From contig WQZD01000017.1 in the NCBI GenBank assembly GCA_009780915.1, positions 1 to 64,000 of the forward strand: a DNA stretch of 64,000 nucleotides. Direction: 5' to 3'. A program made the position numbers and the translations under genes. Positions 1 through 64,000 of this stretch are shown piece after piece. Position 1 is the first letter of the stretch. Each line of letters starts with the position of its first letter. The stretch comes from Propionibacteriaceae bacterium (GTDB lineage Bacteria > Actinomycetota > Actinomycetes > Propionibacteriales > Propionibacteriaceae). The notes below the pieces were generated by a model. It had not been told where the DNA came from, ran no database searches, and was given only the letters and a program-made list of their open reading frames with translations.

Positions 1-2251
1 CGAACCCCGACCTCGCCATGGCTTCGGTGAAACCCACATCCTCCCCGGGCAACCCCGAGAACGACGTCTGGAACCCCGCCACCGGCGTCACCGGAACCTG
101 ATCATCCACATCAAAGAACACCACCTGCACCGTGCCATCCGGAATCCTCGTGTACGTCACCGTCACCGTCGAATTCTGCGTCGGACACGTCACCTGCGGA
201 GTGACAGCAGCCTCGGCGGGCACCACAGCCGGATCCGACGTGTACCCATACACATCCGGAGACGTGACAGCCGGATACCCCGCGTCCGAGGTCATACACA
301 CCGACACGCCTGTGGCCTCGTCCCTCGTCCCAGCCCAATGCAGAACCGACACCACATCTGGGATCGACGTCGACCCACTACCCACATAGGTGATCGTCCG
401 AGTCGTCGTCGACGCCAGATCCGTGATCTTATGCTGCACACGCACCGTGATCGTCTGCGGCGCCGCAGTGAACGTCAACACATTCGTGAACGACACATAC
501 ACATACTTCGACGCGTCGAACCCCGACCGGGCCATATCCTCCGTGAACCCCACATCCGTCCCCGGCTGACCAGCGAACGACGTCTGGAACCCAGCCACCG
601 GCGCCACAGGAACCTGATCATCCACATCAAAGAACACCACATCCACCGTGCCATCCGGAATCCTCGTATACGTCACCGTGTCCACAATATTCGCCGGCGG
701 ACACGCCGCCGACGGCGACGTCACCGGAATAGCGGGCACAACCAGTTGGTCAGCGGTATACGTCGGAACAAGCGGCGACGTCACAGCCGGGAACTCCGTA
801 CTCGTCGTCGTGCACACCGACGACGACGTCACCTGATCCGTGGTCATCGTCCACGTGATCGTGGACACGTTGTCAGTGATGGGGGTGGGGGTGCCGACAT
901 AGCGCACAGTGTGAGTCACCGGCACGTCGACAGCCACCTTGACGTGCTTCAGATGCACAGTGAGGGTCTGCGGATCATCCGTATACACAGGGATGTCATC
1001 CATCGACACGAACTCGTACAGCGACGGGTCATACCCCGCCAAGGCCGCCTGCTCATCGAAACCCACCGGATCACCCACCGACCCGGTCAACGTCGTCTGG
1101 AACCCGGGCAGGGGCGTCACCGGCTGACCCGTGTCATCATCGGTGAAGTTGACCTCAACAGTGGACGTGGGCACCGAGCACACCTGTGTCAACGCGTCGA
1201 AGACCTTGGACGCGTCACCCCAGTTCGTCGGCATGAAGTAGTCGTTGCTCACCGGATCGGTGGCGTCGCCGACCGTCGTCCCCGACACCGACTCCATGTC
1301 ATTGGCGATGAAATCAGTGCCCACCGCGATCACGATGATCCGGGTCCCCTGAAGCTTCACCGCGTTGGCCGACGCGGCGTCGTCCTTGATGAACGCCCCG
1401 AACAACGAATTCGGGACCGGGTTCCGCGACGTCATCGGCATCCCATCGGTGATGAAGATCAGAACATTGAAAACAGTGGGGTCTTGAGCGACCGTCCAAA
1501 ACGCGTCGTCCCAGTTCGTGCCGTCCGCCGTGACCCACCCATCGATCCAGCCGTTCAATCGGTCCACATCCGCCTGAGTGTCCACCGGCGTCAACGGACG
1601 GTTGACATTGGTGGATCCATTAGCCGGGGACTTGGACGAGAACGTGAACAACGCGATCGACGCGTTCGTGCCAGCCAAAGCGCTCACGTACCCCTTCGCA
1701 TCTCGCTTCAACACGTCTATAGCGTTATTGGTGGCCATCGACCCGGACAGGTCGACCATCATGGCGACCTTCAACCGATCCTGACCACACACCACCGGCG
1801 GATTCGTCCTCGCCATCACGATCGGCTGAGAACTCGAGTACGACAAGCCACCGGCGGGGCCAGCCGGGACCAACCATGTCACCGTTCCTGGGTACGTCGT
1901 GTCGTACCATCCATCCGGAGCGGACACCACCTCCGCCGTGAACCTCGTCGACGCGGACGTCGAGGTCATGGACGTCGGAACCAAGAGAGTGCAGTCGCCA
2001 TCTGCGTCGGACACGCACGTGATTTCAGGCGAACCCGACAATGCCACCGTCACACCGGCCAGAACGCCATTCGCCGTGGCTCCCGTACGGTCGCCATTGA
2101 CCTTCATGTTCAACGCGACCGTCGTGGACGTGGGCGGTATGACCTGCGCCGACGCGACCGGCGTGACCAACCCCACAACCGCTCCGGCCGCCAATGCGAA
2201 CGCGCTCAGCCCCGCGATCCACTTCTTCCCATGACGTGATAAAACCGACAT
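1..2251 (-). CDS. Large secreted VWA-domain adhesin, 3' end outside window
   Basis: The minus-strand frame is open from the ATG at 2251 to the left edge (750 codons) with no stop, so the C terminus is missing. A GGGAGGG ribosome site precedes the ATG by four bases. Residues 1-35 form a signal peptide (KK, hydrophobic run, cleavage after ASA). A von Willebrand A domain follows at about 158-350, with a MIDAS motif DLSGS at 167-171 and a later FITDGMP strand. After it come repeats of about 172 residues, each beginning with a TV-VVFFDVDDQVPV-like segment. Two repeats are 516 nt apart (93 and 609) and nearly identical, and a more diverged copy lies near 1145. They resemble mucin-binding-type (MucBP/Mub) repeats of Gram-positive surface proteins. 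The likely role is adhesion at the cell surface, with the VWA domain at the tip. A sortase-like gene lies at 33696-34430, but linkage is unproven. Confidence 0.85.
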   Translation of the reverse strand, partial: MSVLSRHGKKWIAGLSAFALAAGAVVGLVTPVASAQVIPPTSTTVALNMKVNGDRTGATANGVLAGVTVALSGSPEITCVSDADGDCTLLVPTSMTSTSASTRFTAEVVSAPDGWYDTTYPGTVTWLVPAGPAGGLSYSSSQPIVMARTNPPVVCGQDRLKVAMMVDLSGSMATNNAIDVLKRDAKGYVSALAGTNASIALFTFSSKSPANGSTNVNRPLTPVDTQADVDRLNGWIDGWVTADGTNWDDAFWTVAQDPTVFNVLIFITDGMPMTSRNPVPNSLFGAFIKDDAASANAVKLQGTRIIVIAVGTDFIANDMESVSGTTVGDATDPVSNDYFMPTNWGDASKVFDALTQVCSVPTSTVEVNFTDDDTGQPVTPLPGFQTTLTGSVGDPVGFDEQAALAGYDPSLYEFVSMDDIPVYTDDPQTLTVHLKHVKVAVDVPVTHTVRYVGTPTPITDNVSTITWTMTTDQVTSSSVCTTTSTEFPAVTSPLVPTYTADQLVVPAIPVTSPSAACPPANIVDTVTYTRIPDGTVDVVFFDVDDQVPVAPVAGFQTSFAGQPGTDVGFTEDMARSGFDASKYVYVSFTNVLTFTAAPQTITVRVQHKITDLASTTTRTITYVGSGSTSIPDVVSVLHWAGTRDEATGVSVCMTSDAGYPAVTSPDVYGYTSDPAVVPAEAAVTPQVTCPTQNSTVTVTYTRIPDGTVQVVFFDVDDQVPVTPVAGFQTSFSGLPGEDVGFTEAMARSGF

Positions 2252-2288
2252 CGAACCCTCCCGGTCGAGACACGGCGACCTGACCATC

Positions 2289-2336
2289 GCCTCGCATAGT
2301 AAACATGACCATTTCGTGAGATCCCAGCATCTCACG
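2289..2336 (-). promoter_or_regulatory. Candidate promoter and operator of the VWA adhesin
   Basis: An inverted repeat CGTGAGAT-cccagc-ATCTCACG (8-bp arms) spans 2315-2336. A -10-like TACTAT on the minus strand lies at 2301-2296, which would put the transcript start near 2289 and give a leader of about 38 nt. The palindrome sits over the expected -35 region, the usual place for a repressor or a class II activator. No regulator is identified. Confidence 0.45.
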
Positions 2337-2696
2337 ACTATCGTTTTTCCGTTTCTATGAGCAGTATCTCAGACCCAAGCCCACATGTCTACTGTCGTCC
2401 CACTACCTGGGCACCCCGCTCGCGACAAGGGTTGATGATCTCGGATCAACGATGGAATAGCAGACTGCCCCCGGCGAAGAGCCAACCGCTCATGTCGACG
2501 CCGATCATCAGGCTGTCATTTTGCCCACGAAGTCGGAGTCGAGGCCATTCACCGTGGACAATTCAGCGGATCACTCAGCGTGATATGGCGGCAGGACGTC
2601 TGGGCGATCGCTCGCACTGTCTCGCGAACCGGGTCATACGATGACCGCTTCAAGCATGCTTCGGCGAGAAAATGTCAGACCTGGCTCGTATCGTCT
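2337..2696. other. Intergenic stretch, nothing recognised
   Basis: About 360 bases lie between the adhesin promoter and the next probable gene. Short open frames here lack ribosome sites and protein-like composition. The frame of the downstream gene stays open back to 2580, but those extra 39 codons look non-coding. Confidence 0.4.
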
Positions 2697-3074
2697 ATGG
2701 ACATGATCAACAATGCGAACAAGGCCGAAATCACAGCACTGTTAGCGCGCCTACCAGGGGTGGCAACCGTGGGCCATCCGCCACCTGATGAATGGCCCAG
2801 CCAGCGGGTCATCGTCACGACGGAGTCAGGCTCATGCCATCTGGTTGATCTCACCCAGGGCGAATACCGGCGATTGCGCAGCCCACACGACCCATTGGCG
2901 TCCGATCTGCGGCAGGACGGCGAGGTCATCGAGGTACTGGCCGCTCACTTGCCCGTTGTTGGCTGGGAGTGGACCATCTGGATCACAGGCTTGAACCCGC
3001 TGGCCGACTACACTGAACGTACGACTACCCCAGTCGCCGAGATCGAGTGGATCAACGTTGAGCCACCTCCGTAA
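2697..3074 (+). CDS. Hypothetical protein, 125 aa
   Basis: I do not recognise this protein. The ATG at 2697 is preferred over an in-frame ATG at 2580 because the sequence looks protein-like only from MDMINNANKAEI onward. The product is acidic and mixed alpha/beta, with no signal peptide and no membrane segment. A run HLVDLTQGEYRRL is followed by a hydrophobic strand EWTIWITGL. It stands alone between the adhesin and the DUF3841 gene. It could be a small immunity or regulatory protein, but nothing in the sequence decides this. The ribosome site is weak. Confidence 0.45.
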   Translation: MDMINNANKAEITALLARLPGVATVGHPPPDEWPSQRVIVTTESGSCHLVDLTQGEYRRLRSPHDPLASDLRQDGEVIEVLAAHLPVVGWEWTIWITGLNPLADYTERTTTPVAEIEWINVEPPP

Positions 3075-3410
3075 ACCTAGCTTCGTTGCCCCATCCAGGC
3101 TGCGCGACAGGACCATGGCCTGCCAGAGAATGATTAGTATCTTTGCGTGTTGCTTATAAGGTGTTGGCGATGTCGTTCTAGGGCTGGCTGCACACGCACG
3201 AGTCTCGCTCGATGCACGAGGCGCGAACGCACACGGACGATGGGCCCGTGACAGCTCTGGGACGAGAGCGGCACCACCGGGACGCCGTCCATCCTACAAC
3301 CTTCCAATGGTTGCATGATGGTTGCATGATCGGTAGCAAGAGCGGGTCACCCGCTCCAACGGGCAGGACCACGACTGGCAGCCCGCCTGGGTCCCACCGA
3401 TGACCACCCC
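3075..3410. other. Intergenic stretch with an 11-bp tandem repeat
   Basis: About 336 bases without a convincing gene. The only structure seen is a perfect tandem duplication of ATGGTTGCATG at 3307-3317 and 3318-3328. Open frames on both strands here are basic and low in hydrophobic residues, typical of shadows. Confidence 0.4.
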
Positions 3411-4016
3411 CTATTCTGCCCTGCCCGCCGCTGATCCGTTGGACGCTGTGCCTCGTGGGAACCTTCCTTGGCGAGAGCGATTCTTGTATGGTCGCAGGTT
3501 GAACGGGCGGACAGCTCGGATGACGTCGTCGGCGCGGATTTCGTGGACGACCGCCTGCACATATGGACGCTTGGCGAGATAGTCACGGTCGAAGAACGCC
3601 TCCCAGGATTTCTCGACATCGGCTCGCAGGTCGGCAGGCCACGCCGCGATGTCGTCCCTGCCCACAGTGCCGAGGCGGCCGGTGAAGTCGTCCCATATGG
3701 CGTCCATTCGCATGGTGAGCTCTTCGGACGTCTCGCCGGGGACTTCGGGGACGTTAGGGCTGCGGTTGAGGCAGGAGTGCCAATCGTCGAAGTCAGACAA
3801 CAACACGTGGCTGGCGTCCATGCGAACAGTCAGAAGGACCTGTCCAGGGGCGTAGCGGGTGGCGTCGACCAGCTCGCGGCGGCGCGTACGGGCCCAGAGC
3901 CACAGCAACTGGCCGCCGTCTGTGGGCAGGCGCACCTCGGCCTGACGTTGCATCCATTCGTACGGCTGACGGAAGAGTTCGTCGTCCAGTGCACGATCCG
4001 GGGTGGCTCGGAGCAC
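3411..4016 (-). CDS. DUF3841-family protein, slightly short at the N terminus
   Basis: The protein (201 aa, GTG start at 4016) matches the DUF3841 family pattern as I know it. It has an early LRATPDRALDDEL-PYEWM segment, an LLWLWAR-RRREL block, the core VLLTV-VLLSDFDDWH-LN, and a C-terminal EAFFDRDY-QAVVHEI block. The family's function is unknown. Members usually start about 17-20 residues earlier with a short LWTIQ-like strand. No ATG, GTG or TTG with that strand exists in frame upstream here, although the frame stays open to at least 4085. The 5' end may therefore have been replaced, or the start is non-standard. The gene faces away from the Cys-rich gene at 4084. Confidence 0.6.
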   Translation of the reverse strand: MLRATPDRALDDELFRQPYEWMQRQAEVRLPTDGGQLLWLWARTRRRELVDATRYAPGQVLLTVRMDASHVLLSDFDDWHSCLNRSPNVPEVPGETSEELTMRMDAIWDDFTGRLGTVGRDDIAAWPADLRADVEKSWEAFFDRDYLAKRPYVQAVVHEIRADDVIRAVRPFNLRPYKNRSRQGRFPRGTASNGSAAGRAE

Positions 4017-4083
4017 TCCGGCGGAGGGGGCGTCGTCCTTGCGCTTCGTCGCACCGTCGCCCGTCGATGCGCTGGTGGGTGTT

Positions 4084-4332
4084 ATGGCATTGACGCCGAC
4101 GCCGAGCGGCTATTGCGACGACGCCGAAGACGACAGCACCGAAGCGCCAGCCGAAGGGCTCTACCACAGGTACATCCACAATCTGACCCTCTCCGGCGCC
4201 GCGCGTGGGTGCACATGCGACCAGGAAGGCTGCCACTGTGACGGCATCGCGGATATGCCACTGGAACCAGGCGTGTGCGGATGTTGCCTCGTCGACTGCC
4301 CCACCGCACACGGCGACGACGGGTCCGACTGA
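4084..4332 (+). CDS. Small cysteine-rich acidic protein, 82 aa
   Basis: An open frame from ATG 4084, with a weak GGTGGG ribosome site six bases upstream, encodes an acidic N-terminal half (CDDAEDD) and a cysteine cluster. The cluster reads CTCDQEGCHCDG at residues 52-63 and CGCCLVDC at about 70-77, about nine Cys in 82 residues with nearby His. This looks like a small metal-binding (zinc or iron) protein rather than random translation. I do not recognise the family. It is divergent from the DUF3841 gene, so the two may share a promoter region. The antisense frame is also open, so coding status is not certain. Confidence 0.4.
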   Translation: MALTPTPSGYCDDAEDDSTEAPAEGLYHRYIHNLTLSGAARGCTCDQEGCHCDGIADMPLEPGVCGCCLVDCPTAHGDDGSD

Positions 4333-4591
4333 ATCCCACCGCCGCAACACCACAATAGAACCCTCCGGACAGGTCGGCGGGATTCACATGTCATCACCTT
4401 GCTGGTTATGACAACGGTAATGATGGTGACCACATGGTAATAATGGGATGCTCAGGCCTCGAACACCGCCAGCCTCGCCCAGGGCGCGCCCTGTTCTGCG
4501 TTTCAGAGCGGTTGGCCTGATCTCCTCGGCGAGAAACAGTCTCATTGCGTGTCTCGTTCGCGAAATAGTTCAGTCCGGTAGGCGGTACGTG

Positions 4592-4849
4592 TCAGGCCGA
4601 CAACCGATGGGAGAGGTCATCAGCGCCTCTGGCATACTTCTCCATCCAGGTGGCGTGCGCCTCCTGAAGGTCAGCCATCGCAGTTCGTACATCAGCCTCG
4701 GCATTCCGAGCATGCGGGCCAGCCAGCCCCCGTAAGCTACTCAAGGCCCTGTCTAACGATGACATGGCCTCCATGACGTGCGGCCTTGTCTGTCGTACAT
4801 CTCCGCAGAGGGATTGCAGCGCGGCAACTGTCGTGTGAATGTCGGTCAT
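4592..4849 (-). CDS. Small helical protein, last gene of the FtsK-type ATPase operon
   Basis: The 85-aa product is predicted to be almost entirely helical, with two amphipathic helices (about 5-40 and 45-80) separated by a Gly-Pro turn (GLAGPHARN). This is the size and shape of a WXG100/ESAT-6-like helical hairpin. The WXG motif itself is absent. A Trp lies near the C terminus (ATWMEKY). It is the sixth and last gene of the 9636-4592 operon, and its start abuts the stop of the 92-aa gene. From its size and position next to an FtsK/SpoIIIE ATPase it may be a substrate or structural subunit. That is inference; no family match is claimed. Confidence 0.7.
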   Translation of the reverse strand: MTDIHTTVAALQSLCGDVRQTRPHVMEAMSSLDRALSSLRGLAGPHARNAEADVRTAMADLQEAHATWMEKYARGADDLSHRLSA

Positions 4850-4850
4850 G

Positions 4851-5129
4851 TCAGTCGTCCGACACCCACATCATAATGTCGACAAGCTTCGTCTCGCTCA
4901 CGGCCCGGTGGATGGCTACTTGCGCCCGCTGCAGGCACGTCACCACCTGAGCGGTGTCCCGAACAAGTTGGTCGCCGTCAGTATGACCTAAACCCATGGC
5001 AGCACGGGTGACGCCCATGATTGTCTGAACACGTTGCTGCGCGAAGCCGTCACGATTCGCTGCCGCGTCAAGAGCATTCAGTGCGGCGTTGCGGAGAGTT
5101 TCCGCCCGCCGATCGACCACCCATGCCAT
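4851..5129 (-). CDS. Small helical protein, ATPase operon gene 5
   Basis: This 92-aa, Ala-rich, helix-forming protein has long helices around residues 5-45 (RRAETLRNAALNALDAA) and 52-85, without a signal peptide or a membrane segment. It ends one base before the next gene and starts 10 bases after the 86-aa gene, so co-translation is likely. The length and two-helix layout again recall WXG100-like proteins, but the WXG turn is replaced by GLGHTDGD. I do not recognise a family. It may pair with one of the neighbouring 85-86 aa proteins as ESX substrates do. Confidence 0.7.
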   Translation of the reverse strand: MAWVVDRRAETLRNAALNALDAAANRDGFAQQRVQTIMGVTRAAMGLGHTDGDQLVRDTAQVVTCLQRAQVAIHRAVSETKLVDIMMWVSDD

Positions 5130-5139
5130 GCTGCACTGC

Positions 5140-5400
5140 CTACTTAGTCAAGTCCTGGATAAACCGGTCGATATCCGATTGCAGCGTCAGCAAACGCCCG
5201 GCGCACTCGCGGACTGCATGCTCCGCCTGATTCACCTGCCGTACGGCGTCCTCACCCGTACGACTGCCCCTGACAGCCGCCCCAAGTTGTGAACCTTGCG
5301 TCTTCAGCGTATCCGCACAACCAAGAGTACGGACCTGGGCGCCCTGCGCCGATTGGCCAATACGGTATGCGGCGTCGGCGATCTCTTGAATGGATGCCAT
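5140..5400 (-). CDS. Small helical protein, ATPase operon gene 4
   Basis: This 86-aa protein starts with ATG at 5400 preceded by an AAGAGAGGAAGAAGGA-type purine tract. Helix 1 spans roughly 3-35 (IQEIADAAYRIGQSAQ) and helix 2 roughly 50-84 (AVRQVNQAEHAVRECA-LLTLQSDIDRFIQDL), with heptad-like hydrophobic spacing that suggests coiled-coil pairing. Two or three Cys are present. It lies between the 200-aa coiled protein and the 92-aa gene in the same operon. It is the closest of the three to a WXG100-like helical hairpin, but no Trp-X-Gly is present. Confidence 0.7.
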   Translation of the reverse strand: MASIQEIADAAYRIGQSAQGAQVRTLGCADTLKTQGSQLGAAVRGSRTGEDAVRQVNQAEHAVRECAGRLLTLQSDIDRFIQDLTK

Positions 5401-5418
5401 CCTTCTTCCTCTCTTCTC

Positions 5419-6021
5419 TTAGACAGCTCGAACTTGTGTCAGGGCATCCGCGGCGCGTTGCAGACTCGATAGCGACGATGCCAGCGATGACTCAACCTGT
5501 GACAGTGAGTTGACCATCAACTGGTCGTAGCCTTTGGTGCTGCCCTTGAGTTCAGTTCGCACCAATTGCATCGTGTCACGATTGCCCTTGAGAAAGTCGT
5601 TAATCAACCGTGTCTGGTCCTGAATCGCTCGCTGTAACGAGGCTATCTGGGCCATTGTATCTTGAAGGGACATTCCTCCTCCGTTTCCATGTAAGGATGT
5701 TGTTGCCTGAAGTCCAGGCGATCCCGCGCGCACTTCAGCCGTGGTTTGCGCAAGAACTGAGGTTTCAGCCGCATAGACGTCTGCCTGTGCGGAGCGGGTG
5801 TCTCTCGCCATCGAGCTTGCCTCCCGAGTGAGTTCTTGGAGAGGCCCCACGTCAGCCCCCCTCTGAGGCGAGTTGCCTGACCCGCCACCTATCTCAGACT
5901 CGGCCATATGCACCGCGACAGCCCCGAGAGTGCCGAGAGCATCCGTGTCTACTGAACGGGGAGGGTGGCTGGGAGGCCCCTCATGCGTGCGACCGGGAGA
6001 CCGCTCGGGATCGTAGGTCAC
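5419..6021 (-). CDS. Coiled-coil protein, ATPase operon gene 3
   Basis: The 200-aa product has a disordered Pro/Ser/Arg-rich N terminus (about 1-30). A Gly/Ser linker follows near 45-55. Three helical stretches follow at about 60-95, 115-150 (QIASLQRAIQDQTRLINDFLKGN) and 155-195 (VNSLSQVESSLASSLSSLQRAADAL), with clear coiled-coil periodicity. There is no signal peptide or membrane segment. Its start lies four bases after the ATPase stop. The shape resembles a long-tailed version of the three small proteins that follow, so it may be a scaffold or a larger member of the same structural group. I do not recognise a family. Confidence 0.7.
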   Translation of the reverse strand: MTYDPERSPGRTHEGPPSHPPRSVDTDALGTLGAVAVHMAESEIGGGSGNSPQRGADVGPLQELTREASSMARDTRSAQADVYAAETSVLAQTTAEVRAGSPGLQATTSLHGNGGGMSLQDTMAQIASLQRAIQDQTRLINDFLKGNRDTMQLVRTELKGSTKGYDQLMVNSLSQVESSLASSLSSLQRAADALTQVRAV

Positions 6022-6024
6022 GGG

Positions 6025-8379
6025 TCATCCTCGCATTCTGGTGACGGTAGCTGGATCAAGTACGGTGTAGGGGATGACGCGAATGGCCTCAGCCAGTTCC
6101 GTCGAGTCCCAAGCGAGCATTCGGTTGTCGATTGGCTTCCATTCAAGCAGCGGATCGGCGACGAGTTGCTTGGCTGATTGTGAGTCGAGACGCAGAGCGA
6201 GACGTACGTCAAAGAACGCATCGCCGCCGTAGCCGACGTGCTCACGGAAGGAATCCATCTTCAGCCACCAGCCAATCGTGTGTACGCCCACGCTCGGGCC
6301 AGTCTTCACGATGTCTTGGAACTCCATCGGCATCATCCTCATACGATCCAGGCCCAGGCCGATAAGCACCATGTCAGTCGGTTCGCTGCGATCCATGAGG
6401 CGCTCGGCCTCGTCCACGATGAAAGCCTCAATCTCGCCCTTGGACAACACCGTGAGAGCGCAATCCGTCTGCTCGATCATCTCTGTGAAAGCTTCCCGCG
6501 TACTCTCCCAGGAGGGGTTGCCGTCCAGGCAGTCCAAGACGTAGAACCGCGTGCCCATGGACTGCATCGCGAGCGACAGGGCGATACTCTCGATCTCAAC
6601 GACTGCCTCGCCCTGGCCGAACAGGGCGATATTACGCCCGATGTCACGACTAAAAGGCACCTCCAAGGGTCGGGCGTCCACCTCGATACGCGACCCAAGG
6701 AACACAGTTGGCGCCGTGACTGGCTGCGACGGTCTCGCGCGCAATGCGACAACGTCATCCAATAGAGAGCGCTTGCGCTCCCCGACGAAGACGTACGGTG
6801 GCCTCGTGAACTCGTGGGCCCGCCGCCACCATCCTGTGCGCAGGGGCGCGAGGACAGCTTCGTCAGCAAACGCAATAGACGTCTTCCGATTGGCCGAAAC
6901 ATCGCCGTAATCCTGGTTCACGATGGCCTCACGAGCACGAAGATGGGCCGCGGCATCGTTCTTGTCGCTCAAAGTCGCATGGGACTCAGCCAGTGAATTC
7001 TTCAAGGCCACCCTCACAGGCACCTGGCCGAAGAGACCCTCCCCTGTCGACCCCATGAGTGACATGTTGCCACCGATGGTCTGTGAAGCCAGGATAATGT
7101 GAATACCGCAGGCGCGGAACAACCGTGCGCCGCGTACCAGGAGGTCGGCGATCTCATCGGACACTTTGTCACGTTCCGAGAACATCATCTGGAACTCGTC
7201 GATGACAACCACGATACGGGGCATCTCTTCGCCCGGTATCGTGTCTCGGTACTGCCGGATGTTCTGCACGCCGAGAGACTTAAACGTCTTCATGCGACGC
7301 TTGTAGACAGCGAAGAGGTCGCGTAGCACACTCAGACCGAACTCTCGATCAGCCTCCAACCCAAGTACGCGAGCATGGGGCAGGTACTCTCCCGTTTCCG
7401 CGTTAATGAAGGGCTGAAGGGTGACACCCTCCTTGAAGTCAAGCAGGTATAGCTCGACTTCGGCTGGCGAGTACCGCTGGCACAAACTGTGGATGATGAC
7501 CGAAATGAGGTTCGATTTGCCCTGCCCAACTGCGCCTGTGACGAGCATGTTGTGCCGTTGGTTCAACTCATCGCCGAGTGTGATCTCGACATTTTGCAAC
7601 CCGTACTTGCCGATGGCAAACGTGACCCCATCAGAACTGGTCCCGTTCCACGAGTCCTGGATCGGCTGCACAGCGGTGAACGCGAGTGGATCCATCTTGG
7701 CTGAGGCGAGGCCGTCAGCGACCGCTTGAGACATCGCGATCAAATCATCCGGCGTGGGAGCCGTCCAGTCGATCACCGGATCTCCACCTTCCCGCTCGAT
7801 GGCGGCATGCTTGACGGTCATATGGTCACACATGGCCACGGCCGAGGGGTTGGCACCCAGGGTCATCGAGTGGATGAGAAATGACACGCCAGCACTAGGC
7901 GCGGCCTTGAGCAATACCCCGAGGTCGACTTGCGTCCCTTCGTCAAGGAATGAGAAGTCCGTCGATATGACGACCAGCTTGTAGCCCTCGACAGGGTACT
8001 CGACGCGACTCCGGAAAGCTGCAAGGCTCCTGTCCTTGCCCTGCATGACGTTCTTCACACCTTGGACATGATCGCGAAAGAAGTGAAGACCGGCCCTGAA
8101 CTCCTGCTCATCGTTGATAATGTTCAGCATCTTCTCGCCCCCAGAATTGAGCGGCCAGAACGGGGCAGCGAGACCACTCAGACCATCATCGAAGACCGTC
8201 ACTTCGAGTTGGCCGGGCGCGGTGCCCTCCAACGCCTGTTGGATGATTGATTGAGTGAGCCGAATGGAGGAGTCGTCGATGAGGCTATCTTCGATCCAGA
8301 TGTTGGTCTGCCCGAGAAGTGGGAGTGTGGCCGAGCCGAGTCGTATCGACTCGGCCACGCGCAAGAGTGAGGAGGCCAT
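6025..8379 (-). CDS. FtsK/SpoIIIE-type ATPase with a degenerate second module
   Basis: The protein has 784 residues. About 270 N-terminal residues are unrecognised; they include a Rossmann-like stretch with YKLVVIST-FSFL. An FtsK/SpoIIIE-HerA ATPase core follows, with Walker A GAVGQGKS at 282-289, a LYLLDFKEGV strand near 310-319, Walker B IVVVIDEFQ at 389-397 and a sensor-like HIILASQT near 427-434. A second, C-terminal module near 590-700 carries only a degenerate P-loop (ALFGQGEAVVE, no Lys), as in multi-module EccC-type ATPases of type VII secretion. No membrane segment is visible. The anchor may be the co-encoded TPR protein at 8383-9636, three bases upstream. Its likely role is pumping protein or DNA for the small helical proteins; this is not shown by sequence. 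Confidence 0.85.
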   Translation of the reverse strand: MASSLLRVAESIRLGSATLPLLGQTNIWIEDSLIDDSSIRLTQSIIQQALEGTAPGQLEVTVFDDGLSGLAAPFWPLNSGGEKMLNIINDEQEFRAGLHFFRDHVQGVKNVMQGKDRSLAAFRSRVEYPVEGYKLVVISTDFSFLDEGTQVDLGVLLKAAPSAGVSFLIHSMTLGANPSAVAMCDHMTVKHAAIEREGGDPVIDWTAPTPDDLIAMSQAVADGLASAKMDPLAFTAVQPIQDSWNGTSSDGVTFAIGKYGLQNVEITLGDELNQRHNMLVTGAVGQGKSNLISVIIHSLCQRYSPAEVELYLLDFKEGVTLQPFINAETGEYLPHARVLGLEADREFGLSVLRDLFAVYKRRMKTFKSLGVQNIRQYRDTIPGEEMPRIVVVIDEFQMMFSERDKVSDEIADLLVRGARLFRACGIHIILASQTIGGNMSLMGSTGEGLFGQVPVRVALKNSLAESHATLSDKNDAAAHLRAREAIVNQDYGDVSANRKTSIAFADEAVLAPLRTGWWRRAHEFTRPPYVFVGERKRSLLDDVVALRARPSQPVTAPTVFLGSRIEVDARPLEVPFSRDIGRNIALFGQGEAVVEIESIALSLAMQSMGTRFYVLDCLDGNPSWESTREAFTEMIEQTDCALTVLSKGEIEAFIVDEAERLMDRSEPTDMVLIGLGLDRMRMMPMEFQDIVKTGPSVGVHTIGWWLKMDSFREHVGYGGDAFFDVRLALRLDSQSAKQLVADPLLEWKPIDNRMLAWDSTELAEAIRVIPYTVLDPATVTRMRG

Positions 8380-8382
8380 GTT

Positions 8383-9636
8383 TTACTTGGCGAGCTCGAT
8401 CGGAGTATTCGCAGGAACCGAGGGAAGCGGTTGGAACCGTGCTTGGTCGATCTCCCCGATCCGTACTTGAGCCTGTTGGAACAGCTCGGTTGCGCGCGTC
8501 CATTGAGAACGCTTACTACTTCTCACAGCAACATAGGCAACGATGGCACCGACAACCAGCAAGAAGAACATCCCAGCGCCAGGAGATACCTGATACATGC
8601 CGATCATGATAAAGAAGACCACGATGGCAGCAAGTATGGCCACCAGGGGTATCGCTGGTCGGGGGCCAGCGGGCGCCTTGAATTCGCACAGGTCGTTGCG
8701 CTCGGCTTCCAACTTTCCACGCTCCGCCTCCGCTTCCTTCCTCGTGTCCAGCGCTCGACGGAGCTCCTGGCAGCGCTCAATATTCTCTGTGATATTGTCT
8801 GTCAGGCGGTTCTTCGATGAGGCATCCATCGAGGCCTTCGCCACCATTCCTCTGCGTGCCGTGTAGTTCTCTATGCTCTTCGAAGGATCACTGGTGTTGT
8901 CGAGACAGTTATAGGAATGGGAAAGAAGAACTTCCGCCCCCTCTCGAATCTTCTGTATCATATCCACGCCCGCAGTCAGACTCCGGAAAGCTGAGTCGAA
9001 GCACTCTTGCCATTTGCGCATGCTGTTATAGACAACCGCTTTACGCCAGTAGATCTCCGACTTCTCACCGTCAGTCGCTTTGGCCAGCGCCCGGTCATAG
9101 CTAGACAGGGCACGATCAGTATCGCCTACAAAGAAGTAGGCCACACCACGAACCAGCTGTACGTCAACAGAGTCCGTTGTGAGTTCATCCAGGACGAATG
9201 CCTCATCAGCGTCTTGTTTCGCCTGTTTCCATTCTTTGTCGTGCAAGTAGACCCAGGCGGACGCTACATACGGCATTGGGTGGTTCGGGGACTGCTCCTT
9301 GGCCTTACGAGACGCGATCATGGCAGCGCCATAGTCTTCGCTGTAGTAGTAATTGAAGGCGCGCGTGGTCCAGTCAACCTGGGCCTCTTCCTCGGGAACC
9401 TCACCAGCTCGCCTCAGCAGGACGTCATAACGCTCACGAGAGTAGTCATCCCTGAATGCCTCCTCTGCCTGACCGACCAGTTCAAGTTGGTGCTTCCACT
9501 TCTCTTGCTGACTGCCAGGGCGGGCAACCTTGTTCATGAGTTGCAGCTTGAGGTTTTTCAGCCCCTCCCTAATCTCGGCGATGCCGGCCGTGCGATCGAT
9601 GCCAAGCTCGTCATAGTAATTCATAACGTCCGCCAT
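8383..9636 (-). CDS. J-domain-like / TPR protein with two C-terminal membrane helices
   Basis: The ATG at 9636 is chosen (AAAGGCAGG upstream) over an in-frame GTG/ATG at 9729. The 417-aa product starts with a J-domain-like fold (about 5-75: NYYDELGIDRTAGIAEI, then RDDYSRERYDVLL). The catalytic HPD tripeptide between helices II and III is missing, so stimulation of a DnaK is doubtful. TPR-like helices follow at about 85-230 (AFNYYYSEDYGAAM, GVAYFFVGDTDRALSSYDRAL), then a charged coiled segment at about 285-318. Two membrane helices at about 328-347 and 354-371 precede a cytoplasmic tail. It is the first gene of the operon and probably tethers the ATPase to the membrane. Confidence 0.8.
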   Translation of the reverse strand: MADVMNYYDELGIDRTAGIAEIREGLKNLKLQLMNKVARPGSQQEKWKHQLELVGQAEEAFRDDYSRERYDVLLRRAGEVPEEEAQVDWTTRAFNYYYSEDYGAAMIASRKAKEQSPNHPMPYVASAWVYLHDKEWKQAKQDADEAFVLDELTTDSVDVQLVRGVAYFFVGDTDRALSSYDRALAKATDGEKSEIYWRKAVVYNSMRKWQECFDSAFRSLTAGVDMIQKIREGAEVLLSHSYNCLDNTSDPSKSIENYTARRGMVAKASMDASSKNRLTDNITENIERCQELRRALDTRKEAEAERGKLEAERNDLCEFKAPAGPRPAIPLVAILAAIVVFFIMIGMYQVSPGAGMFFLLVVGAIVAYVAVRSSKRSQWTRATELFQQAQVRIGEIDQARFQPLPSVPANTPIELAK

Positions 9637-9712
9637 CGCGGAACCTGCCTTTCTTTCGTGGATGGGGCGATGGCGTGCGACGGTGGGTTGCCGGCAAGTT
9701 GCCGCCCGTAAT

Positions 9713-9730
9713 AGTGGGATATATCCCACT
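9713..9730. promoter_or_regulatory. Perfect 18-bp palindromic operator between divergent genes
   Basis: AGTGGGATATATCCCACT is its own reverse complement. It lies 77 bp from the start of the J/TPR gene and about 67 bp from the start of the XRE-type regulator. A further half-site, ATCCCACTA, occurs at 9778-9786, just ahead of the regulator's ATG. One strong dyad plus a half-site between a divergent regulator and its operon is the classic layout for autoregulation and operon control. Binding by this regulator is inferred. Confidence 0.7.
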
Positions 9731-9796
9731 CCCAGGTGCGCAACATCCTACTGAGATTGAAAGGTGAAGTCGAATGAATCCCACTATGAGAGCCGA

Positions 9797-10120
9797 ATGT
9801 CGGCGGCTGACGGGCCACCAGGTCTGTTTCCGCCCCCACCCCTCAACTGGGAGGCATGGCGTGCCTACGTGAAAAGACTCAAGGCCGAGACCGCACTATC
9901 CATCAATGAACTCGCCGGTCGCTCGGGCCTGGACCGATCCACAGTGATCGAACTGATCGGCGGGCGACGTGGAGTGACAGACGTGCGGGTAGGAACACTC
10001 TGGGCACTCGCATGGGCTCTTGAGGTCGAGGACTTCGCGGAGTTCCTGGCCCCGTTGACCCAGAGGACCGTGACAGAACTAGCCGACAGCGCTCGTCCCG
10101 GCGAGAGCATTAATGCGTGA
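9797..10120 (+). CDS. XRE-type helix-turn-helix regulator divergent from the ATPase operon
   Basis: With the ATG at 9797 the product has 107 aa. A GTG at 9764 is in frame, but choosing it would place the operator half-site 9778-9786 inside the coding region and leave no spacing for the GAAAG. The body carries a lambda-repressor-like HTH (LSINELAGRSGLDRSTVIELIGGRRGV), with the recognition helix at SGLDRSTVIELI, followed by VRVGTLWALAWALEV typical of XRE domains. No effector or protease domain is present. It probably represses itself and the 9636-4592 operon through the palindrome at 9713-9730. Confidence 0.75.
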   Translation: MSAADGPPGLFPPPPLNWEAWRAYVKRLKAETALSINELAGRSGLDRSTVIELIGGRRGVTDVRVGTLWALAWALEVEDFAEFLAPLTQRTVTELADSARPGESINA

Positions 10121-10515
10121 AGTCCCGAATCTGTCGACCGCCCCCTCACGTCGTATGGAGCGTGTCACATCGTACGGAATTCATCGAAAGTGGACGCCTC
10201 GGCACTCTCGGACCGAAACAACTGAGGCTCCGACAAAAGCTTCCGCCAGTCAGAGATACTCACATAGCCGGATATCGGGGGTTTTCTACGGTTGGCTGGG
10301 GTTGTCAATCATGACCAAAAGATGTCCTCGTGCGGCCGGTTAGGCCTGGTCGCTCCAGAGGCTGAGTTGGTGAGAGATGACATCGTGACCGCATTCACGT
10401 GCTGGTGGGCATGGTGTGCTGCGGGGCTGGATGTACTGGTATCTCGAGCAGCGTGCTGGTCGCTTCGCTCATCCGGCCAGCGGTCCGGGCAAACAGATGC
10501 CACCACGTTTCACCA
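10121..10515. other. Intergenic stretch, no gene seen
   Basis: About 395 bases lie between the regulator and the convergent AAA-ATPase gene. The short frames have Arg/Ser/Pro-rich composition and no ribosome sites. No repeats or strong hairpins are seen. Confidence 0.4.
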
Positions 10516-11796
10516 TCATGGCCCCAACAAGTCGACTGGAATGACGATGACGCCGTCGTCACGCCTATGGGCCACTGCGCCGATTCCGACAATGACTATT
10601 GAGACAGCCGGTCTCGGGTCACCGTTGGCTGCGAGCTTATTACTAAGACGCAGCAGCGACGATGCCGCCGCGTCGATTTGGCTCTGGCCCAGCTTGATTT
10701 CAATAGCAGCCCATTCGCCTGTCACCAACGAGATGATGGCGTCAACCTCGAGATCGCTGTCGTCTCTGTAGTGCGACAAAGTGGCCCGCATGGCTTGCGT
10801 GTAGACCAGCAGATCGCGCAGTACCAATGATTCGAACAGAAATCCCAGCGTCTTTGGATCCAGTTTCACGTCGGCGACACTGGCCTCGAGCCCGGCCACG
10901 GCCAGCGATGGATCCACGAGCATCCGCTTGGGGGCACGGCGCAGTTTGACGGGCGATCGAAGAGCGGGATCCCAGGCTGGTATCTGTTCCAGCACGTATA
11001 GGCGTTGCATCATGGTCAAGTATTCGACAATGGTGTTTGGCGATAGATCCGGCCCGTTCGCCTGTGCGATATCGCGTCCCAACGCGGCAACACCGACGCT
11101 GGTGGCTGTGTTGCGAGCAAGTGAGCGTATCAGGGCCAACGCCTTGGCGGGGTCGCGCCGCCGGCCATCGATCTGAGACATATCAGTGCGCGCCAGATTC
11201 TCGACGTATCCCGTGGCAAGGTCGGCGGCTTGGTCGGGCGATGCGTCAACCAAGGCAGGCCAGCCACCTCTGACAACCAGTCCCGCGACAGTGTCAAGTG
11301 TCATACGCGATGAGGCGACGCTCACCTCGCCACCGGCAAGAAGTGATGCGAGTGATACTGCCCCTGTCGCATCACCTGATTCGAACAGCGTCATTGGGCG
11401 CATGTGGACACGGAGAAATCGTCCAGTGCCGCTGTGCGCAACCGCGTCGTCAGCTGGCGTCGAAGAACCGGTCAGAAGGAATTGCCCAGGCTTGGGGTGA
11501 GCGTCTACATGGAATCGGACGGCGTCCCAGATACCTGGGACTTCCTGCCACTCGTCGATAGCATGTGGCGGTGCGCCTTCCAAGGCTGTGGCGAGGTCTA
11601 GTTGCGCCACAGTGCGGTTGGCGAAGCCGCCGGCCGGGTCAGAGACGTAGAACACGGAATTGGCGTGATGCAGAGACGTCCATGTTTTCCCGCACCACTT
11701 GGGGCCTTCGATGCTGAGTGCCCCTGCGGTGGTCAAGAAGCGGTCGATGGTGGTGTCGACCACTCTGCTACGGTAGCCCCCAGGCGTCAAAGCCAT
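10516..11796 (-). CDS. AAA-family ATPase with DUF4143 C-terminal domain (copy 1)
   Basis: This 426-aa protein begins with ATG at 11796 behind an AAGGAGG site. The N-terminal AAA_14-type P-loop module carries Walker A GPKWCGKTWT at 31-40, an AIDEWQ Walker B-like strand near 78-83, and FLLTGSSTP as sensor. The C-terminal DUF4143 part ends in a PD-(D/E)XK-like core: E and D in DSDLEVDAII, then AIEIKLG. Such proteins are common, often horizontally acquired, and usually stand alone; their function is unresolved. A related copy lies at 34906-36171. Here it is convergent with the XRE regulator and upstream of toxin-antitoxin genes, in keeping with an accessory island. Confidence 0.85.
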   Translation of the reverse strand: MALTPGGYRSRVVDTTIDRFLTTAGALSIEGPKWCGKTWTSLHHANSVFYVSDPAGGFANRTVAQLDLATALEGAPPHAIDEWQEVPGIWDAVRFHVDAHPKPGQFLLTGSSTPADDAVAHSGTGRFLRVHMRPMTLFESGDATGAVSLASLLAGGEVSVASSRMTLDTVAGLVVRGGWPALVDASPDQAADLATGYVENLARTDMSQIDGRRRDPAKALALIRSLARNTATSVGVAALGRDIAQANGPDLSPNTIVEYLTMMQRLYVLEQIPAWDPALRSPVKLRRAPKRMLVDPSLAVAGLEASVADVKLDPKTLGFLFESLVLRDLLVYTQAMRATLSHYRDDSDLEVDAIISLVTGEWAAIEIKLGQSQIDAAASSLLRLSNKLAANGDPRPAVSIVIVGIGAVAHRRDDGVIVIPVDLLGP

Positions 11797-12087
11797 GATG
11801 CGCCTCCTTATGCGCTTACAAGGCAGTATACATCGTAGTGAGTGATTTGCGACCTATCCACTGCATGATTTGGGATGTGCCCATTGCGTGAAATGAGACG
11901 CACAAGATGCCGTCATTCTGGAACTTGCCGACTGTGACTGCCAGTTCTTCTGGGACGATGACGGAGATGATCAGATACTCCAGATGGTCCGGTTCAGCCT
12001 CTTCAATCTTCTACGACAAGATAGAGACGGTTTTCCTATACACTAGTAGTACTGATGTTGAGGTTTTCCGACAGGAGGTGGGGCGCA

Positions 12088-12666
12088 ATGGCCGAAGCTC
12101 CCAATCTAGATGGGCTGCCTGGCGCGTTCCGCTACACCGAGGCTGTCGAGTCTATCGGCGAGCGCAGGTTGCGTACCCTGATCGATCAGGGCGCGATAAG
12201 ACCGCTGGCGAGGGGCTTGTACCGGAAGGGTGACTGGCTGGGGGACGAGGATCTGGCTGAGATCGCCGTCAAGTCAAGACAGGCCACGATATGCCTGCGG
12301 TCTGCGCTGGCTCGTCACGACCTGATTGACGACATTCCGGCAGTGATCGATATCGCGATCCCGCGTGGGTCTTGGCAGCCTGCCATCCAGCCGCCGGTCA
12401 GGTGGCATCACTTCGACGCTGCGACGTTCGACCTCGGACGCCAGACCGTTGACATCGGAACTGGTCACGCCATCGGCTTGTACAGCCCGGAGCGCAGCAT
12501 TGTCGACGCGTCCCGGTTGCGTCACCGGGAAGGCCCCGACATGGCAATCGAGGCGTTGAAGCGTTGGCTCAGGTCGGGTGGCCAGCCGTCGACGCTGCTC
12601 AAATTCGCCCAGGTGTTTCCCCGGACGCTGTCATTCCTACGATCCGCATTAGAGGTGTTGTTGTGA
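12088..12666 (+). CDS. abiEi: AbiEi-type antitoxin / transcriptional regulator
   Basis: The protein has 192 aa; the ATG at 12088 follows an AGGAGGTG site. It has a winged-helix N terminus (about 10-50: FRYTEAVESIGERRLRTLI, GAIRPLARGLYRK). The AbiEi C-terminal antitoxin region follows, with TICLRSALARHDL, VIDIAIPRG and GIGLYSPERSIVDA-like segments. In type IV AbiE systems AbiEi represses the operon and counteracts AbiEii, a nucleotidyltransferase. The reading frame is intact, and its stop overlaps the GTG start of the toxin gene (GTGA). The toxin downstream is broken, so this antitoxin is probably unpartnered unless it serves another AbiEii elsewhere. Confidence 0.85.
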   Translation: MAEAPNLDGLPGAFRYTEAVESIGERRLRTLIDQGAIRPLARGLYRKGDWLGDEDLAEIAVKSRQATICLRSALARHDLIDDIPAVIDIAIPRGSWQPAIQPPVRWHHFDAATFDLGRQTVDIGTGHAIGLYSPERSIVDASRLRHREGPDMAIEALKRWLRSGGQPSTLLKFAQVFPRTLSFLRSALEVLL

Positions 12667-13335
12667 GTCAGGTTACCCGTGGGACCACGGCGGGGGATGC
12701 CGCTATCCATTGATGATGGGTTGGAGTTCGATCTTGGTTCGTTGACTGCCGGTACGATTCGCGACGAGGACGAGTATGCCGGTGTACGGGTTAACGTGGA
12801 CGCACGTCTGGCTTCGGCGCAGATCCGTTTCCATGTGGACGTGAACATCGGCGATCCTATCTGGCCAGAACCTGTGCGTGTGTTGGTGCCGCGATTGCGC
12901 GGCGGCGGCCCTATTGAGATGGCGGGTTATCCGCTGCATATGGTTCACGCTGAGAAGATCGTCACTGCCGTTCAGCGGGGCACCGTCAACACTCGCTGGC
13001 GTGACTTCGCTGACGTGTATATCCTGATCCGTCTACACCAGGTTGACGGGACATCGCTGCATCGCGCCTGCGCGGAGGTTGTGTCTCACCGCAACACCCC
13101 GCTTGAACCGCTCGCGGATACGCTCGAAGGCTTCGCTGGCTTGGCGCAGGCGAAGTGGGCGGCATGGCGTCGCCGCCAAGGTTTCGAGCACCTTCCGAAG
13201 ATTTTCGCCGATGTGCTGACGGCTTTCATCCGGTTCGCCGACCCGGCGATCATCGGCTCTGCTGTCGGCCCAATCTGGGACCCTGACGCCCAGTCTTGGG
13301 GAGTGGCGCCTCCTTGTTACCTCGATGGCAACTAG
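12663..13335 (+). pseudogene. AbiEii-type toxin with nucleotidyltransferase core deleted
   Basis: The expected start is a GTG at 12663 overlapping the antitoxin stop. It reads VSQVTRGTTAGDA, a normal AbiEii beginning, and then stops at TGATGA within a few codons. The family sequence resumes in another frame at about 12709 (IDDGLEFDLGSLTAGTIRDEDEY). It continues through VDVNIGDPI, LHMVHAEKIVTAV and NTRWRDFADVY to a stop at 13335. The roughly 100 residues holding the catalytic GS and D-x-D motifs are absent, with a frame change at the junction near 12702. An ATG at 12679 could express the C-terminal 218 aa, but without the catalytic core it should be inactive. An IS481-like remnant follows directly. 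Confidence 0.75.
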
Positions 13336-13369
13336 GTGCCAGAAGGCCGACTTGGCTTTCGACTGTGGG

Positions 13370-13526
13370 ATCCAGGTGGACAGCACCGTTGCTGAGACCC
13401 AAACCCAGGGCAAAGTCGAACGTTTCCAGCAAACATTGAATCCAAGACCTCCAGATCACCATCATCAACACCGCGACCGGAGAGATTCTCCGCGACCTCA
13501 CCCTCGACCCCACCAGGGACCACCAA
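13370..13526 (+). mobile_element. Degenerate IS481-like transposase remnant
   Basis: Two pieces of an IS481-type transposase C terminus are visible in different frames. One is TQTQGKVERFQQTL around 13395-13437; the other is ITIINTATGEILRDLTLDPTRDHQ around 13455-13525. The segment between them is deleted and the frames are shifted, so no active transposase remains. No terminal inverted repeats or target duplications were found. It abuts the end of the broken AbiEii gene and may mark the event that damaged it. Confidence 0.6.
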
Positions 13527-13702
13527 TGTTCGGACTGCTCGAACAACGCTGCCAAGACGAACACCAAGCCTGGCTAGCCTTCGGCCTGGTCGCCGCCGCC
13601 ACCAACGCCGCCATCCGCACCCAAAACTCAGGCCACACCACAGACCTTCACGCTCGCCTCCTAGCCGAAATCGAGGCCATGCAGGCTATTCTGACGTCAT
13701 AG
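13526..13702 (+). CDS. Possible small protein or fragment, 58 aa
   Basis: An open frame from ATG 13526 gives a helical 58-residue peptide (MFGLLEQRC, AWLAFGLVAAATNAAIR, LLAEIEAMQAIL). It has no clear ribosome site and begins where the transposase remnant ends. It may be the tail of a deleted gene. The frame ends 19 bases before the MntA start, so it could lie on the same transcript. I do not recognise it. Confidence 0.3.
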   Translation: MFGLLEQRCQDEHQAWLAFGLVAAATNAAIRTQNSGHTTDLHARLLAEIEAMQAILTS

Positions 13703-13721
13703 GACTTGCTATAATCGAGAC

Positions 13722-14192
13722 ATGACGACAAGTCTGGCCGAAATCGCTCAACATACCGATGAGGTAACCGCGCAAGCGCGAGCACAACTGGTGGACGCCG
13801 TACGCGAAGCCTCGGCTGAGGGGATGTCGCAAACACAAATCGGCATCTTGATAGGTCGAAGCCAACCAGAGGTGTCGAGACTGCTTCACTTCCACGGCAC
13901 ATCACCGCTGGCTCGACGCCTCCGCAAACATGTCCGCAAGATCAAACGCCTCCTTGCCGACGTCGGCGGAACAAACCTTCGAGTATTCGGCTCCGTCGCC
14001 ACCAGAAACGACCACAAAGAATCAGATGTTGACCTTCTGTTCACCATGAACACCCCCCTCAGCCTGATGCAACTCGCAAGCCTCGAACACCAGATCAGCC
14101 GATTACTCGAAGCCGAGGTTGATCTTCTACCCGACAGCGCCTTACAGCCACACTTACGCCAACGTATCCTCCGAGAAGCGGTACCACTATGA
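13722..14192 (+). CDS. mntA: MntA-type nucleotidyltransferase antitoxin with N-terminal HTH
   Basis: The protein has 156 aa. An N-terminal helix-turn-helix at about 35-57 (MSQTQIGILIGRSQPEVSRLL) precedes a minimal nucleotidyltransferase domain with GS at 90-91 and D-V-D at 102-104 (GS-x10-D-x-D), the MNT signature. In characterised HepT/MntA modules, MntA inactivates HepT by adding AMP to the Tyr of the RX4HXY motif. The fused HTH suggests that it also binds DNA and autoregulates the operon. The stop overlaps the hepT ATG (ATGA at 14189). Both motifs are intact, so the module looks functional. Confidence 0.85.
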   Translation: MTTSLAEIAQHTDEVTAQARAQLVDAVREASAEGMSQTQIGILIGRSQPEVSRLLHFHGTSPLARRLRKHVRKIKRLLADVGGTNLRVFGSVATRNDHKESDVDLLFTMNTPLSLMQLASLEHQISRLLEAEVDLLPDSALQPHLRQRILREAVPL

Positions 14193-14536
14193 GCAGACCA
14201 CCCGAAGAAATCCTTACAGACGCACTCGCCCATCTCGACACCTTACAAACCTACGCCAAACGTGACCTCGACGACCAAGTCGTCATCGACGCTGTGTGCA
14301 TGCGGTTGTCAGCAGCCATCGAAACCCTCGCCGCACTGCCTCCTGCCCTTCGAGAGCAGCTTTTCGGCACCAATTGGCCTCTCATGTGGGGAATGCGAAA
14401 CAGAATCGCGCACGGCTACATGCTCGTCGATACCGACATCGTGCGGAAAACCGTCCAACAAGACATCCCAACAATCATCAAGCGAATACGCTCCGGGCTA
14501 CATACCGCCCGAAAATGCGAGACAGAGGAACCATAG
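14189..14536 (+). CDS. hepT: HepT-type HEPN ribonuclease toxin (DUF86)
   Basis: This 115-aa helical protein has the HEPN active-site pattern R-x4-H-x-Y at 70-77 (RNRIAHGY). The Arg and His form the RNase site of HEPN toxins, and the Tyr is the residue modified by the cognate MntA in studied systems. Its start overlaps the mntA stop, so the two are translationally coupled. The length is normal for DUF86/HepT. It is the last gene of the accessory stretch before tRNA-Pro. Confidence 0.85.
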   Translation: MSRPPEEILTDALAHLDTLQTYAKRDLDDQVVIDAVCMRLSAAIETLAALPPALREQLFGTNWPLMWGMRNRIAHGYMLVDTDIVRKTVQQDIPTIIKRIRSGLHTARKCETEEP

Positions 14537-14665
14537 TCCCCAGCGCCTCACAACGAAACCAGGTTCAAACAAGCCTCATCAGGTCGGGGTATTCGGCCTT
14601 GACAGGCCTACTACCCCCTCCTTGGCCTCGGCAGAGACTGCGAGCAGTCTCTGCTCTCGGCCTGC

Positions 14666-14740
<75 letters not shown>

Positions 14741-14877
14741 ATCCTCTGGTGATCACCGGGTTGGACCCAGTGGCACCCGCTGCCGGTGAACCGGCAGCGT
14801 GGGCTAGTCTATCGCACATCGACCTTGTGCTCCCAAATCATGCGGCTCAGCGCCTCGGGAGGGCGCAGATCAGCGCC

Positions 14878-15501
14878 TCAGTCGTCCTCGTCCACGTCCC
14901 AGAAATCGTCGACCGCTTTGCGGAAGACGGGACCGAATCTCATGCCTTCGCAGATGCGCTCTGCGACGTCCTCGCTGGTCAGGTCGTCGGCCTCCATGAA
15001 CATGGCCTCCATGTCCATCTCAGACACGCCCTGGTCGGCGAACATCCCGAGGTCGCCCACCGGGCCCTCGTCGGGCACGTCCGGGCTGTCGGGATCGATG
15101 TCCAGGAAATAGACCGCGTCGTGGACGATGGGCCACGTGTCCATGAAGTACACGTCCGAGACGAAGACCTGCACATGGCGCGGCCCTCGTACCCTCACAG
15201 CCACGAGCACGTCGGAGTCCAACGAGACCAGCCCCATGGCGCCCGCGTCGCCGGGGATCCGTTGGAGGTAGTCGATGAAGCCTTCGAAGTCGTTCGCCAG
15301 ATCCGGTTCGAGCGCGATCCCGGTGGGCACCCCGTCTTCACGGTACAGCGCCACACAGAAATCGATCTCGTCTTCGTCAGCGTCTTCGAGGTCGTCGTCC
15401 ACCTCGTCGTCATCCTCGTCGTCGAAGTCCTCTTCAGAGTCACGAACCTCGTCCCTGACGACATCCTCCGAAAGATCGTCGGGGTTCCATACGGTCATCA
15501 T
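14878..15501 (-). CDS. tRNA adenosine deaminase-associated acidic protein
   Basis: The 207-aa product has a strikingly acidic N terminus (about 20-50, runs such as EEDFDDEDDDEVDDD). A conserved alpha/beta part follows, with FCVALYREDG, GFIDYLQRIPGDAGAMGLVSLD and VRVRGPRHVQVFVSDV. Actinobacterial proteins with this pattern are usually annotated as tRNA adenosine deaminase-associated because their gene normally sits beside tadA and opposite upp. Here upp is present at 15801, but tRNA-Pro takes the place of tadA, so the usual partner is missing from this locus. The biochemical role is unknown. Confidence 0.8.
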   Translation of the reverse strand: MMTVWNPDDLSEDVVRDEVRDSEEDFDDEDDDEVDDDLEDADEDEIDFCVALYREDGVPTGIALEPDLANDFEGFIDYLQRIPGDAGAMGLVSLDSDVLVAVRVRGPRHVQVFVSDVYFMDTWPIVHDAVYFLDIDPDSPDVPDEGPVGDLGMFADQGVSEMDMEAMFMEADDLTSEDVAERICEGMRFGPVFRKAVDDFWDVDEDD

Positions 15502-15800
15502 TCCTCCTTACTGTGCGTCGCAATACTATCTTTGCAGGTCCCATCGCCATCGGCATAGGGGGCATCGTCAGTGATCTCACGGCGTTACCAAATCGTTACC
15601 TTGTGCTTCAGGATAGTACGTCACGCGGCCCGGAGGTCGCCTCACGGACCTGGCTAGGTACGATACCTGGACTGTCCAGCCCCCATCCGCACGCGGCCCT
15701 CTCCCCCGGTCCCGCGTCGGGGACCTCGACCCCGCCACCTCGACGACTTTGAGATATCCCTCAAGTTCCCATCACCGATGAAGTGTGACAAGCTGGACCC

Positions 15801-16442
15801 GTGGAACTGCGCGTCATCGATCATCCCCTTGTGGCACATAAACTATCTTTGCTGAGGGTCAAATCAACCGATTCCCCTCTCTTCCGTCACCTCGTCGAAG
15901 AACTGGTGATGCTGCTCGCATACGAGGCCACCCGCGATGTTCGCGTGGAGCCCTGCGAGGTCGCCACTCCTGTCGCCGACACGACCGGCGTACGCCTGTC
16001 CAAGCCGCGCCCGCTGGTGGTGCCCATCCTGCGCGCCGGTCTCGGCATGCTCGAGGGGATGACCCGGCTCATGCCGTCGGCCGAGGTCGGTTTCGTGGGC
16101 ATGGTACGCGACGAGGTCTCCCTCAAGCCTTTCACCTACGCCGAGCGGCTGCCCAAGGACCTCTCCGGGCGTCAGTGCTACGTCCTGGACCCGATGCTCG
16201 CCACCGGCGGCTCCCTGGGCGGCACCGTCCAATTCCTGCGTGAGCGCGGCGCCGACGACGTGACCGCCATCTGCCTGCTGGCCGCCCCTGAGGGGATCGA
16301 CCACATCCGGGACCTCACCAAAGACCTGGACGTGCCGTTCACCCTCGTCGTGGCCGCCGTGGACGACCACCTCAACGAGCACGGGTACATCGTGCCGGGC
16401 CTGGGCGACGCCGGAGACCGGCTCTACGGCCTGGCCGAGTGA
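15801..16442 (+). CDS. upp: Uracil phosphoribosyltransferase
   Basis: The protein has 213 aa from a GTG at 15801. It converts uracil and PRPP to UMP in pyrimidine salvage in the cytoplasm. It carries the typical N terminus ([13 protein letters not shown]), the region [16 protein letters not shown], the PRPP-binding loop [11 protein letters not shown] and the C-terminal uracil-recognition block near [13 protein letters not shown]. The length is normal. No strong ribosome site precedes the GTG, so the mRNA may be leaderless or weakly translated. It is convergent with prs, which makes its PRPP substrate. Confidence 0.95.
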
Positions 16443-16468
16443 GATGACGCCCTTTCGGGCGCGTCATC
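16443..16468. terminator. Bidirectional hairpin between upp and prs
   Basis: GATGACGC at 16443-16450 pairs with GCGTCATC at 16461-16468, with partial pairing of CCC/GGG inside. It begins directly after the upp stop, 15 bases before the prs stop, so it can serve both convergent transcripts. No T tract is present. Confidence 0.6.
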
Positions 16469-16483
16469 ACACCATCAGTCTGC

Positions 16484-17464
16484 TCACTGCTCGTTCATGA
16501 GCGCCGCGACAGACCCGTCCAAGAACACAGCTTTGATGGCCTTGGCGAGCAGCGGCGCGATCGACAGCACGGTCAGCTTGGGAATGTTGACCTTCGGATC
16601 GACCGGCAGGGTGTTCGTGACGATGATCTCCTCGAAGGCCGACCTGTTGAGACGGTCGGCGGCAGGCCCCGAGAGGATGGGGTGAGTGGCGGCGGCGATC
16701 ACCTTGGCGGCGCCCTTCACCTTCAACGCCTCGGCGGCCAGGCAGATCGTGCCGCCGGTGTCGATCATGTCGTCCACCAACAAGCATGTCTTGCCCTCGA
16801 CCTCGCCGACGACCTCGTGGATGGCGACGGTGTTGGCGACGTTCGGATCACGGCGCTTGTGGATGATGGCCAGCGGGCACCCGAGGCGATCCGACCACAT
16901 GTCAGCCGTACGGACACGGCCGGCGTCGGGGGACACCACGACGACGTTGCTCAGGTCGTACTTCTGCCGGACGTAGTCCGCGAGGATGGGCAGGCCGTAC
17001 AGGTGATCCACGGGACCGTCGAAGAAGCCCTGGATCTGTGCGGCGTGCAGGTCGACGCTCATGATACGGGTCGCGCCGGCCGCACGGAACAAGTCGGCGA
17101 CCAGGCGGGCCGAGATGGGCTCGCGTCCTGCGTGCTTCTTGTCCTGCCGGGCGTACGGATAGAAGGGCGCCACGACCGTGATCCGCTTGGCGGAGGCCCT
17201 CTTGAGGGCGTCAACCATGATCAGTTGCTCCATGAGCCAGTCATTGACCGGCGCCACATGCGCCTGGATGACGAAGGCGTCGCACCCACGCACGGACTCC
17301 TCGAAACGCACGTAGACCTCGGAGTTGGCGTATGTCACCATCCGAGAAGGCACGACTTCCGTGCCAAGCAACGACGCGATCTGGGCCGCAAGTTGGGGAT
17401 GCGACCTTCCCGCGAAGAGCATCAAATGCTTGACATCTTTCTTGGTCAGGTCAGACACGGTCAC
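16484..17464 (-). CDS. prs: Ribose-phosphate pyrophosphokinase
   Basis: The protein has 326 aa from a GTG at 17464 that overlaps the glmU stop (GTGA). It makes PRPP from ribose 5-phosphate and ATP for nucleotide, His and Trp synthesis. Family landmarks are FAGRSHPQLA, the flexible-loop region PFYPYARQDKKHAGREPI, the metal/ATP motif DLHAAQIQGFF, the VVSPDAG block and the PRPP loop LLVDDMIDTGGT. The length matches class I enzymes. The glmU-prs order is conserved in Actinobacteria and points to one transcript. Confidence 0.96.
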   Translation of the reverse strand: MTVSDLTKKDVKHLMLFAGRSHPQLAAQIASLLGTEVVPSRMVTYANSEVYVRFEESVRGCDAFVIQAHVAPVNDWLMEQLIMVDALKRASAKRITVVAPFYPYARQDKKHAGREPISARLVADLFRAAGATRIMSVDLHAAQIQGFFDGPVDHLYGLPILADYVRQKYDLSNVVVVSPDAGRVRTADMWSDRLGCPLAIIHKRRDPNVANTVAIHEVVGEVEGKTCLLVDDMIDTGGTICLAAEALKVKGAAKVIAAATHPILSGPAADRLNRSAFEEIIVTNTLPVDPKVNIPKLTVLSIAPLLAKAIKAVFLDGSVAALMNEQ

Positions 17465-18972
17465 TCCTTGCCATTTGAAGTTTCAGTGGATGTACATCCA
17501 TTGCCGTCGGGCGTGATGGACTCCTCGCCATGGCCTGCCTCGGTGGAGTGCTGACCAGCGGCGGATCGCCCGCCCGGCGTACGATTCCGGAACGATTGTA
17601 CCCAGCCGGCAATATTCCTCTGACGACCCCTGGCCACAGCCAGATCTCCCGACTGCACATCGGAGGTCAGAGCCGAGCCGGCGGCCACGAAAGAGTCGTC
17701 GCCGATATGCACGGGCGCCACAAGCACGCTTTGCGATCCGATGAATGAGCGTTTGCCCACGGTGGTACGGTACTTGTGCGTTCCGTCGTAGTTCGCGAAG
17801 ATCGTCCCAGCGCCGATGTTCGTCCCCTCCCCGATCTCCGCGTCGCCGCAGTACGTCAAGTGCGGAACCTTGGCGCCGTCGCCGATCTGGGCGTTCTTCG
17901 TCTCCACGAAGGCGCCGATCTTCCCGGCCTGTCCCAGCTGGGTCCCCGGACGCAGGTACGCGTACGGCCCCACGGTCGCGTGCGCGCCGATGACGGCCAG
18001 CGTCGCCTCCGTGCGCAGCACCTCGGCGCCCTCGCCGACCTCCACATCGGTCAAGCGCGTGTCGGGACCGATCACCGCGCCCGTCCCGATCGACGTGGCG
18101 CCTCGCAGGATCGTCCCCGGCCACAGCTCGACGTCCGGCTCGATGGACACCCCAGCCTCGATCCACACGGTCGCCGGATCGATCATCGTGACCCCTTGCA
18201 TCATCCACGCCTCGACGATGCGCCTGTTCATCTCCCCCGACAACGACGCCAACTGGCGTCGGTCGTTCACCCCCTCGGTCTGCCACACGTCGGTCTCGAC
18301 GTACGCCCCCACCCGCTGGCCCTGGGCACGGGCGTACCCCAGGACATCAGTAAGGTATAATTGCTTCTGATCATTGTCCGGCGTGAGCTGCGCCAACCCA
18401 CGGCGCAACACATCCGCGTCGAAGACGTAGATGCCGGAGTTGATCTCGTTGATCGCCCTCTGCGCGTCGTCGGCGTCGCGATGCTCCACGATCCCGGTCA
18501 CATCGTCCCCGCTGCGCAGGATCCGCCCGTACCCGGTCGGGTCCTCGACGATGGCCGTCATCACGGTCACCGCGTTGCCAGCCTGACGATGGGTGGCGAC
18601 CAAGCGGCGCAGGGTCTCCCCCGTCAAGAGGGGCACGTCCCCGTAGGTGACCACGATCTCACCGCTGACATCGCCCAATGCGTCCAATCCACATCCGACG
18701 GCATGGCCCGTCCCCTGGGGCTCGTCCTGCACCGCGCGGATCACTGTCGGCGCGATGTCCATCAGGTGCGCTTCCACCTGCTCGCGTTGGTGGCCGACGA
18801 CGACCACGAGCCGGCCGGGCGACACCCCTTCCGCTGCGGCCAGGGACCACGACAACAGAGTCCGTCCACACAGGGTGTGCAACAGTTTGGAGGTACGCGA
18901 CTTCATGCGAGTTCCGCTGCCCGCCGCGAGGAGTATGACTGCCGCCACCGATGAGTCGCGCTCAGATGTCAT
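17461..18972 (-). CDS. glmU: Bifunctional GlmU (GlcN-1-P acetyltransferase / GlcNAc-1-P uridyltransferase)
   Basis: The ATG at 18972 gives 503 aa. The frame is open further upstream, but only MTSERDSSVAAVILLAAGSGTRM begins the family sequence. The N-terminal pyrophosphorylase domain has the G-x-G-T-R-M-K nucleotide site at about 14-20, VTYGDVPLL and GTGHAVG. The C-terminal half is a left-handed beta-helix of hexapeptide repeats with the acetyltransferase residues near TYCGDAEIGEGTNIGAGTIFANYDG (shown in part). It supplies UDP-GlcNAc for peptidoglycan and, in this organism, for the first step of mycothiol synthesis. It is co-transcribed with prs. Confidence 0.95.
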   Translation of the reverse strand: MTSERDSSVAAVILLAAGSGTRMKSRTSKLLHTLCGRTLLSWSLAAAEGVSPGRLVVVVGHQREQVEAHLMDIAPTVIRAVQDEPQGTGHAVGCGLDALGDVSGEIVVTYGDVPLLTGETLRRLVATHRQAGNAVTVMTAIVEDPTGYGRILRSGDDVTGIVEHRDADDAQRAINEINSGIYVFDADVLRRGLAQLTPDNDQKQLYLTDVLGYARAQGQRVGAYVETDVWQTEGVNDRRQLASLSGEMNRRIVEAWMMQGVTMIDPATVWIEAGVSIEPDVELWPGTILRGATSIGTGAVIGPDTRLTDVEVGEGAEVLRTEATLAVIGAHATVGPYAYLRPGTQLGQAGKIGAFVETKNAQIGDGAKVPHLTYCGDAEIGEGTNIGAGTIFANYDGTHKYRTTVGKRSFIGSQSVLVAPVHIGDDSFVAAGSALTSDVQSGDLAVARGRQRNIAGWVQSFRNRTPGGRSAAGQHSTEAGHGEESITPDGNGCTSTETSNGKE

Positions 18973-19191
18973 CACACCGTACTTTCGATTCAGCGTCCCC
19001 GGATCGCACCGACCCTGCGCTGTGGACAGGTGGATCAACCTCGGCGGATCGGGAACATTGGACACAGACATCCTATCCCCTTGCCCTATGGATGTCCCAC
19101 CCCAATCAGGTCGTGAATCCCCCCGCGTCCGCCGCGTGTGCGACGAAGATGCCAACACCACCCTCTCCCCGATAGAGTAGACCCTGCGCAT

Positions 19192-19270
19192 TCCCCGGTT
19201 GGTCTTCCGGCAGGGCCCGCCTGACTTTGAATCAGGATTAGCGAAGTAGGTTCGACTCCTACCCGGGGAG
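19192..19270 (+). tRNA. tRNA-Gln(TTG)
   Basis: The acceptor stem TCCCCGG/CCGGGGA (19192-19198 with 19263-19269) is followed by discriminator G. The anticodon stem CCTGA/TCAGG carries the loop CTTTGAA, giving anticodon TTG (Gln). The T-arm GTAGGTTCGACTCCTAC is canonical. The variable region is somewhat long (about nine bases). tRNA-Gln beside glmU is a known actinobacterial arrangement. The last 13 bases plus flank (ACCCGGGGAGCGA, 19261-19273) are duplicated at 19350-19362. Confidence 0.85.
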
Positions 19271-19273
19271 CGA

Positions 19274-19465
19274 GCTGTGAAACACAAGCTTCGCTTGTGA
19301 TTTCACAGCGAGCGACCCAGGGTCGAGCTGATCTGAAAGATCAGCGAGCACCCGGGGAGCGATTGAGTTAGTGGTCAATGTGGGCGAACCCCGGTTAATG
19401 AAACTCGTACGCCTACCGCCCAACTCAGGGTCAAGCTGATCGGAACGATCAGCGAGGACCCGGGA
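19274..19465 (+). repeat. Three hairpin repeats next to the tRNA-Gln 3' end
   Basis: Hairpin 1 (19274-19309) pairs GCTGTGAAACACAAGC with GCTTGTG-a-TTTCACAGC. Hairpin 2 (about 19327-19346) has GCTGATCT/AGATCAGC arms. Hairpin 3 (about 19435-19453) has GCTGATCG/CGATCAGC arms. Each is followed by CAGCGAG and then ACCC, and hairpins 2 and 3 share about 39 nt (19318-19356 and 19426-19464). They look like tandem REP-type palindromes that may also terminate the tRNA transcript. A copy of the tRNA 3' end (ACCCGGGGAGCGA) follows hairpin 2. Confidence 0.7.
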
Positions 19466-19508
19466 CCCACGGGAGTCACCGATCAATACGGATGATGCCC
19501 GTACTCCT

Positions 19509-20711
19509 CTACCCCTTCATAACCTCAGCCACGGCCCCCACCACGATCCCCATATTCCGCTGATTCATCGCGGCGATGCACAGCCGCCCCGAATCCAACC
19601 CGTACACATGGAACTCCGACCGCAGGCGCTGCATCTGCTCCAACGACAACCCGGAGTACGTGAACATCCCGGCTTGGGCCGTGACGAACTCCAGGTCCGA
19701 GGTCACGCCGCGCGCTTCCAGGCCGGAGCGGAACTCCACCCTCATCTGCTTGATGCGGTCTTTCATCGCCGCCAGTTCCTGCTCCCACAGGGCCCGCAGC
19801 TCGGGGGTGGTGAGGATGGCGGACACGATCGCCGCGCCCTGGGTGGGCGGGTTCGAGTACATCGCCCGCACCACCGTCTTGGCCTGCGACAGGACGCGGG
19901 CGGCCTCGGCGGCGTCGGAGCAGACGAAGTGGACGGCGCCGATGCGCTCGCCGTACAACCCGAACGTCTTGGAGAAGGAGTTGGCGACCACGAACGGGAT
20001 CCCGGACTCCGCCAGGGCGGTCACGGCGTAGCGGTCCTCGTCGACGCCGACGGAGAGCCCCTGATAGGCCATGTCCACGAAGGGCACGAGACCCTTCTCG
20101 ACGAGCGTGGCGACCACGCGGTCCCAGTCCTCGGGGGCCAGATCGGACCCGGTGGGGTTGTGGCAACAGGCGTGGAGGACCACGATGGTGCCGGGCGCGG
20201 CGTGGGCGAGGTCGTCGAGCATGCCCTCGACGTCCACGGCGCCAGTCGCGCGGTCGTAGTAGCGGTACCGCTCCAGCGCGAACCCGGCCCGCGAGAACAG
20301 CAACTCATGGTTTTCCCAGGTGGGATCGGACAGCATCACTGTCGCGTCCGGCGACGCCAGCATCAGAAGACCGGCGCCGACGCGCAGGGCTCCCGTCCCC
20401 GCCAGCGTCTGCATGGTGGCCACCCGCCCGGCCAGGACAGCCGGGGAGTTCTCGCCGAAGACCAGCGCCTGGACCGGCGCCTTGAACGCGGGCATCCCGT
20501 CGATGGGCAGGTATCCCCGGGGACGCTCGCGAGTCGCCAAGTCCTGCTCGACGGCGCGCACAGCCGCCATGAGGGGAGTCTTGCCGGTCTCGTCGAGGTA
20601 CACCCCCACGCCGAGATTGACCTTCTCAGGCGCGGGATCGGCGTTGAACGCCTCGGTCATCCCCAGAATGGGGTCGCGGGGGGCAGGGTCGAGGCTCGAA
20701 AAAATAGACAT
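19509..20711 (-). CDS. Aromatic/aspartate aminotransferase (class I, AspC/TyrB type)
   Basis: This 400-aa PLP enzyme of fold type I has the subgroup I-alpha signature. It contains GVGVYLDETGKTPLM at the N terminus, LSDPTWENH, the HACCHNPTG block, Asp in VDMAYQGL, and the Schiff-base Lys in NSFSKTFGLYGERIGA. The C-terminal Arg for the substrate carboxylate lies in DSGRLCIAAMN. It transfers amino groups between Asp or aromatic amino acids and 2-oxoglutarate in the cytoplasm. AspC and TyrB activity cannot be separated by eye. It is a single gene, with its 3' end next to the tRNA-Gln hairpin repeats. Confidence 0.92.
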   Translation of the reverse strand: MSIFSSLDPAPRDPILGMTEAFNADPAPEKVNLGVGVYLDETGKTPLMAAVRAVEQDLATRERPRGYLPIDGMPAFKAPVQALVFGENSPAVLAGRVATMQTLAGTGALRVGAGLLMLASPDATVMLSDPTWENHELLFSRAGFALERYRYYDRATGAVDVEGMLDDLAHAAPGTIVVLHACCHNPTGSDLAPEDWDRVVATLVEKGLVPFVDMAYQGLSVGVDEDRYAVTALAESGIPFVVANSFSKTFGLYGERIGAVHFVCSDAAEAARVLSQAKTVVRAMYSNPPTQGAAIVSAILTTPELRALWEQELAAMKDRIKQMRVEFRSGLEARGVTSDLEFVTAQAGMFTYSGLSLEQMQRLRSEFHVYGLDSGRLCIAAMNQRNMGIVVGAVAEVMKG

Positions 20712-20816
20712 GGAAACTCCCTTCGGGATCTCATCCTAGACCGTCGCCGACGCCTCGGACAGCCCTCGCCATCACCTGGGACGCGGCGCCTCGGCGGCGC
20801 CCGACAGGTCGTGAGG

Positions 20817-21932
20817 TCACTGACCGAGCTGCCTCGCCAGGACTCTCGCGATCTCGCGGGCGGCGTCGGGCCGGGCGAGCTTGGAGCTTGAGGACGCCGT
20901 CTGTTCGCGGGCCGCCGGGTCGAGGACGAGATGCTGGATGGCGTCGACGACCGCTTCGGGGCTGGGCGCCCACATACCGGCCTTCCCGTCCAGGACGTAA
21001 TCGACATTGCCTTCTTCTTGGCCGGGAAGGCAGGCGTACATCACGATGGGCAGCCCACAGATGAACGCCTCGGAGATCGCGCCCGGCCCGGCCTTGGTCA
21101 CGAAGATGTCGGCCGCCTTCATCAGACGCGGCATCTGAGACGTGAACCCGTACACATGGTGGGGGATCTTCCACTTCAGGCGGCTGAGATCCTTGAACAG
21201 GTCCTCGTTGCGCCCGCAGATCACGGCCAGGGTCACGGGGGCCGCGGCGTCGTTCAGGGCGCGCGCCACCCGCCGTACCGGCCCCATGCCGTCGCCGCCG
21301 CCGACCAGCAGGACGACGGGCCTGGGAGACGTCCACCCCAGCTCGCGTCTCAGGTCTTCCTTGGACTCGTCCACCATCGCGAAGCGCGGCGACACCGGCT
21401 GTCCGACCACCTGGATCATGTCGGGGGGCAGCCCCAGCCGGATCCCGCGGTTCTTGGCCTGGTCGGTGGGCACGATGATGAGGTCGGCGCCGGGCGAGTA
21501 CCAGAAGGCGTGGGTGGTGACCATGTCGGTGACCACGGTGATGAAGGGCACGGGGTTGGCACGCATGGCCCTCGGGATCACGGCGTTGGCCAACGGATGG
21601 ACGGACACGATCAGGTCGGCGGGGTTCTCCGCGATCAGGCGCTCGGCCGATCTGCGCAGATAGGGGTACGTGAGCTGATTGAGCGCCCGGCTGCGCTTGG
21701 GGCCGTTGGCGGCCTCGTACGAGAACTTCCACGCTTTCTTCAAGCGCGACAAGGGGGGATAGAGCTCCGGGGAGTACCGCAGCGGGCTCGGGGAGTAGTA
21801 CCGCAAGAAATCGACCATTTGCGTGTCGAACGTGTCCGGGTACTCCATGTGCAGAGCCTCGATGATCGCGTTCGTGGCCGCCCTGTGTCCACCGCCCGTG
21901 TCCGAGAACAGGAACAGGATTCGCTTGGCCAT
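20817..21932 (-). CDS. MGDG-synthase/MurG-like glycosyltransferase (GT28)
   Basis: The ATG at 21932 sits behind GAGGAGACCTCG, giving 371 aa. The N-terminal half shows the MGDG_synth-like start RILFLFSDTGGGHRAATNAI and LIVSVHPLANAVIPRAM. The C-terminal half has the GT-B nucleotide-sugar site VVLLVGGGDGMGPVRR and KAGPGAISEAFICGLPIVMY. These features fit enzymes that add a sugar from UDP- or GDP-sugar to diacylglycerol or a related lipid at the inner face of the membrane (UgtP-like). The exact acceptor cannot be told from sequence. It is probably monocistronic. Confidence 0.85.
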   Translation of the reverse strand: MAKRILFLFSDTGGGHRAATNAIIEALHMEYPDTFDTQMVDFLRYYSPSPLRYSPELYPPLSRLKKAWKFSYEAANGPKRSRALNQLTYPYLRRSAERLIAENPADLIVSVHPLANAVIPRAMRANPVPFITVVTDMVTTHAFWYSPGADLIIVPTDQAKNRGIRLGLPPDMIQVVGQPVSPRFAMVDESKEDLRRELGWTSPRPVVLLVGGGDGMGPVRRVARALNDAAAPVTLAVICGRNEDLFKDLSRLKWKIPHHVYGFTSQMPRLMKAADIFVTKAGPGAISEAFICGLPIVMYACLPGQEEGNVDYVLDGKAGMWAPSPEAVVDAIQHLVLDPAAREQTASSSSKLARPDAAREIARVLARQLGQ

Positions 21933-22109
21933 CGAGGTCTCCTCACGTGACAGGCTCGCGCAGGCGTCGAGCCCCTGGTCCAGCACAAGGCGAGTAGTGT
22001 ACGCCGATCGGGGCGTGTCGCCCGACGAGCCGGTCTCAGGTTCGGACTTCTACCCTACTATGCTGCTGCCACGATCCGTACTCCACCGCCCGCGCCGGGC
22101 GGGCCGATC

Positions 22110-22751
22110 TCACTCCTGGGACTCCGGGCGTGTCGTGAGGCGGCTGACGTCTTCGGACATGGCGGCGAACACCATGATCACAGTGGTGGCGACCATTCCG
22201 ATCACCCAGGTCATCAACATCACCAGGACGGCCAGTCCCGTGTCGGGGGTGCCCCGCGTGAACAGGCCGGCGGACAGGGACTCCGTCAGACTCGAGATCT
22301 TGAAGAACGCCACGATCCCCGCCGCGAGCGAGAAGCCCAGGAGCACCCATCCCATGATCCGCATGGCGAGGACCCAGAAGGCCCTGTCGCCCAGCCGTCC
22401 CCAGGAGGCCCCGGACGAGACATGGCCGGCCGAGCCAGGGGCGTGCGTGGAGTACAGCGACGACCACGGAACCTTCCCCGTCCCTCCCTGCTGCCCAGGG
22501 GAGGCCGTCGCGCCCGGCAGGGTGGGCGGGGGGTACGACGCCGGGGCCACGGACCCGGACGCCGGCGCCGGGGGCACAGCGGGATGGACGGGAGGCTCAG
22601 GCGGTGGCGGCGGGACGGGGGGATGCGGGACGGGGGGCGCCTGCGGCGGGACCGGTCGCGGCGCCGAGACCGGCACGGTGTTCTCGGGCGCGGCCCAGGA
22701 GAAGGGTTGTTCGGGTGACGTCGACTGCCACGGGGACGGCTGATCAGGCAT
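22110..22751 (-). CDS. Proline-rich protein with two membrane helices
   Basis: This 213-aa protein has about 100 residues of Pro/Ala/Ser-rich, disordered sequence at the N terminus (PVPHPPVPPPPPEPP). Two membrane helices follow at about 127-150 (AMRIMGWVLLGFSLAAGIVAFF) and 172-200 (LAVLVMLMTWVIGMVATTVIMVF), with a short charged tail. The layout is common in actinobacterial membrane proteins of unknown role and resembles the TM2-type protein at 25156. It is divergent from the cysteine desulfurase gene. Confidence 0.75.
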   Translation of the reverse strand: MPDQPSPWQSTSPEQPFSWAAPENTVPVSAPRPVPPQAPPVPHPPVPPPPPEPPVHPAVPPAPASGSVAPASYPPPTLPGATASPGQQGGTGKVPWSSLYSTHAPGSAGHVSSGASWGRLGDRAFWVLAMRIMGWVLLGFSLAAGIVAFFKISSLTESLSAGLFTRGTPDTGLAVLVMLMTWVIGMVATTVIMVFAAMSEDVSRLTTRPESQE

Positions 22752-22852
22752 GTTCGCTCCTCACATTTCGTCCATCCAGCCTATCAAATGAATCACCGTT
22801 TCCCTTCCCCCCTCGCTCGCGGAGGGCTGGGCCAATGAGAGAATGGAGGTCT

Positions 22853-24004
22853 ATGAGCCACTATTTCGACCATGCCGCGACCACGGTGATGAGGCCCGCC
22901 GCGATCCAGGCCTGGGTCGACCATGCCCAGCAGTGGGGAAACCCGTCCTCCATCCATGGGGCCGGGCGCCAGGCCCGGAAGGTGGTCGAAGACTCCCGTG
23001 ACACCATCGCCGACCTCCTCGGCGTGGATCCCTTCGATCTGGTCTTCACCTCGGGTGGCACGGAAGCCGACAACCTGGCCGTCCTCGGTGTCGCCCGCGC
23101 CCGGAAGGCGGCCGACCCCGCCCGTACTGTGATCCTCATCAGCCCCACGGAGCACCACGCCGTCCTCGACCCGGCTTTGTCCCTTGTCGAAGAGGGTTTC
23201 ACCATCCTCGAAGGTCCCGTGGACGCCGACGGCCTCGTCGACCTGGACGCATGGGCCGCCCTGATCGGCGAGCATCGCCGCCGCCTCGCGCTGGTGGCCT
23301 GCATGTGGGTCAACAACGAGGTGGGCACGATCCAACCCGTCGCCGCGCTGGCCGACCTGTGCGCTGCTGAATCGATCCCCTTCCACTGCGACGCGGTCCA
23401 GGCCCACCTCGTCTGGGAGGACCCTCCCTCGTCGACGACGCTCGCGTTGTCCGCCCACAAGTTCGGCGGCCCGATGGGGATCGGCGCCCTCGTCGTCCCG
23501 CGTACGCTCTCGGTCTCGCCGACGTCATTCGGCGGCGGACAGGAGCGGAAGCTGAGGTCCGGCACCGTGCCCGTGCCCCTGATCGCGTCCTTCGCCCAGG
23601 CCATGGTCGCCGCACGCCAGGACCGGGACCGTGACCTGGCCCGCCTGACCGAGGTGTCGAGGAGGGTGGAGTCCGTCCTGACATCGGCAGGGGCGCAGAT
23701 CGTCGGCCAGGGGGCCCCGCGCACCCCCGCCATCACGTACGCCCTGTTCCCCGGATGCGCGAACCAGGACCTGATCGTCTTGCTCGACGCGGCCGAGGTG
23801 CACGTGTCCACCGGGTCGGCCTGCGCGGCCGGGATCCCCCAGCCGAGCCATGTGCTGTGCGCACTCGGGTCCAGCGACGCCGAGGCCCGCACAGGACTGC
23901 GTTTCTCCCTGGGATGGACGACCACCCAGGAGGACGTCGACGCCCTGGCCAGCGTCCTCCCCGCTGCCGTGGACCGCCTGAGGGGGACCTCATGGCGCGC
24001 GTGA
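22853..24004 (+). CDS. Cysteine desulfurase (NifS/IscS-like)
   Basis: The ATG at 22853 follows GGAGGTCT, giving 383 aa. This PLP enzyme releases sulfur from Cys as an enzyme persulfide. It begins with YFDHAATT and has the cofactor region FTSGGTEADNLAVLG, H at TEHHAV, the PLP Lys203 in LSAHKFGGP, and the catalytic Cys324 in STGSACAAG. The gene overlaps mnmA by 13 bases, so its sulfur probably goes to tRNA 2-thiolation, as with IscS and MnmA, although it could also serve Fe-S assembly. Confidence 0.93.
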   Translation: MSHYFDHAATTVMRPAAIQAWVDHAQQWGNPSSIHGAGRQARKVVEDSRDTIADLLGVDPFDLVFTSGGTEADNLAVLGVARARKAADPARTVILISPTEHHAVLDPALSLVEEGFTILEGPVDADGLVDLDAWAALIGEHRRRLALVACMWVNNEVGTIQPVAALADLCAAESIPFHCDAVQAHLVWEDPPSSTTLALSAHKFGGPMGIGALVVPRTLSVSPTSFGGGQERKLRSGTVPVPLIASFAQAMVAARQDRDRDLARLTEVSRRVESVLTSAGAQIVGQGAPRTPAITYALFPGCANQDLIVLLDAAEVHVSTGSACAAGIPQPSHVLCALGSSDAEARTGLRFSLGWTTTQEDVDALASVLPAAVDRLRGTSWRA

Positions 24005-25089
24005 TCGCGGCCCTGTCCGGGGGCGTCGACTCGGCCGTCGCGGCCGCCCGGGCCGTGGAGGAGGGCCACGAGGTCACGGGGATCCACCTGGGCTTGTCCC
24101 GTGACCCGCAGGCGCACCGCACCGGGTCGCGCGGATGCTGCTCCCTGGAGGACGCCAATGACGCGCGCCGGGTGGCCGACCATCTGGGCATCCCCTTCTA
24201 CGTCTGGGACTTCTCCGAGCTTTTCCTGCAGAAGGTGATCGGGAACTTCCTGAGCGAGTACGCGCGTGGCCGCACACCGAACCCTTGTTTGAGGTGCAAC
24301 GAGACCATCAAGTTCGCCGCCCTTTGCGACCGCGCGCTGTCCCTCGGCTTCGACGCGGTGGCCACCGGCCACTACGCACGCCTGGCTGCCCGCGCCGACG
24401 GGGTCATCGAACTCCACCGCGGCTTGGACCTCGCCAAGGACCAAAGCTATGTGCTCGGCGTCCTCACCCAGGACCAGTTGCGCCACTCGCTGTTCCCGCT
24501 GGGGGACTCGCGCAAGGACGACATCCGGGCCGAGGCCCGTCGACGCGGGATCCGCGTTGCCGACAAGCCCGATTCTTTCGACATCTGCTTCATCCCCGAC
24601 GGCGACACGGCCGGGTACCTCCACGACAAGCTCGGGGACCGCCCAGGCGACATCACCGACGAGTCCGGGACCGTGCTCGGCCACCACCTGGGCATCGTCG
24701 GCTACACCATCGGGCAACGCAAGGGACTCCACCTCGGCGCCCCAGCCCCCGACGGCAAACCGCGCTATGTGGTGGGCGTCGACCCCGCCACCGACACCGT
24801 GGTCGTGGGCGGGCGGGAGAGTCTGCGAGTGCAGGGTCTGCACTGCGTCGACCCCCTCTGGTGCGACCAGACGCCCACCGGCGAGTTCCAGGCGACCGTC
24901 CAGTTGCGGGCCCACGCGAAGGAGGTCCCCGCGAGCGTGCGTGTGGTGGATGACGAGGTCTGGATCAGCCTGGACGAGCCCGCCTTCGGCATCGCCCCCG
25001 GCCAGACGGCCGTCGTGTACGACGGGACGCGTGTGGTCGGATCGGCGACCATCGACTCCACGAGTCGAGCCGCGTCAGCCCCGGCGTGA
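23992..25089 (+). CDS. mnmA: tRNA-specific 2-thiouridylase MnmA
   Basis: The ATG at 23992 lies inside the end of the desulfurase gene, giving 365 aa. It activates U34 of tRNA-Lys, -Glu and -Gln with ATP and inserts sulfur. It has the PP-loop SGGVDS at 9-14, the catalytic Cys99 in NPCLRCN and the partner Cys199 in FDICFIP. The TGHYAR block and a C-terminal beta-barrel pair (YTIGQRKGLHLG, RYVVGVDPATDTVVVG) complete the protein. The pairing with the upstream cysteine desulfurase is typical of Actinobacteria. Confidence 0.95.
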   Translation: MARVIAALSGGVDSAVAAARAVEEGHEVTGIHLGLSRDPQAHRTGSRGCCSLEDANDARRVADHLGIPFYVWDFSELFLQKVIGNFLSEYARGRTPNPCLRCNETIKFAALCDRALSLGFDAVATGHYARLAARADGVIELHRGLDLAKDQSYVLGVLTQDQLRHSLFPLGDSRKDDIRAEARRRGIRVADKPDSFDICFIPDGDTAGYLHDKLGDRPGDITDESGTVLGHHLGIVGYTIGQRKGLHLGAPAPDGKPRYVVGVDPATDTVVVGGRESLRVQGLHCVDPLWCDQTPTGEFQATVQLRAHAKEVPASVRVVDDEVWISLDEPAFGIAPGQTAVVYDGTRVVGSATIDSTSRAASAPA

Positions 25090-25098
25090 GCCGGGAGA

Positions 25099-25136
25099 AC
25101 CGACGCGAGCCTGGAGGACCGACGCGAGCCTGGAGG
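25099..25136. repeat. 19-bp tandem repeat, two copies
   Basis: ACCGACGCGAGCCTGGAGG is repeated head-to-tail at 25099-25117 and 25118-25136, with partial copies on both sides, between the convergent mnmA and TM2 genes. There is no coding role and no strong hairpin. Confidence 0.8.
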
Positions 25137-25155
25137 ACCGGCGGCCCGTCACGGA

Positions 25156-25773
25156 TCAGATCATGATCTGGCCGTTGGAGTCCAGAGACGACGCCGAGCC
25201 GGGCTGGGCGCACAGCACCACGATGCCCTCGATGAACCCCCACAGGGCGCCGATGCCGGCGGTGAAGATGCTCACCAGGAGTTGGGCCACCCCCATGCCC
25301 ACGTTGCCACGATAGAACTGGCCGACGCCGAAACCACCCAGGAAGATCCCCAGGAGGCCAGCGGCCAGTTTCGACTTCTGGCCCACGGTGAAGGTCCCGT
25401 ACGGGGTCTGCACGACCTGCCCGGGGACCATCACCACCGGCTGATGCGCGTACACCACGGGATAGGGTTGAGAGCCCCCGGGAGGAGGCGTCTGCGCAGG
25501 CATGGCCTGGGGGTTGTACACCTGGTAGCCGGACGGGTCTGTCGGCGCGTAGGACGACGCATAGGGCGGAGCGGGAGGCGGTGTGGCGCCGGGTGGCGTC
25601 ATCGACGGATACCCCGGAGGCGTCTGTCCGAACGGGCCCGGGCCGTACCCCGACCCATCGAGGGGAACATAGCGATCCGCAGGCGGGGTGGGAACCCAGG
25701 GGCTCGGCCCCAGGCTCAAACTGTCAGTCTCGGGAGTCCTCGGAGCGGACTGCGACCCATAGGTATCTGACAT
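25156..25773 (-). CDS. TM2-domain membrane protein with Pro-rich N terminus
   Basis: The ATG at 25773 (GAGGAAG upstream) gives 205 aa. Residues 1-130 are Pro/Gly/Tyr-rich and disordered. A TM2 domain follows: KSKLAAGLLGIFLGGFGVGQFYRGN, then a second helix VAQLLVSIFTAGIGALWGFIEGIVVL (both shown in part elsewhere as LLGIFLGGFGVGQFY). The G-x-F-G-x-x-x-F-Y turn is diagnostic. The function of bacterial TM2 proteins is unknown. It is convergent with mnmA and divergent from nothing obvious. Confidence 0.85.
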   Translation of the reverse strand: MSDTYGSQSAPRTPETDSLSLGPSPWVPTPPADRYVPLDGSGYGPGPFGQTPPGYPSMTPPGATPPPAPPYASSYAPTDPSGYQVYNPQAMPAQTPPPGGSQPYPVVYAHQPVVMVPGQVVQTPYGTFTVGQKSKLAAGLLGIFLGGFGVGQFYRGNVGMGVAQLLVSIFTAGIGALWGFIEGIVVLCAQPGSASSLDSNGQIMI

Positions 25774-25840
25774 TACTTCCTCCATCTGCAGACACGACAT
25801 GCCTATGCTATCGGGTCTTCACGACAATGGAGGCACCACG

Positions 25841-26545
25841 TCACGAACGGACGGCCAGGCCCGCCGCCGTGACCATCGGCACCCACTGCCCTCCGACATG
25901 GACGACCCCGTGGTCCTGGACCCGGAACTGGGTCCGGTACGCCTCGTGAGCCGCCGTGAGCGCCCGCAGGCGGTCAGCCGCGTCCAACCACTGGTCCGCC
26001 GCAGCCGGGTCCGTCACGATCTGGGCGAACGGCACGGCGCACGCGCTCGCCGCCAGGCGGGCCGCCTCATGACAGCGGATATGATCGGGGTGCCCGTACC
26101 CCCCGTCGGGACCGTACGAGACCAGGACGTCCCCTGCGAGACCGCGCACGCACGCCGCGACGTCCTCGACGACCTCGGCCAGATCGGCCAGGCACAAGGA
26201 GTCGGCGCCCGCGTCGGGACTGGGCCCCGCCAGGGTCGGGGTCACCCATCGCATCCCCGAATCGCGATACATCCGGTCCGGGCGCCCGCCCGCACGGGCC
26301 AGGCCGCTTCCCAGCCATCCCCCGTCCAGCGCCCCCAGCGAGTCCAGGGCGCGGGCGCGCTCCCCCTCACGGGTCGCGACGAGGTCCACGCCGTCAGACA
26401 GCGATCCGGGCAGCCACTCGCCCCTCTCCCCGCGCGTGGCCGTCACCACCTGGCACTCATGGCCCTGCGCGACCAGGCACGCGATGATCGCGCCTGTGGA
26501 CAGCGTCTCGTCATCGGGATGGGCGTGCAGGAAGACATACCTCAT
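25841..26545 (-). CDS. mshB: PIG-L/LmbE deacetylase, probable MshB-type
   Basis: This 234-aa protein has the PIG-L zinc motif AHPDDE at residues 8-13 and the distal GYGHPDHIRCHEAARLA segment. MshB removes the acetyl group from GlcNAc-inositol in mycothiol synthesis, and the related Mca cleaves mycothiol conjugates. The adjoining MshA-like gene, whose stop overlaps this start (ATGA at 26542), favours MshB. The protein is shorter than typical MshB (about 290 aa), so another N-acetylglucosaminyl deacetylase is possible. Confidence 0.7.
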   Translation of the reverse strand: MRYVFLHAHPDDETLSTGAIIACLVAQGHECQVVTATRGERGEWLPGSLSDGVDLVATREGERARALDSLGALDGGWLGSGLARAGGRPDRMYRDSGMRWVTPTLAGPSPDAGADSLCLADLAEVVEDVAACVRGLAGDVLVSYGPDGGYGHPDHIRCHEAARLAASACAVPFAQIVTDPAAADQWLDAADRLRALTAAHEAYRTQFRVQDHGVVHVGGQWVPMVTAAGLAVRS

Positions 26546-27732
26546 GACACGAGCGATTCATAGACATCGGCGACCTGGCGCGCCATGGCCTCCCAGGTGA
26601 ACCGGCGGGCGTGAACCCGAGAGACCACGCCCATGCGAGCCAACGTGGACTCATCGGTGAGCAGTCGCGTGATCGCGTCCGCCCAATCCCCGGGCTCACG
26701 AGAATCCATCAGTTGTCCCGTCTCGCCATGGACGACCGCCTCGCGCAGCCCCCCGGTCGCCGACGCGATCACAGGCGTCCCGCACGCCGCGGCCTCCAAC
26801 GCCACCAGACCGAACGTCTCCGAGTAGGACGGCACGAGCACCAGTTGGGCCCCCTGGAAGAGCGCCGCCAACTCAGGACGAGTACGCGGACCCACGAAGC
26901 TCACGTCCTCGGTCAGGCCGAGGTCCCGCACCTGTTCATGCAGGTGCGCGGCGTACTGCGCGAAGTCGAGAGAGTCGGCCCCGGCGATCACCAGCCGCGG
27001 TCGGACACGAGCGTCCACACGAGCGAGGGCCTCGATGGCCAAGTCGGGCCCCTTGAGCGGTTGCAGCCGCGCCGCGAACGCCAGGTACGGCCGTTCGTCG
27101 CTCGACTCGCGGTCCGCCACAGACAGCGGACGGAACAGCCCCAGATCCACACCGGGAGGAATGATCGACACCCGGTCAGGATCGGCCCCGCACCGCTGGA
27201 TGACAGTACGCGCCTCAGCCGCCGAGATGGCGATCACATGGTCGGCCTCCCGCGCCAGCCGCGCCTCCCCCGGCACCCGCCCCGGCGACTCCGGCGGCTC
27301 CCCATGGCTCAGATCCACCCCAGGCGGCGCCGCCACGGAATGGAAGCTCTGCACCAGCGGAACCCCACGTCGCCGAGCCACCTCCAGCGCCGCGATCCCA
27401 CTCATCCAGTGCTGGCAGTGGTACACGTCGTACCCCCCCAGCCCATCCAGCGCCTCAGCGAACTGCGGAATGAACGCGTCGATAGCCGACTTGGGCAGCG
27501 ACGTCGCCGGCCCCGCGTCCAGATGCAACAGCCGCACCCCCGGCGCCACATCCACCACATCCGGCAACCCCGGCGCATGCCGCCGCGTCATCAGATCGAC
27601 CTCGACCCCCATCCCCGCCAACGCCAGAGCCTCATGCCACTCGACGACGTTCATCCCCCCCGCGTCCGCCGCCCCCGGCGCCTCCGCCGGAGAAGTATGC
27701 AAAGAAACCATTGCGATTTTAAGTGATGACAT
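26542..27732 (-). CDS. mshA: GT4 glycosyltransferase, probable MshA (mycothiol first step)
   Basis: The ATG at 27732 gives 396 aa. A GGAGG lies only one base upstream, so the true start may differ slightly. MshA joins UDP-GlcNAc to inositol 3-phosphate. The GT-B sequence shows the MshA-like glycine motif DAGGMNV, HCQHWMSGIAAL, the Arg/Lys site in FAARLQPLKGPDLAIEAL, and the C-terminal E-x7-E (SYSETFGLVALEAAACGTPVI in part). It overlaps the deacetylase gene, which favours a mycothiol operon. Sucrose-type GT4 enzymes look similar, so specificity is inferred. Confidence 0.8.
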   Translation of the reverse strand: MSSLKIAMVSLHTSPAEAPGAADAGGMNVVEWHEALALAGMGVEVDLMTRRHAPGLPDVVDVAPGVRLLHLDAGPATSLPKSAIDAFIPQFAEALDGLGGYDVYHCQHWMSGIAALEVARRRGVPLVQSFHSVAAPPGVDLSHGEPPESPGRVPGEARLAREADHVIAISAAEARTVIQRCGADPDRVSIIPPGVDLGLFRPLSVADRESSDERPYLAFAARLQPLKGPDLAIEALARVDARVRPRLVIAGADSLDFAQYAAHLHEQVRDLGLTEDVSFVGPRTRPELAALFQGAQLVLVPSYSETFGLVALEAAACGTPVIASATGGLREAVVHGETGQLMDSREPGDWADAITRLLTDESTLARMGVVSRVHARRFTWEAMARQVADVYESLVS

Positions 27733-27808
27733 ACCTCCAGTGTAGAGCCCGTCACAAGCCAGTCCCAGCCCTAACAAGGCAAGAAAACAGAAGCAGCCAC
27801 AAGCACCA

Positions 27809-28825
27809 TCACACAATCCGAGGAAGCGCCGTAGACTCCCGAACCACCAGAGAAGTAGCCAGTTCGATCTTCCGCCGAGGAGGATCGATCCCACGGTAGG
27901 CCATCTCGATGAGGATCCGAGTCGCCTCGCGCGCCATATCCGCCAACGGCTGCCGAATAGTAGTCAACTGCGGAGACACCCACTGACACAGCGGCACGTC
28001 ATCGAATCCAACAACCGACAAGTCATCAGGCACCACCAACCCCGCAGCTTTGGCCGCCTGGTACACCCCATACGCCTGCTGATCAGACCCCGCGAAGATC
28101 GCCGTGGGCGGATCCGGAAGATTCAGCAGTTTCACCGCGCCGGCGAATCCGCCCTCGACCTGGAAGTTGCCGAAACAGATGAGGTCCTCGTCCACCTCGA
28201 CACCCGCCTGCGTCAACGCCTCTTTGTACCCAGCCAGCCTCTCCTGAGAGCACGCCAGACCACGCTCGCCGGTGACGATGCCGATACGCCGATGCCCCAG
28301 GGAGAGCAGGTGCTCCGTCGCCTCGGCCCCGCCCTCCACGTTCGTCGCCCCGACCACGGGCATGTCCTGCTCGGGGACGCCGATCGGATCGACGAAGACG
28401 TACGGGATGCCCAGCTTGCCCAGTTCCAAGTCCATGCCGATGTGCAGGCGGGAGACGACGAGGACGATCCCATCGGAGTGGCGCTGCGCCAGGGCGTTGA
28501 TCCAGTGGCGATTGCCGATCGTGCGACCGTGCGTGGGAGTCACCACCAAGCCGACCCCGGCCCGGGCGGCCTCCTCTTGGGCGCCCACCAGGATCTGAGT
28601 GGCCCACAACGTGTCGATCCCCCGCAGGACGATGTCGATCAGTCCCGCGCGAGTCCGTCCACCTGTGCCGCGACGGCGGTACTCCTGTTCGTCCAGGAGC
28701 GCCAGGATCCGTTCCCTCTTCTCGGGGGCCACCCCGCGTCGTCCGTTCAGGACCTTGGACACGGTCGCCAGCGACACCCCCGCCACTGCGGCGATGTCGG
28801 CCAATGTTCGCCGAGGCTCGTCCAT
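27809..28825 (-). CDS. LacI-family regulator, probably of the adjacent GH3 gene
   Basis: The ATG at 28825 (GAGGAGGG upstream) gives 338 aa. It has a LacI HTH at about 7-30 (TLADIAAVAGVSLATVSKVLNGRRGV) and a periplasmic-binding-protein-like effector domain (DGIVLVVSR, LGHRRIGIVTGE, PTAIFAGSDQQAYGVYQAA, DLSVVGFDDVP). It is divergent from the beta-glycosidase at 29036. The intergenic region holds an ACGAAAGTTTCTT site like those bound by actinobacterial xylan/xyloside repressors. It likely responds to a xylo- or gluco-oligosaccharide. Confidence 0.9.
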   Translation of the reverse strand: MDEPRRTLADIAAVAGVSLATVSKVLNGRRGVAPEKRERILALLDEQEYRRRGTGGRTRAGLIDIVLRGIDTLWATQILVGAQEEAARAGVGLVVTPTHGRTIGNRHWINALAQRHSDGIVLVVSRLHIGMDLELGKLGIPYVFVDPIGVPEQDMPVVGATNVEGGAEATEHLLSLGHRRIGIVTGERGLACSQERLAGYKEALTQAGVEVDEDLICFGNFQVEGGFAGAVKLLNLPDPPTAIFAGSDQQAYGVYQAAKAAGLVVPDDLSVVGFDDVPLCQWVSPQLTTIRQPLADMAREATRILIEMAYRGIDPPRRKIELATSLVVRESTALPRIV

Positions 28826-28865
28826 GACACCCTCCTCGCTGCCAACGACCACCTGGTCCTATCTT

Positions 28866-28878
28866 ACGAAAGTTTCTT
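28866..28878. promoter_or_regulatory. Candidate LacI-type operator
   Basis: ACGAAAGTTTCTT is a near-palindrome (GAAA-g-TTTC core) about 40 bp upstream of the LacI-type gene and 160 bp upstream of the GH3 gene. CGAA-n-TTCG-like sites are reported for BxlR-type repressors of beta-xylosidase genes. Assignment here is inferred from position. Confidence 0.4.
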
Positions 28879-29035
28879 CCCAATTGTCACAGTTTTCTCT
28901 CCATCCGTCCCACTATCGTGGCACCCGACATACAGTTGTCATGAGAGATCGCCGCCGTCCTGCTCGGACGCCCCTCGCGGGCGTCTCACCCCGGGTGGCG
29001 GGGATCGGTGACCACTGTCGTGTGAAGGAGGGACG

Positions 29036-31330
29036 ATGGCGCCCCCGTCTGAGCGAGTTGGAGCGTTGCTCGCGTCCATGAGCGTCGAAGAGAAGATCGC
29101 ACAATTGTCCAGCGTCTGGCTGGGACGCGCCGAGGCCGGCGTGGTCGCGCCCGAGATGGACTCCGCAGCCGACTCGGCGCCTGAGTTCGCCGACGTCGCC
29201 GCCCACGGGCTCGGCCAGTTGACCAGGATCTTCGGGACGAAACCCGTCCTGCCCGCCAAGGGTCTGGCCACCCTGCTCGGCTACCAGCGGTGGGTACGGG
29301 AGAACGCGTCGGTCCCGATCGGCGTGCTGGCCCACGAGGAGTGCCTGACCGGCCTGTCCTCCTGGACGGCGACGACCTTCCCCACTCCGCTCGCGTGGGC
29401 CGCCAGTTTCGACCCCGGACTCGTGCGCGAGATGGGGCAGGCCATCGGAACGACCATGGGCCGACTGGGGGTACGCCAAGGGCTGGCGCCCGTGCTCGAC
29501 GTGGTCCGAGACGCGCGATGGGGGCGGGTCGAGGAGACCCTGGGCGAGGACCCGTACGTCGTGGCGACTCTCGGCAAGAGCTACATCGAGGGCCTGCAAT
29601 CGACGGGAGTGATCGCCACGGCGAAACATTTCACGGGGTACTCCGGCTCGTACGGGGGACGCAACTTGGCGCCCGTCCACGCCGGACCACGCGAGATCGA
29701 AGACGTCTTCCTCTTCCCCTTCGAGGTCGCCGTGCTCGACGCCCGGGTGGGGTCCGTCATGCCGTCCTATGTCGACATCGACGGGGTCCCGGCCCACAGC
29801 GACCGCCACCTGCTCACTGATGTCTTGCGCGAGCGGTGGGGGTTCTCGGGCACGGTCGTGGCCGACTACTTCGGCATCGCCTTCCTCGACACCCAGCACC
29901 ATGTCGCCGCAAACCCTGGCGACGCGGCGACCAGCGCCCTTCTCGCCGGCGTCGACGTGGAACTGCCCTCCGTGGACGCCTTCCGCGATCCCGCCTTCGC
30001 CCAGATCTGTCAGACCCCGCACGTCGCCCTGGCCCTCGACGAGGCGGTGACCCGCGTGCTGGCCCAGAAGGAGGCTCTGGGGTTGCTCGACATCGACGCC
30101 GAGATCGCCCGCCTGGAGGCGCTTCTGGAGTCCGCGCCCGCGAACCTCGATCCCCACGAGCACCGACACGTCGCAGCCAGGATGGCCGAGGAGTCGGTCA
30201 TCCTGCTCGCCAACGACGGTGCCCTGCCCCTGGCGTCTCACGGGACGCCGCGCCTGGCCGTCGTCGGTCCCAACGCGGACCGCGCCCCGGCCCTCTTCGG
30301 GTGCTACAGCTTCGTCAACCACGTCTTGGCCAACCATCCATCGGTGGCGCCTGGGATCGAGGCGCCCACGATCTTGGAGGCCATCCGCGCCGAGTTCCCC
30401 GACTCGTCGGTGGAGTACGCCGCAGGGGCGTCGGTGTCGGATCCGGATCGGGCCGGATTCGACGAGGCCGTCGCCGCCGCCACACACGCCGACGCCGTGA
30501 TTGCGGTCATGGGCGACCAGGCCGGTCTGTTCGGGCGCGGAACCTCCGGGGAGGGATGCGACGCGGACAGCCTCGACCTGCCCGGAGTCCAGGACGAGTT
30601 GGTGGACGCCCTGATCGCCACCGGCGTCCCTGTCATCCTCGTGTCGGTCACCGGCCGTCCGTACGCCCTGGGACGGTACGCCGGGCGCGCCGCCGCCGTC
30701 GTGCAGGCCTTCTTCCCCGGCGAGGAGGGCGCCGCCGCTGTCGCGGGGGTCCTCAGCGGTCGCGTCAACCCGAGCGGCCGCCTGCCCATGTCCGTGCCAC
30801 GGTCGTCAGGCGCGGCGCCGTACTCCTACCTGCATCCCCAACTGGGCGAGGCGAACCGGGTCTCGTCCATCGATCCCACGCCGGAATTCCCCTTCGGGTT
30901 CGGGTTGAGCTACACCAGTTTCGATGTCCGTGAGTTCAGCGCACCGGGCGAGGCGCCCACGAACGGATGGATCCCCGTGTCGGTCACGGTGGCGAACACC
31001 GGGTCGCGTCCGGGCGCGACTGTGGTCCAGGTGTACGGGCGCGACCTGGTCGCGTCCGTCACCAGACCGGTGCGCCAGTTGCTGGCGTACGCCCGGGTGT
31101 CGTTGGACCCGGGCGAGTCGACGGTGGTGCGCATGGAGATCCCCTCGGCCCGCTTCGCCTTCCACGACCGCCAGATGGTCCGCGTGGTCGAGCCCGGCGC
31201 CGTCCTCCTCTGGGTGGGCTGGGACTGCGAGCACCCGGCCACCGACGCGCACGAGGTGCTGCTGACCGGAGACCTCGCGCTCGTCGACAACGACACCCCC
31301 CGGCTGGCCCAGGTGAGCGTGCCGGACTGA
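29036..31330 (+). CDS. Glycoside hydrolase family 3 beta-glucosidase/xylosidase
   Basis: This 764-aa protein follows an AAGGAGGGACG site. The GH3 N-terminal barrel contains GQLTRIFG, VPIGVLAHEECLTG, LAPVLDVVRDARWGRVEETLGEDP and AKHFTGYSGS. The nucleophile Asp lies in the GFSGTVVADYFGI block. The GH3 C-terminal domain follows (RLAVVGPNADRA, VIAVMGDQAG), and then a fibronectin-III-like domain (VSVTVANTGSRPGATVVQVYGRD). There is no signal peptide, so it acts on imported oligosaccharides in the cytoplasm. The EECLTG motif is frequent in xylosidases. The divergent LacI gene is its likely regulator. Confidence 0.92.
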   Translation: MAPPSERVGALLASMSVEEKIAQLSSVWLGRAEAGVVAPEMDSAADSAPEFADVAAHGLGQLTRIFGTKPVLPAKGLATLLGYQRWVRENASVPIGVLAHEECLTGLSSWTATTFPTPLAWAASFDPGLVREMGQAIGTTMGRLGVRQGLAPVLDVVRDARWGRVEETLGEDPYVVATLGKSYIEGLQSTGVIATAKHFTGYSGSYGGRNLAPVHAGPREIEDVFLFPFEVAVLDARVGSVMPSYVDIDGVPAHSDRHLLTDVLRERWGFSGTVVADYFGIAFLDTQHHVAANPGDAATSALLAGVDVELPSVDAFRDPAFAQICQTPHVALALDEAVTRVLAQKEALGLLDIDAEIARLEALLESAPANLDPHEHRHVAARMAEESVILLANDGALPLASHGTPRLAVVGPNADRAPALFGCYSFVNHVLANHPSVAPGIEAPTILEAIRAEFPDSSVEYAAGASVSDPDRAGFDEAVAAATHADAVIAVMGDQAGLFGRGTSGEGCDADSLDLPGVQDELVDALIATGVPVILVSVTGRPYALGRYAGRAAAVVQAFFPGEEGAAAVAGVLSGRVNPSGRLPMSVPRSSGAAPYSYLHPQLGEANRVSSIDPTPEFPFGFGLSYTSFDVREFSAPGEAPTNGWIPVSVTVANTGSRPGATVVQVYGRDLVASVTRPVRQLLAYARVSLDPGESTVVRMEIPSARFAFHDRQMVRVVEPGAVLLWVGWDCEHPATDAHEVLLTGDLALVDNDTPRLAQVSVPD

Positions 31331-31478
31331 GGGCACTGGCCTGGTGCGTGATGACCCGTCATGGCGACGGGGATTCCCGCCCGTACCACCCGTACCACCC
31401 CACCCGTTCCCCGGCTGCGGAGGCGCGAACTCACATGGGGCACCGACAGCGATCCAAGGCTGCCCACTCCCCTGGCGC

Positions 31479-31529
31479 GGGGGCGCGAACTGTCCATGTG
31501 AGCGCTAACAACCAACGATTCGCGCCCCC
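31479..31529. repeat. 51-nt inverted repeat element, copy A1
   Basis: The ends GGGGGCGCGAA and TTCGCGCCCCC are perfectly complementary. The middle (CTGTCCATGTGAGCGCTAAC...) is variable. It differs from copy A2 at three positions. See the finding on the repeat family. Confidence 0.85.
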
Positions 31530-31540
31530 ACCAAAACCTT

Positions 31541-31591
31541 GGGGGCGCGAACTGTGCATGTGAGCGCTCACAACGAACGATTCGCGCCCCC
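31541..31591. repeat. 51-nt inverted repeat element, copy A2
   Basis: It has the same 11-bp complementary ends as A1 and lies 11 bases after it in the same orientation. The centre contains the internal palindrome TGTGAGCGCTCACA. Confidence 0.85.
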
Positions 31592-31629
31592 GCGGCCTTC
31601 ACACCACACGACCCACCACACCATACGAC

Positions 31630-31749
31630 TCACCTGGCCACGGGGGATCCTCACCTGGCCACGGGGATCCTCACCTGGCCACGGGGGATCCCCACCTCGC
31701 CACGGGATCCTCACATGGCCACGGGGGTCCTCACCTCGCCTCGGGCTCC
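31630..31749. repeat. Six tandem ~20-bp repeats upstream of ilvD
   Basis: Units of 19-21 bp resembling TCACCTGGCCACGGGGGATCC follow each other at about 31630, 31651, 31671, 31692, 31711 and 31731, with increasing divergence toward ilvD. There are no spacers, so this is not a CRISPR array. Open frames through it read as repeats (PRGILTW). Confidence 0.8.
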
Positions 31750-31831
31750 TCGCATGGTCGAGAATGGACCTCGCCCCGGCCGAGACCGACGTGCAGTACA
31801 TTGGATGGACACACCCAGGACAGGAGAGGCA

Positions 31832-33670
31832 ATGCCCACGCTTCGTTCACGTACGACGACCGAAGGCCGGATCATGGCCGGCGCCAGGGCTCTGTGGCGC
31901 GCCACGGGGATCCAGGAGTCCGACTTCGGCAAGCCCATCATCGCCGTGGCCAACTCGTACACCCAATTCGTGCCCGGCCACGTCCACCTCAAGGACATGG
32001 GCGCCCTCGTGTGCGACGCCATCGCCGAGGCGGGAGGGATCGGACGGGAGTTCGACACCATCGCCATCGACGACGGGATCGCCATGGGGCACTCGGGGAT
32101 GCTGTACTCCCTGCCCAGCCGGGAGGTCATCGCCGATTCCGTGGAGTACATGGTCAACGCCCATCAGGCCGACGCGCTCGTGTGCGTGTCCAACTGCGAC
32201 AAGATCACCCCCGGCATGCTGCTCGCCGCTCTGCGCCTCAACATCCCCACCGTCTTCGTCTCCGGCGGCCCGATGGAGTCCGGGCGTACGGTCATCCACA
32301 CCGGCGAGGCCGAGTCCTCCTTGGACCTGATCGACGCCATGGTCGCGTCGGTGGACCCCCACATCTCCGACGAGGAGATCGACCGCATAGAGAAGGCCGC
32401 TTGTCCGACCTGCGGCTCCTGCTCGGGGATGTTCACGGCCAACTCGATGAACTGCCTCGTGGAAGCCCTGGGCCTCGGCCTGCCCGGCAACGGCTCCACC
32501 CTGGCGACCTCCGCCGCCCGCCGCGACCTGTTCACCCAGGCCGGCGCGTTGATCGTCGACCTGTGCCGGGCGTGGTACGACCAGGACGACGACTCGGTCC
32601 TGCCGCTGAGCATCGCCACCCGCGCGGCCTTCCTCAACGCGATGACCATGGACATCGCCATGGGCGGGTCGACGAACACGGTCCTGCATCTGCTGGCCGC
32701 CGCTCAGGAGGCCCGGGTCGACTTCACCCAGGCCGACATCGACCACCTCTCCCGGCGCACGCCGTGCCTGGTCAAGGTGGCCCCCAACTCTCATCGCTAC
32801 TACCTCGAGGACGTCCACCGGGCTGGGGGCATCCCCGCGATCCTCGGCGAACTGGACCGCGGCGGGCTGCTCAACCGAGGCGTCCACGCCGTCCATTCCC
32901 CCGACCTCGACACCTGGCTGGCCGCCTGGGACATCCGTTCCGGCACGGCCTCGACTCGCGCTGTCGACCTGTTCCGCGCGGCGCCCGGCCGAGTGCGCAC
33001 CACACAGCCCTTCTCGTCCACGGCCGTGTGGGAGACGCTGGACACCGACGCCGCCGAGGGGTGTGTGCGCGACGTCGCCCACGCCTACACCGCGGACGGC
33101 GGGCTGGCCGTCCTGACGGGCAACATCGCCGAGGACGGTTGCGTGGTCAAGACGGCGGGCGTCCCCGCCGACCAGTGGATCTTCACCGGGCCGGCCAAGG
33201 TCACCGAGTCCCAGGAGGAGGCGGTCGACGCCATCTTGAACGGGCGCATCCAGCCCGGCGACGTCGTGGTCGTGCGGTACGAGGGCCCGAAGGGCGGCCC
33301 GGGAATGCAGGAGATGTTGTACCCGACCAGCTACCTCAAGGGGACGGGACTGGGGCCGCAGTGCGCGTTGATCACCGACGGCCGCTTCTCTGGAGGGTCG
33401 TCCGGGCTGTGCATCGGGCACATCTCGCCCGAGGCGGCGGACGGCGGCGCCATCGGGCTGATCCGCGACGGCGACGTCATCTCGATCTCCATCCCCGACC
33501 GTCGCATCGACGTCCAGGTCGGCGAGGCGGAGCTCCAACGGCGTCGCGCCGAGCAGGACTACCTCGGGTGGAATCCACGCCACCGGGATCGTCCCGTCTC
33601 CAACGCCCTCAAGGTGTACGCGTCCTTGGCGCAGTCGGCTGACAAGGGGGCCGCACGGCGACAGCTGTGA
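31832..33670 (+). CDS. ilvD: Dihydroxy-acid dehydratase
   Basis: The ATG at 31832 follows AGGAGAGGCA, giving 612 aa, the usual length. The enzyme dehydrates 2,3-dihydroxy-acids in valine, leucine and isoleucine synthesis using an Fe-S cluster. Cluster ligands appear in [11 protein letters not shown] and in [17 protein letters not shown]. The regions [33 protein letters not shown] and [12 protein letters not shown] are family landmarks. It stands alone; no other ilv gene is near. Confidence 0.96.
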
Positions 33671-33695
33671 CTCGGGGCATCCGCCCCTTGGTCGA

Positions 33696-34430
33696 CTACG
33701 TCTCCAGTTGGCCGATGATCACCAGGTTGTCGATGGCGATGCCGCCTTCGGGGCGTACCAGACAGGTGACCAGCACGAGGCGACCTGGGACGTTCGCCCA
33801 GAGATCGGAGTGAGCGGCGTTGCCGATCTCGGTCTTGGGGATGACCTGGGCCTCGACGAAGTCATAGGTGAGGTTGTTGACCATCATCTTGTCGCCCGGG
33901 TTGAGGGCGATGTGCTGCTTGGACTGGAGCATGTTGCCGGGGGCCATCCCGCCGGCGACGGCGTGGGTGACCATGTACACAGTGCCCTGACTCGCGTTGT
34001 CCATGCTGACACCGCGGTTGCGGATCCAGAAGACCGAGGTGAAGTTCGCGGGGTTCATGACTCCGTCGACCTCGTTGATCGAGCCGATGGGAACGTTGAG
34101 GTTCACGGCGGGGACGACGAAGCCCTTGCCGCCGTCGTCGACGACCATGTCGGCGGCTTGCATGAAGGCGGGCTCCGTGGCGGACGGATCCTCAGGGACG
34201 ATGACATTGCCCTTGAGGTCGACCAGGGCGTTCGGCGCCGGAGCGTGGGGCCACAACGAGACCACGCCGACGGTCACGCCTGCGGCGACGAGAAGGATCG
34301 ACAACAGGACTATCCAGATCCCACCGCGCCGCTTCTTCTTCTCCTCGACCGGCTGCTCAGTGCTCACGTCTGTGCCCATATCAGTGATCGGATCTTCGTT
34401 CGGGACCACCGGATCGCCCTCAGATGACAT
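33696..34430 (-). CDS. Sortase-fold membrane protein (class E/F-like) with altered active-site Arg
   Basis: This 244-aa protein has a cytoplasmic acidic N terminus, one membrane helix at about 37-60 (GIWIVLLSILLVAAGVTVGVV) and an extracellular sortase-like beta-barrel. His156 in YMVTHAVAGG and Cys223 in RLVLVTCLVRPEGG match the catalytic His and TC motif. The Arg normally found about 10-13 residues after the Cys is Asn235 (AIDNLVIIG), although Arg226 lies nearby. It might anchor surface proteins such as those at the two ends of the window, or be a catalytically altered paralog. It is convergent with ilvD. Confidence 0.7.
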   Translation of the reverse strand: MSSEGDPVVPNEDPITDMGTDVSTEQPVEEKKKRRGGIWIVLLSILLVAAGVTVGVVSLWPHAPAPNALVDLKGNVIVPEDPSATEPAFMQAADMVVDDGGKGFVVPAVNLNVPIGSINEVDGVMNPANFTSVFWIRNRGVSMDNASQGTVYMVTHAVAGGMAPGNMLQSKQHIALNPGDKMMVNNLTYDFVEAQVIPKTEIGNAAHSDLWANVPGRLVLVTCLVRPEGGIAIDNLVIIGQLET

Positions 34431-34648
34431 CGTTCTCCTTGATCATTTTCCCCTCATTGCCAGATTCCAGCTTATCACTTGCGCTCGGCCCCTCCCATGC
34501 ACCCGAATTCCACGGAAACGCGTGGACACCACCGTGGTCCCCGACCACGAGAGACTCGCCTCCTCCGCCGGGCTCGCCGCCAGAACTCGCCGATCCAGGC
34601 ATCCATCACAGGAGGAACACCCCCCATAGAGAAGTGAGCCACCCTCGG

Positions 34649-34729
34649 GGGGGCGCGAACCGTTGATGCAGCCGCCGTGGGGGCGCGAACCGTTGGTATG
34701 AAACGTCTCAATCGACAGTTCGTGCCCCC
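34649..34729. repeat. Inverted repeat element, half copy plus full copy B1
   Basis: A truncated left half (GGGGGCGCGAACCGTTGATG, 34649 on) runs directly into a full 51-nt copy at 34679-34729. The full copy ends in TTCGTGCCCCC, so one pair is wobbled. It lies between the sortase-like gene and the second AAA ATPase. Confidence 0.8.
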
Positions 34730-34740
34730 ACGAAAACCAC

Positions 34741-34791
34741 GGGGGCACGAACCGTGCAAGTCAACCCCGGAAACGGACAGTTCGCGCCCCC
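34741..34791. repeat. 51-nt inverted repeat element, copy B2
   Basis: It begins GGGGGCACGAACCGTGC and ends ACAGTTCGCGCCCCC, with one mismatch in the terminal stem. It lies 11 bases after B1, the same 11-base spacing as A1-A2. Confidence 0.8.
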
Positions 34792-34905
34792 ACGGCCACA
34801 CCCGGACCCATACCGATCAACAGCGTCGCGCCCCACGTGCCGTGACCGCCCACAGCACCCCAGCTTGGGCCGACTCCGCTGAAAGCCACCGACGGCTGCC
34901 GTTCG

Positions 34906-36171
34906 TCATGGCTTGAGCACGCCGATCGGCACCACGTAGACGCCATCAGACCGACGGACCGTCAGCCCGCTGCCCGTGATCACGGCCAGAAAGGCTGGCT
35001 GACCAACCACACGGGTGTCGATTTGGCTGACGGCCTTGGCGAGCGAATCCGCCGCCTTGTCGACCGCTCGTGCCCCCAGCTTGATCTCGCAGGCGCCCCA
35101 GGCGCCGTCAGCCAGTTCGATGATCGCGTCGATCTCATGTCCGTTGGAATCGCGGAAGTGGTAGACAGTCCCGCCGATGGCCTGTGCGTACACCCGCAGG
35201 TCTCGTACGACCAAAGCCTCAAACAGAAGCCCCAACGTCTCCACATCGGTCACCAAGCGCTCAGCGCTGGCCCCCAATGCCGCCGCCGCCAAGGACGGGT
35301 CGGCCAAGTGGCGAACCGGGGTCGATCGTAAGGTGGCCCGCGACCGAAGCGCCGTTGACCAGGCCGGCTGGTCTTCCACGACCATCGCTTGTTGCAGCCC
35401 AGCCAGGTAATCAGTCACCGTGGTGCGGGCAACCGACTGGTCCCCACCCTGCCCGACATCAGCCGTCAACGCGCGAACCGAAGCCTCCGATGACTCGGCC
35501 CTGGCCAGTGATCTCAACAGCCGACGCACACGGACGGGGTCACGTCGCCGACCCGTGAACTGGGACAGATCCACCTCCGCCACCGCCCGCAGGTGGCTGG
35601 CCGCGAACATCGCCGCATCGTCCGAACTCAGGGCGACGGTTTCGGGCCAACCACCCCTGACAACCAAGCGCGCCGCATCGGCGACGCCTCTGCCGTCAGG
35701 GGCTGCCGCCACGTCCGCTTGAGCAAACAAGTCACGCAAAGACACCTCGCCCGTCGAATCGCCCGACTCCCAACCCGACATCGGCCGCATCCGCACCCAC
35801 CCGAAACGGCCCGCCCCCGAGTGCATTGTCGCCTCTGGCGTGGGTGTCGCCGATCCGGTCAGAATGAACTGGCCGACCGATTGCCGAGCATCGACCTCGC
35901 GCCGTACGAGATTCCAGAGACTGGGCTCCGACTGCCACTCGTCCAACAGCCGCGGTGTGGCGCCGCGAAGCAGAAGCGTGGGGTCTGTCTCCATTGCCAC
36001 AGGCACTGTTGGGTCGACATCGACATCCAGGCGGCTTGAGGCCGCGTTGGTCGCCGTCCACGTCTTACCGCAGGCGCGCGGCCCCTCAATGACCACTGCG
36101 CCAAGAGCCGCCAGAAGCCGCTGGACTTCGGCGTCAACCACCCGGGGCCTGTACTCACCGCCCATCATCAC
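34906..36171 (-). CDS. AAA-family ATPase with DUF4143 C-terminal domain (copy 2)
   Basis: This 421-aa protein resembles the 10516-11796 protein along its length. It has Walker A GPRACGKTWT at about 30-39, LLDEWQSEPSLW near 76-87, FILTGSATPTPEA, and the C-terminal nuclease-like NGHEIDAIIEL-ACEIKLGARAVDKA. No ribosome site precedes the GTG-ATG-ATG start. A -10-like TATAGT lies just ahead, so a leaderless mRNA is possible. Three 23-bp-spaced direct repeats lie directly upstream. The function of such proteins is unknown. Two diverged copies in 64 kb suggest independent acquisition. Confidence 0.85.
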   Translation of the reverse strand: MMMGGEYRPRVVDAEVQRLLAALGAVVIEGPRACGKTWTATNAASSRLDVDVDPTVPVAMETDPTLLLRGATPRLLDEWQSEPSLWNLVRREVDARQSVGQFILTGSATPTPEATMHSGAGRFGWVRMRPMSGWESGDSTGEVSLRDLFAQADVAAAPDGRGVADAARLVVRGGWPETVALSSDDAAMFAASHLRAVAEVDLSQFTGRRRDPVRVRRLLRSLARAESSEASVRALTADVGQGGDQSVARTTVTDYLAGLQQAMVVEDQPAWSTALRSRATLRSTPVRHLADPSLAAAALGASAERLVTDVETLGLLFEALVVRDLRVYAQAIGGTVYHFRDSNGHEIDAIIELADGAWGACEIKLGARAVDKAADSLAKAVSQIDTRVVGQPAFLAVITGSGLTVRRSDGVYVVPIGVLKP

Positions 36172-36173
36172 AG

Positions 36174-36240
36174 CACAACTATACCAAAACGAGCGTCACA
36201 ACTATGCCAAATATGGACGAGAAACTGAGCCAAAACGAGA
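36174..36240. promoter_or_regulatory. Three direct repeats with 23-bp period upstream of AAA ATPase copy 2
   Basis: CACAACTATACCAAAAC (36174), CACAACTATGCCAAAT (36197) and AGAAACTGAGCCAAAAC (36220) are in register at 23 bp, about two helix turns. They fill the gap between the ATPase start and the stop of the NagD-like gene. They look like iterated operator sites for cooperative binding. The first overlaps a -10-like TATAGT on the minus strand. Confidence 0.55.
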
Positions 36241-36241
36241 A

Positions 36242-37045
36242 TCAGACAGCAGCATCAGGCAGCACATCATCCAAGTGCTCCAACCGATAGACCCCTGAAT
36301 GGGCGTCGGTCAGGTCGCTCACGCGGGTCTCGCCAGTGAAGACGACGGCGGCGTCCATGCCTGCGTCAAGGGCCATCTGGATGTCCGTGCCCAGCCGGTC
36401 GCCGGTCATGAGACACGATCCCGGAGCGACGTCCAGACCTGCCAGGGCGGCCTGGAGGATCCATGGCGACGGTTTGCCCATCGACGCCGCGCACGTCACG
36501 TGGGCACAGGCCTCGATGGCGGCCGTGATCGCGGCCGCGTCCGGCTCGCCGCGGCCGCCGGGGAAGGGGCAGTACGGGTCCGGGTTGGTCTGGATCAGGA
36601 TGGCACGCTTGTGGAACCAGAGCGCGTCGAACGCGATCTGGAGTTTGGCGTACGTGAATCCCCGGTCGTACGACGCGATGACCACGTCGATGCGACTCGG
36701 GTCGTCGCTGAGTGTGAAACCAGCCCGGACGAGGGCGTCGCACAGCGGCGCCTCCGCGATGGGGTACACCACAGCGTCGGGGTGGTGGGTCTTCAGCCAC
36801 CACACCGTGGTGGCGATGGTCGTGGCGATCTCGCCCTCGTCGACCGGGATGCCCATCCGCGTCAGCTTGTCGGCGTACTGCTCCGGGGTCCTGGTCGGGT
36901 TGTTCGACACGAACCGGACGACCTTGCCCGCGTCCCTGACAGCGCGGATGGTCCGCGCCGCCCCCGGGAGCGGGTGGTCGCCGAGATAGACAGTCCCGTC
37001 CAGGTCAAACAAGTACGCTTCGTACCATTTCTCTGGACGGGACAT
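36242..37045 (-). CDS. NagD/PGP-like HAD hydrolase
   Basis: This 267-aa HAD-superfamily type IIA phosphatase has motif I FDLDGTVYLGDHPLPGA, motif II SNNPTRTPEQYA and the motif IV region MTGDRLGTDIQMALDAGM. A C2a cap lies between them (VVIASYDRGFTYAKL). Relatives dephosphorylate nucleotides, sugar phosphates or glycolytic by-products; the substrate cannot be read from sequence. It starts behind GTGAGATT without a strong ribosome site, 15 bases after the erpA stop, so it may be read with erpA. Confidence 0.85.
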   Translation of the reverse strand: MSRPEKWYEAYLFDLDGTVYLGDHPLPGAARTIRAVRDAGKVVRFVSNNPTRTPEQYADKLTRMGIPVDEGEIATTIATTVWWLKTHHPDAVVYPIAEAPLCDALVRAGFTLSDDPSRIDVVIASYDRGFTYAKLQIAFDALWFHKRAILIQTNPDPYCPFPGGRGEPDAAAITAAIEACAHVTCAASMGKPSPWILQAALAGLDVAPGSCLMTGDRLGTDIQMALDAGMDAAVVFTGETRVSDLTDAHSGVYRLEHLDDVLPDAAV

Positions 37046-37060
37046 AATCTCACACTCGGA

Positions 37061-37408
37061 TCAGCAACCGTTGAAGGAATCCCCGCAGGAGCAGGAGTTG
37101 GTCGCGTTGGGGTTGTCGATGACGAAACCCTGCTTGGCGATCGTGTCTTCGAAGTGGATGGTGGCGCCACCGAGGTACGGGACGCTCTGTTCGTCGACGA
37201 CGACCTTGACGTCGCCGAACTCGATCACCTGGTCGCCTTCGTAGCTTTGGTCGTCGAAGAACAACTGGTACCGCATCCCGGCGCAGCCACCCGGCTGCAC
37301 GGCCACGCGCAAGGCCAAATCTTCGGTCTCGCTCGCCAGCAGGAGCTTGATCTTCTCGAGGGCGGCTTCGGTCAGGTTCAGGTGCGATTCCACAGCAATT
37401 TCAGTCAT
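37061..37408 (-). CDS. erpA: ErpA/HesB-type iron-sulfur cluster insertion protein
   Basis: The ATG at 37408 gives MTEIAVESHLNLTEAAL, 115 aa. An ATG two codons upstream (37414) is equally possible, and there is no clear ribosome site. The A-type carrier ligands are Cys in PGGCAGMRYQLFF and the C-terminal C-x-C in NSCSCGDSF, followed by a further Cys. It carries Fe-S clusters to apo-proteins. Candidates in this window include IlvD and the possible Fe-S regulator next to nrfH. Confidence 0.93.
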   Translation of the reverse strand: MTEIAVESHLNLTEAALEKIKLLLASETEDLALRVAVQPGGCAGMRYQLFFDDQSYEGDQVIEFGDVKVVVDEQSVPYLGGATIHFEDTIAKQGFVIDNPNATNSCSCGDSFNGC

Positions 37409-37418
37409 GGCCATCATT

Positions 37419-37874
37419 CTACTGGACGGTCCCCACCCGCACCGCAGACGAACCGCCATTGCCCGTCCATGTCTGGACGATCCGGCGCACATCGTCAGCG
37501 GCAGCCACGCCGTACCCCGCCTCGACGCCCACACTGCGCAACTCTCGCGTCGATATCTGGCACGTCCCAGCGACGACGATCACGGGCACGGCCCGTGCTT
37601 CCGCCCAGCTCGACACCTGGCGTAGACCAGGCCCGCCGGCGTCGGCGAAAGACACCTCGTCGGCGACGACCACGACGAGGTCCTTGCCGGTGACGGCGCT
37701 GGCGCCTCGCCGCAGCACGGTCGAGTCGACCGTGCCCGACTGCGCGCCCATGACAGCGGCCCTCATGTCGAGGGAGTCCACCGCGCACCCGCCGTCGCGG
37801 AACCCCTGTTCCACTGCGAGGACGAGATCGTCGCCTTCCGGCGCGCGCACGGCCGCCACCACCAGGATCTGCAT
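37419..37874 (-). CDS. Solo glycerate-kinase-like C-terminal domain protein
   Basis: This 151-aa protein (ATG at 37874) resembles the second domain of GlxK-type glycerate kinases. It has AVTGKDLVVVVADEVSF-AGGPGLRQVSSWAEARAVPVIVVAGTC, STRELRSVGVEAGYGVA and a VRRIV-like ending. The enzyme's first domain and the usual GEG-x-x-D motif are absent (VADEVSF instead), so kinase activity is unlikely. It lies just upstream of erpA, with 10 bases between. Confidence 0.55.
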   Translation of the reverse strand: MQILVVAAVRAPEGDDLVLAVEQGFRDGGCAVDSLDMRAAVMGAQSGTVDSTVLRRGASAVTGKDLVVVVADEVSFADAGGPGLRQVSSWAEARAVPVIVVAGTCQISTRELRSVGVEAGYGVAAADDVRRIVQTWTGNGGSSAVRVGTVQ

Positions 37875-38026
37875 GGCCACAGCCTACCGGCCCGACCTCG
37901 CCCATGGGCCCGCCACAGCCGCACACGTTGCCTGGTGGGCTACACTTGTCAGGAACCCATAGTCGGGTCAAGCACCTTCAGATCGAAGACAAGTGGGGTT
38001 CAGCCCTGCGCAGAAAGTAGGAAGAC

Positions 38027-38647
38027 GTGGGACTCTTCAAGCCCTATGACCGTACGACGTCGGCCAGCGAGCAGAAGGCGACGACAAGCGGCTCCGCCGC
38101 GTCCTCGACTGCGTCCACGGCGAAGACCACGGCGAAGAAGTCCATCCCCACCCCCTCGCGCAAGCAGGCCGAGCAGGCCCGCCGCGACCGCATGCAGCCC
38201 GTCCTGACGCGCAAGCAGTCGAAGATGAAGGAGCGCGAGGCGCGCTACAGGTCCCGCGACGAGTCGATGGCCAAAGCCAACGCCCTGCCTCACAACACCA
38301 TGATCCGCGACTGGGTCGACGGGCGATGGAACATCGCCGAGTTCGTCCTGCCCCTGATGCTCGTGGTCTTCGCCACCACCATCATCGGCGCCTATTTCAT
38401 GCCGGTGCTGACGTACGTGGCCTCCTACGTGATTTGGGGCGTCTTCGGCATCCTCGTCCTCGACGTCCTCCTGATGTGGATCGGGCTGCGCAAGCAACTG
38501 CGGACCCACTTCCCGGATGAGCCCCTGAAGGGCAAGCTGAGCTATGCCCTGTCCCGTTCGATGATGATGCGCCGCTCCCGCCAGCCGGCCCCCCGGGTCA
38601 AGAGGGGGACGAAGTTCGCCTGGCCCTATCACCAAGACGTCCGATGA
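38027..38647 (+). CDS. DUF3043 membrane protein
   Basis: This 206-aa protein starts with GTG at 38027 behind GTAGGAAGACG. A low-complexity Ser/Thr/Lys stretch (about 10-45) and a basic helix (RKQAEQARRDRMQPVL, TRKQSKMKEREARYRSRDESMAKAN in part) lead to two membrane helices at about 105-150 (FVLPLMLVVFATTIIGAYFM, YVIWGVFGILVLDVLLMWIGL in part). It matches the DUF3043 family, which is restricted to Actinobacteria; its function is unknown. Its stop overlaps the next ATG (ATGA). Confidence 0.85.
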   Translation: MGLFKPYDRTTSASEQKATTSGSAASSTASTAKTTAKKSIPTPSRKQAEQARRDRMQPVLTRKQSKMKEREARYRSRDESMAKANALPHNTMIRDWVDGRWNIAEFVLPLMLVVFATTIIGAYFMPVLTYVASYVIWGVFGILVLDVLLMWIGLRKQLRTHFPDEPLKGKLSYALSRSMMMRRSRQPAPRVKRGTKFAWPYHQDVR

Positions 38648-38847
38648 CCTGGACCTGGGCCGTCACGTCGCCACTGACCGACACGGACCTCGCCGCCGAC
38701 CTGGCCGCCGGGTGGGACAGTCGCGAGCACGCCGAAGAGTGGATGCGGTCGGCTTTCGCCGATCTGCTGGACGACGGCGCCGACCAGGTCACCCTCATGC
38801 GAGACGGCGTCGAGGTGTACACCATGGACTTGGGGCCACAGGCCTGA
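38644..38847 (+). CDS. Small acidic protein, 67 aa
   Basis: This ATG-started frame overlaps the DUF3043 stop and encodes an acidic 67-aa protein (TWTWAVTSPLTDTDLA, EHAEEWMRSAFADLLDDGADQVTLMRDGVEVYTMDL). The beta-strand ending VTLMRDG-EVYTMDL and the helical DLLDDGA part look like a folded small domain. The protein-like sequence and the coupled start support coding. I do not recognise the family. Confidence 0.65.
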   Translation: MTWTWAVTSPLTDTDLAADLAAGWDSREHAEEWMRSAFADLLDDGADQVTLMRDGVEVYTMDLGPQA

Positions 38848-38862
38848 CACCCGCCAGGCGTG

Positions 38863-39621
38863 TCACAGCGGCGCCGTGCAGCACACCACGACCGTGAGCA
38901 GGATGCTCAGGCAGATCTCCCCCACCCCGATCCACAGCGGCTTGGCCCGCGGCCACGCCCGTGGGACGACAGCAGCCCGCGCCACGGCGACCACGGCGAA
39001 GAGGGCGACCCAGGCGTCGACCAGCAGGGCCGGCACGATCAGCATGGCGTGGTACGCCACCGACGCGACCCACCACCCGGTCTGCCCGCGCCGACGGATC
39101 ATGGTTTTGACGTACAGGATCGTGCCCCAGAAGTACCCCGCGTACACGGCCGCGACCACCCAGGCCCGAGGCTGGCACACCGCCGACCAGACGCTGGCCC
39201 ACCCCATCCCCGTCAGGTGTCGGCAGGTCGCCGTCACGACGGCCATCAGGCAGGAGGCGCCGATCAGGAGCGCGTCGTTGACGACGGTCCTCTCATGGCC
39301 GGTGAGGATCAGGACGAGACTGGCGCCGAGGACCGCCGCCAGCGGGACGCCCCACCACAGCAGGCCCGGACGCCACACCAGGAGCGCCGCCACACACGCC
39401 ACGCACACCACGGCGTACACGATCGTGGGCACGACATACCGCTCGTGACGTCGGGGCCTCAGCCATCCCCGCACGGCCATGAAGGCCAGGTACGCCGACA
39501 CCCATGCCACGAGGATCCCCGCCTGCGGCCAGCTGAATCCTGCCAGGATCCCGCCGGCGAGAGCGGGGGCGATCATCATCGCCCAAACGCCGTGTTGGCG
39601 AGGGATCCACGCCTGGGTCAT
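38863..39621 (-). CDS. YwiC-like multi-pass membrane protein
   Basis: The ATG at 39621 overlaps the stop of the upstream regulator gene, giving 252 aa with about eight membrane helices. The N-terminal motif WIPRQHGVWAMMIAPALAGG is characteristic of YwiC-like proteins, which in Bacillus sit near nitrate respiration and fnr genes. The role is unknown. Co-transcription with a metal-cluster regulator, opposite nrfHA, fits a link to anaerobic nitrogen respiration. Confidence 0.8.
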   Translation of the reverse strand: MTQAWIPRQHGVWAMMIAPALAGGILAGFSWPQAGILVAWVSAYLAFMAVRGWLRPRRHERYVVPTIVYAVVCVACVAALLVWRPGLLWWGVPLAAVLGASLVLILTGHERTVVNDALLIGASCLMAVVTATCRHLTGMGWASVWSAVCQPRAWVVAAVYAGYFWGTILYVKTMIRRRGQTGWWVASVAYHAMLIVPALLVDAWVALFAVVAVARAAVVPRAWPRAKPLWIGVGEICLSILLTVVVCCTAPL

Positions 39622-40364
39622 GCGGGATAGGGAGGCTTCTGGCGTATCTCCAAGGGGACCCTCGGCATGCGCGCGGTGGTCCTCGCCAATTCGCCGTCGC
39701 ACTTGTGACCAGCGTCGAGGACCTTCAGATGGACCAACCTCGTCGCCGACCCCATCTCCTCCAGGGACCCGTTGATCATGCCCGCATGGAGTTGACACAT
39801 GACCTGGGCGTACCGCCTCGTCGACTCCATGAAAGGACAATTATGCAAGACGAGCCTGCGCGGGCTCTCCTCCACGATCTCGGGAGCGAACCACAGGGCG
39901 TCCAACTTGTCCGCCAACCGCTCGATGACCTCGGTCTCGTCGACAGGTTCTTGTGAGTCCTTGCGCGCGACGACATGGCGACCCCATTCGACGCCCACCT
40001 GGTACATCCACTCCCCCGCGTCGCCATTGTTCGACGCCACTGCCGTCGCCATGATCTCGGCCAGCAATCGATATCCCTGGGCCCGCTCGTGGGTCTGGTT
40101 CGGCAAGGTCCCCATGTACGCCACCCTGGGTCGCCCCGGCGTCGTACGGCTCTGGGCCTCGCGTGTGGCCAGGCCGGAGTCCACGAGTGATTCCAAATGG
40201 AAGCGAGCCGCGTTCGGCGGAAGGCCGACTCTCTTCGCGATCTGCTCGACTGTCAGGGGTTCTTTCGTGTCGCGCAGCAACCTGATGATGTGCGTGCGGC
40301 GACCTCCATGGTCCCCTCGACCTGTCGTGCCATCAAATACTGGGTGGTCAACTTGTACTGCCAC
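39618..40364 (-). CDS. Winged-helix regulator with Cys/His metal-cluster pattern, divergent from nrf
   Basis: The GTG at 40364 (AAGGGGG ahead) gives 248 aa. A winged-helix domain lies at about 22-80 (HIIRLLRDTKEPLTVEQIAKRVGLPPNAARFHLESL in part; wing R-TTPGRPRVAY). The C-terminal domain carries Cys176 (HNCPF), Cys190 and His193 (CQLHAGM) and Cys222 (HKCDG), the spacing seen in SufR-like regulators and related ArsR-type proteins that bind Fe-S clusters. It is transcribed away from nrfHA and overlaps the YwiC-like gene. I infer that it senses redox state, O2 or NO and controls the nrf operon. Confidence 0.8.
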   Translation of the reverse strand: MAVQVDHPVFDGTTGRGDHGGRRTHIIRLLRDTKEPLTVEQIAKRVGLPPNAARFHLESLVDSGLATREAQSRTTPGRPRVAYMGTLPNQTHERAQGYRLLAEIMATAVASNNGDAGEWMYQVGVEWGRHVVARKDSQEPVDETEVIERLADKLDALWFAPEIVEESPRRLVLHNCPFMESTRRYAQVMCQLHAGMINGSLEEMGSATRLVHLKVLDAGHKCDGELARTTARMPRVPLEIRQKPPYPA

Positions 40365-40640
40365 CTCAACCCCCTTATTGGTCGGAACCTTATTTACAAC
40401 TATATATGTCGGAACTACTATGGGAAAATCCCACACCTTCCCTATTGACCCTCGTGCATCTGCCCACCATCTGCATGCTATCTGCTGAAATATATTATCC
40501 AGCCTTCCCATAACACCTTGTCAACTACGAGTCATTGTAGCACCCGCAATGTTTTCCTGCATTAATATCAGTTTGATGGACCTCTAGTTTCAACTCATGC
40601 TAGTTTTATTACACCTGTAACACATTGAAAGGTGTGAGTC
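40365..40640. promoter_or_regulatory. AT-rich divergent control region of the nrf operon
   Basis: This 276-bp region is much more AT-rich than its surroundings. It holds two copies of GTCGGAAC (40381 and 40408, 27 bp apart), an inverted repeat TGGGA-aaa-TCCCA (40421-40433), and weak promoter-like TTGATG (40573)/CATGCT with 17-bp spacing. ACACCT at 40611-40616 can pair with AGGTGT at 40630-40635, which covers the AAAGGTG ribosome site of nrfH and could limit translation. No clear FNR box was found. Confidence 0.5.
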
Positions 40641-41120
40641 ATGGCAACCGCAAAGAAGCCCATGCCACGGCTACGTCGCGTGTTCACGATAGTGGCCGCC
40701 GCGTTATGTGGCTGCGCCTTGGGAGCAGGGATCTTCGGATTCGGTTATTCTGAATTACCCTCCTACCTGGGTTCTGCGCCTGAGACATGCGCTAACTGCC
40801 ATGTCATGCAGGAGTACTACGATGCTTGGTCACGGGGCCCTCATCACAACGTCGCCACCTGCGACGATTGCCATCTTCCCCATGGAAACGTTATCCAACA
40901 GTATTCCGCCCAACTCTCGGACGGAATGCTCCACAGTTACAAATTCACCACAGGTGATTATCCGACAAACATTGTCATACGCCAATCCAGTCTCGACATC
41001 GTCAACCAGTCCTGCCTGACTTGCCACGACAATATGACCGCCCAGATTCGCGCAAGCATGACTGCCGACGGCGACAGTGTCACGTGCTCGCGATGCCATT
41101 CACATATCGGACATGATTAG
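40641..41120 (+). CDS. nrfH: Cytochrome c nitrite reductase small subunit NrfH
   Basis: This 159-aa NapC/NirT-family quinol dehydrogenase is anchored by one N-terminal membrane helix (about 14-35). Four CXXCH haem motifs lie at 50-54 (CANCH), 74-78 (CDDCH), 125-129 (CLTCH) and 149-153 (CSRCH). It passes electrons from menaquinol to NrfA on the outer face of the membrane. AAAGGTG lies nine bases before the ATG. It is the first gene of the nrf-ccs operon. Confidence 0.96.
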   Translation: MATAKKPMPRLRRVFTIVAAALCGCALGAGIFGFGYSELPSYLGSAPETCANCHVMQEYYDAWSRGPHHNVATCDDCHLPHGNVIQQYSAQLSDGMLHSYKFTTGDYPTNIVIRQSSLDIVNQSCLTCHDNMTAQIRASMTADGDSVTCSRCHSHIGHD

Positions 41121-41129
41121 GAGTTCGAC

Positions 41130-42650
41130 ATGACTGACCAAACCAACGTCAAGACACGCAAGGGCGTCCCGATCTGGGGGCTCGTGCTGATTGTCATCGC
41201 CGCCGCAGGAATCACCTTCCTCATCACGGCACTCGTCGCCAACATCGGGGAGAAGAAAGGAGAAGGAACCACACCGTTCACACAGGTCGTCCAACTGACA
41301 GCGGACAACTGGTACGATCCGGCCACGTGGGGGCAGAACTACCCCAATGAGTACGACGGCTGGCTGGCCACGGCGAACTTCACGCCCACGGCCCATGACG
41401 CCGCGCTCGTGCCCGTGACCCAAGACATGAAGGATCACGTGGGCGCGGTCATCCCGATCTCGGATCCTCGTACGTCCACGACCCCGTCGAAGCTGACGGA
41501 AGATCCTCGTCTGAAGACGTTGTGGAACGGGTACGCCTTCGCTCTCGACTATCGCCATCTCCGCGGACACCAATGGATGTTGACCGATCAACATTACACA
41601 TTACGTATCCTCGACAAACCCCAGCCGGGCGCGTGCTTGAACTGCCACGCCTCCCTGGTGGGCGTCTATGACCAATTGGGCAACGGGGACGCCATGGCCG
41701 GCTTCGCCGCCATGAACAAGATGACGTACGCCGACGCCGAAGCCTTGGTCAACACCGACGTCGCGGGCGGCGGCTCCATCGGCTGCATCGACTGCCACGA
41801 TCCGTCGACGATGAACCTGCGCATCTCGCGTCCCGCGTTCATCAACGGCATCGCCGCTCTCAAGGCCAGCCAGGGGATCGCCAACTACGACGTCAACAAG
41901 GACGCCACGACCCAAGAGATGCGTTCCTATGTGTGCGCTCAGTGCCACGTCACGTACTACTTCGCGGGCGATGACAAGACCCTCACCTTCCCCTGGGCCG
42001 AGGGTGTCGACATTGACAACATCTACGACTACTACCAGAACGGGCCCAGCGGCCCGATCACGGACTACACCAACGCTCTGACAGGCATGAAGGGCATCAA
42101 GGCCCGCCACCCGGAGTTCGAGGCATGGTCCATGGGCGTGCATGCGGCCAACGGCGTGACCTGCGCTGATTGCCACATGAGCTACCAGCGGGTGGGCGCG
42201 CAGAAGATCTCCAACCACGACATCACCACACCGATGGCGGACATCAACGGAACATGCGGCACCTGCCACCTGGCCTCCGATCAGGTCCTCCAAGACCGTG
42301 TGACGACGATCCAGAACAGGTTCATCGAGTCCCGTGATCGTACCCTCGACGCCGTGACCCAACTGATCACCGCCATCAACGCCGCCCAGAACGACGGCAC
42401 GACGCCTCAGTCCCAGATCGACCTCGCGATGACCTATCACCGCCAGGCCAGCTTCTACATCGACTTCTGCTACTCGGAGAACTCGTACGGCTTCCACGCC
42501 CCCGATTACTTCCAGCGAGTCCTGAACGAAGCTCTGGATCAGGCCCGCATGGGACAGTTGGCCCTCCTCGGGGTCCCACAGTCTGCGTGGACACCCTCCG
42601 ATGTCGCTCAGGCGAATCTGCAGGGGATCAACGAATCGGGACTTAAGTGA
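41130..42650 (+). CDS. nrfA: Ammonia-forming cytochrome c nitrite reductase NrfA, CXXCH type
   Basis: This 506-aa pentahaem enzyme reduces nitrite to ammonium with six electrons. An uncleaved signal anchor lies at about 14-37. Haem motifs are CLNCH 169-173, CIDCH 219-223, CAQCH 269-273, CADCH 345-349 and CGTCH 376-380. The first, catalytic haem is usually bound by CXXCK; here it is CXXCH, as in the Campylobacter-type variant, so a special lyase for CXXCK is not needed. Tyr in the CHVTYYF segment and His in GVHAANG fit the active site. Its stop overlaps the GTG of the next gene. Confidence 0.95.
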   Translation: MTDQTNVKTRKGVPIWGLVLIVIAAAGITFLITALVANIGEKKGEGTTPFTQVVQLTADNWYDPATWGQNYPNEYDGWLATANFTPTAHDAALVPVTQDMKDHVGAVIPISDPRTSTTPSKLTEDPRLKTLWNGYAFALDYRHLRGHQWMLTDQHYTLRILDKPQPGACLNCHASLVGVYDQLGNGDAMAGFAAMNKMTYADAEALVNTDVAGGGSIGCIDCHDPSTMNLRISRPAFINGIAALKASQGIANYDVNKDATTQEMRSYVCAQCHVTYYFAGDDKTLTFPWAEGVDIDNIYDYYQNGPSGPITDYTNALTGMKGIKARHPEFEAWSMGVHAANGVTCADCHMSYQRVGAQKISNHDITTPMADINGTCGTCHLASDQVLQDRVTTIQNRFIESRDRTLDAVTQLITAINAAQNDGTTPQSQIDLAMTYHRQASFYIDFCYSENSYGFHAPDYFQRVLNEALDQARMGQLALLGVPQSAWTPSDVAQANLQGINESGLK

Positions 42651-43255
42651 GTCATACTGACAATGATCTACTGGAGGAGGTAGACGACGACATCGTAACA
42701 TCACGGAGTGCCTCGTCCCGAGGCAAGAAGAAGAGGTCGGGACGAGGTAGGGGATGGGTGGTAGCAGCAGTACTCCTAGGAATGATCCTCGGGGGCTGGA
42801 TGGCAGGAAAGACCACCACCGCAAGCACTTCGGGTAGCACGACACCGTCGCCTACCTCCTCTGACACTCCAACCGTCGATCCAGTGGAACGGCAGGCGGA
42901 GTTGGAAGCACGGATCGCCCAGTATCCCGATGACGCGGACGCGCATCTGGAGCTGGGCACGATCTTCTTCAACGACGAGAACGATCTGGACGGCGCGAAG
43001 AGCGAATGGGAGACCGTCATCCAGATCGATCCGACACTGGCCGAGGCGTGGTACGACCTCGGTTTCTACTACCTCTACCAAGATCCGCCCGACTACACCA
43101 CCGCCCAACAGATGTGGGACAAAGTGGTCGAGTTGGACCCCACCTCTTCACTGGCGCAAACCGTCCAGACCCACCTGAACGGGCTCCTGCCCTCCTCAGA
43201 CCCACCCACCACACCGTCGCAGGTTTCTCCGACTTCCAGCGAAACTGGTCAATAA
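42647..43255 (+). CDS. Membrane-anchored TPR protein of the nrf operon
   Basis: The GTG at 42647 overlaps the nrfA stop, giving 202 aa. A cytoplasmic charged N terminus and one membrane helix at about 36-54 (GWVVAAVLLGMILGGWMAG) are followed by a Ser/Thr/Pro linker. Two TPR-like units follow at about 82-150 (ADAHLELGTIFFNDENDLDGA, AWYDLGFYYLYQDPPDYTTA), then a disordered tail. It resembles the TPR part of CcmH/NrfG-type proteins that present apocytochrome or assist haem attachment. Its position between nrfA and the maturation genes supports that role. Confidence 0.8.
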   Translation: MSHTDNDLLEEVDDDIVTSRSASSRGKKKRSGRGRGWVVAAVLLGMILGGWMAGKTTTASTSGSTTPSPTSSDTPTVDPVERQAELEARIAQYPDDADAHLELGTIFFNDENDLDGAKSEWETVIQIDPTLAEAWYDLGFYYLYQDPPDYTTAQQMWDKVVELDPTSSLAQTVQTHLNGLLPSSDPPTTPSQVSPTSSETGQ

Positions 43256-43366
43256 TGAAGCAACACGTCCACCAGCATGCGGGATACTCATCCGTGCGTG
43301 TGGGTGGACGTGCGGCGTCATGGCTCGTGGCGATGGCGCCACCAGCCGTGAGCGAAGGAGGGGGCC

Positions 43367-44083
43367 ATGGCTGAGCTGTCCCTGTCCCTCGTCTCTCTGG
43401 TGATCGTCTTGTGGGCTGGCGTGGTCTCGTTCGCGTCCCCCTGCTTCCTGCCGGTGGTCCCTGTCTTCGTCGGCTATCTGGCCGGTCAGCGCGGAACCAC
43501 ACCCCCCAAGCGCGGGGCAGCCGTCGGTCAGGCCCTCGCCTTCATGCTGGCCTTCACGGCCGTGTTCGTCGCCTTGTGGAGCCTGGTCGGGTTGATCGGC
43601 TGGGCTGTCGGCAGTTACCGCGACTGGCTGCGGATCGCCGGCGGTGTGGTCTTGGTCATCATCGGCCTGCACATGACCGGGCTCATCTCCATCCCCGTGC
43701 TCGACCGGGTCCTGCAACCCCGCTACTCCCCCAACCGTCAAGAGGCCCCGAACCTGCGCCGCTCCCTCCTGTTGGGCCTCGCCTTCGGCGCCGGGTGGAC
43801 CCCGTGCATCGGCCCGATCCTGGGCGGAGTCCTCGGCCTGGCCATCACATCGAACTCCTTGGGCACGGGCGTCATCTTGATGCTCGTGTACTCCCTGGGG
43901 CTCGGAATCCCATTCGTCCTGGTGTGCGCCGGGGCGTCCGCTCTGGTGAATCGGCTGACGTGGTTCGTCACTCACCGACGCGCCGTGAACATCGTCATAG
44001 GAATCTTCCTCATTGTCGTAGGATTTCTTATGATTGCTGATTTGCTCAGTCGCTTGGCCGGCATGTTCCCTCAACCAATCTAA
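43367..44083 (+). CDS. ccdA: CcdA, thiol-reductant transporter for cytochrome c maturation
   Basis: This 238-aa protein has six membrane helices. The reactive Cys pair is Cys26 (ASPCFLPV) and Cys147 (GWTPCIGP). It moves reducing equivalents from cytoplasmic thioredoxin across the membrane to keep apocytochrome CXXCH thiols reduced. GGAGGGGGCC precedes the ATG. It lies about 110 bases after the TPR gene and 12 bases before resB, within the operon. Confidence 0.94.
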   Translation: MAELSLSLVSLVIVLWAGVVSFASPCFLPVVPVFVGYLAGQRGTTPPKRGAAVGQALAFMLAFTAVFVALWSLVGLIGWAVGSYRDWLRIAGGVVLVIIGLHMTGLISIPVLDRVLQPRYSPNRQEAPNLRRSLLLGLAFGAGWTPCIGPILGGVLGLAITSNSLGTGVILMLVYSLGLGIPFVLVCAGASALVNRLTWFVTHRRAVNIVIGIFLIVVGFLMIADLLSRLAGMFPQPI

Positions 44084-44094
44084 GGAAGTGAGAA

Positions 44095-45540
44095 ATGACT
44101 GTTTCCGAAACCGACACCCACCTCGATCCCGACCTGTCGCAAGAGCCCCCCTCTTCGTCAGAGGACGTCCCCGAGGTCTCTTTCGGTGATTTCTTTCATC
44201 GCATCTATCAAGTGACGTACTCCAAGACCGTTGGACTCGTCATCATCCTCGCACTGGCCGTGCTCGTCCTGGTCGGCGTCCTCATCAACCAGGCGCCCGC
44301 CGGAGTCTGGACCGACCCCGACAACCGCGACGCCTTCCTGACCCAGATGCAGAGCCAGTACGGGGGGTGGACGAGCCTGCTCAAAGTACTGGGCTGCTTC
44401 CACATCTTCACCTCCATCGGGTTCTACGTGGTCATCGTGGCCCTGGCGATCTCGATCCTGGGGTGCACGACTCACCGCATCCCCCAACTGTGGCAGCGCT
44501 TCCGCCACCCGAGGGTCGTCGTCAACGACCACTTCTTCGCGGCCGCACGCTACCGGGCGTCGGTGACCACATCGTTGAACGACGACCAGACCATCGCCAC
44601 GGCTGCGGACAAACTGAAGGCGGCGCACTACCGCGTCCTCCACGGTGACGGCGCCTCCCTGTACGCAGACAAGTTCTCCTGGGGCGGATTCGGCACGGTC
44701 CTCGCCCACCTCAGCTTCATCGTCATCATCATCGCTTTCATGATCACCGGGCTCGCCGGGACGGCGACCGTGCTGGACCTCAGCGTCGGCGGCGCCCCCG
44801 TCCCCCTCGGCCATGGCACGAACATCACGCTCCAGGCGACCAACTTCGACGCCAGCTTCGACGCGCAGAATCGTCCCGTGGACTACGTCTCCCACCTCCA
44901 GGTCTTCGACGGCGCCTCCATGGTCGTCGACCAGGACGTGCGCGTCAACGAGCCGGCCAGCTACAACACCTGGGGCTTCCACCAGAACTCGTACGGCATG
45001 GCCGTGGACGTCAGCGTGACCAATGCCCAATCGCAGACCGAGTTCTCCGGTCCGGTGCGCCAGCAGTACACCTCTGACGACGGGACGCTCGTCGCCGGTC
45101 GCTTCGTCATGTCGGACCTCGGATTGTCCGTCGACGTGTGGACGGCCGCGTCCGGCGCCGTCAGCACCGACCTGCAACCCGGCCAGCTGGCCTTCGTCGT
45201 CTATCGCGACGGAGAGACGGACCCCGCCGACATGCAGGTGGTCGACCAGGGCCAGACGGTCACCATCCTGGACCTGACCTTCGCGTTCAACCGTGAGACC
45301 GAGTACACGTCCATCATGGTGCGCCAAGATCCCGGCGTGCCCTGGATGTGGACCGGCGCCATCCTCGCCGTCCTGGGCATGACCGTGACCTTCACCTGCC
45401 GTCAACGGCGCATCTGGCTGCGAGCGAAGGACGGAACCCTCATGCTCGCCTCCGCCGACAAAGAAGACTCGAGCTTCCGCCAAAACTTCACCCACCTACA
45501 AGCCCAGGCTGAGACCTGGTTCCCCGAGAGGAGCAAATGA
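44095..45540 (+). CDS. resB: ResB/Ccs1 cytochrome c biogenesis protein
   Basis: This 481-aa protein has a ResB layout. Three N-terminal membrane helices (VGLVIILALAVLVLVGVLI, SIGFYVVIVALAISILGCT, LAHLSFIVIIIAFMITGLAG, each shown in part) lead to a large outer domain and a last helix near 415-440 (MWTGAILAVLGMTVTFTC). With CcsA it forms the system II haem channel and synthetase. GAAGTG lies 10 bases before the ATG, and the stop overlaps the ccsA ATG (ATGA). Confidence 0.93.
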   Translation: MTVSETDTHLDPDLSQEPPSSSEDVPEVSFGDFFHRIYQVTYSKTVGLVIILALAVLVLVGVLINQAPAGVWTDPDNRDAFLTQMQSQYGGWTSLLKVLGCFHIFTSIGFYVVIVALAISILGCTTHRIPQLWQRFRHPRVVVNDHFFAAARYRASVTTSLNDDQTIATAADKLKAAHYRVLHGDGASLYADKFSWGGFGTVLAHLSFIVIIIAFMITGLAGTATVLDLSVGGAPVPLGHGTNITLQATNFDASFDAQNRPVDYVSHLQVFDGASMVVDQDVRVNEPASYNTWGFHQNSYGMAVDVSVTNAQSQTEFSGPVRQQYTSDDGTLVAGRFVMSDLGLSVDVWTAASGAVSTDLQPGQLAFVVYRDGETDPADMQVVDQGQTVTILDLTFAFNRETEYTSIMVRQDPGVPWMWTGAILAVLGMTVTFTCRQRRIWLRAKDGTLMLASADKEDSSFRQNFTHLQAQAETWFPERSK

Positions 45541-46601
45541 TGTTACAGACTGCTGAATACCTTCTGACCGCTTCCCTGGCCTTCGTCGTCATCGCCCTGG
45601 TCACCAACCTGGTCCTGTTCTCCGCGTCGCGCCGCGCGCCTCGACGCCACGCCGTCAAGCAATTGGCCACGGTCGGTGCGCCAGCGGCTGGCGCCTCCGG
45701 TGACACGGTCGTCGGCGATGGGCTGCCCGACGACGCGATCGCCGACGAGGTCACCGCAGACCTGATCGCCGACGACGTGGTCGCCGAGGGGGCGACGAGC
45801 ACGACGACGGCCGACCTTGAGGCCGATCTGCTGGCCATGGACGACGAGGTCGACACCCATGCGCCGACCCCGTCCAAACCGAAGGAGAAAGCCGCGCCGC
45901 TGAACGTCGGCGCCTTCGGCACCGGATTCACCATCGTGGCCTGGGTCATCCTGACCGCGTACCTGGGGATACGGATCGCGCTCACCGGTCATGGGCCCTT
46001 CGCCAACCAGCACGAGTTCGCCGTGTCCTTCGTGTGGGGGATCCTGGCGGCGTACCTGGTCGCGTACTGGCGCTTCAAGATCCGCATGATCTCCCTCGTC
46101 GTCCTGCCCGTCTCGGCGTGCCTGCTGCTGTACGCGATCTCGTTGGGCTCGGAGGTCGCGCCGCTCGTGCCCGCCCTGCAGAACAACCTGCTGCTCACCC
46201 TGCATGTCGGGTTCGCGGTCCTGTCGTACGGCGCCGCGTGCGTGTCCTTCGGCGCAGCCGTGTTGTACCTGCTGTACCCCCACCTGCACCTGAAGACGAG
46301 CCGCGACAGGCTGGACGAGATCGGGTACAAGGGCGCCGTCGTGGCCTTCCCGCTCATGACGATCATGATCCTCCTCGGCTCCCTGTGGGCCAACACCGCG
46401 TGGGGAAGCTACTGGAGCTGGGACCCGAAAGAGACGGCCGCACTGGTCACCTGGCTGTTGTACCTCGCCTTCCTCCATGCCCGCGTCTCGCGCGGGTGGC
46501 GGGGCACCAAGTCCGCGTGGCTGCTGGTCATCGGCTTCGCGGCGGTCATGTTCGCGTACTTCGGGAACATGTTCTTCGGCGGACTACACTCCTACGCGTG
46601 A
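45537..46601 (+). CDS. ccsA: CcsA/ResC haem-handling cytochrome c synthase
   Basis: This 354-aa membrane protein carries the Trp-rich haem-binding WWD-type motif WGSYWSWDPKETAALVTWL in the C-terminal third, flanked by conserved His residues (LHVGF, LHARVSRGW). It exports haem and attaches it to CXXCH Cys together with ResB. Between helix 1 and helix 2 (about residues 35-115) it carries an acidic, low-complexity loop (DDAIADEVTADLIADDVVAE) that I would not expect in the family. The start is coupled to the resB stop. The stop overlaps the next ATG (TGATG). Confidence 0.93.
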   Translation: MMLQTAEYLLTASLAFVVIALVTNLVLFSASRRAPRRHAVKQLATVGAPAAGASGDTVVGDGLPDDAIADEVTADLIADDVVAEGATSTTTADLEADLLAMDDEVDTHAPTPSKPKEKAAPLNVGAFGTGFTIVAWVILTAYLGIRIALTGHGPFANQHEFAVSFVWGILAAYLVAYWRFKIRMISLVVLPVSACLLLYAISLGSEVAPLVPALQNNLLLTLHVGFAVLSYGAACVSFGAAVLYLLYPHLHLKTSRDRLDEIGYKGAVVAFPLMTIMILLGSLWANTAWGSYWSWDPKETAALVTWLLYLAFLHARVSRGWRGTKSAWLLVIGFAAVMFAYFGNMFFGGLHSYA

Positions 46602-47173
46602 TGTCTCGTAATCTTCGTACCGTCCTCGTCCTCGTCATCACCACGGTGGTCATCCTGGGCGGAGTCTTGTTGGTCCAGCAACCGTGGAAGAACTCGTCGG
46701 CGACCGATCCGTCGGGGGTGACCTCCATCGACGTGAACCTCAACGGGCAGGCCGCTCCCGCGGTGGGCCAACTCGCCACCGATTTCACCGCCACCACCAT
46801 CACCGGGGACACGATCACGCTGTCCGACTTGCGCGGCCACCCGGTCTGGCTGGTGTTCGGCGCCACATGGTGCGTCAACTGCCGGGCCGAGGCGCCGGAT
46901 GTGGCCGCGGTGGCCCAGGCGTACGACGGGAAAGTCACCGTGGTGACGATCTATGTGGGCGAGTCCGTCTCGACGGTCCAGGGGTACGCCGACCGTCTGG
47001 GGCTGACCACCCCCCAGATCGCGGACACCTCCAACTCCATCGCCACCGCCTACGCGATCATGGGCATCCCCGCCCACTTCTTCATCGACTCCAACGGTGC
47101 CATCCAGAGGATCGTCGTGGGCTCAGTCACCAAACAGAACGCGACCGACATCCTGAACTCGTTGATGGGGTGA
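46601..47173 (+). CDS. ResA/CcmG-like thioredoxin-fold protein
   Basis: This 190-aa protein has an N-terminal signal anchor (about 7-26, VLVLVITTVVILGGVLLV) and a TlpA/ResA-like thioredoxin domain. Cys91 and Cys94 in ATWCVNC form the redox pair, and cis-Pro lies in IMGIPAHFFID. It reduces the apocytochrome CXXCH disulfide, receiving electrons from CcdA. The ATG overlaps the ccsA stop. It is the last gene of the nrf-ccs operon; inverted repeats C1/C2 follow. Confidence 0.9.
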   Translation: MSRNLRTVLVLVITTVVILGGVLLVQQPWKNSSATDPSGVTSIDVNLNGQAAPAVGQLATDFTATTITGDTITLSDLRGHPVWLVFGATWCVNCRAEAPDVAAVAQAYDGKVTVVTIYVGESVSTVQGYADRLGLTTPQIADTSNSIATAYAIMGIPAHFFIDSNGAIQRIVVGSVTKQNATDILNSLMG

Positions 47174-47281
47174 GTCGGTCGGGGGTCGGCACTGTGGTGA
47201 TATCGCGGGGGCACGGTTCGTTCCTGTGGTGATGTCGCGGTCATGCTGCGGTGGCACGGTTCGTCCGTGCGGTGATGTCGC

Positions 47282-47331
47282 GGGGGCACGAACCGTGCTT
47301 TTTCGGGCGGAAACGAACAGTTCGCGCCCCC
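47282..47331. repeat. 50-nt inverted repeat element, copy C1
   Basis: It begins GGGGGCACGAACCGTGC and ends ACAGTTCGCGCCCCC. It is preceded by degenerate direct repeats of a GGTGATGTCGCGGGGGCACGG-like unit from about 47195. It lies between the convergent thioredoxin and gcvT genes. Confidence 0.8.
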
Positions 47332-47342
47332 ACGAAAAACAG

Positions 47343-47392
47343 GGGGGCGCGAATAGTGCTTTCTCGGGCGAAAACGAACAGTTCGCGCCCCC
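47343..47392. repeat. 50-nt inverted repeat element, copy C2
   Basis: It has the ends GGGGGCGCGAA and TTCGCGCCCCC and lies 11 bases after C1. The middle (TAGTGCTTTCTCGGGCG...) is close to that of C1, which suggests local duplication. Confidence 0.8.
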
Positions 47393-47522
47393 AACGAGGA
47401 CAGGGGCAACGAGGGGACCGGGGTACCACCACTACCCCATGAGCGCTCCGGCGCACGACCCCGCGTACCGCCCCAGCACGACCCCGTAGACGACCCGCCC
47501 AGGACCCGCGTACGACCTACGG

Positions 47523-48731
47523 TCAGTCGGTCACATGTGACGGGACGAAGGGAGGGGCCACGACTTCGAACTCCTCCAGACGGGAGCGCACCTCGACATG
47601 GACTCGGTCGCCGACGGCCACGTCGGACGACAGGAGGGCCAAGCCGATGCCGCGCTTGAGGGTCGGGGAGAAGGTGCCCGAGGTCACGCGTCCGAGGACG
47701 GCGCCGTCACCGCCGTCAACCCCATCAGCCCCACCGACCCCGCCGACAGCCCCGCCAGCCCCGTCAGCCCCGTCACCGCGGTCAACCCCGTCAGCCCCGT
47801 CAGCCCCGACGACTCCGACGACCGACATACCGGGCCGGGGGATGCCCCGGCCGACGGCCTCGATGCCACGCAGGGTACGTACCGCGCCATCGCGGCGCTG
47901 CTCGCGTACCGCGCCATCGCCGTCGAAGTGGTCCTTCTTCCAGCCGACCGCCCAGCCGACCCGGGCCTCCACGGGGGAGATCTCAGGCGACAGGTCTTGG
48001 CCGTGGAGGGGGTACCCCATCTCCGTGCGCAGCGTGTCGCGTGCCCCCAGCCCGCAGGGCTGGATGGCGCACGGACGGCCCGCGTCCATGATCAGATCCC
48101 AGATAGCGGGCGCGTACTGGGCAGCCACGACGATCTCGTACCCCCGCTCACCCGTGTAGCCGGTGCGGCACACCGTCATCGACACTGAGCCCTCGCCCAG
48201 CGTCAGGGTGGCCACCTGGAAGGCCATGTACCCCATGTCGACGGGCAGTCCGCATGCGGCGAGCACCGTCGCCGAGTCGGGGCCCTGCACGGCGATGATC
48301 GCGTCCTCGACATGACGGTCGGTCCAGACCAACTGGTCCGGGCTGGAGTCCTGGAGCAGGGCGATCACCGCGGCCGAGTTGGCGGCGTTGGGGATGACCA
48401 TGACGCGATCATCGTCCAGCAGGTAGACGATCATGTCGTCCACCACTCCCCCCTCGCCGTTGAGCAGGAGGGTGTACTGGGCCTGGCCGGGGCCGATCCG
48501 GGTCAGGTCGTTGGACAGTCGCGTGTTCAGGTACGCGGCCGCGCCGGGTCCCTCGACCAGGAACGTGCCCAGGTGGGAGACGTCGAAGACGCCCACGCCC
48601 GTCCGTACTGCTTGGTGCTCGGAGAGGACGCCGGAGTACTCCACCGGCATGGAGAACCCGCCGAATTCTGCGAACTTGGCTCCCAAGTCCTGATGGATCT
48701 CGGCGAGCGGGGATTGGATCAGGTCAGACAT
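47523..48731 (-). CDS. gcvT: Glycine cleavage system T protein with Gly-Asp-rich insertion
   Basis: The ATG at 48731 (AGAAAGGAATGAC upstream) gives 402 aa. It has the aminomethyltransferase folate-binding core: SMPVEYSGVLSEHQAVR, VFDVSHLG, CRTGYTGERGYEIVV and GARDTLRTEMGYPLHGQDL. The C-terminal barrel should run directly from GMSVVG to GRVTSGTFSPTLKRGI. Instead an in-frame stretch of about 40 residues of (G-A/V-D-G) repeats is inserted there (47701-47825). No gcvP, gcvH or lpd is adjacent. The insertion sits at a surface loop, so activity may survive. Confidence 0.9.
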   Translation of the reverse strand: MSDLIQSPLAEIHQDLGAKFAEFGGFSMPVEYSGVLSEHQAVRTGVGVFDVSHLGTFLVEGPGAAAYLNTRLSNDLTRIGPGQAQYTLLLNGEGGVVDDMIVYLLDDDRVMVIPNAANSAAVIALLQDSSPDQLVWTDRHVEDAIIAVQGPDSATVLAACGLPVDMGYMAFQVATLTLGEGSVSMTVCRTGYTGERGYEIVVAAQYAPAIWDLIMDAGRPCAIQPCGLGARDTLRTEMGYPLHGQDLSPEISPVEARVGWAVGWKKDHFDGDGAVREQRRDGAVRTLRGIEAVGRGIPRPGMSVVGVVGADGADGVDRGDGADGAGGAVGGVGGADGVDGGDGAVLGRVTSGTFSPTLKRGIGLALLSSDVAVGDRVHVEVRSRLEEFEVVAPPFVPSHVTD

Positions 48732-48833
48732 GTCATTCCTTTCTGGTGACACCCTAACCCACCGGTCAATCGTGCCGCGACCGGCAGTGCCCGGGCCTTC
48801 CCGCCAGGACGGACAGGTGGTGGCGCCGGGATC

Positions 48834-49577
48834 TCAGGCGGCGAGCAGTTCGAATTCCTTGCGGCACGCCAGGACGCGGTCAGGGAAGTTGGAGACGATA
48901 CCGTCGACCCCCTTGGACAGCATCCGTTCGATGTCGGCGGGCTCGTCCACGGTCCACACATTGATCTCCAGCAGGGAGTTGTGGGACTCGTCGACGAGGG
49001 CAGGCACCGCGTCGACGTACTGATAATGGGGATGCAGGGCCGTCGCCCACAGCTGATGCGCGTAGTTCCACGGCTCGTACAGGACGTCCTGGAAGAGCAC
49101 GCCCGTGTAGACCAGAGAGCCGATCTGGCGGATGTGGGCCAAGGTCATGTGATTGAAACTGGAGAGAGTCACGCGGTACTCCCAATTGCGATGATCGACC
49201 ATGTCGAGCACCTTCTCCGCGATGCCGGGGTACGGCACGCGGGAGTCCTTGATCTCGACGTTGATCATCATCTGCGAGTCGCCGAGGAGGTCGAAAACCT
49301 CGTCGAGGGTGGGGACCTTCTCGCCGGGGTAGATCTCATTGCCCATGGACGCCGTCAACGCCTTGATCTGCGCCAAAGTGAGGTCCTTGACCATCCCGGT
49401 GCCATCAGTGGTACGGTCGACGCTCTCGTCATGGATCACGACGAGTTCGCCGTCCTTGGTCATCTGAACGTCGAGTTCGATGCCGTCGGCGCCGAGATCA
49501 CGGGCCAACTTAAAAGAAGCAAGTGTATTTTCTGGAGCGTACCCGCTCGCCCCCCGATGAGCATAGACTTTCGTCAT
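48834..49577 (-). CDS. Glycerophosphodiester phosphodiesterase
   Basis: The ATG at 49577 (GAGAAAGGTGCG upstream) gives 247 aa. The GDPD TIM barrel is clear: AHRGASGYAPENTLASF with the catalytic His, ELDVQMTKDGELVVIHDE with Glu/Asp metal ligands and the second His, VEIKD, and NVWTVDEPADIERMLSKGVDGIVSNFPD (in part). There is no signal peptide, so it works on glycerophosphodiesters in the cytoplasm, giving glycerol 3-phosphate. It is monocistronic. Confidence 0.93.
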   Translation of the reverse strand: MTKVYAHRGASGYAPENTLASFKLARDLGADGIELDVQMTKDGELVVIHDESVDRTTDGTGMVKDLTLAQIKALTASMGNEIYPGEKVPTLDEVFDLLGDSQMMINVEIKDSRVPYPGIAEKVLDMVDHRNWEYRVTLSSFNHMTLAHIRQIGSLVYTGVLFQDVLYEPWNYAHQLWATALHPHYQYVDAVPALVDESHNSLLEINVWTVDEPADIERMLSKGVDGIVSNFPDRVLACRKEFELLAA

Positions 49578-49713
49578 TAGACCGCACCTTTCTCCATGGA
49601 GCACGTCGTTGTACCCATTTACTAGACTATACCGCCCAGGCGTTCCTGGACATCTCCCACAGGGCTTACTCTACAGCCTCCAGCGGATATCATTCAACAT
49701 AAAATGACTACTG

Positions 49714-51006
49714 TTATCTCGGGTGCTGGTCATGCGGCCCGCTGACCACGAGATGGGGAGGGAAACCGACCAGGTGGGCGCTCAGATGCCAGTTGCGCCG
49801 CAGCCACATCAGGGCGAACGCCGCCACGGCCACCGCTGAGAGGGCGCCGATCCCGATGGCCAGACGGGTGCCCCACGCCTGGGATATCCAGCCGATCAGC
49901 GGGGAGCCGATGGGGGTCGCGCCCTGGAAGACGAGCATGTACAACGCCACGACGCGCCCACGCATGCTCGGCTCGGTGGCCAACTGGATGGTGGAGTTCG
50001 CGGCCGTCATCACGGTGAGAGTGCACAGCCCGACGAAGATCCCCGCGAGACCGAAGGTGACGTACGTGGGCATCACCGCGGACACGGCCGACGCGAGGGC
50101 GAAACCCAATGACGCGCCGATGATCAGGCGCAGCCTGGGACGGGTACGCCGCGCGGCCAGGAGCGCCCCGACCAGAGCACCGATCCCGAACATGGAGCTC
50201 AAGAGCCCGAACTGGCCGGCCTGGCGATTGAAGACCTGCGTGGCCATCATGCCGATGGTCAACTGGGAGTTGAAGCCCAGACATGAGATCACGCCGATGA
50301 TGACGAGGATGAGCCAGATCTCGGGTCGGTGGCGGATGTACTGGACCGCCTGGCGTATCTGCCCCTTCTCCTTGGCCACCCGTTGGACGATCCTCAACTC
50401 GACCTGTCTCATGCACATCAGGCCGATGATGGTCGCGGCGAAGGTCACGCCGTTGATGATGAAAGCCCACCCCGTCCCGAACGCCTGGATGAGGAATCCG
50501 GCGAGGGCCGGACCGATCAGACGGGAGGAGTTGAAGGACGCGGAGTTCAGCCCGATGGCGTTGGACAGGGACGTCTGTGGGACCATCTCGGTGACGAAGG
50601 TCTGCCGCACGGGTGCGTCGATAGCCGTCGCGCACCCCAGGAGGAGGGCGAAGACGTAGACGTGCCACAAGCGCACATGCCCGGACAGGACGAGGACGCC
50701 CAGTCCGAGGGCCAGCACCCCCTGGCTCGCCTGGGTGGCGATCAGCAGCTTCCGCCGGGGAAGCCGGTCCGCGAGCACCCCCGCCCATGCCGACAAGACT
50801 AGGGCGGGCGTGAATTGCAAGGCGGTGACGATGCCGGCGGCCAGCCCGGAGTTGTGCGTCAACTCCTTGAGGACCAGCCAATCCTGGCCGACCCGCTGGA
50901 TCCACGCCCCGACGTTGGAGACGAGTGCGGTGAAGAACCACATCCGGTAGTTGAAGAACCTCAGTGACGCGAAAGTCTGTGCGATTGCCGAGTGTAGTCG
51001 TGCCAC
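49714..51006 (-). CDS. MFS transporter (EntS-like exporter type)
   Basis: The GTG at 51006 behind AAGGGAGAGG is preferred over a start at 51048, giving 430 aa. Twelve membrane helices are predicted. MFS motif A-like GVLADRLPRRKLLIATQ lies after helix 2. The N-terminal LRFFNYRMWFFTALVSNVGAWIQRVGQDWLV (in part) is typical of the MFS_3/EntS group of drug or siderophore exporters. The substrate is unknown, and no siderophore genes are nearby. Confidence 0.88.
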   Translation of the reverse strand: MARLHSAIAQTFASLRFFNYRMWFFTALVSNVGAWIQRVGQDWLVLKELTHNSGLAAGIVTALQFTPALVLSAWAGVLADRLPRRKLLIATQASQGVLALGLGVLVLSGHVRLWHVYVFALLLGCATAIDAPVRQTFVTEMVPQTSLSNAIGLNSASFNSSRLIGPALAGFLIQAFGTGWAFIINGVTFAATIIGLMCMRQVELRIVQRVAKEKGQIRQAVQYIRHRPEIWLILVIIGVISCLGFNSQLTIGMMATQVFNRQAGQFGLLSSMFGIGALVGALLAARRTRPRLRLIIGASLGFALASAVSAVMPTYVTFGLAGIFVGLCTLTVMTAANSTIQLATEPSMRGRVVALYMLVFQGATPIGSPLIGWISQAWGTRLAIGIGALSAVAVAAFALMWLRRNWHLSAHLVGFPPHLVVSGPHDQHPR

Positions 51007-51065
51007 AGCCTCTCCCTTGTCGCATCGCGTCGTATCAGTGGAACCCACCTCCCACTGTACGCCGA

Positions 51066-52241
51066 TCAGGGCCGCAGTGGCGTCCGCCCCGCGGGCCCGC
51101 CCGCTTGGGCGAGGATGAACTGAGGGGCCAGATGCCCCTGGCGCGAGAAAGCCGCGCTGACAGCCTCTCTCGTGGCGTCCAGCGCCTGGTCGAAGACCAG
51201 GGCGATGGCCGAACCGCCGAAGCCTCCGCCGGTCATCCGTGCCCCCAGAGCCCCAGCCTCCAACGCTGTCAGGACGGCGAGGTCCAGCTCAGGACACGAG
51301 ATCTCGTAGTCGTCGCGCATCGACGCATGGGAGTCGACGAAGAGCCGTCCCAGCTCGGCGAAGTCGTCGGCGTCCATGGCCTGGACAGCTTGGCGCACTC
51401 GATGAGTCTCGGTGACCACATGCCGCACCCTCTTGCGCAGCCGCTCGTCGGGCAGCCGGGAGAGGTGGGCGGCCATGTCGTCCACGGAGATCTCGCGCAG
51501 GGTCTCGACGCCGAGGCGGGCGCATGCCCGTTCGCAGTCGGCCCTGCGCGCGCCGTACTGTCCCGTCGCGTGGGAATGCTCCGCACGGGTGTCGATGACG
51601 AGGAGGGTCAGGCCGTGCTCGCCCAGCCGGAAGGGCACGTGCCGCACGCTGGAGTCGGCGCAGTCGAGGTACAGGGCGTGCCCCGGCTGGGCCCGCAGGC
51701 TCGCCGCCTGGTCCATGCCTCCGGTGGGGGCGCCGGCGATGTGATTCTCCGCCCGCTGGCAGATCGCGGCCAACTGCGCCCGTCCCTGGTCGTCGGCGAG
51801 GAGGTCGAGCCCGAACAGGTCGGATGCGGCCGCCCCCATGGCCCCTTCGATGGCCGCCGAACTCGACAGTCCGGCGCCCACGGGAACCTCGGAGGCGAAG
51901 GCGGCGTCCACGCCCCCGACCCGATGTCCGGCGTCCTCCAGGGCCCACAGGACCCCCGCCGGGTACCGCCGCCAGTCGGACGGAGTCCCCGGCGCGACGG
52001 CGTCCAGGTGGATGGGCGCCGCGTCGTCCATGCCGTGCGAGACCAGGTGGAGGGCGCGGTCGGGGCGCCGACGCGCGGCCACGTAGGTACGTTGAGGCAG
52101 GGCGATCGGCAGGACGAGTCCCGCGTTGTAATCGGTGTGCTCGCCGATGAGGTTCACCCGTCCAGGCGCCTCCCAGATCCCATCCGGCTCGCCGCCGAAT
52201 CGGGCGCGGAATTGCGACAGTGCCACGTCGCACGCAGTCAT
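51066..52241 (-). CDS. galK: Galactokinase
   Basis: The ATG at 52241 follows GAGGAGGCTCAT, giving 391 aa. This GHMP kinase phosphorylates galactose at C1. It has the galactokinase signature GRVNLIGEHTDYNAGLVLP, the ATP motif PVGAGLSSSAAIEGA, the catalytic Asp region GGMDQAASL, and the C-terminal GARMTGGGFGGSAIAL. galT and galE are not beside it; the Leloir genes must lie elsewhere. Confidence 0.95.
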   Translation of the reverse strand: MTACDVALSQFRARFGGEPDGIWEAPGRVNLIGEHTDYNAGLVLPIALPQRTYVAARRRPDRALHLVSHGMDDAAPIHLDAVAPGTPSDWRRYPAGVLWALEDAGHRVGGVDAAFASEVPVGAGLSSSAAIEGAMGAAASDLFGLDLLADDQGRAQLAAICQRAENHIAGAPTGGMDQAASLRAQPGHALYLDCADSSVRHVPFRLGEHGLTLLVIDTRAEHSHATGQYGARRADCERACARLGVETLREISVDDMAAHLSRLPDERLRKRVRHVVTETHRVRQAVQAMDADDFAELGRLFVDSHASMRDDYEISCPELDLAVLTALEAGALGARMTGGGFGGSAIALVFDQALDATREAVSAAFSRQGHLAPQFILAQAGGPAGRTPLRP

Positions 52242-52302
52242 ATGAGCCTCCTCGGAAGACCGGTCATCCCATTCTGCCACAGGGCGACGCGGCACCCGTC
52301 GC

Positions 52303-53181
52303 TCAGCCCGTCCCCGTCGCTCCGCACGTCCCCGTGGGCGGGCCGCCGTAGCCGTACCAGCTCTTGGCGCCGACGTTGAAGGCCAGGATGAGTTGGTCGC
52401 CGCGTACTGAGATTCCTTCTAGCTCGTCGGTCGTGTCCAGTTGATAGCTGGTCACGTAGGAGGCGGAGCCGGTGGTCGGCCAGGTCCACACAGAGATCCA
52501 GTTGTTGGTGGTGACACCCGTCTCGGGGGAATGAGGGATGTAGATCTGGGACGAGTCGCAGCCGACATCTTGATCGGTTCCCGTGAAGGACGCCAGGGCG
52601 TCTCCGCTGAGGACGGTCTTGTCGATGACCTTCCTCGACGTGGTGAAGGTGGAGTTGTACTCCCAGTAGGTTCCCGCCGACGAGACGACGACATACCGCT
52701 TGTTCAGAGAGTCGAAACAGACCCCCCACGCGCTGCGACCGATGTCTTGAGTCCCGACGATGGTCAGCGACTCGGGGTCGATGAAGACCAGTGGAGAGAT
52801 GTATCCTGCTGGATTATTGTCACTTTTCGTTGTCGCGACGAGCCTCATCCCGTACGGGTCGTACGTCAGCGCGTTGCCATGGCCGAGGTCCATCACCTGA
52901 CTGTGCGCCACCAGTTGCCCCGAGAGGAGGTTGAACTTTCCCATGATGATCTTGCCGTCGCCCGCGGAGAAGTTCACGTACAGGTACACGCCATCGGTGG
53001 CCGACCCCTGGACGGTCTTGTAGGCCGTGAAGCCCGACCCCAAGCTGAGGTGGGCGATCTCGGTCGTCTCCATGGTCGCGTACGTCTTCGGCTCCGCCTG
53101 CGCGTCGCCCGTCGGGGCCATGGCCATCGCGCCCAACACCACGACCAGAGCGATGCCGAGCACGAGAATATATTTCTTCAT
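52303..53181 (-). CDS. Secreted beta-propeller-like protein of unknown role
   Basis: The ATG at 53181 (GATGGGAGCTGCC upstream) gives 292 aa. A signal peptide is clear: KKYILVLGIALVVVLGAMAMA, with cleavage near AQA. The mature part is rich in beta strands with repeated patterns such as VYLYVNFSAGDGKIIMGKF, LVFIDPESLTIVG and LNKRYVVVSSAGTYWEY, which suggests a small beta-propeller of secreted sugar- or peptide-binding proteins. Two Cys pairs (VCF/VGCD and TCGATG at the end) may form disulfides. I do not recognise a named family. Confidence 0.7.
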   Translation of the reverse strand: MKKYILVLGIALVVVLGAMAMAPTGDAQAEPKTYATMETTEIAHLSLGSGFTAYKTVQGSATDGVYLYVNFSAGDGKIIMGKFNLLSGQLVAHSQVMDLGHGNALTYDPYGMRLVATTKSDNNPAGYISPLVFIDPESLTIVGTQDIGRSAWGVCFDSLNKRYVVVSSAGTYWEYNSTFTTSRKVIDKTVLSGDALASFTGTDQDVGCDSSQIYIPHSPETGVTTNNWISVWTWPTTGSASYVTSYQLDTTDELEGISVRGDQLILAFNVGAKSWYGYGGPPTGTCGATGTG

Positions 53182-53285
53182 GGCAGCTCCCATCGTCACA
53201 GCACCGCGTAGGCCCCCCGGCGGATGCACGTGACACTATCCTGACATCTCTATCACGTCCAGGCAAGACCCTCGAAGACCAGTGG

Positions 53286-53325
53286 AGAAAAAAGAGGGCC
53301 TGCGGTAAAAAACCGCAGACCCTCT
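53286..53325 (-). terminator. Rho-independent terminator
   Basis: Minus-strand AGAGGG-t-CTGCGGT pairs with ACCGCAG-g-CCCTCT (13 pairs, one mismatch, loop TTTTT), and six T follow. It ends transcription from the folE-folP-folB/K side or the candidate small RNA. Confidence 0.9.
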
Positions 53326-53451
53326 CTACGGCAAGGCACTGGGAGGCGAACCTTGCCGTAGCCAATGAAGGCTTCAGCTGAAATGGCTTTAGCCTGTCGT
53401 CTCCCAATTGCCCACTACACGCCTTCGGCTTCGTCGCCCGACCTCGTGAAC
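53288..53451 (-). ncRNA. Candidate small RNA ending in a strong terminator
   Basis: On the minus strand a -10-like TAAGCT (53463-53458) would start a transcript near 53451. It passes through GGGAGACGACAGG, an 11-bp hairpin CTACGGCAAGG/CCTTGCCGTAG (53361-53326) and a terminator. The hairpin loop is TTCGCCTCCCAGTG. Its CCTCCC can pair with Shine-Dalgarno sequences, or with the GGGAG at 53405-53401 to form a pseudoknot. The gap from the folB-folK stop and the strong structure suggest an independent RNA, but it could be the 3' UTR of the fol operon. No known family is claimed. Confidence 0.4.
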
Positions 53452-53562
53452 ACTGTCAGCTTAGCACAGAGTTCGGGAAAATTGTGGGGTACGACCGATG
53501 CAAAGAACGTACTCAGAGGGCATTTGATGGCAACGGAAGGAAATATGAACGCATGCGTGGGC

Positions 53563-54489
53563 TCACGGGTGGAAAAGGTCATCGGGGACACGGGCGACCT
53601 CTTGGCCGGTCAAACCCGCCAGAAGATCGGCGACTGACTCACGTCCCATGACCGCGTCAGGGTCGAGATCCAGCCAGGGCGCGAGGACGAAGGCGCGTTG
53701 GTGGGCTCTGGGATGCGGAAGGGTCAGTTGGGGGGTCTGCCAGATCTCGTCGCCCGCGCAGATCAGATCGATGTCGAGGGTACGGGGACCGTGGTGGACG
53801 TCTCTGGTCCGATGGGCCTGGGCCTCGATCTCCAACCCGACACGCAAGAGCTCCGGCGCAGGAAGGGTGGACACTCCGATGACGATGGCGTTGAGGAAGT
53901 CGTCCTGGACGATCGTCGACTGCGCGACGGTCTCGTACACCGGGGACACCCGTACCCGGTCCAAGTCCAGCCGGGCTATCAGAGCCGACACGGCGAACTG
54001 CAGGTAGTCCCACCGCGGCTCGATGTTGGACCCGAGACAGAAGACGACCTCGCGGGCCGCCACCGTGCGGGCGGCCTGCCAGGTGGACCGCACGTCGGTG
54101 AACCCCACCATGAGCGGGGCCTGGGGCTTGTGGACCTGGACGCGCAGATACTCGAAGGGGAACCGGGCGAGCAGAGCTTCGCCGACCCGCGCCGCCAAGG
54201 TTTCGATCAAGTTGAGCGGGGACGCTTGGACGACCTCCACGACGAGGGAGGACACCTCGCCGTAGTCGATGGTGGTCTCCAGGGCGTCGGACCGCGCGAT
54301 GGGCGCCATGTCCACCCACCACGTGACGTCGATCAGGAAGGGCTGCCCGTCGCGACGCTCATGGTCGAAGACGCCGTGATAAGCCCAGGTCTGCAACCCG
54401 GTGAGGTCCATGCGGTCGAGGGTGGCCATACGCTCCACGTCGGCCCGAGTCAGCGGCCGGCTCACGGAGGGCGAACCGTACCTGGTCAT
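53563..54489 (-). CDS. folK: FolB-FolK fusion (dihydroneopterin aldolase / HPPK)
   Basis: The ATG at 54489 overlaps the folP stop (ATGA), giving 308 aa. Residues about 28-140 are FolB: GLQTWAYHGVFDHERRDGQPFLIDV, TIDYGEVSSLVVEVV and VQVHKPQAPL. Residues about 148-300 are FolK: VFCLGSNIEPRWDYLQFAV, VYETVAQ, HGPRTLDIDLICAG and LPHPRAHQRAFVLAPWLDLDP. The enzyme thus runs two consecutive steps to 6-hydroxymethyl-dihydropterin diphosphate, the FolP substrate. Fusion of these two is known in several Actinobacteria. It is the last gene of the fol cluster. Confidence 0.94.
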   Translation of the reverse strand: MTRYGSPSVSRPLTRADVERMATLDRMDLTGLQTWAYHGVFDHERRDGQPFLIDVTWWVDMAPIARSDALETTIDYGEVSSLVVEVVQASPLNLIETLAARVGEALLARFPFEYLRVQVHKPQAPLMVGFTDVRSTWQAARTVAAREVVFCLGSNIEPRWDYLQFAVSALIARLDLDRVRVSPVYETVAQSTIVQDDFLNAIVIGVSTLPAPELLRVGLEIEAQAHRTRDVHHGPRTLDIDLICAGDEIWQTPQLTLPHPRAHQRAFVLAPWLDLDPDAVMGRESVADLLAGLTGQEVARVPDDLFHP

Positions 54490-55349
54490 GTCGGGCACCC
54501 CTGGATCCCGGTCTCGCCCGCGCCGCGCACGGCTTCGGCGACCGCGACGGCGGCGCGGTGCTCGGCCACGGTGTGGGTACGCACCGCCCAGACCCGCTTG
54601 CTGGCCAAGAGCGCCGTGACGGCGGCCGTGGCCGCGTCGCGCTGCCACGGCTCGGTGGCATGGTCGTACGCCTCGGACAGGAATCGTTTGCGGGACACGC
54701 CCCACATGACGGGGAACCCCAGGGCGGCGATCCGGTCGACGTTCGCGAGCAGTTCCCAGTTCTGTGCGGCGGTCTTGCCGAAGCCGACTCCGGGGTCGAG
54801 GATGAGCTGTTCGGGGGCGATCCCGGCCTCCATGGCCGCGTACGCCCTCTTCGTGAGCTCGGCGCAGACCTCGGGGACGACGTCGACGTGGGTGAAGCTG
54901 TGGTCGAAGGGGGTCCGCCAATGCTGGAGGACGTACCCCGCCTGGTATTGGGCGGTCACCGTCAGGATCTGCGGATCGGAGAGCCCGCCCGTCACGTCGT
55001 TGATGATGCGCGCGCCAGCCTTGAGCACGGCCTGGGCCACGGCGGCGTGCATGGTGTCCACGCTGATGACCAGGCCGGCGGCCGCGAGGGCCTCGACGAC
55101 GGGGACCACCCGGGCGATCTCCTCGGCCTGGTCGACCGGCTTGGCGCCGGGCCGGGTGGACATCCCGCCCACGTCGAGGATCTGCGCGCCTTGGGCGGCC
55201 AGTTCGATGCCGAAGTCGATGGCCTGGGTCCAGGTGCGATGGGTGGTCTCGGAGAAGGAATCGGGTGTGACGTTGATGATGCCCATGACCTTGGTCGGAC
55301 CAGGGGAGAACAGGGCCTCGTCAGCGCGTGCGTGAGTGGTCGGTGGCAT
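54486..55349 (-). CDS. folP: Dihydropteroate synthase
   Basis: The ATG at 55349 has GGAGG at a five-base spacing. An upstream in-frame ATG at 55361 overlaps the site. The 287-aa protein joins p-aminobenzoate to the pterin diphosphate and is the sulfonamide target. It has VMGIINVTPDSFSETT, ILDVGGMSTRPGAKPV, IINDVTGGLSDP, LILDPGVGFGKT and the final R-x-H (AVRTHTVAEH). It lies between folE and folB-folK with overlaps. Confidence 0.95.
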   Translation of the reverse strand: MPPTTHARADEALFSPGPTKVMGIINVTPDSFSETTHRTWTQAIDFGIELAAQGAQILDVGGMSTRPGAKPVDQAEEIARVVPVVEALAAAGLVISVDTMHAAVAQAVLKAGARIINDVTGGLSDPQILTVTAQYQAGYVLQHWRTPFDHSFTHVDVVPEVCAELTKRAYAAMEAGIAPEQLILDPGVGFGKTAAQNWELLANVDRIAALGFPVMWGVSRKRFLSEAYDHATEPWQRDAATAAVTALLASKRVWAVRTHTVAEHRAAVAVAEAVRGAGETGIQGCPT

Positions 55350-55361
55350 TGACGCCTCCAT

Positions 55362-55937
55362 TCAGCGGCTGCGGCCTGCCATGATCAGGCTCATGGCTTC
55401 CGCACGGGTGGTCGGGTTGTGCAGGCTCCCGCGCACGGCCGACGTGACCGTGCGGGACCCTGGTTTGCGCACTCCGCGCATGGACATGCACAGGTGCTCG
55501 GCCTCGATGACGACGATCGCGCCCGAGGGTTGGAGCTCGGTCATCAGGGCGTCAGCGATCTGGGTGGTCAGCCTCTCCTGGACCTGGAGCCGCTTGGCGT
55601 ACATATCCACCAGCCGCGCCAGCTTCGACAAGCCGACGATCTCTTTGGAGTCCCCGGGGATGTAGCCCACGTGGGCCAGCCCGGTGAACGGGACGAGGTG
55701 GTGCTCGCAGTAGCTCCACAACTCGATGTCTTTGACGAGGATCATGTCTTGATGCTCGATGTTGAACCGGGCGCCGAGTTGCTCGCCGGGGTCCTTGTCC
55801 AGTCCCGAGAACGCCTCTTTGTACGCCCGGGCCACGCGGGCCGGCGTGTCGCGCAATCCTTCACGGTCGGGGTCCTCCCCGATGCCGATCAACAGTTCTC
55901 TCACGGCAGCCTCGACACGGCGGGCATCAAATGTCAT
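55362..55937 (-). CDS. folE: GTP cyclohydrolase I
   Basis: The ATG at 55937 gives 191 aa. It makes dihydroneopterin triphosphate from GTP. Zinc ligands are Cys and His in [13 protein letters not shown] and Cys in [26 protein letters not shown] and [24 protein letters not shown] (in part) are family blocks. The ftsH stop lies inside its 5' leader, 12 bases before the start, so it is translated from the ftsH transcript. Confidence 0.96.
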
Positions 55938-55948
55938 GTCACGAGTCC

Positions 55949-58282
<2,334 letters not shown>

Positions 58283-58313
58283 CTACATACCTGCTTGATC
58301 GAGGAGGGGAAGG

Positions 58314-58865
58314 TCAGGAATACACCTTGGGAGACAAGATCCCAAGACCCCTCAGATTACGGTACCGTCCGGCATAATCCAACCCATACCCGACGACGAA
58401 ATCGCTGGGGATGTCGAATCCGAGGTATTTCACACTGACGTGGTTGCGGACGGCTTCCGGCTTGCGGAAGCCAGCGCAGACCTCGATGCTGGCAGGGTTG
58501 CGCGATTTCAGGTTCTCGATCAGGTACGACAGCGTCAGCCCGGTGTCCACGATGTCTTCGACGATCAGGACATGGCGGTCGACGATGGAGGTGTTCATGT
58601 CTTTCAGGATGCGCACCACGCCCGAGGAGGCCACGCCGGACCCGTACGAGGAGATCGCCATCCAGTCCATCTCGCAGTGGATGCTCAGGGCCCGGCTCAG
58701 GTCGGCCATCACCATGACCGCACCGTTGAGGATGCCGACCAACAAGGGAGACTTGTCGGCGTAGTCCTGATCGATCTGGGCGGCGAGTTCACCGATCCTA
58801 GTTTCGATGTGCTCTTCAGTGAAGAGCACGGCGCTCAAGTCAGCGCGTACATCGTCCAATTTCAC
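58314..58865 (-). CDS. hpt: Hypoxanthine phosphoribosyltransferase
   Basis: This 183-aa purine-salvage enzyme converts hypoxanthine (and guanine) with PRPP to IMP (GMP). The PRPP motif is VLIVEDIVDTGLTL. LVGILNGAVMVMADL, SSYGSG and DFVVGYGLDYAGRYRNL are family landmarks. The hpt-ftsH-folE order is widespread in Actinobacteria. tilS, which often precedes hpt, is absent here; a PP2C gene lies upstream instead. Confidence 0.96.
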   Translation of the reverse strand: MKLDDVRADLSAVLFTEEHIETRIGELAAQIDQDYADKSPLLVGILNGAVMVMADLSRALSIHCEMDWMAISSYGSGVASSGVVRILKDMNTSIVDRHVLIVEDIVDTGLTLSYLIENLKSRNPASIEVCAGFRKPEAVRNHVSVKYLGFDIPSDFVVGYGLDYAGRYRNLRGLGILSPKVYS

Positions 58866-58913
58866 ATACCAACTCTACCGTCACCGCACACACGGAGAGA
58901 ACTTGGTAGCACA

Positions 58914-59666
58914 TCAATGAGCGGATTCCGCCGCGGGGTCGAGGGCGTCGATGTCCACGAGGATCGCAGAGACGTTGTCCCTGCCCCCCTGGGCGAGTGC
59001 CATGGCGATCAACGTGTCGACGGCCTCGTGTACGTCTGTGACGGTCCGGAGGACGGACTCGATGGCGCGATCGTCCACTTCCCCGGTGAGCCCGTCCGAA
59101 CAGATGAGCATCCGCTCGCCGGGCACACAGGGGACGAGCCTCATCCCAGCCTGGGGCGTCGGCGCGGATCCCAGGCTGCGGGTCAGCATATGGCGGGTGG
59201 GGTGAGTACGGGCCTGGTCCGGATGGATCCTGCCGAGTTCCACCAGGATCTGGGCCTCGGAGTGGTCGGTCGTCTCCTGGACGAGCCCCTCGTCGGTCAT
59301 CCTGTAGACGCGGGAGTCGCCGATGTTGAAGACCAGCCAATGCGCCTGCCCGGCGAGGTCCATCCAGGCCATGCCCGCCACGGTGGTTCCCAGGCCCGCC
59401 GCCGACGGGTGCTCGACGGCGTACTCGAGGATCTTGTCGTTGATCTGCGCCAGGAGGGTCGAGATGTGGGCGTGGCCCATCGTGCCGGTTCGGTCGTACT
59501 CCGCCAGGCATGCGACGGCGATTCTGCTGGCTGTGGCGCCGGCCGCCTGGCCGCCCATGCCGTCCGCGATCGCCCATACGCGCTTGCCGACGAGGTAGGA
59601 GTCCTCGTTGCGCTCACGGACCTTCCCCGTGTCCGATCCGGCCGCGACCCGCAGTTCGACGTCCAT
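58914..59666 (-). CDS. PP2C-family serine/threonine phosphatase
   Basis: This 250-aa protein has the PPM/PP2C fold with metal-binding Asp residues in GKVRERNEDSYL, VWAIADGMGGQAAG, LICSDGLTGEVDD and GRDNVSAILVDI. There is no membrane segment, unlike PstP of the pknAB cluster, so it is a soluble PrpC-like phosphatase that reverses Ser/Thr kinase phosphorylation. AAGGCACAGG lies ahead of the ATG. No kinase gene is adjacent. Confidence 0.92.
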   Translation of the reverse strand: MDVELRVAAGSDTGKVRERNEDSYLVGKRVWAIADGMGGQAAGATASRIAVACLAEYDRTGTMGHAHISTLLAQINDKILEYAVEHPSAAGLGTTVAGMAWMDLAGQAHWLVFNIGDSRVYRMTDEGLVQETTDHSEAQILVELGRIHPDQARTHPTRHMLTRSLGSAPTPQAGMRLVPCVPGERMLICSDGLTGEVDDRAIESVLRTVTDVHEAVDTLIAMALAQGGRDNVSAILVDIDALDPAAESAH

Positions 59667-59863
59667 CCTGTGCCTTTCCTACCAGACTGCCGAGGCAGAA
59701 GACTGTGGCGGATAGTCTGGCATCCGCCACAGCTGTGATCGCCGCGAAAAAGAAGGGCCCCGTGCCCTGTTGACAGGACTAGTCTGTCATGATGGTTGCT
59801 TGTCGACAACGGGGACGACTCCCCCATCACTGTACCTGTTGGTCATGTCCGTATCATCCCTCG

Positions 59864-60541
59864 TCACTCGGCGCAGAGCTCTGGCTCGGTGGGACGGGTC
59901 GACTGATCATGGGACGCGGGCGTCGCTGAGGGTGGGTCGACGGCCCCGTCCGGGAAGGTGATCGAGTCGATGATCTGGTCGAAGAGGTCCGTGATCGGCC
60001 CGGCCACCGGCAGGTGCGGGGTGGAGACCCGGGCGTACAAGACCTGGGCGCGGTCCGGGTACGGGATGTGGTACTCCAGGCGCGACACCGGGCCACGACT
60101 CAGCGGGGCGGCCGCCTGGGCGTGGTCCGCGACGCGTACCGCAGGCCCACTGCGCAGATCGAGGACGGCGCCTCCGGGGAAGCCCTCCGTCAAAGCGCGC
60201 AGGAGGTCGTCGGCGCCCAGGCCCGGCTGGGCCGTGACCGGCCACGGCTCGTCGGCCATCAGGATCGCGGCGGGGAAGGGCACGCCCGGCACCAACTCCA
60301 GGCTTATCAGATAGGTGTGGACGCCGGCGGCGACCCCGCTGGCGATGGTCGCCATGGTGTCGTCCACGGCGTCGGCTCTCATGTTGGCCGAGTGGTCGTC
60401 TGTGCCCATCCGACGGCGCACCAAATCGTGCACGAGCGCCCGTGCGGAGGTCTCGTCGTCCAAGGGGACATTCGTCCAGGTTCCTGGCAGGATCATGGCG
60501 ACCCGCTGACCGGCTACCGAAACGGTGTTCTCATCTGGCAT
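59864..60541 (-). CDS. Hypothetical actinobacterial protein, 225 aa
   Basis: I do not recognise a family. The ATG at 60541 follows GGAGGAAGCA. The N terminus VSVAGQRVAMILPGTWTNVPLDD and the later LELVPGVPFPAAILMADEPWP and VSRLEYHIPYPDRAQVLYARVSTPHLP suggest an alpha/beta protein. It has an S-T-P-H-L-P strand near the end and a disordered Pro/Ser tail. The pattern resembles ESX-associated or type VII-neighbour orphan proteins (late strand plus ILF helix), but that is only an impression. It is divergent from the YqeY gene across the longest non-coding stretch of the right half. Confidence 0.65.
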   Translation of the reverse strand: MPDENTVSVAGQRVAMILPGTWTNVPLDDETSARALVHDLVRRRMGTDDHSANMRADAVDDTMATIASGVAAGVHTYLISLELVPGVPFPAAILMADEPWPVTAQPGLGADDLLRALTEGFPGGAVLDLRSGPAVRVADHAQAAAPLSRGPVSRLEYHIPYPDRAQVLYARVSTPHLPVAGPITDLFDQIIDSITFPDGAVDPPSATPASHDQSTRPTEPELCAE

Positions 60542-60854
60542 TGCTTCCTCCCTCCGACGCTCATGCCCTCCTCAACGTATGGTGGGGTCGGCGACCCCCC
60601 TTCGCCTGAATCCCCCGACTCATTGCTATTACGCGACCCCCTCGGGCGTCACATGTGACGCTCAGGATGCAGGCTCCGGCGCCGACCTTGGACATCATTG
60701 TGCCCTGTTTTCATCTGTCGCGCGAATCCGGGTGCTGACACCCACAAACGACGGCCCCGGATCGCCCTCGGCTCGCGCCCGACTCGGCCCCGGTTCGCCC
60801 CACCGTTGCGGGACCGACGGGCGGGCCCGGCGTCTTGCGTCCCCTCCCCGTCGA

Positions 60855-60905
60855 GGGGGCGCGAACTGTCCATCTACGCGCGTAGAAAGCACGATTCGCG
60901 CCCCC
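60855..60905. repeat. 51-nt inverted repeat element, copy D1
   Basis: Perfect 11-bp ends flank CTGTCCATCTACGCGCGTAG..., which has the internal palindrome CTACGCGCGTAG. It differs from D3 at one position only. Confidence 0.85.
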
Positions 60906-60957
60906 GGAACCACCACCCCCTCACGGGGCACGCCTCCACTCGGCCATCACCCGCTGC

Positions 60958-61007
60958 GGGGGCACGAACCGTGCACGTGGAGCCCAAAAACCACGGTTCA
61001 CGCCCCC
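60958..61007. repeat. 50-nt inverted repeat element, copy D2
   Basis: It begins GGGGGCACGAACCGTGC and ends ACGGTTCACGCCCCC. The centre differs from D1 and D3. It lies between the two near-identical copies. Confidence 0.75.
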
Positions 61008-61018
61008 GCCCCCGTCGA

Positions 61019-61069
61019 GGGGGCGCGAACCGTCCATCTACGCGCGTAGAAAGCACGATTCGCGCCCCC
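61019..61069. repeat. 51-nt inverted repeat element, copy D3
   Basis: It is identical to D1 except for one C/T difference at position 13 of the element, so it is a recent duplication or gene-conversion product. It starts 11 bases after D2, the spacing seen in every pair. Confidence 0.85.
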
Positions 61070-61187
61070 GCGGCATGGGGGACGGGGGCGCCTCGGGGAA
61101 CCGCGACAGGAGCATTTCTAGCGCCATTCGCCGTGGCTGTGAGACGATAGAAGCAGTCAGGGAGCATGACGACATGAGGAGGTCAGC

Positions 61188-61643
61188 ATGGCTGAGTTGA
61201 AGACTCGTCTACGAGACGATCTGACGGCCGCGATGAAGGCGAAGGACGCGTTCACCACGGGAGTCCTACGTATGGCCATCGCAGCCATCGCCAACGAGGA
61301 GGTCTCCGGCACTGTCGCCCGTGAGCTCACCGACGCGGAGGAGCAGACCATCGTGACCCGTGAGGTACGCAAACGCCGCGAGTCGGCTGAAGCCTACACG
61401 ACGGGGAATCGACCCGAATTGGCCGAGAAAGAGGAGCGCGAAGCTCACCTGCTCAGCGCGTACCTCCCCGCACCGCTCACCGAGGCCGAACTGGACCAGA
61501 TCGTCACCGAGGAAGTCAACGCCGTGGACCAAGCGACCATCAAGCAGATGGGCCTGATCATCAAAGCTGTGAACGCGCGTACCCAGGGTCGGGCGGACGG
61601 GTCGATCGTCGCCTCCAAGGTCAAGGCGGCGCTCAACTCCTGA
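61188..61643 (+). CDS. GatB/YqeY-domain protein
   Basis: The ATG at 61188 follows GAGGAGGTCAGC, giving 151 aa. It matches YqeY: LKTRLRDDLTAAMKAKDAFTTGVLRMAIAAI (in part), REVRKRRESAEAYTTGNRPELAEKE (in part), ELDQIVTEEV, then a GRADGSIVASKVKAAL ending like the tRNA-binding tail of GatB. It may influence tRNA amidation or stability; its role is not settled. It is monocistronic, with the hairpin at 61783 downstream. Confidence 0.92.
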   Translation: MAELKTRLRDDLTAAMKAKDAFTTGVLRMAIAAIANEEVSGTVARELTDAEEQTIVTREVRKRRESAEAYTTGNRPELAEKEEREAHLLSAYLPAPLTEAELDQIVTEEVNAVDQATIKQMGLIIKAVNARTQGRADGSIVASKVKAALNS

Positions 61644-61782
61644 GCCGCCGGCGAGCGCCGCGTCGACCGGGTCAGCATCCCCCACCCCACGTGTCGTCCA
61701 CCCCACGCTCCGTTCACCCCGTGCCGTTCACCCCGTGCCGTCCACCCACGTCCCGTCCACCCACGTCCCGTCCACCACGTGC

Positions 61783-61817
61783 CGAGGTCCCGCCCTGGTG
61801 TCTAGGGCGGGACCTCG
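61783..61817. terminator. Strong hairpin between YqeY and the surface-protein gene
   Basis: CGAGGTCCCGCCC (61783-61795) pairs perfectly with GGGCGGGACCTCG (61805-61817) around a nine-base loop. It serves the two convergent genes. Degenerate CCGTTCACCCCGTG-type repeats fill 61680-61780 just before it. Confidence 0.8.
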
Positions 61818-61833
61818 TGGATTGAGGCGACTG

Positions 61834-64000
61834 TTAGTTGCCTCGACGTCTCCGACTACCGATGGCGAAGACTGCGACCCCGGCGAGGACTAAGAGTCCT
61901 GCCAGGAGACCTGCGGCGCCCAGGGTCCCACTCTCGACGGTTCCACCCGTCGTGATCTTGGCCTCTGGCGCCGGAGCAAGCGGCGGCTCAGGAGTCGGCT
62001 CCGGAGGCACAACCTCCCCAGCCGGTCTGGACACCGTCGTGTCGACCGTGGACTCGTTGGACGTCACCACAGTGACGTTCCCGAAGGGATCCTCGATCGG
62101 CAACAGGGTGGCGGCCTCGACCTCCGGAACGGCGGTGACCACAGCCGTGTTGGAGACCGTGCCCGTGTTCGTGACCGCATCCACGTCATCGTCCACCGTG
62201 GTGTACGACGGCAGCGTGCAGACGATGACCTTGCCAGGCATGAAGACCACGTCCGTCAGGTCGACCGCCTGGCCGCCCATCTGGCATGTCATCATGGACA
62301 GGTCGAGCGCGACGCCCTGGCCGGTGAACAGCGTTTCATTCACTGCCACGTCGGTCAAGGTGATGTTGCCCGTGTTCGTCAGGGTGAAGGTGTACACGAG
62401 CTCGTCGCCCACCTGCACCTCGCTCTGATCGACGCTCTTGACCAGGGTCACCTCGGGCGTCTGCGGGATCGTCACCGGCGGGGACTCCTCTTCCTCACTC
62501 GGCGTGATCACATCCTCAGGATCCGTGCCCTTCGCGATGGCGGCATTGGTGATGAGACCCGTGTCGACATCACGCTGCAGGACCACGTACGTCGCCGTGC
62601 AGATCATGTGCTCGCCAGGGAGCAGCGTCGACGTGGGGCACGGCTGCGAATCCAGCGACCCGAACCCGGTGAAGTCGGTCTCCTCGATGGAGATGTCCTT
62701 CATCGTCACGTTCCCGGTGTTCGTCACCAGGTACGAGAAGGTCACGGTGTCGCCCAGGGACGCCGTCGTCTTGTCGACGGTCTTGACCAGCGACAGGCTC
62801 GGCTTCTGGTAATCACGCAGATCCATCGTGTTCGACGCGTCGGTGGTCACCGGATCGTCGTTGGGATCGACACCGGTCGCCGTTGCGTGGTTGACCACGA
62901 CACCCGCGTCGATGTCGCCCTGGGTCAGAGCGTACGTCCCCTGGCACGTCGCCTCGGCCGCGGGGGCCAGGGTCGTCGCCGTGCAGGTCACATCTGTGAT
63001 CATCGGGTCCGTGACCGCGATCTGACGGATCGTGACCGGACCGGTGTTCGTGACACGGAAGGCGTACACCAACGCGTCACCCGCACGTAGCGGCGTGTGC
63101 GCGTCCGGGCTCACCGTCCCCGACTTCGTCAAGGACAGCGCAGCGGCGTTCGGATTGCCCGCCACCGTCGCCTCGGCGTCGTTCGAGTCGACCGTGAGAT
63201 CGCTCGGAGTCGTCGCCGTCGCGTACGCGACGTTCCTCAGCGACCCGGCGTCCACGTCGGTCTGCGTGACGACGTACGTCGCCGTGCAGGTGACCGTCTC
63301 ACCCGGCACGAAGTCGCCCTGCGGGCACTCGACCTGGGAGATCTCTCCGGATCCGGAGAACGCCCTCTCAGTGATCTGCGTACCCGACATGGTGAGGTTT
63401 CCTGTGTTCGTCACGTCGAAGGTGTACGTGACGGTCTCGCCCAGGACCACCGTGTCGGCGTCCGCGGACTTGACCAGGTGGAGGGATGCCGACGAAGGAA
63501 TCACGATATCGGATGGCGGGGAGTCGTCGGTCTCGTCATCGCCCTTCGGGGTCGTGCCCTTGGCGATGGCGACGTTGACCACGTGACCCGCGTCGATGTC
63601 GGCCTGTGTCAGGGAGTACGTCCCGTGGCAGACCAGCGGAGGATCGTTGGGATCGATCGTGGAGATCGTCCCACAGTCGACTCCCGGGATCTTCGCGTCG
63701 GTCACGACCACGTCGTGCAGCGTCACGTTGCCAGTGTTCGTCACGGTGAAGGTGTAGAACACCTTGTCACCGACGGACACCGGGTTGTGCGCTCCGGCGT
63801 CGAGGACGCCGACCTTGTCGATGCTGATTCCGGGCTCCTGCGGCACGCCCACTTCGGTGCCGTCCTCGCCCTGGGGCTCGTCGCCCGTGGGGCTGTTCCC
63901 TGTGACGACGGCGGCATTGTCGATACGACCGGCGTCCACATCCTGTTGGGTCACGGTGTAGGTGGCCGTGCACTCCATGGACTCGTTCGCACCCAAGGAA
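61834..64000 (-). CDS. Surface protein with DUF11-like repeats, 5' end outside window
   Basis: The minus-strand frame is open from the right edge to a TAA at 61834 (about 722 codons); the true start lies beyond the window. Five complete and one partial repeat of 110-125 residues each share VTYTFTVTNTGNVTL, a Cys pair (V-C ... C-TY) and VTQ-DVDAG-N-A-A-GT, the DUF11-like beta-sandwich pattern of Gram-positive surface proteins. The C terminus has a Pro-rich wall spacer, a TTGG-containing motif (KITTGGTVESG) and a membrane helix (GLLAGLLVLAGVAVFAIG). It ends in RRRRGN, a sorting signal without a canonical LPXTG. Confidence 0.85.
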   Translation of the reverse strand, partial: SLGANESMECTATYTVTQQDVDAGRIDNAAVVTGNSPTGDEPQGEDGTEVGVPQEPGISIDKVGVLDAGAHNPVSVGDKVFYTFTVTNTGNVTLHDVVVTDAKIPGVDCGTISTIDPNDPPLVCHGTYSLTQADIDAGHVVNVAIAKGTTPKGDDETDDSPPSDIVIPSSASLHLVKSADADTVVLGETVTYTFDVTNTGNLTMSGTQITERAFSGSGEISQVECPQGDFVPGETVTCTATYVVTQTDVDAGSLRNVAYATATTPSDLTVDSNDAEATVAGNPNAAALSLTKSGTVSPDAHTPLRAGDALVYAFRVTNTGPVTIRQIAVTDPMITDVTCTATTLAPAAEATCQGTYALTQGDIDAGVVVNHATATGVDPNDDPVTTDASNTMDLRDYQKPSLSLVKTVDKTTASLGDTVTFSYLVTNTGNVTMKDISIEETDFTGFGSLDSQPCPTSTLLPGEHMICTATYVVLQRDVDTGLITNAAIAKGTDPEDVITPSEEEESPPVTIPQTPEVTLVKSVDQSEVQVGDELVYTFTLTNTGNITLTDVAVNETLFTGQGVALDLSMMTCQMGGQAVDLTDVVFMPGKVIVCTLPSYTTVDDDVDAVTNTGTVSNTAVVTAVPEVEAATLLPIEDPFGNVTVVTSNESTVDTTVSRPAGEVVPPEPTPEPPLAPAPEAKITTGGTVESGTLGAAGLLAGLLVLAGVAVFAIGSRRRRGN

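Follow-up and report, generated by a model that had tools for sequence, protein, structure and literature searches.

A putative small RNA gene downstream of folB-folK

The stretch of DNA analysed here, referred to as the window, comprises 64,000 nucleotides of a Propionibacteriaceae bacterium (contig WQZD01000017.1, positions 1 to 64,000). On its minus strand, between a folB-folK fusion gene and an ORF at positions 52303-53181, lies what looks like the gene of a short regulatory RNA. The features of the locus are given below; the six genomes in which the element was found, the genome of the window (G000) included, are called carriers.

53563-54489, minus strand: folB-folK fusion gene, the upstream neighbour (Pfam FolB and HPPK)
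53458-53466, minus strand: extended -10 promoter-like box TGCTAAGCT with no clear -35 element, recurring upstream of the hairpin in all six carriers
53287-53451, minus strand: predicted small RNA transcript of about 165 nt, with start and end deduced from the sequence
53401-53405, minus strand: GGGAG, complementary to the loop in the window and not conserved (shuffle test of pairing)
53326-53361, minus strand: 11-bp hairpin with loop UUCGCCUCCCAGUG (inverted repeat, fold, covariation in the six carriers)
53341-53346, minus strand: CCUCCC within the hairpin loop, invariant in the alignment of the six carriers
53284-53325, minus strand: terminator with a 14-bp stem (53325-53293) and a U-rich tail (inverted repeat, fold, relatives)
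52303-53181, minus strand: downstream ORF with a start that reads like a signal peptide, no Pfam match, not conserved at this position

Transcription of this RNA and its exact ends are predicted, the start being placed about 7 nt past the -10 box and the end within the U tract. The arms of the hairpin (53351-53361 and 53326-53336) pair at 11 of 11 positions around a 14-nt loop with CCUCCC at 53346-53341, and the terminator stem (arms 53312-53325 and 53293-53306, followed by TTTTTCTCC) adjoins this hairpin directly on its 3' side. Both the C-rich-loop hairpin and the terminator, which had been proposed in an earlier sequence-only reading of this DNA, are present on the minus strand. Approximately 90 nt of variable sequence separate the -10 box from the 11-bp hairpin. 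Folded together (53365-53285), the two hairpins reach -51.1 kcal/mol (z -9.9, with none of 200 shuffles as good); the fold of the whole 196-nt stretch gave a z of -4.5.

A promoter-like box recurs in all carriers

A scan of positions 52500-54500 for the sigma-70 consensus returned no promoters. The promoter-like site that had been suggested at this locus nevertheless has a counterpart in the extended -10 box at 53466-53458, which recurs in six of six carriers. The motif TGNTANNNT occurs exactly once per carrier within the 150 nt before the loop, at -120 (G000), -114 (G018 and G016), -113 (G002), -130 (G010) and -111 (G006), a range of 19 nt. In 2000 shuffle sets the motif never occurred in all six carriers at once, a figure that is generous because the -10 motif was picked after inspection of the sequences. 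Within 700 nt after folB-folK the box was found once in each of the six carriers and was absent in all seven non-carriers examined, the scan having included seven of the 13 non-carriers. In that scan, five of the six carriers and two of the seven non-carriers (G001 and G015) also had a site flagged as terminator-like; the terminator copy of G016 is imperfect and was missed. In four carrier genomes, 56-99 nt separate folB-folK from the box. The distance is 487 and 506 nt in G016 and G018, where the hairpins are displaced along with the box and box and hairpins together are found about 490-640 nt beyond folK.

Distribution within the genus

The element is present as a single copy in the window genome. 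A DNA search of 96 genomes identified four relatives of the same genus that match the hairpin part (E values 2.5e-9 for G006, 3.1e-9 for G018, 5.0e-9 for G010 and 9.0e-8 for G002), and in all four the element lies downstream of folB-folK on the same strand. The sixth copy (G016) came from scanning the folB-folK loci of all 19 genomes of the genus for an open loop containing CCTCC, with each genome represented by a single locus in the orientation of the gene. Carriers thus amount to six of the 19 species of the genus, and each has the element on the folK strand, downstream of that gene. The search of 198 family genomes gave no credible copy in the 192 beyond these six.

A covariance model built from all six carriers (R1) scores these at 67.7-88.1 bits, with the next best match among the 198 family genomes at 29.1 bits under strict filters and, when the search was repeated with laxer filters on the 19 genomes of the genus, at 28.7 bits. 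As R1 contains its own matches, two held-out tests were carried out. The model without the window (R2) recovered positions 53360-53290 at 78.8 bits (5.8e-15; next best 10.2), and the model without G016 (R3) recovered G016 at 44.2 bits (2.6e-6) as the sole match in 17 loci of the folB-folK region. In a search of 394 genomes from the class, no score exceeded 35 bits apart from that of the window; three class genomes at 29.6-34.3 bits have, as read, ordinary terminators. Weak R1 matches had E values of 0.044-1 in the family, 0.006-0.046 in the class and 0.04-4.3 in the genus. Twelve of these loci were read, of which ten look like ordinary terminators and two (L077, L079) like chance occurrences of CCTCC in GC-rich sequence without a terminator; L079 also appears to be coding on reading.

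A DNA match in G074 (E 8e-4) spans query bases 35-61, outside the hairpin. Three matches to the pattern with two mismatches fall in G011, G012 and G013, genomes in which R1 has no strong match. The loop pattern was found in ten stretches of named genomes, six of them outside the Propionibacteriaceae (four archaeal, one acidobacterial, one omnitrophotal); the one of these six that was read (L091) looks like chance in a coding region. No matches were obtained in the viral contigs searched, and phages and plasmids gave short chance-like matches only (E at least 0.1 among the matches listed, which leave out seven plasmid records), none from plasmids covering 80% of the query.

In an unrooted FolB-FolK tree, a weakly supported branch (63/80) separates the six carriers from the other genomes. 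None of 500 label shuffles gave as low a number of changes, and the bootstrap range was 1-3 changes. A single gain is the simplest reading of the carrier distribution. Four carriers were matched to Propionibacteriaceae MAGs: G018 to Lab288P4bin17, G002 to Nt197P3bin23, G006 to Nt197P3bin38 and G010 to Emb289P3bin87. Their sample codes stand for the termites Labiotermes labralis, Neocapritermes taracua and Embiratermes neotenicus (PMC7024585).

Conserved structure and loop

In the alignment of the six carriers, the loop sequence CCUCCCA does not vary. The 5' half of the RNA is not conserved across all six. The two-hairpin fold gave z values of -8.2, -5.2, -5.7 and -4.5 in four relatives (G016 left out). 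In the first hairpin, 92.1% of the cells pair, compared to a shuffled mean of 83.9 (none of 500 shuffles as high), two-sided changes occur in four of 11 pairs (reached by 19 of 500 shuffles) and the covariation score is 0.376 (reached by none of 500); the number of further pair types, reached by 42 of 500, is unremarkable. For both hairpins together, 85.3% pair (2/500), two-sided changes occur in eight of 24 pairs (2/500) and covariation is 0.319 (0/500), with further pair types at 93/500; this alignment leans towards structure because it was fitted to the model. Covariation from six sequences is moderate evidence. The check for covariation in relatives, named beforehand, thus gave stem pairs that covary, with a first-hairpin score that no shuffle reached, and the proposal of a dedicated small RNA gene is supported by the conservation, in five relatives, of the promoter-like box, the hairpin with its C-rich loop and the terminator. 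Of the opposite outcome, read-through transcript from folB-folK only together with no conservation, the second half is contradicted by this finding.

The upstream GGGAG fared less well. It is present at 53405-53401 and complementary to the loop, as had been noted, but its being part of a conserved design is not supported. With assumed transcript starts, pairing equally good was obtained in 26 of 300 shuffles for the window (G000) and in 34 for G018; the other four carriers are at chance (179 for G016, 200 for G002, 222 for G010 and 174 for G006, each of 300). GGGAG-loop pairing was therefore rejected as a conserved feature.

Relation to known RNA families

All Rfam matches at the element stay below the cut-off of their family. 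The best match below threshold in the window is BjrC68 (RF02353; 31.8 bits against a gathering score of 39), a small RNA of the Bradyrhizobiaceae; among the matches listed for the carrier loci it appears for G002 (29.2 bits) and G018 (22.7 bits), and the other four loci, that of the window included, are unlisted, so that their absence carries little weight. The element resembles BjrC68 in having a hairpin followed directly by a terminator hairpin, but it scores below the cut-off of that family, which comes from another phylum. The family ctRNA_pGA1 (RF00236), a counter-transcript of a plasmid replication gene, reached 22.9 bits against a gathering cut-off of 45; the element does not fit this family by its place either, lying between folB-folK and a non-conserved ORF, and plasmid matches are short and chance-like. 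Elsewhere in the window, a tRNA-Gln (TTG) at 19192-19271 (plus strand) reached only 29.1 bits in Rfam, with a cut-off of 29.

Among high-GC Gram-positives, it is in Mycobacterium and Streptomyces that small RNAs have been described best. At the element, the Rfam matches with E values up to 10 do not include the family 6C (RF01066). A search for 6C in the 19 genus genomes at E 0.001 also gave no match, at a sensitivity that is doubtful because control matches were so few (in one of 14 control genomes, none over the cut-off). B11 (6C) has two loops with strings of cytosines, the loops of 6C/B11 in mycobacteria pair with G-rich 5' UTRs, and in M. abscessus changes in the B11 loops or the 5' UTR ended repression, which compensatory changes restored (PMC10470900). 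The element shares with 6C/B11 that it would be a small RNA of a high-GC Gram-positive with a C-rich hairpin loop. It differs in having one C-rich hairpin and a terminator instead of two C-rich loops, and a CCUCCC loop instead of a pure C run; the layout of 6C, two hairpins with C-run loops, was not found, as the second hairpin of the element is the terminator.

Small RNAs with a predicted C-rich terminal loop also occur in the Streptomyces scr5583 and scr1434 groups (PMC3765725); these are actinobacterial as well, and the likeness is one of description. GsrN of Caulobacter and PmaR of Agrobacterium have C-rich loops that pair with mRNAs (PMC5869019, PMC6234868). The loop of GsrN is its best conserved part and the RNA is confined to one family; GsrN activates katG, and PmaR raises most of its targets instead of blocking ribosome-binding sites (same papers). 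The C-rich loop is what the element has in common with these two RNAs; their hosts belong to another phylum than the window organism. We call the element a C-rich-loop small RNA as a kind, judged by its sequence features, and do not assign it to a named family.

Search for target sites

CCUCCC could pair with GGGAGG-type ribosome-binding sites by complementarity. Genomes were screened for CTGGGAGG followed by RTG after 2-9 nt. Carriers contain 221 such sites (G000 65, G002 32, G006 31, G010 33, G016 31, G018 29), and six non-carriers contain 35 (G013), 43 (G003), 34 (G014), 22 (G001), 46 (G015) and 44 (G005). Both groups exceed a reversed-pattern control (9-27 in carriers, 12-20 in non-carriers). 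The pattern is not clearly commoner in carriers (29-65 sites per genome) than in non-carriers (22-46), and the densities, about 13-23 versus 8-16 sites per Mb, overlap.

From the 221 carrier sites, 60 with an ATG start and a spacing of 4-9 were picked by eye; GTG starts, other spacings and two qualifying sites near contig ends were left out. A simple start test was passed by 14 of the 60, and among the 60 sites no start site was common to more than two genomes. Two sites resemble each other (L147 in G000 and L182 in G010); by reading, both lie at a nuoD-nuoE-like junction, which carries CTGGGAGGTGTGGAYCGATG, an 8-nt complement of the loop beside the start codon. This nuoE-like site is a candidate target, and it may be a coincidence, as the end of the upstream gene is encoded there. 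A second candidate target is CTGGGAGGTGACCGATCRTG before a start that reads as glpC-like in G006 (L193, on G006:C5); the identical string occurs in G002:C29:4697-4716. L176 and L195, and by eye also L204, lie inside a longer frame and were set aside as looking like coding coincidence. As the 60 of 221 sites examined yielded no convincing target and no start site common to more than two genomes, the pairing mechanism rests on analogy and on the invariant loop. By analogy with 6C/B11, pairing of the loop with ribosome-binding sites is plausible.

Proposed function and alternative explanations

Because it has its own promoter-like box, an invariant C-rich loop, a terminator and a place after a folate-synthesis gene that is kept in a clade, the element is probably a genuine gene regulator, of a known type but not previously described. 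The promoter-like box, the hairpin, the invariant loop core, the terminator and the locus are all kept in one species group. By its sequence, the element has what characterizes the class of C-rich-loop base-pairing small RNAs, namely a putative promoter of its own, a conserved loop predicted to be unpaired and C-rich, and a terminator. The reading we favour, with somewhat better than even confidence, is that it encodes a small RNA of about 165 nt that acts in trans and whose loop would pair with GGGAGG-type ribosome-binding sites. RNA polymerase would start at the extended -10 promoter after folB-folK and stop at the 14-bp terminator, where read-through from folB-folK would stop too. The 3' part would form a stable hairpin presenting GCCUCCCAGU in an open loop, with the terminator hairpin directly after it. 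This loop would seed pairing with the ribosome-binding sites, which is predicted to lower (or otherwise change) translation of several mRNAs. The best reading by analogy is that it may work like mycobacterial 6C/B11, which does not imply membership in that family.

The position after folK on the same strand in all six carriers, together with the terminator, would also fit an element that merely ends and stabilises the 3' part of the folB-folK transcript and has no function in trans. We consider this unlikely: termination requires no second hairpin, no invariant loop in such a hairpin and no promoter-like box kept upstream, and in G016 and G018 box and hairpins have moved together away from folB-folK, to about 490-640 nt from folK. 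These points argue for a separate RNA gene, as do the lack of conservation of the downstream gene and of a small ORF common in place and length. The former bears on a leader or attenuator acting in cis on a downstream gene for a secreted protein, for which a same-strand ORF with a start that reads like a secretion signal in G000, G002, G016 and G018 would speak. In G006 the element is followed by a convergent ORF and in G010 by repeat-rich sequence, and with a downstream protein that is not conserved such a leader is very unlikely. The protein at 52303-53181 showed no similarity to the downstream proteins of G002 or G018, which are weakly similar to each other (3e-8, single comparison).

That the element encodes a small protein is highly improbable. 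Short ORFs occur in the predicted transcripts of five of the six carriers, but they differ in place and length, and the predicted transcript of the window has no closed ORF of at least 10 codons on the minus strand. A trans-acting RNA that binds a protein or sponges another RNA would equally suit an invariant loop, which could serve any ligand, and would agree with the finding of no mRNA target in the 60 of 221 sites examined; as no partner is known and a strong Shine-Dalgarno sequence is complementary to the loop core, we regard this as quite unlikely compared to pairing with ribosome-binding sites.

If the small RNA gene is real, it would be a new family for RNA annotation; a search of a limited collection of papers for Propionibacteriaceae together with small RNAs found none. 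Being compact, probably of single origin, kept at one locus and invariant in its loop core, such an RNA would make a clean case for testing the gain, by a lineage, of a regulator that blocks ribosome-binding sites. More speculatively, and only as a tentative proposal, this group of Propionibacteriaceae, at least four of whose six members are from termite guts, could have gained a new global small RNA that blocks GGGAGG ribosome-binding sites through just one loop of the GCCUCCCAGU type. It would then be a counterpart of 6C/B11 that arose independently, in a lineage in which 6C was undetected.

Sequences following the putative RNA

Different genes whose starts read like secretion signals follow the RNA in several carriers: in the window (52303-53181, minus strand) and in the loci L005 (1806-3041) and L003 (1828-3045). 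In G010 (L004, about 1540-2260 and 2880-3000), repeat-rich ORFs (SSSVRPSSSVR..., GDKTHRSGED...) lie after the RNA; a candidate reading of these stretches is a tandem-repeat array or the remnant of a surface protein.
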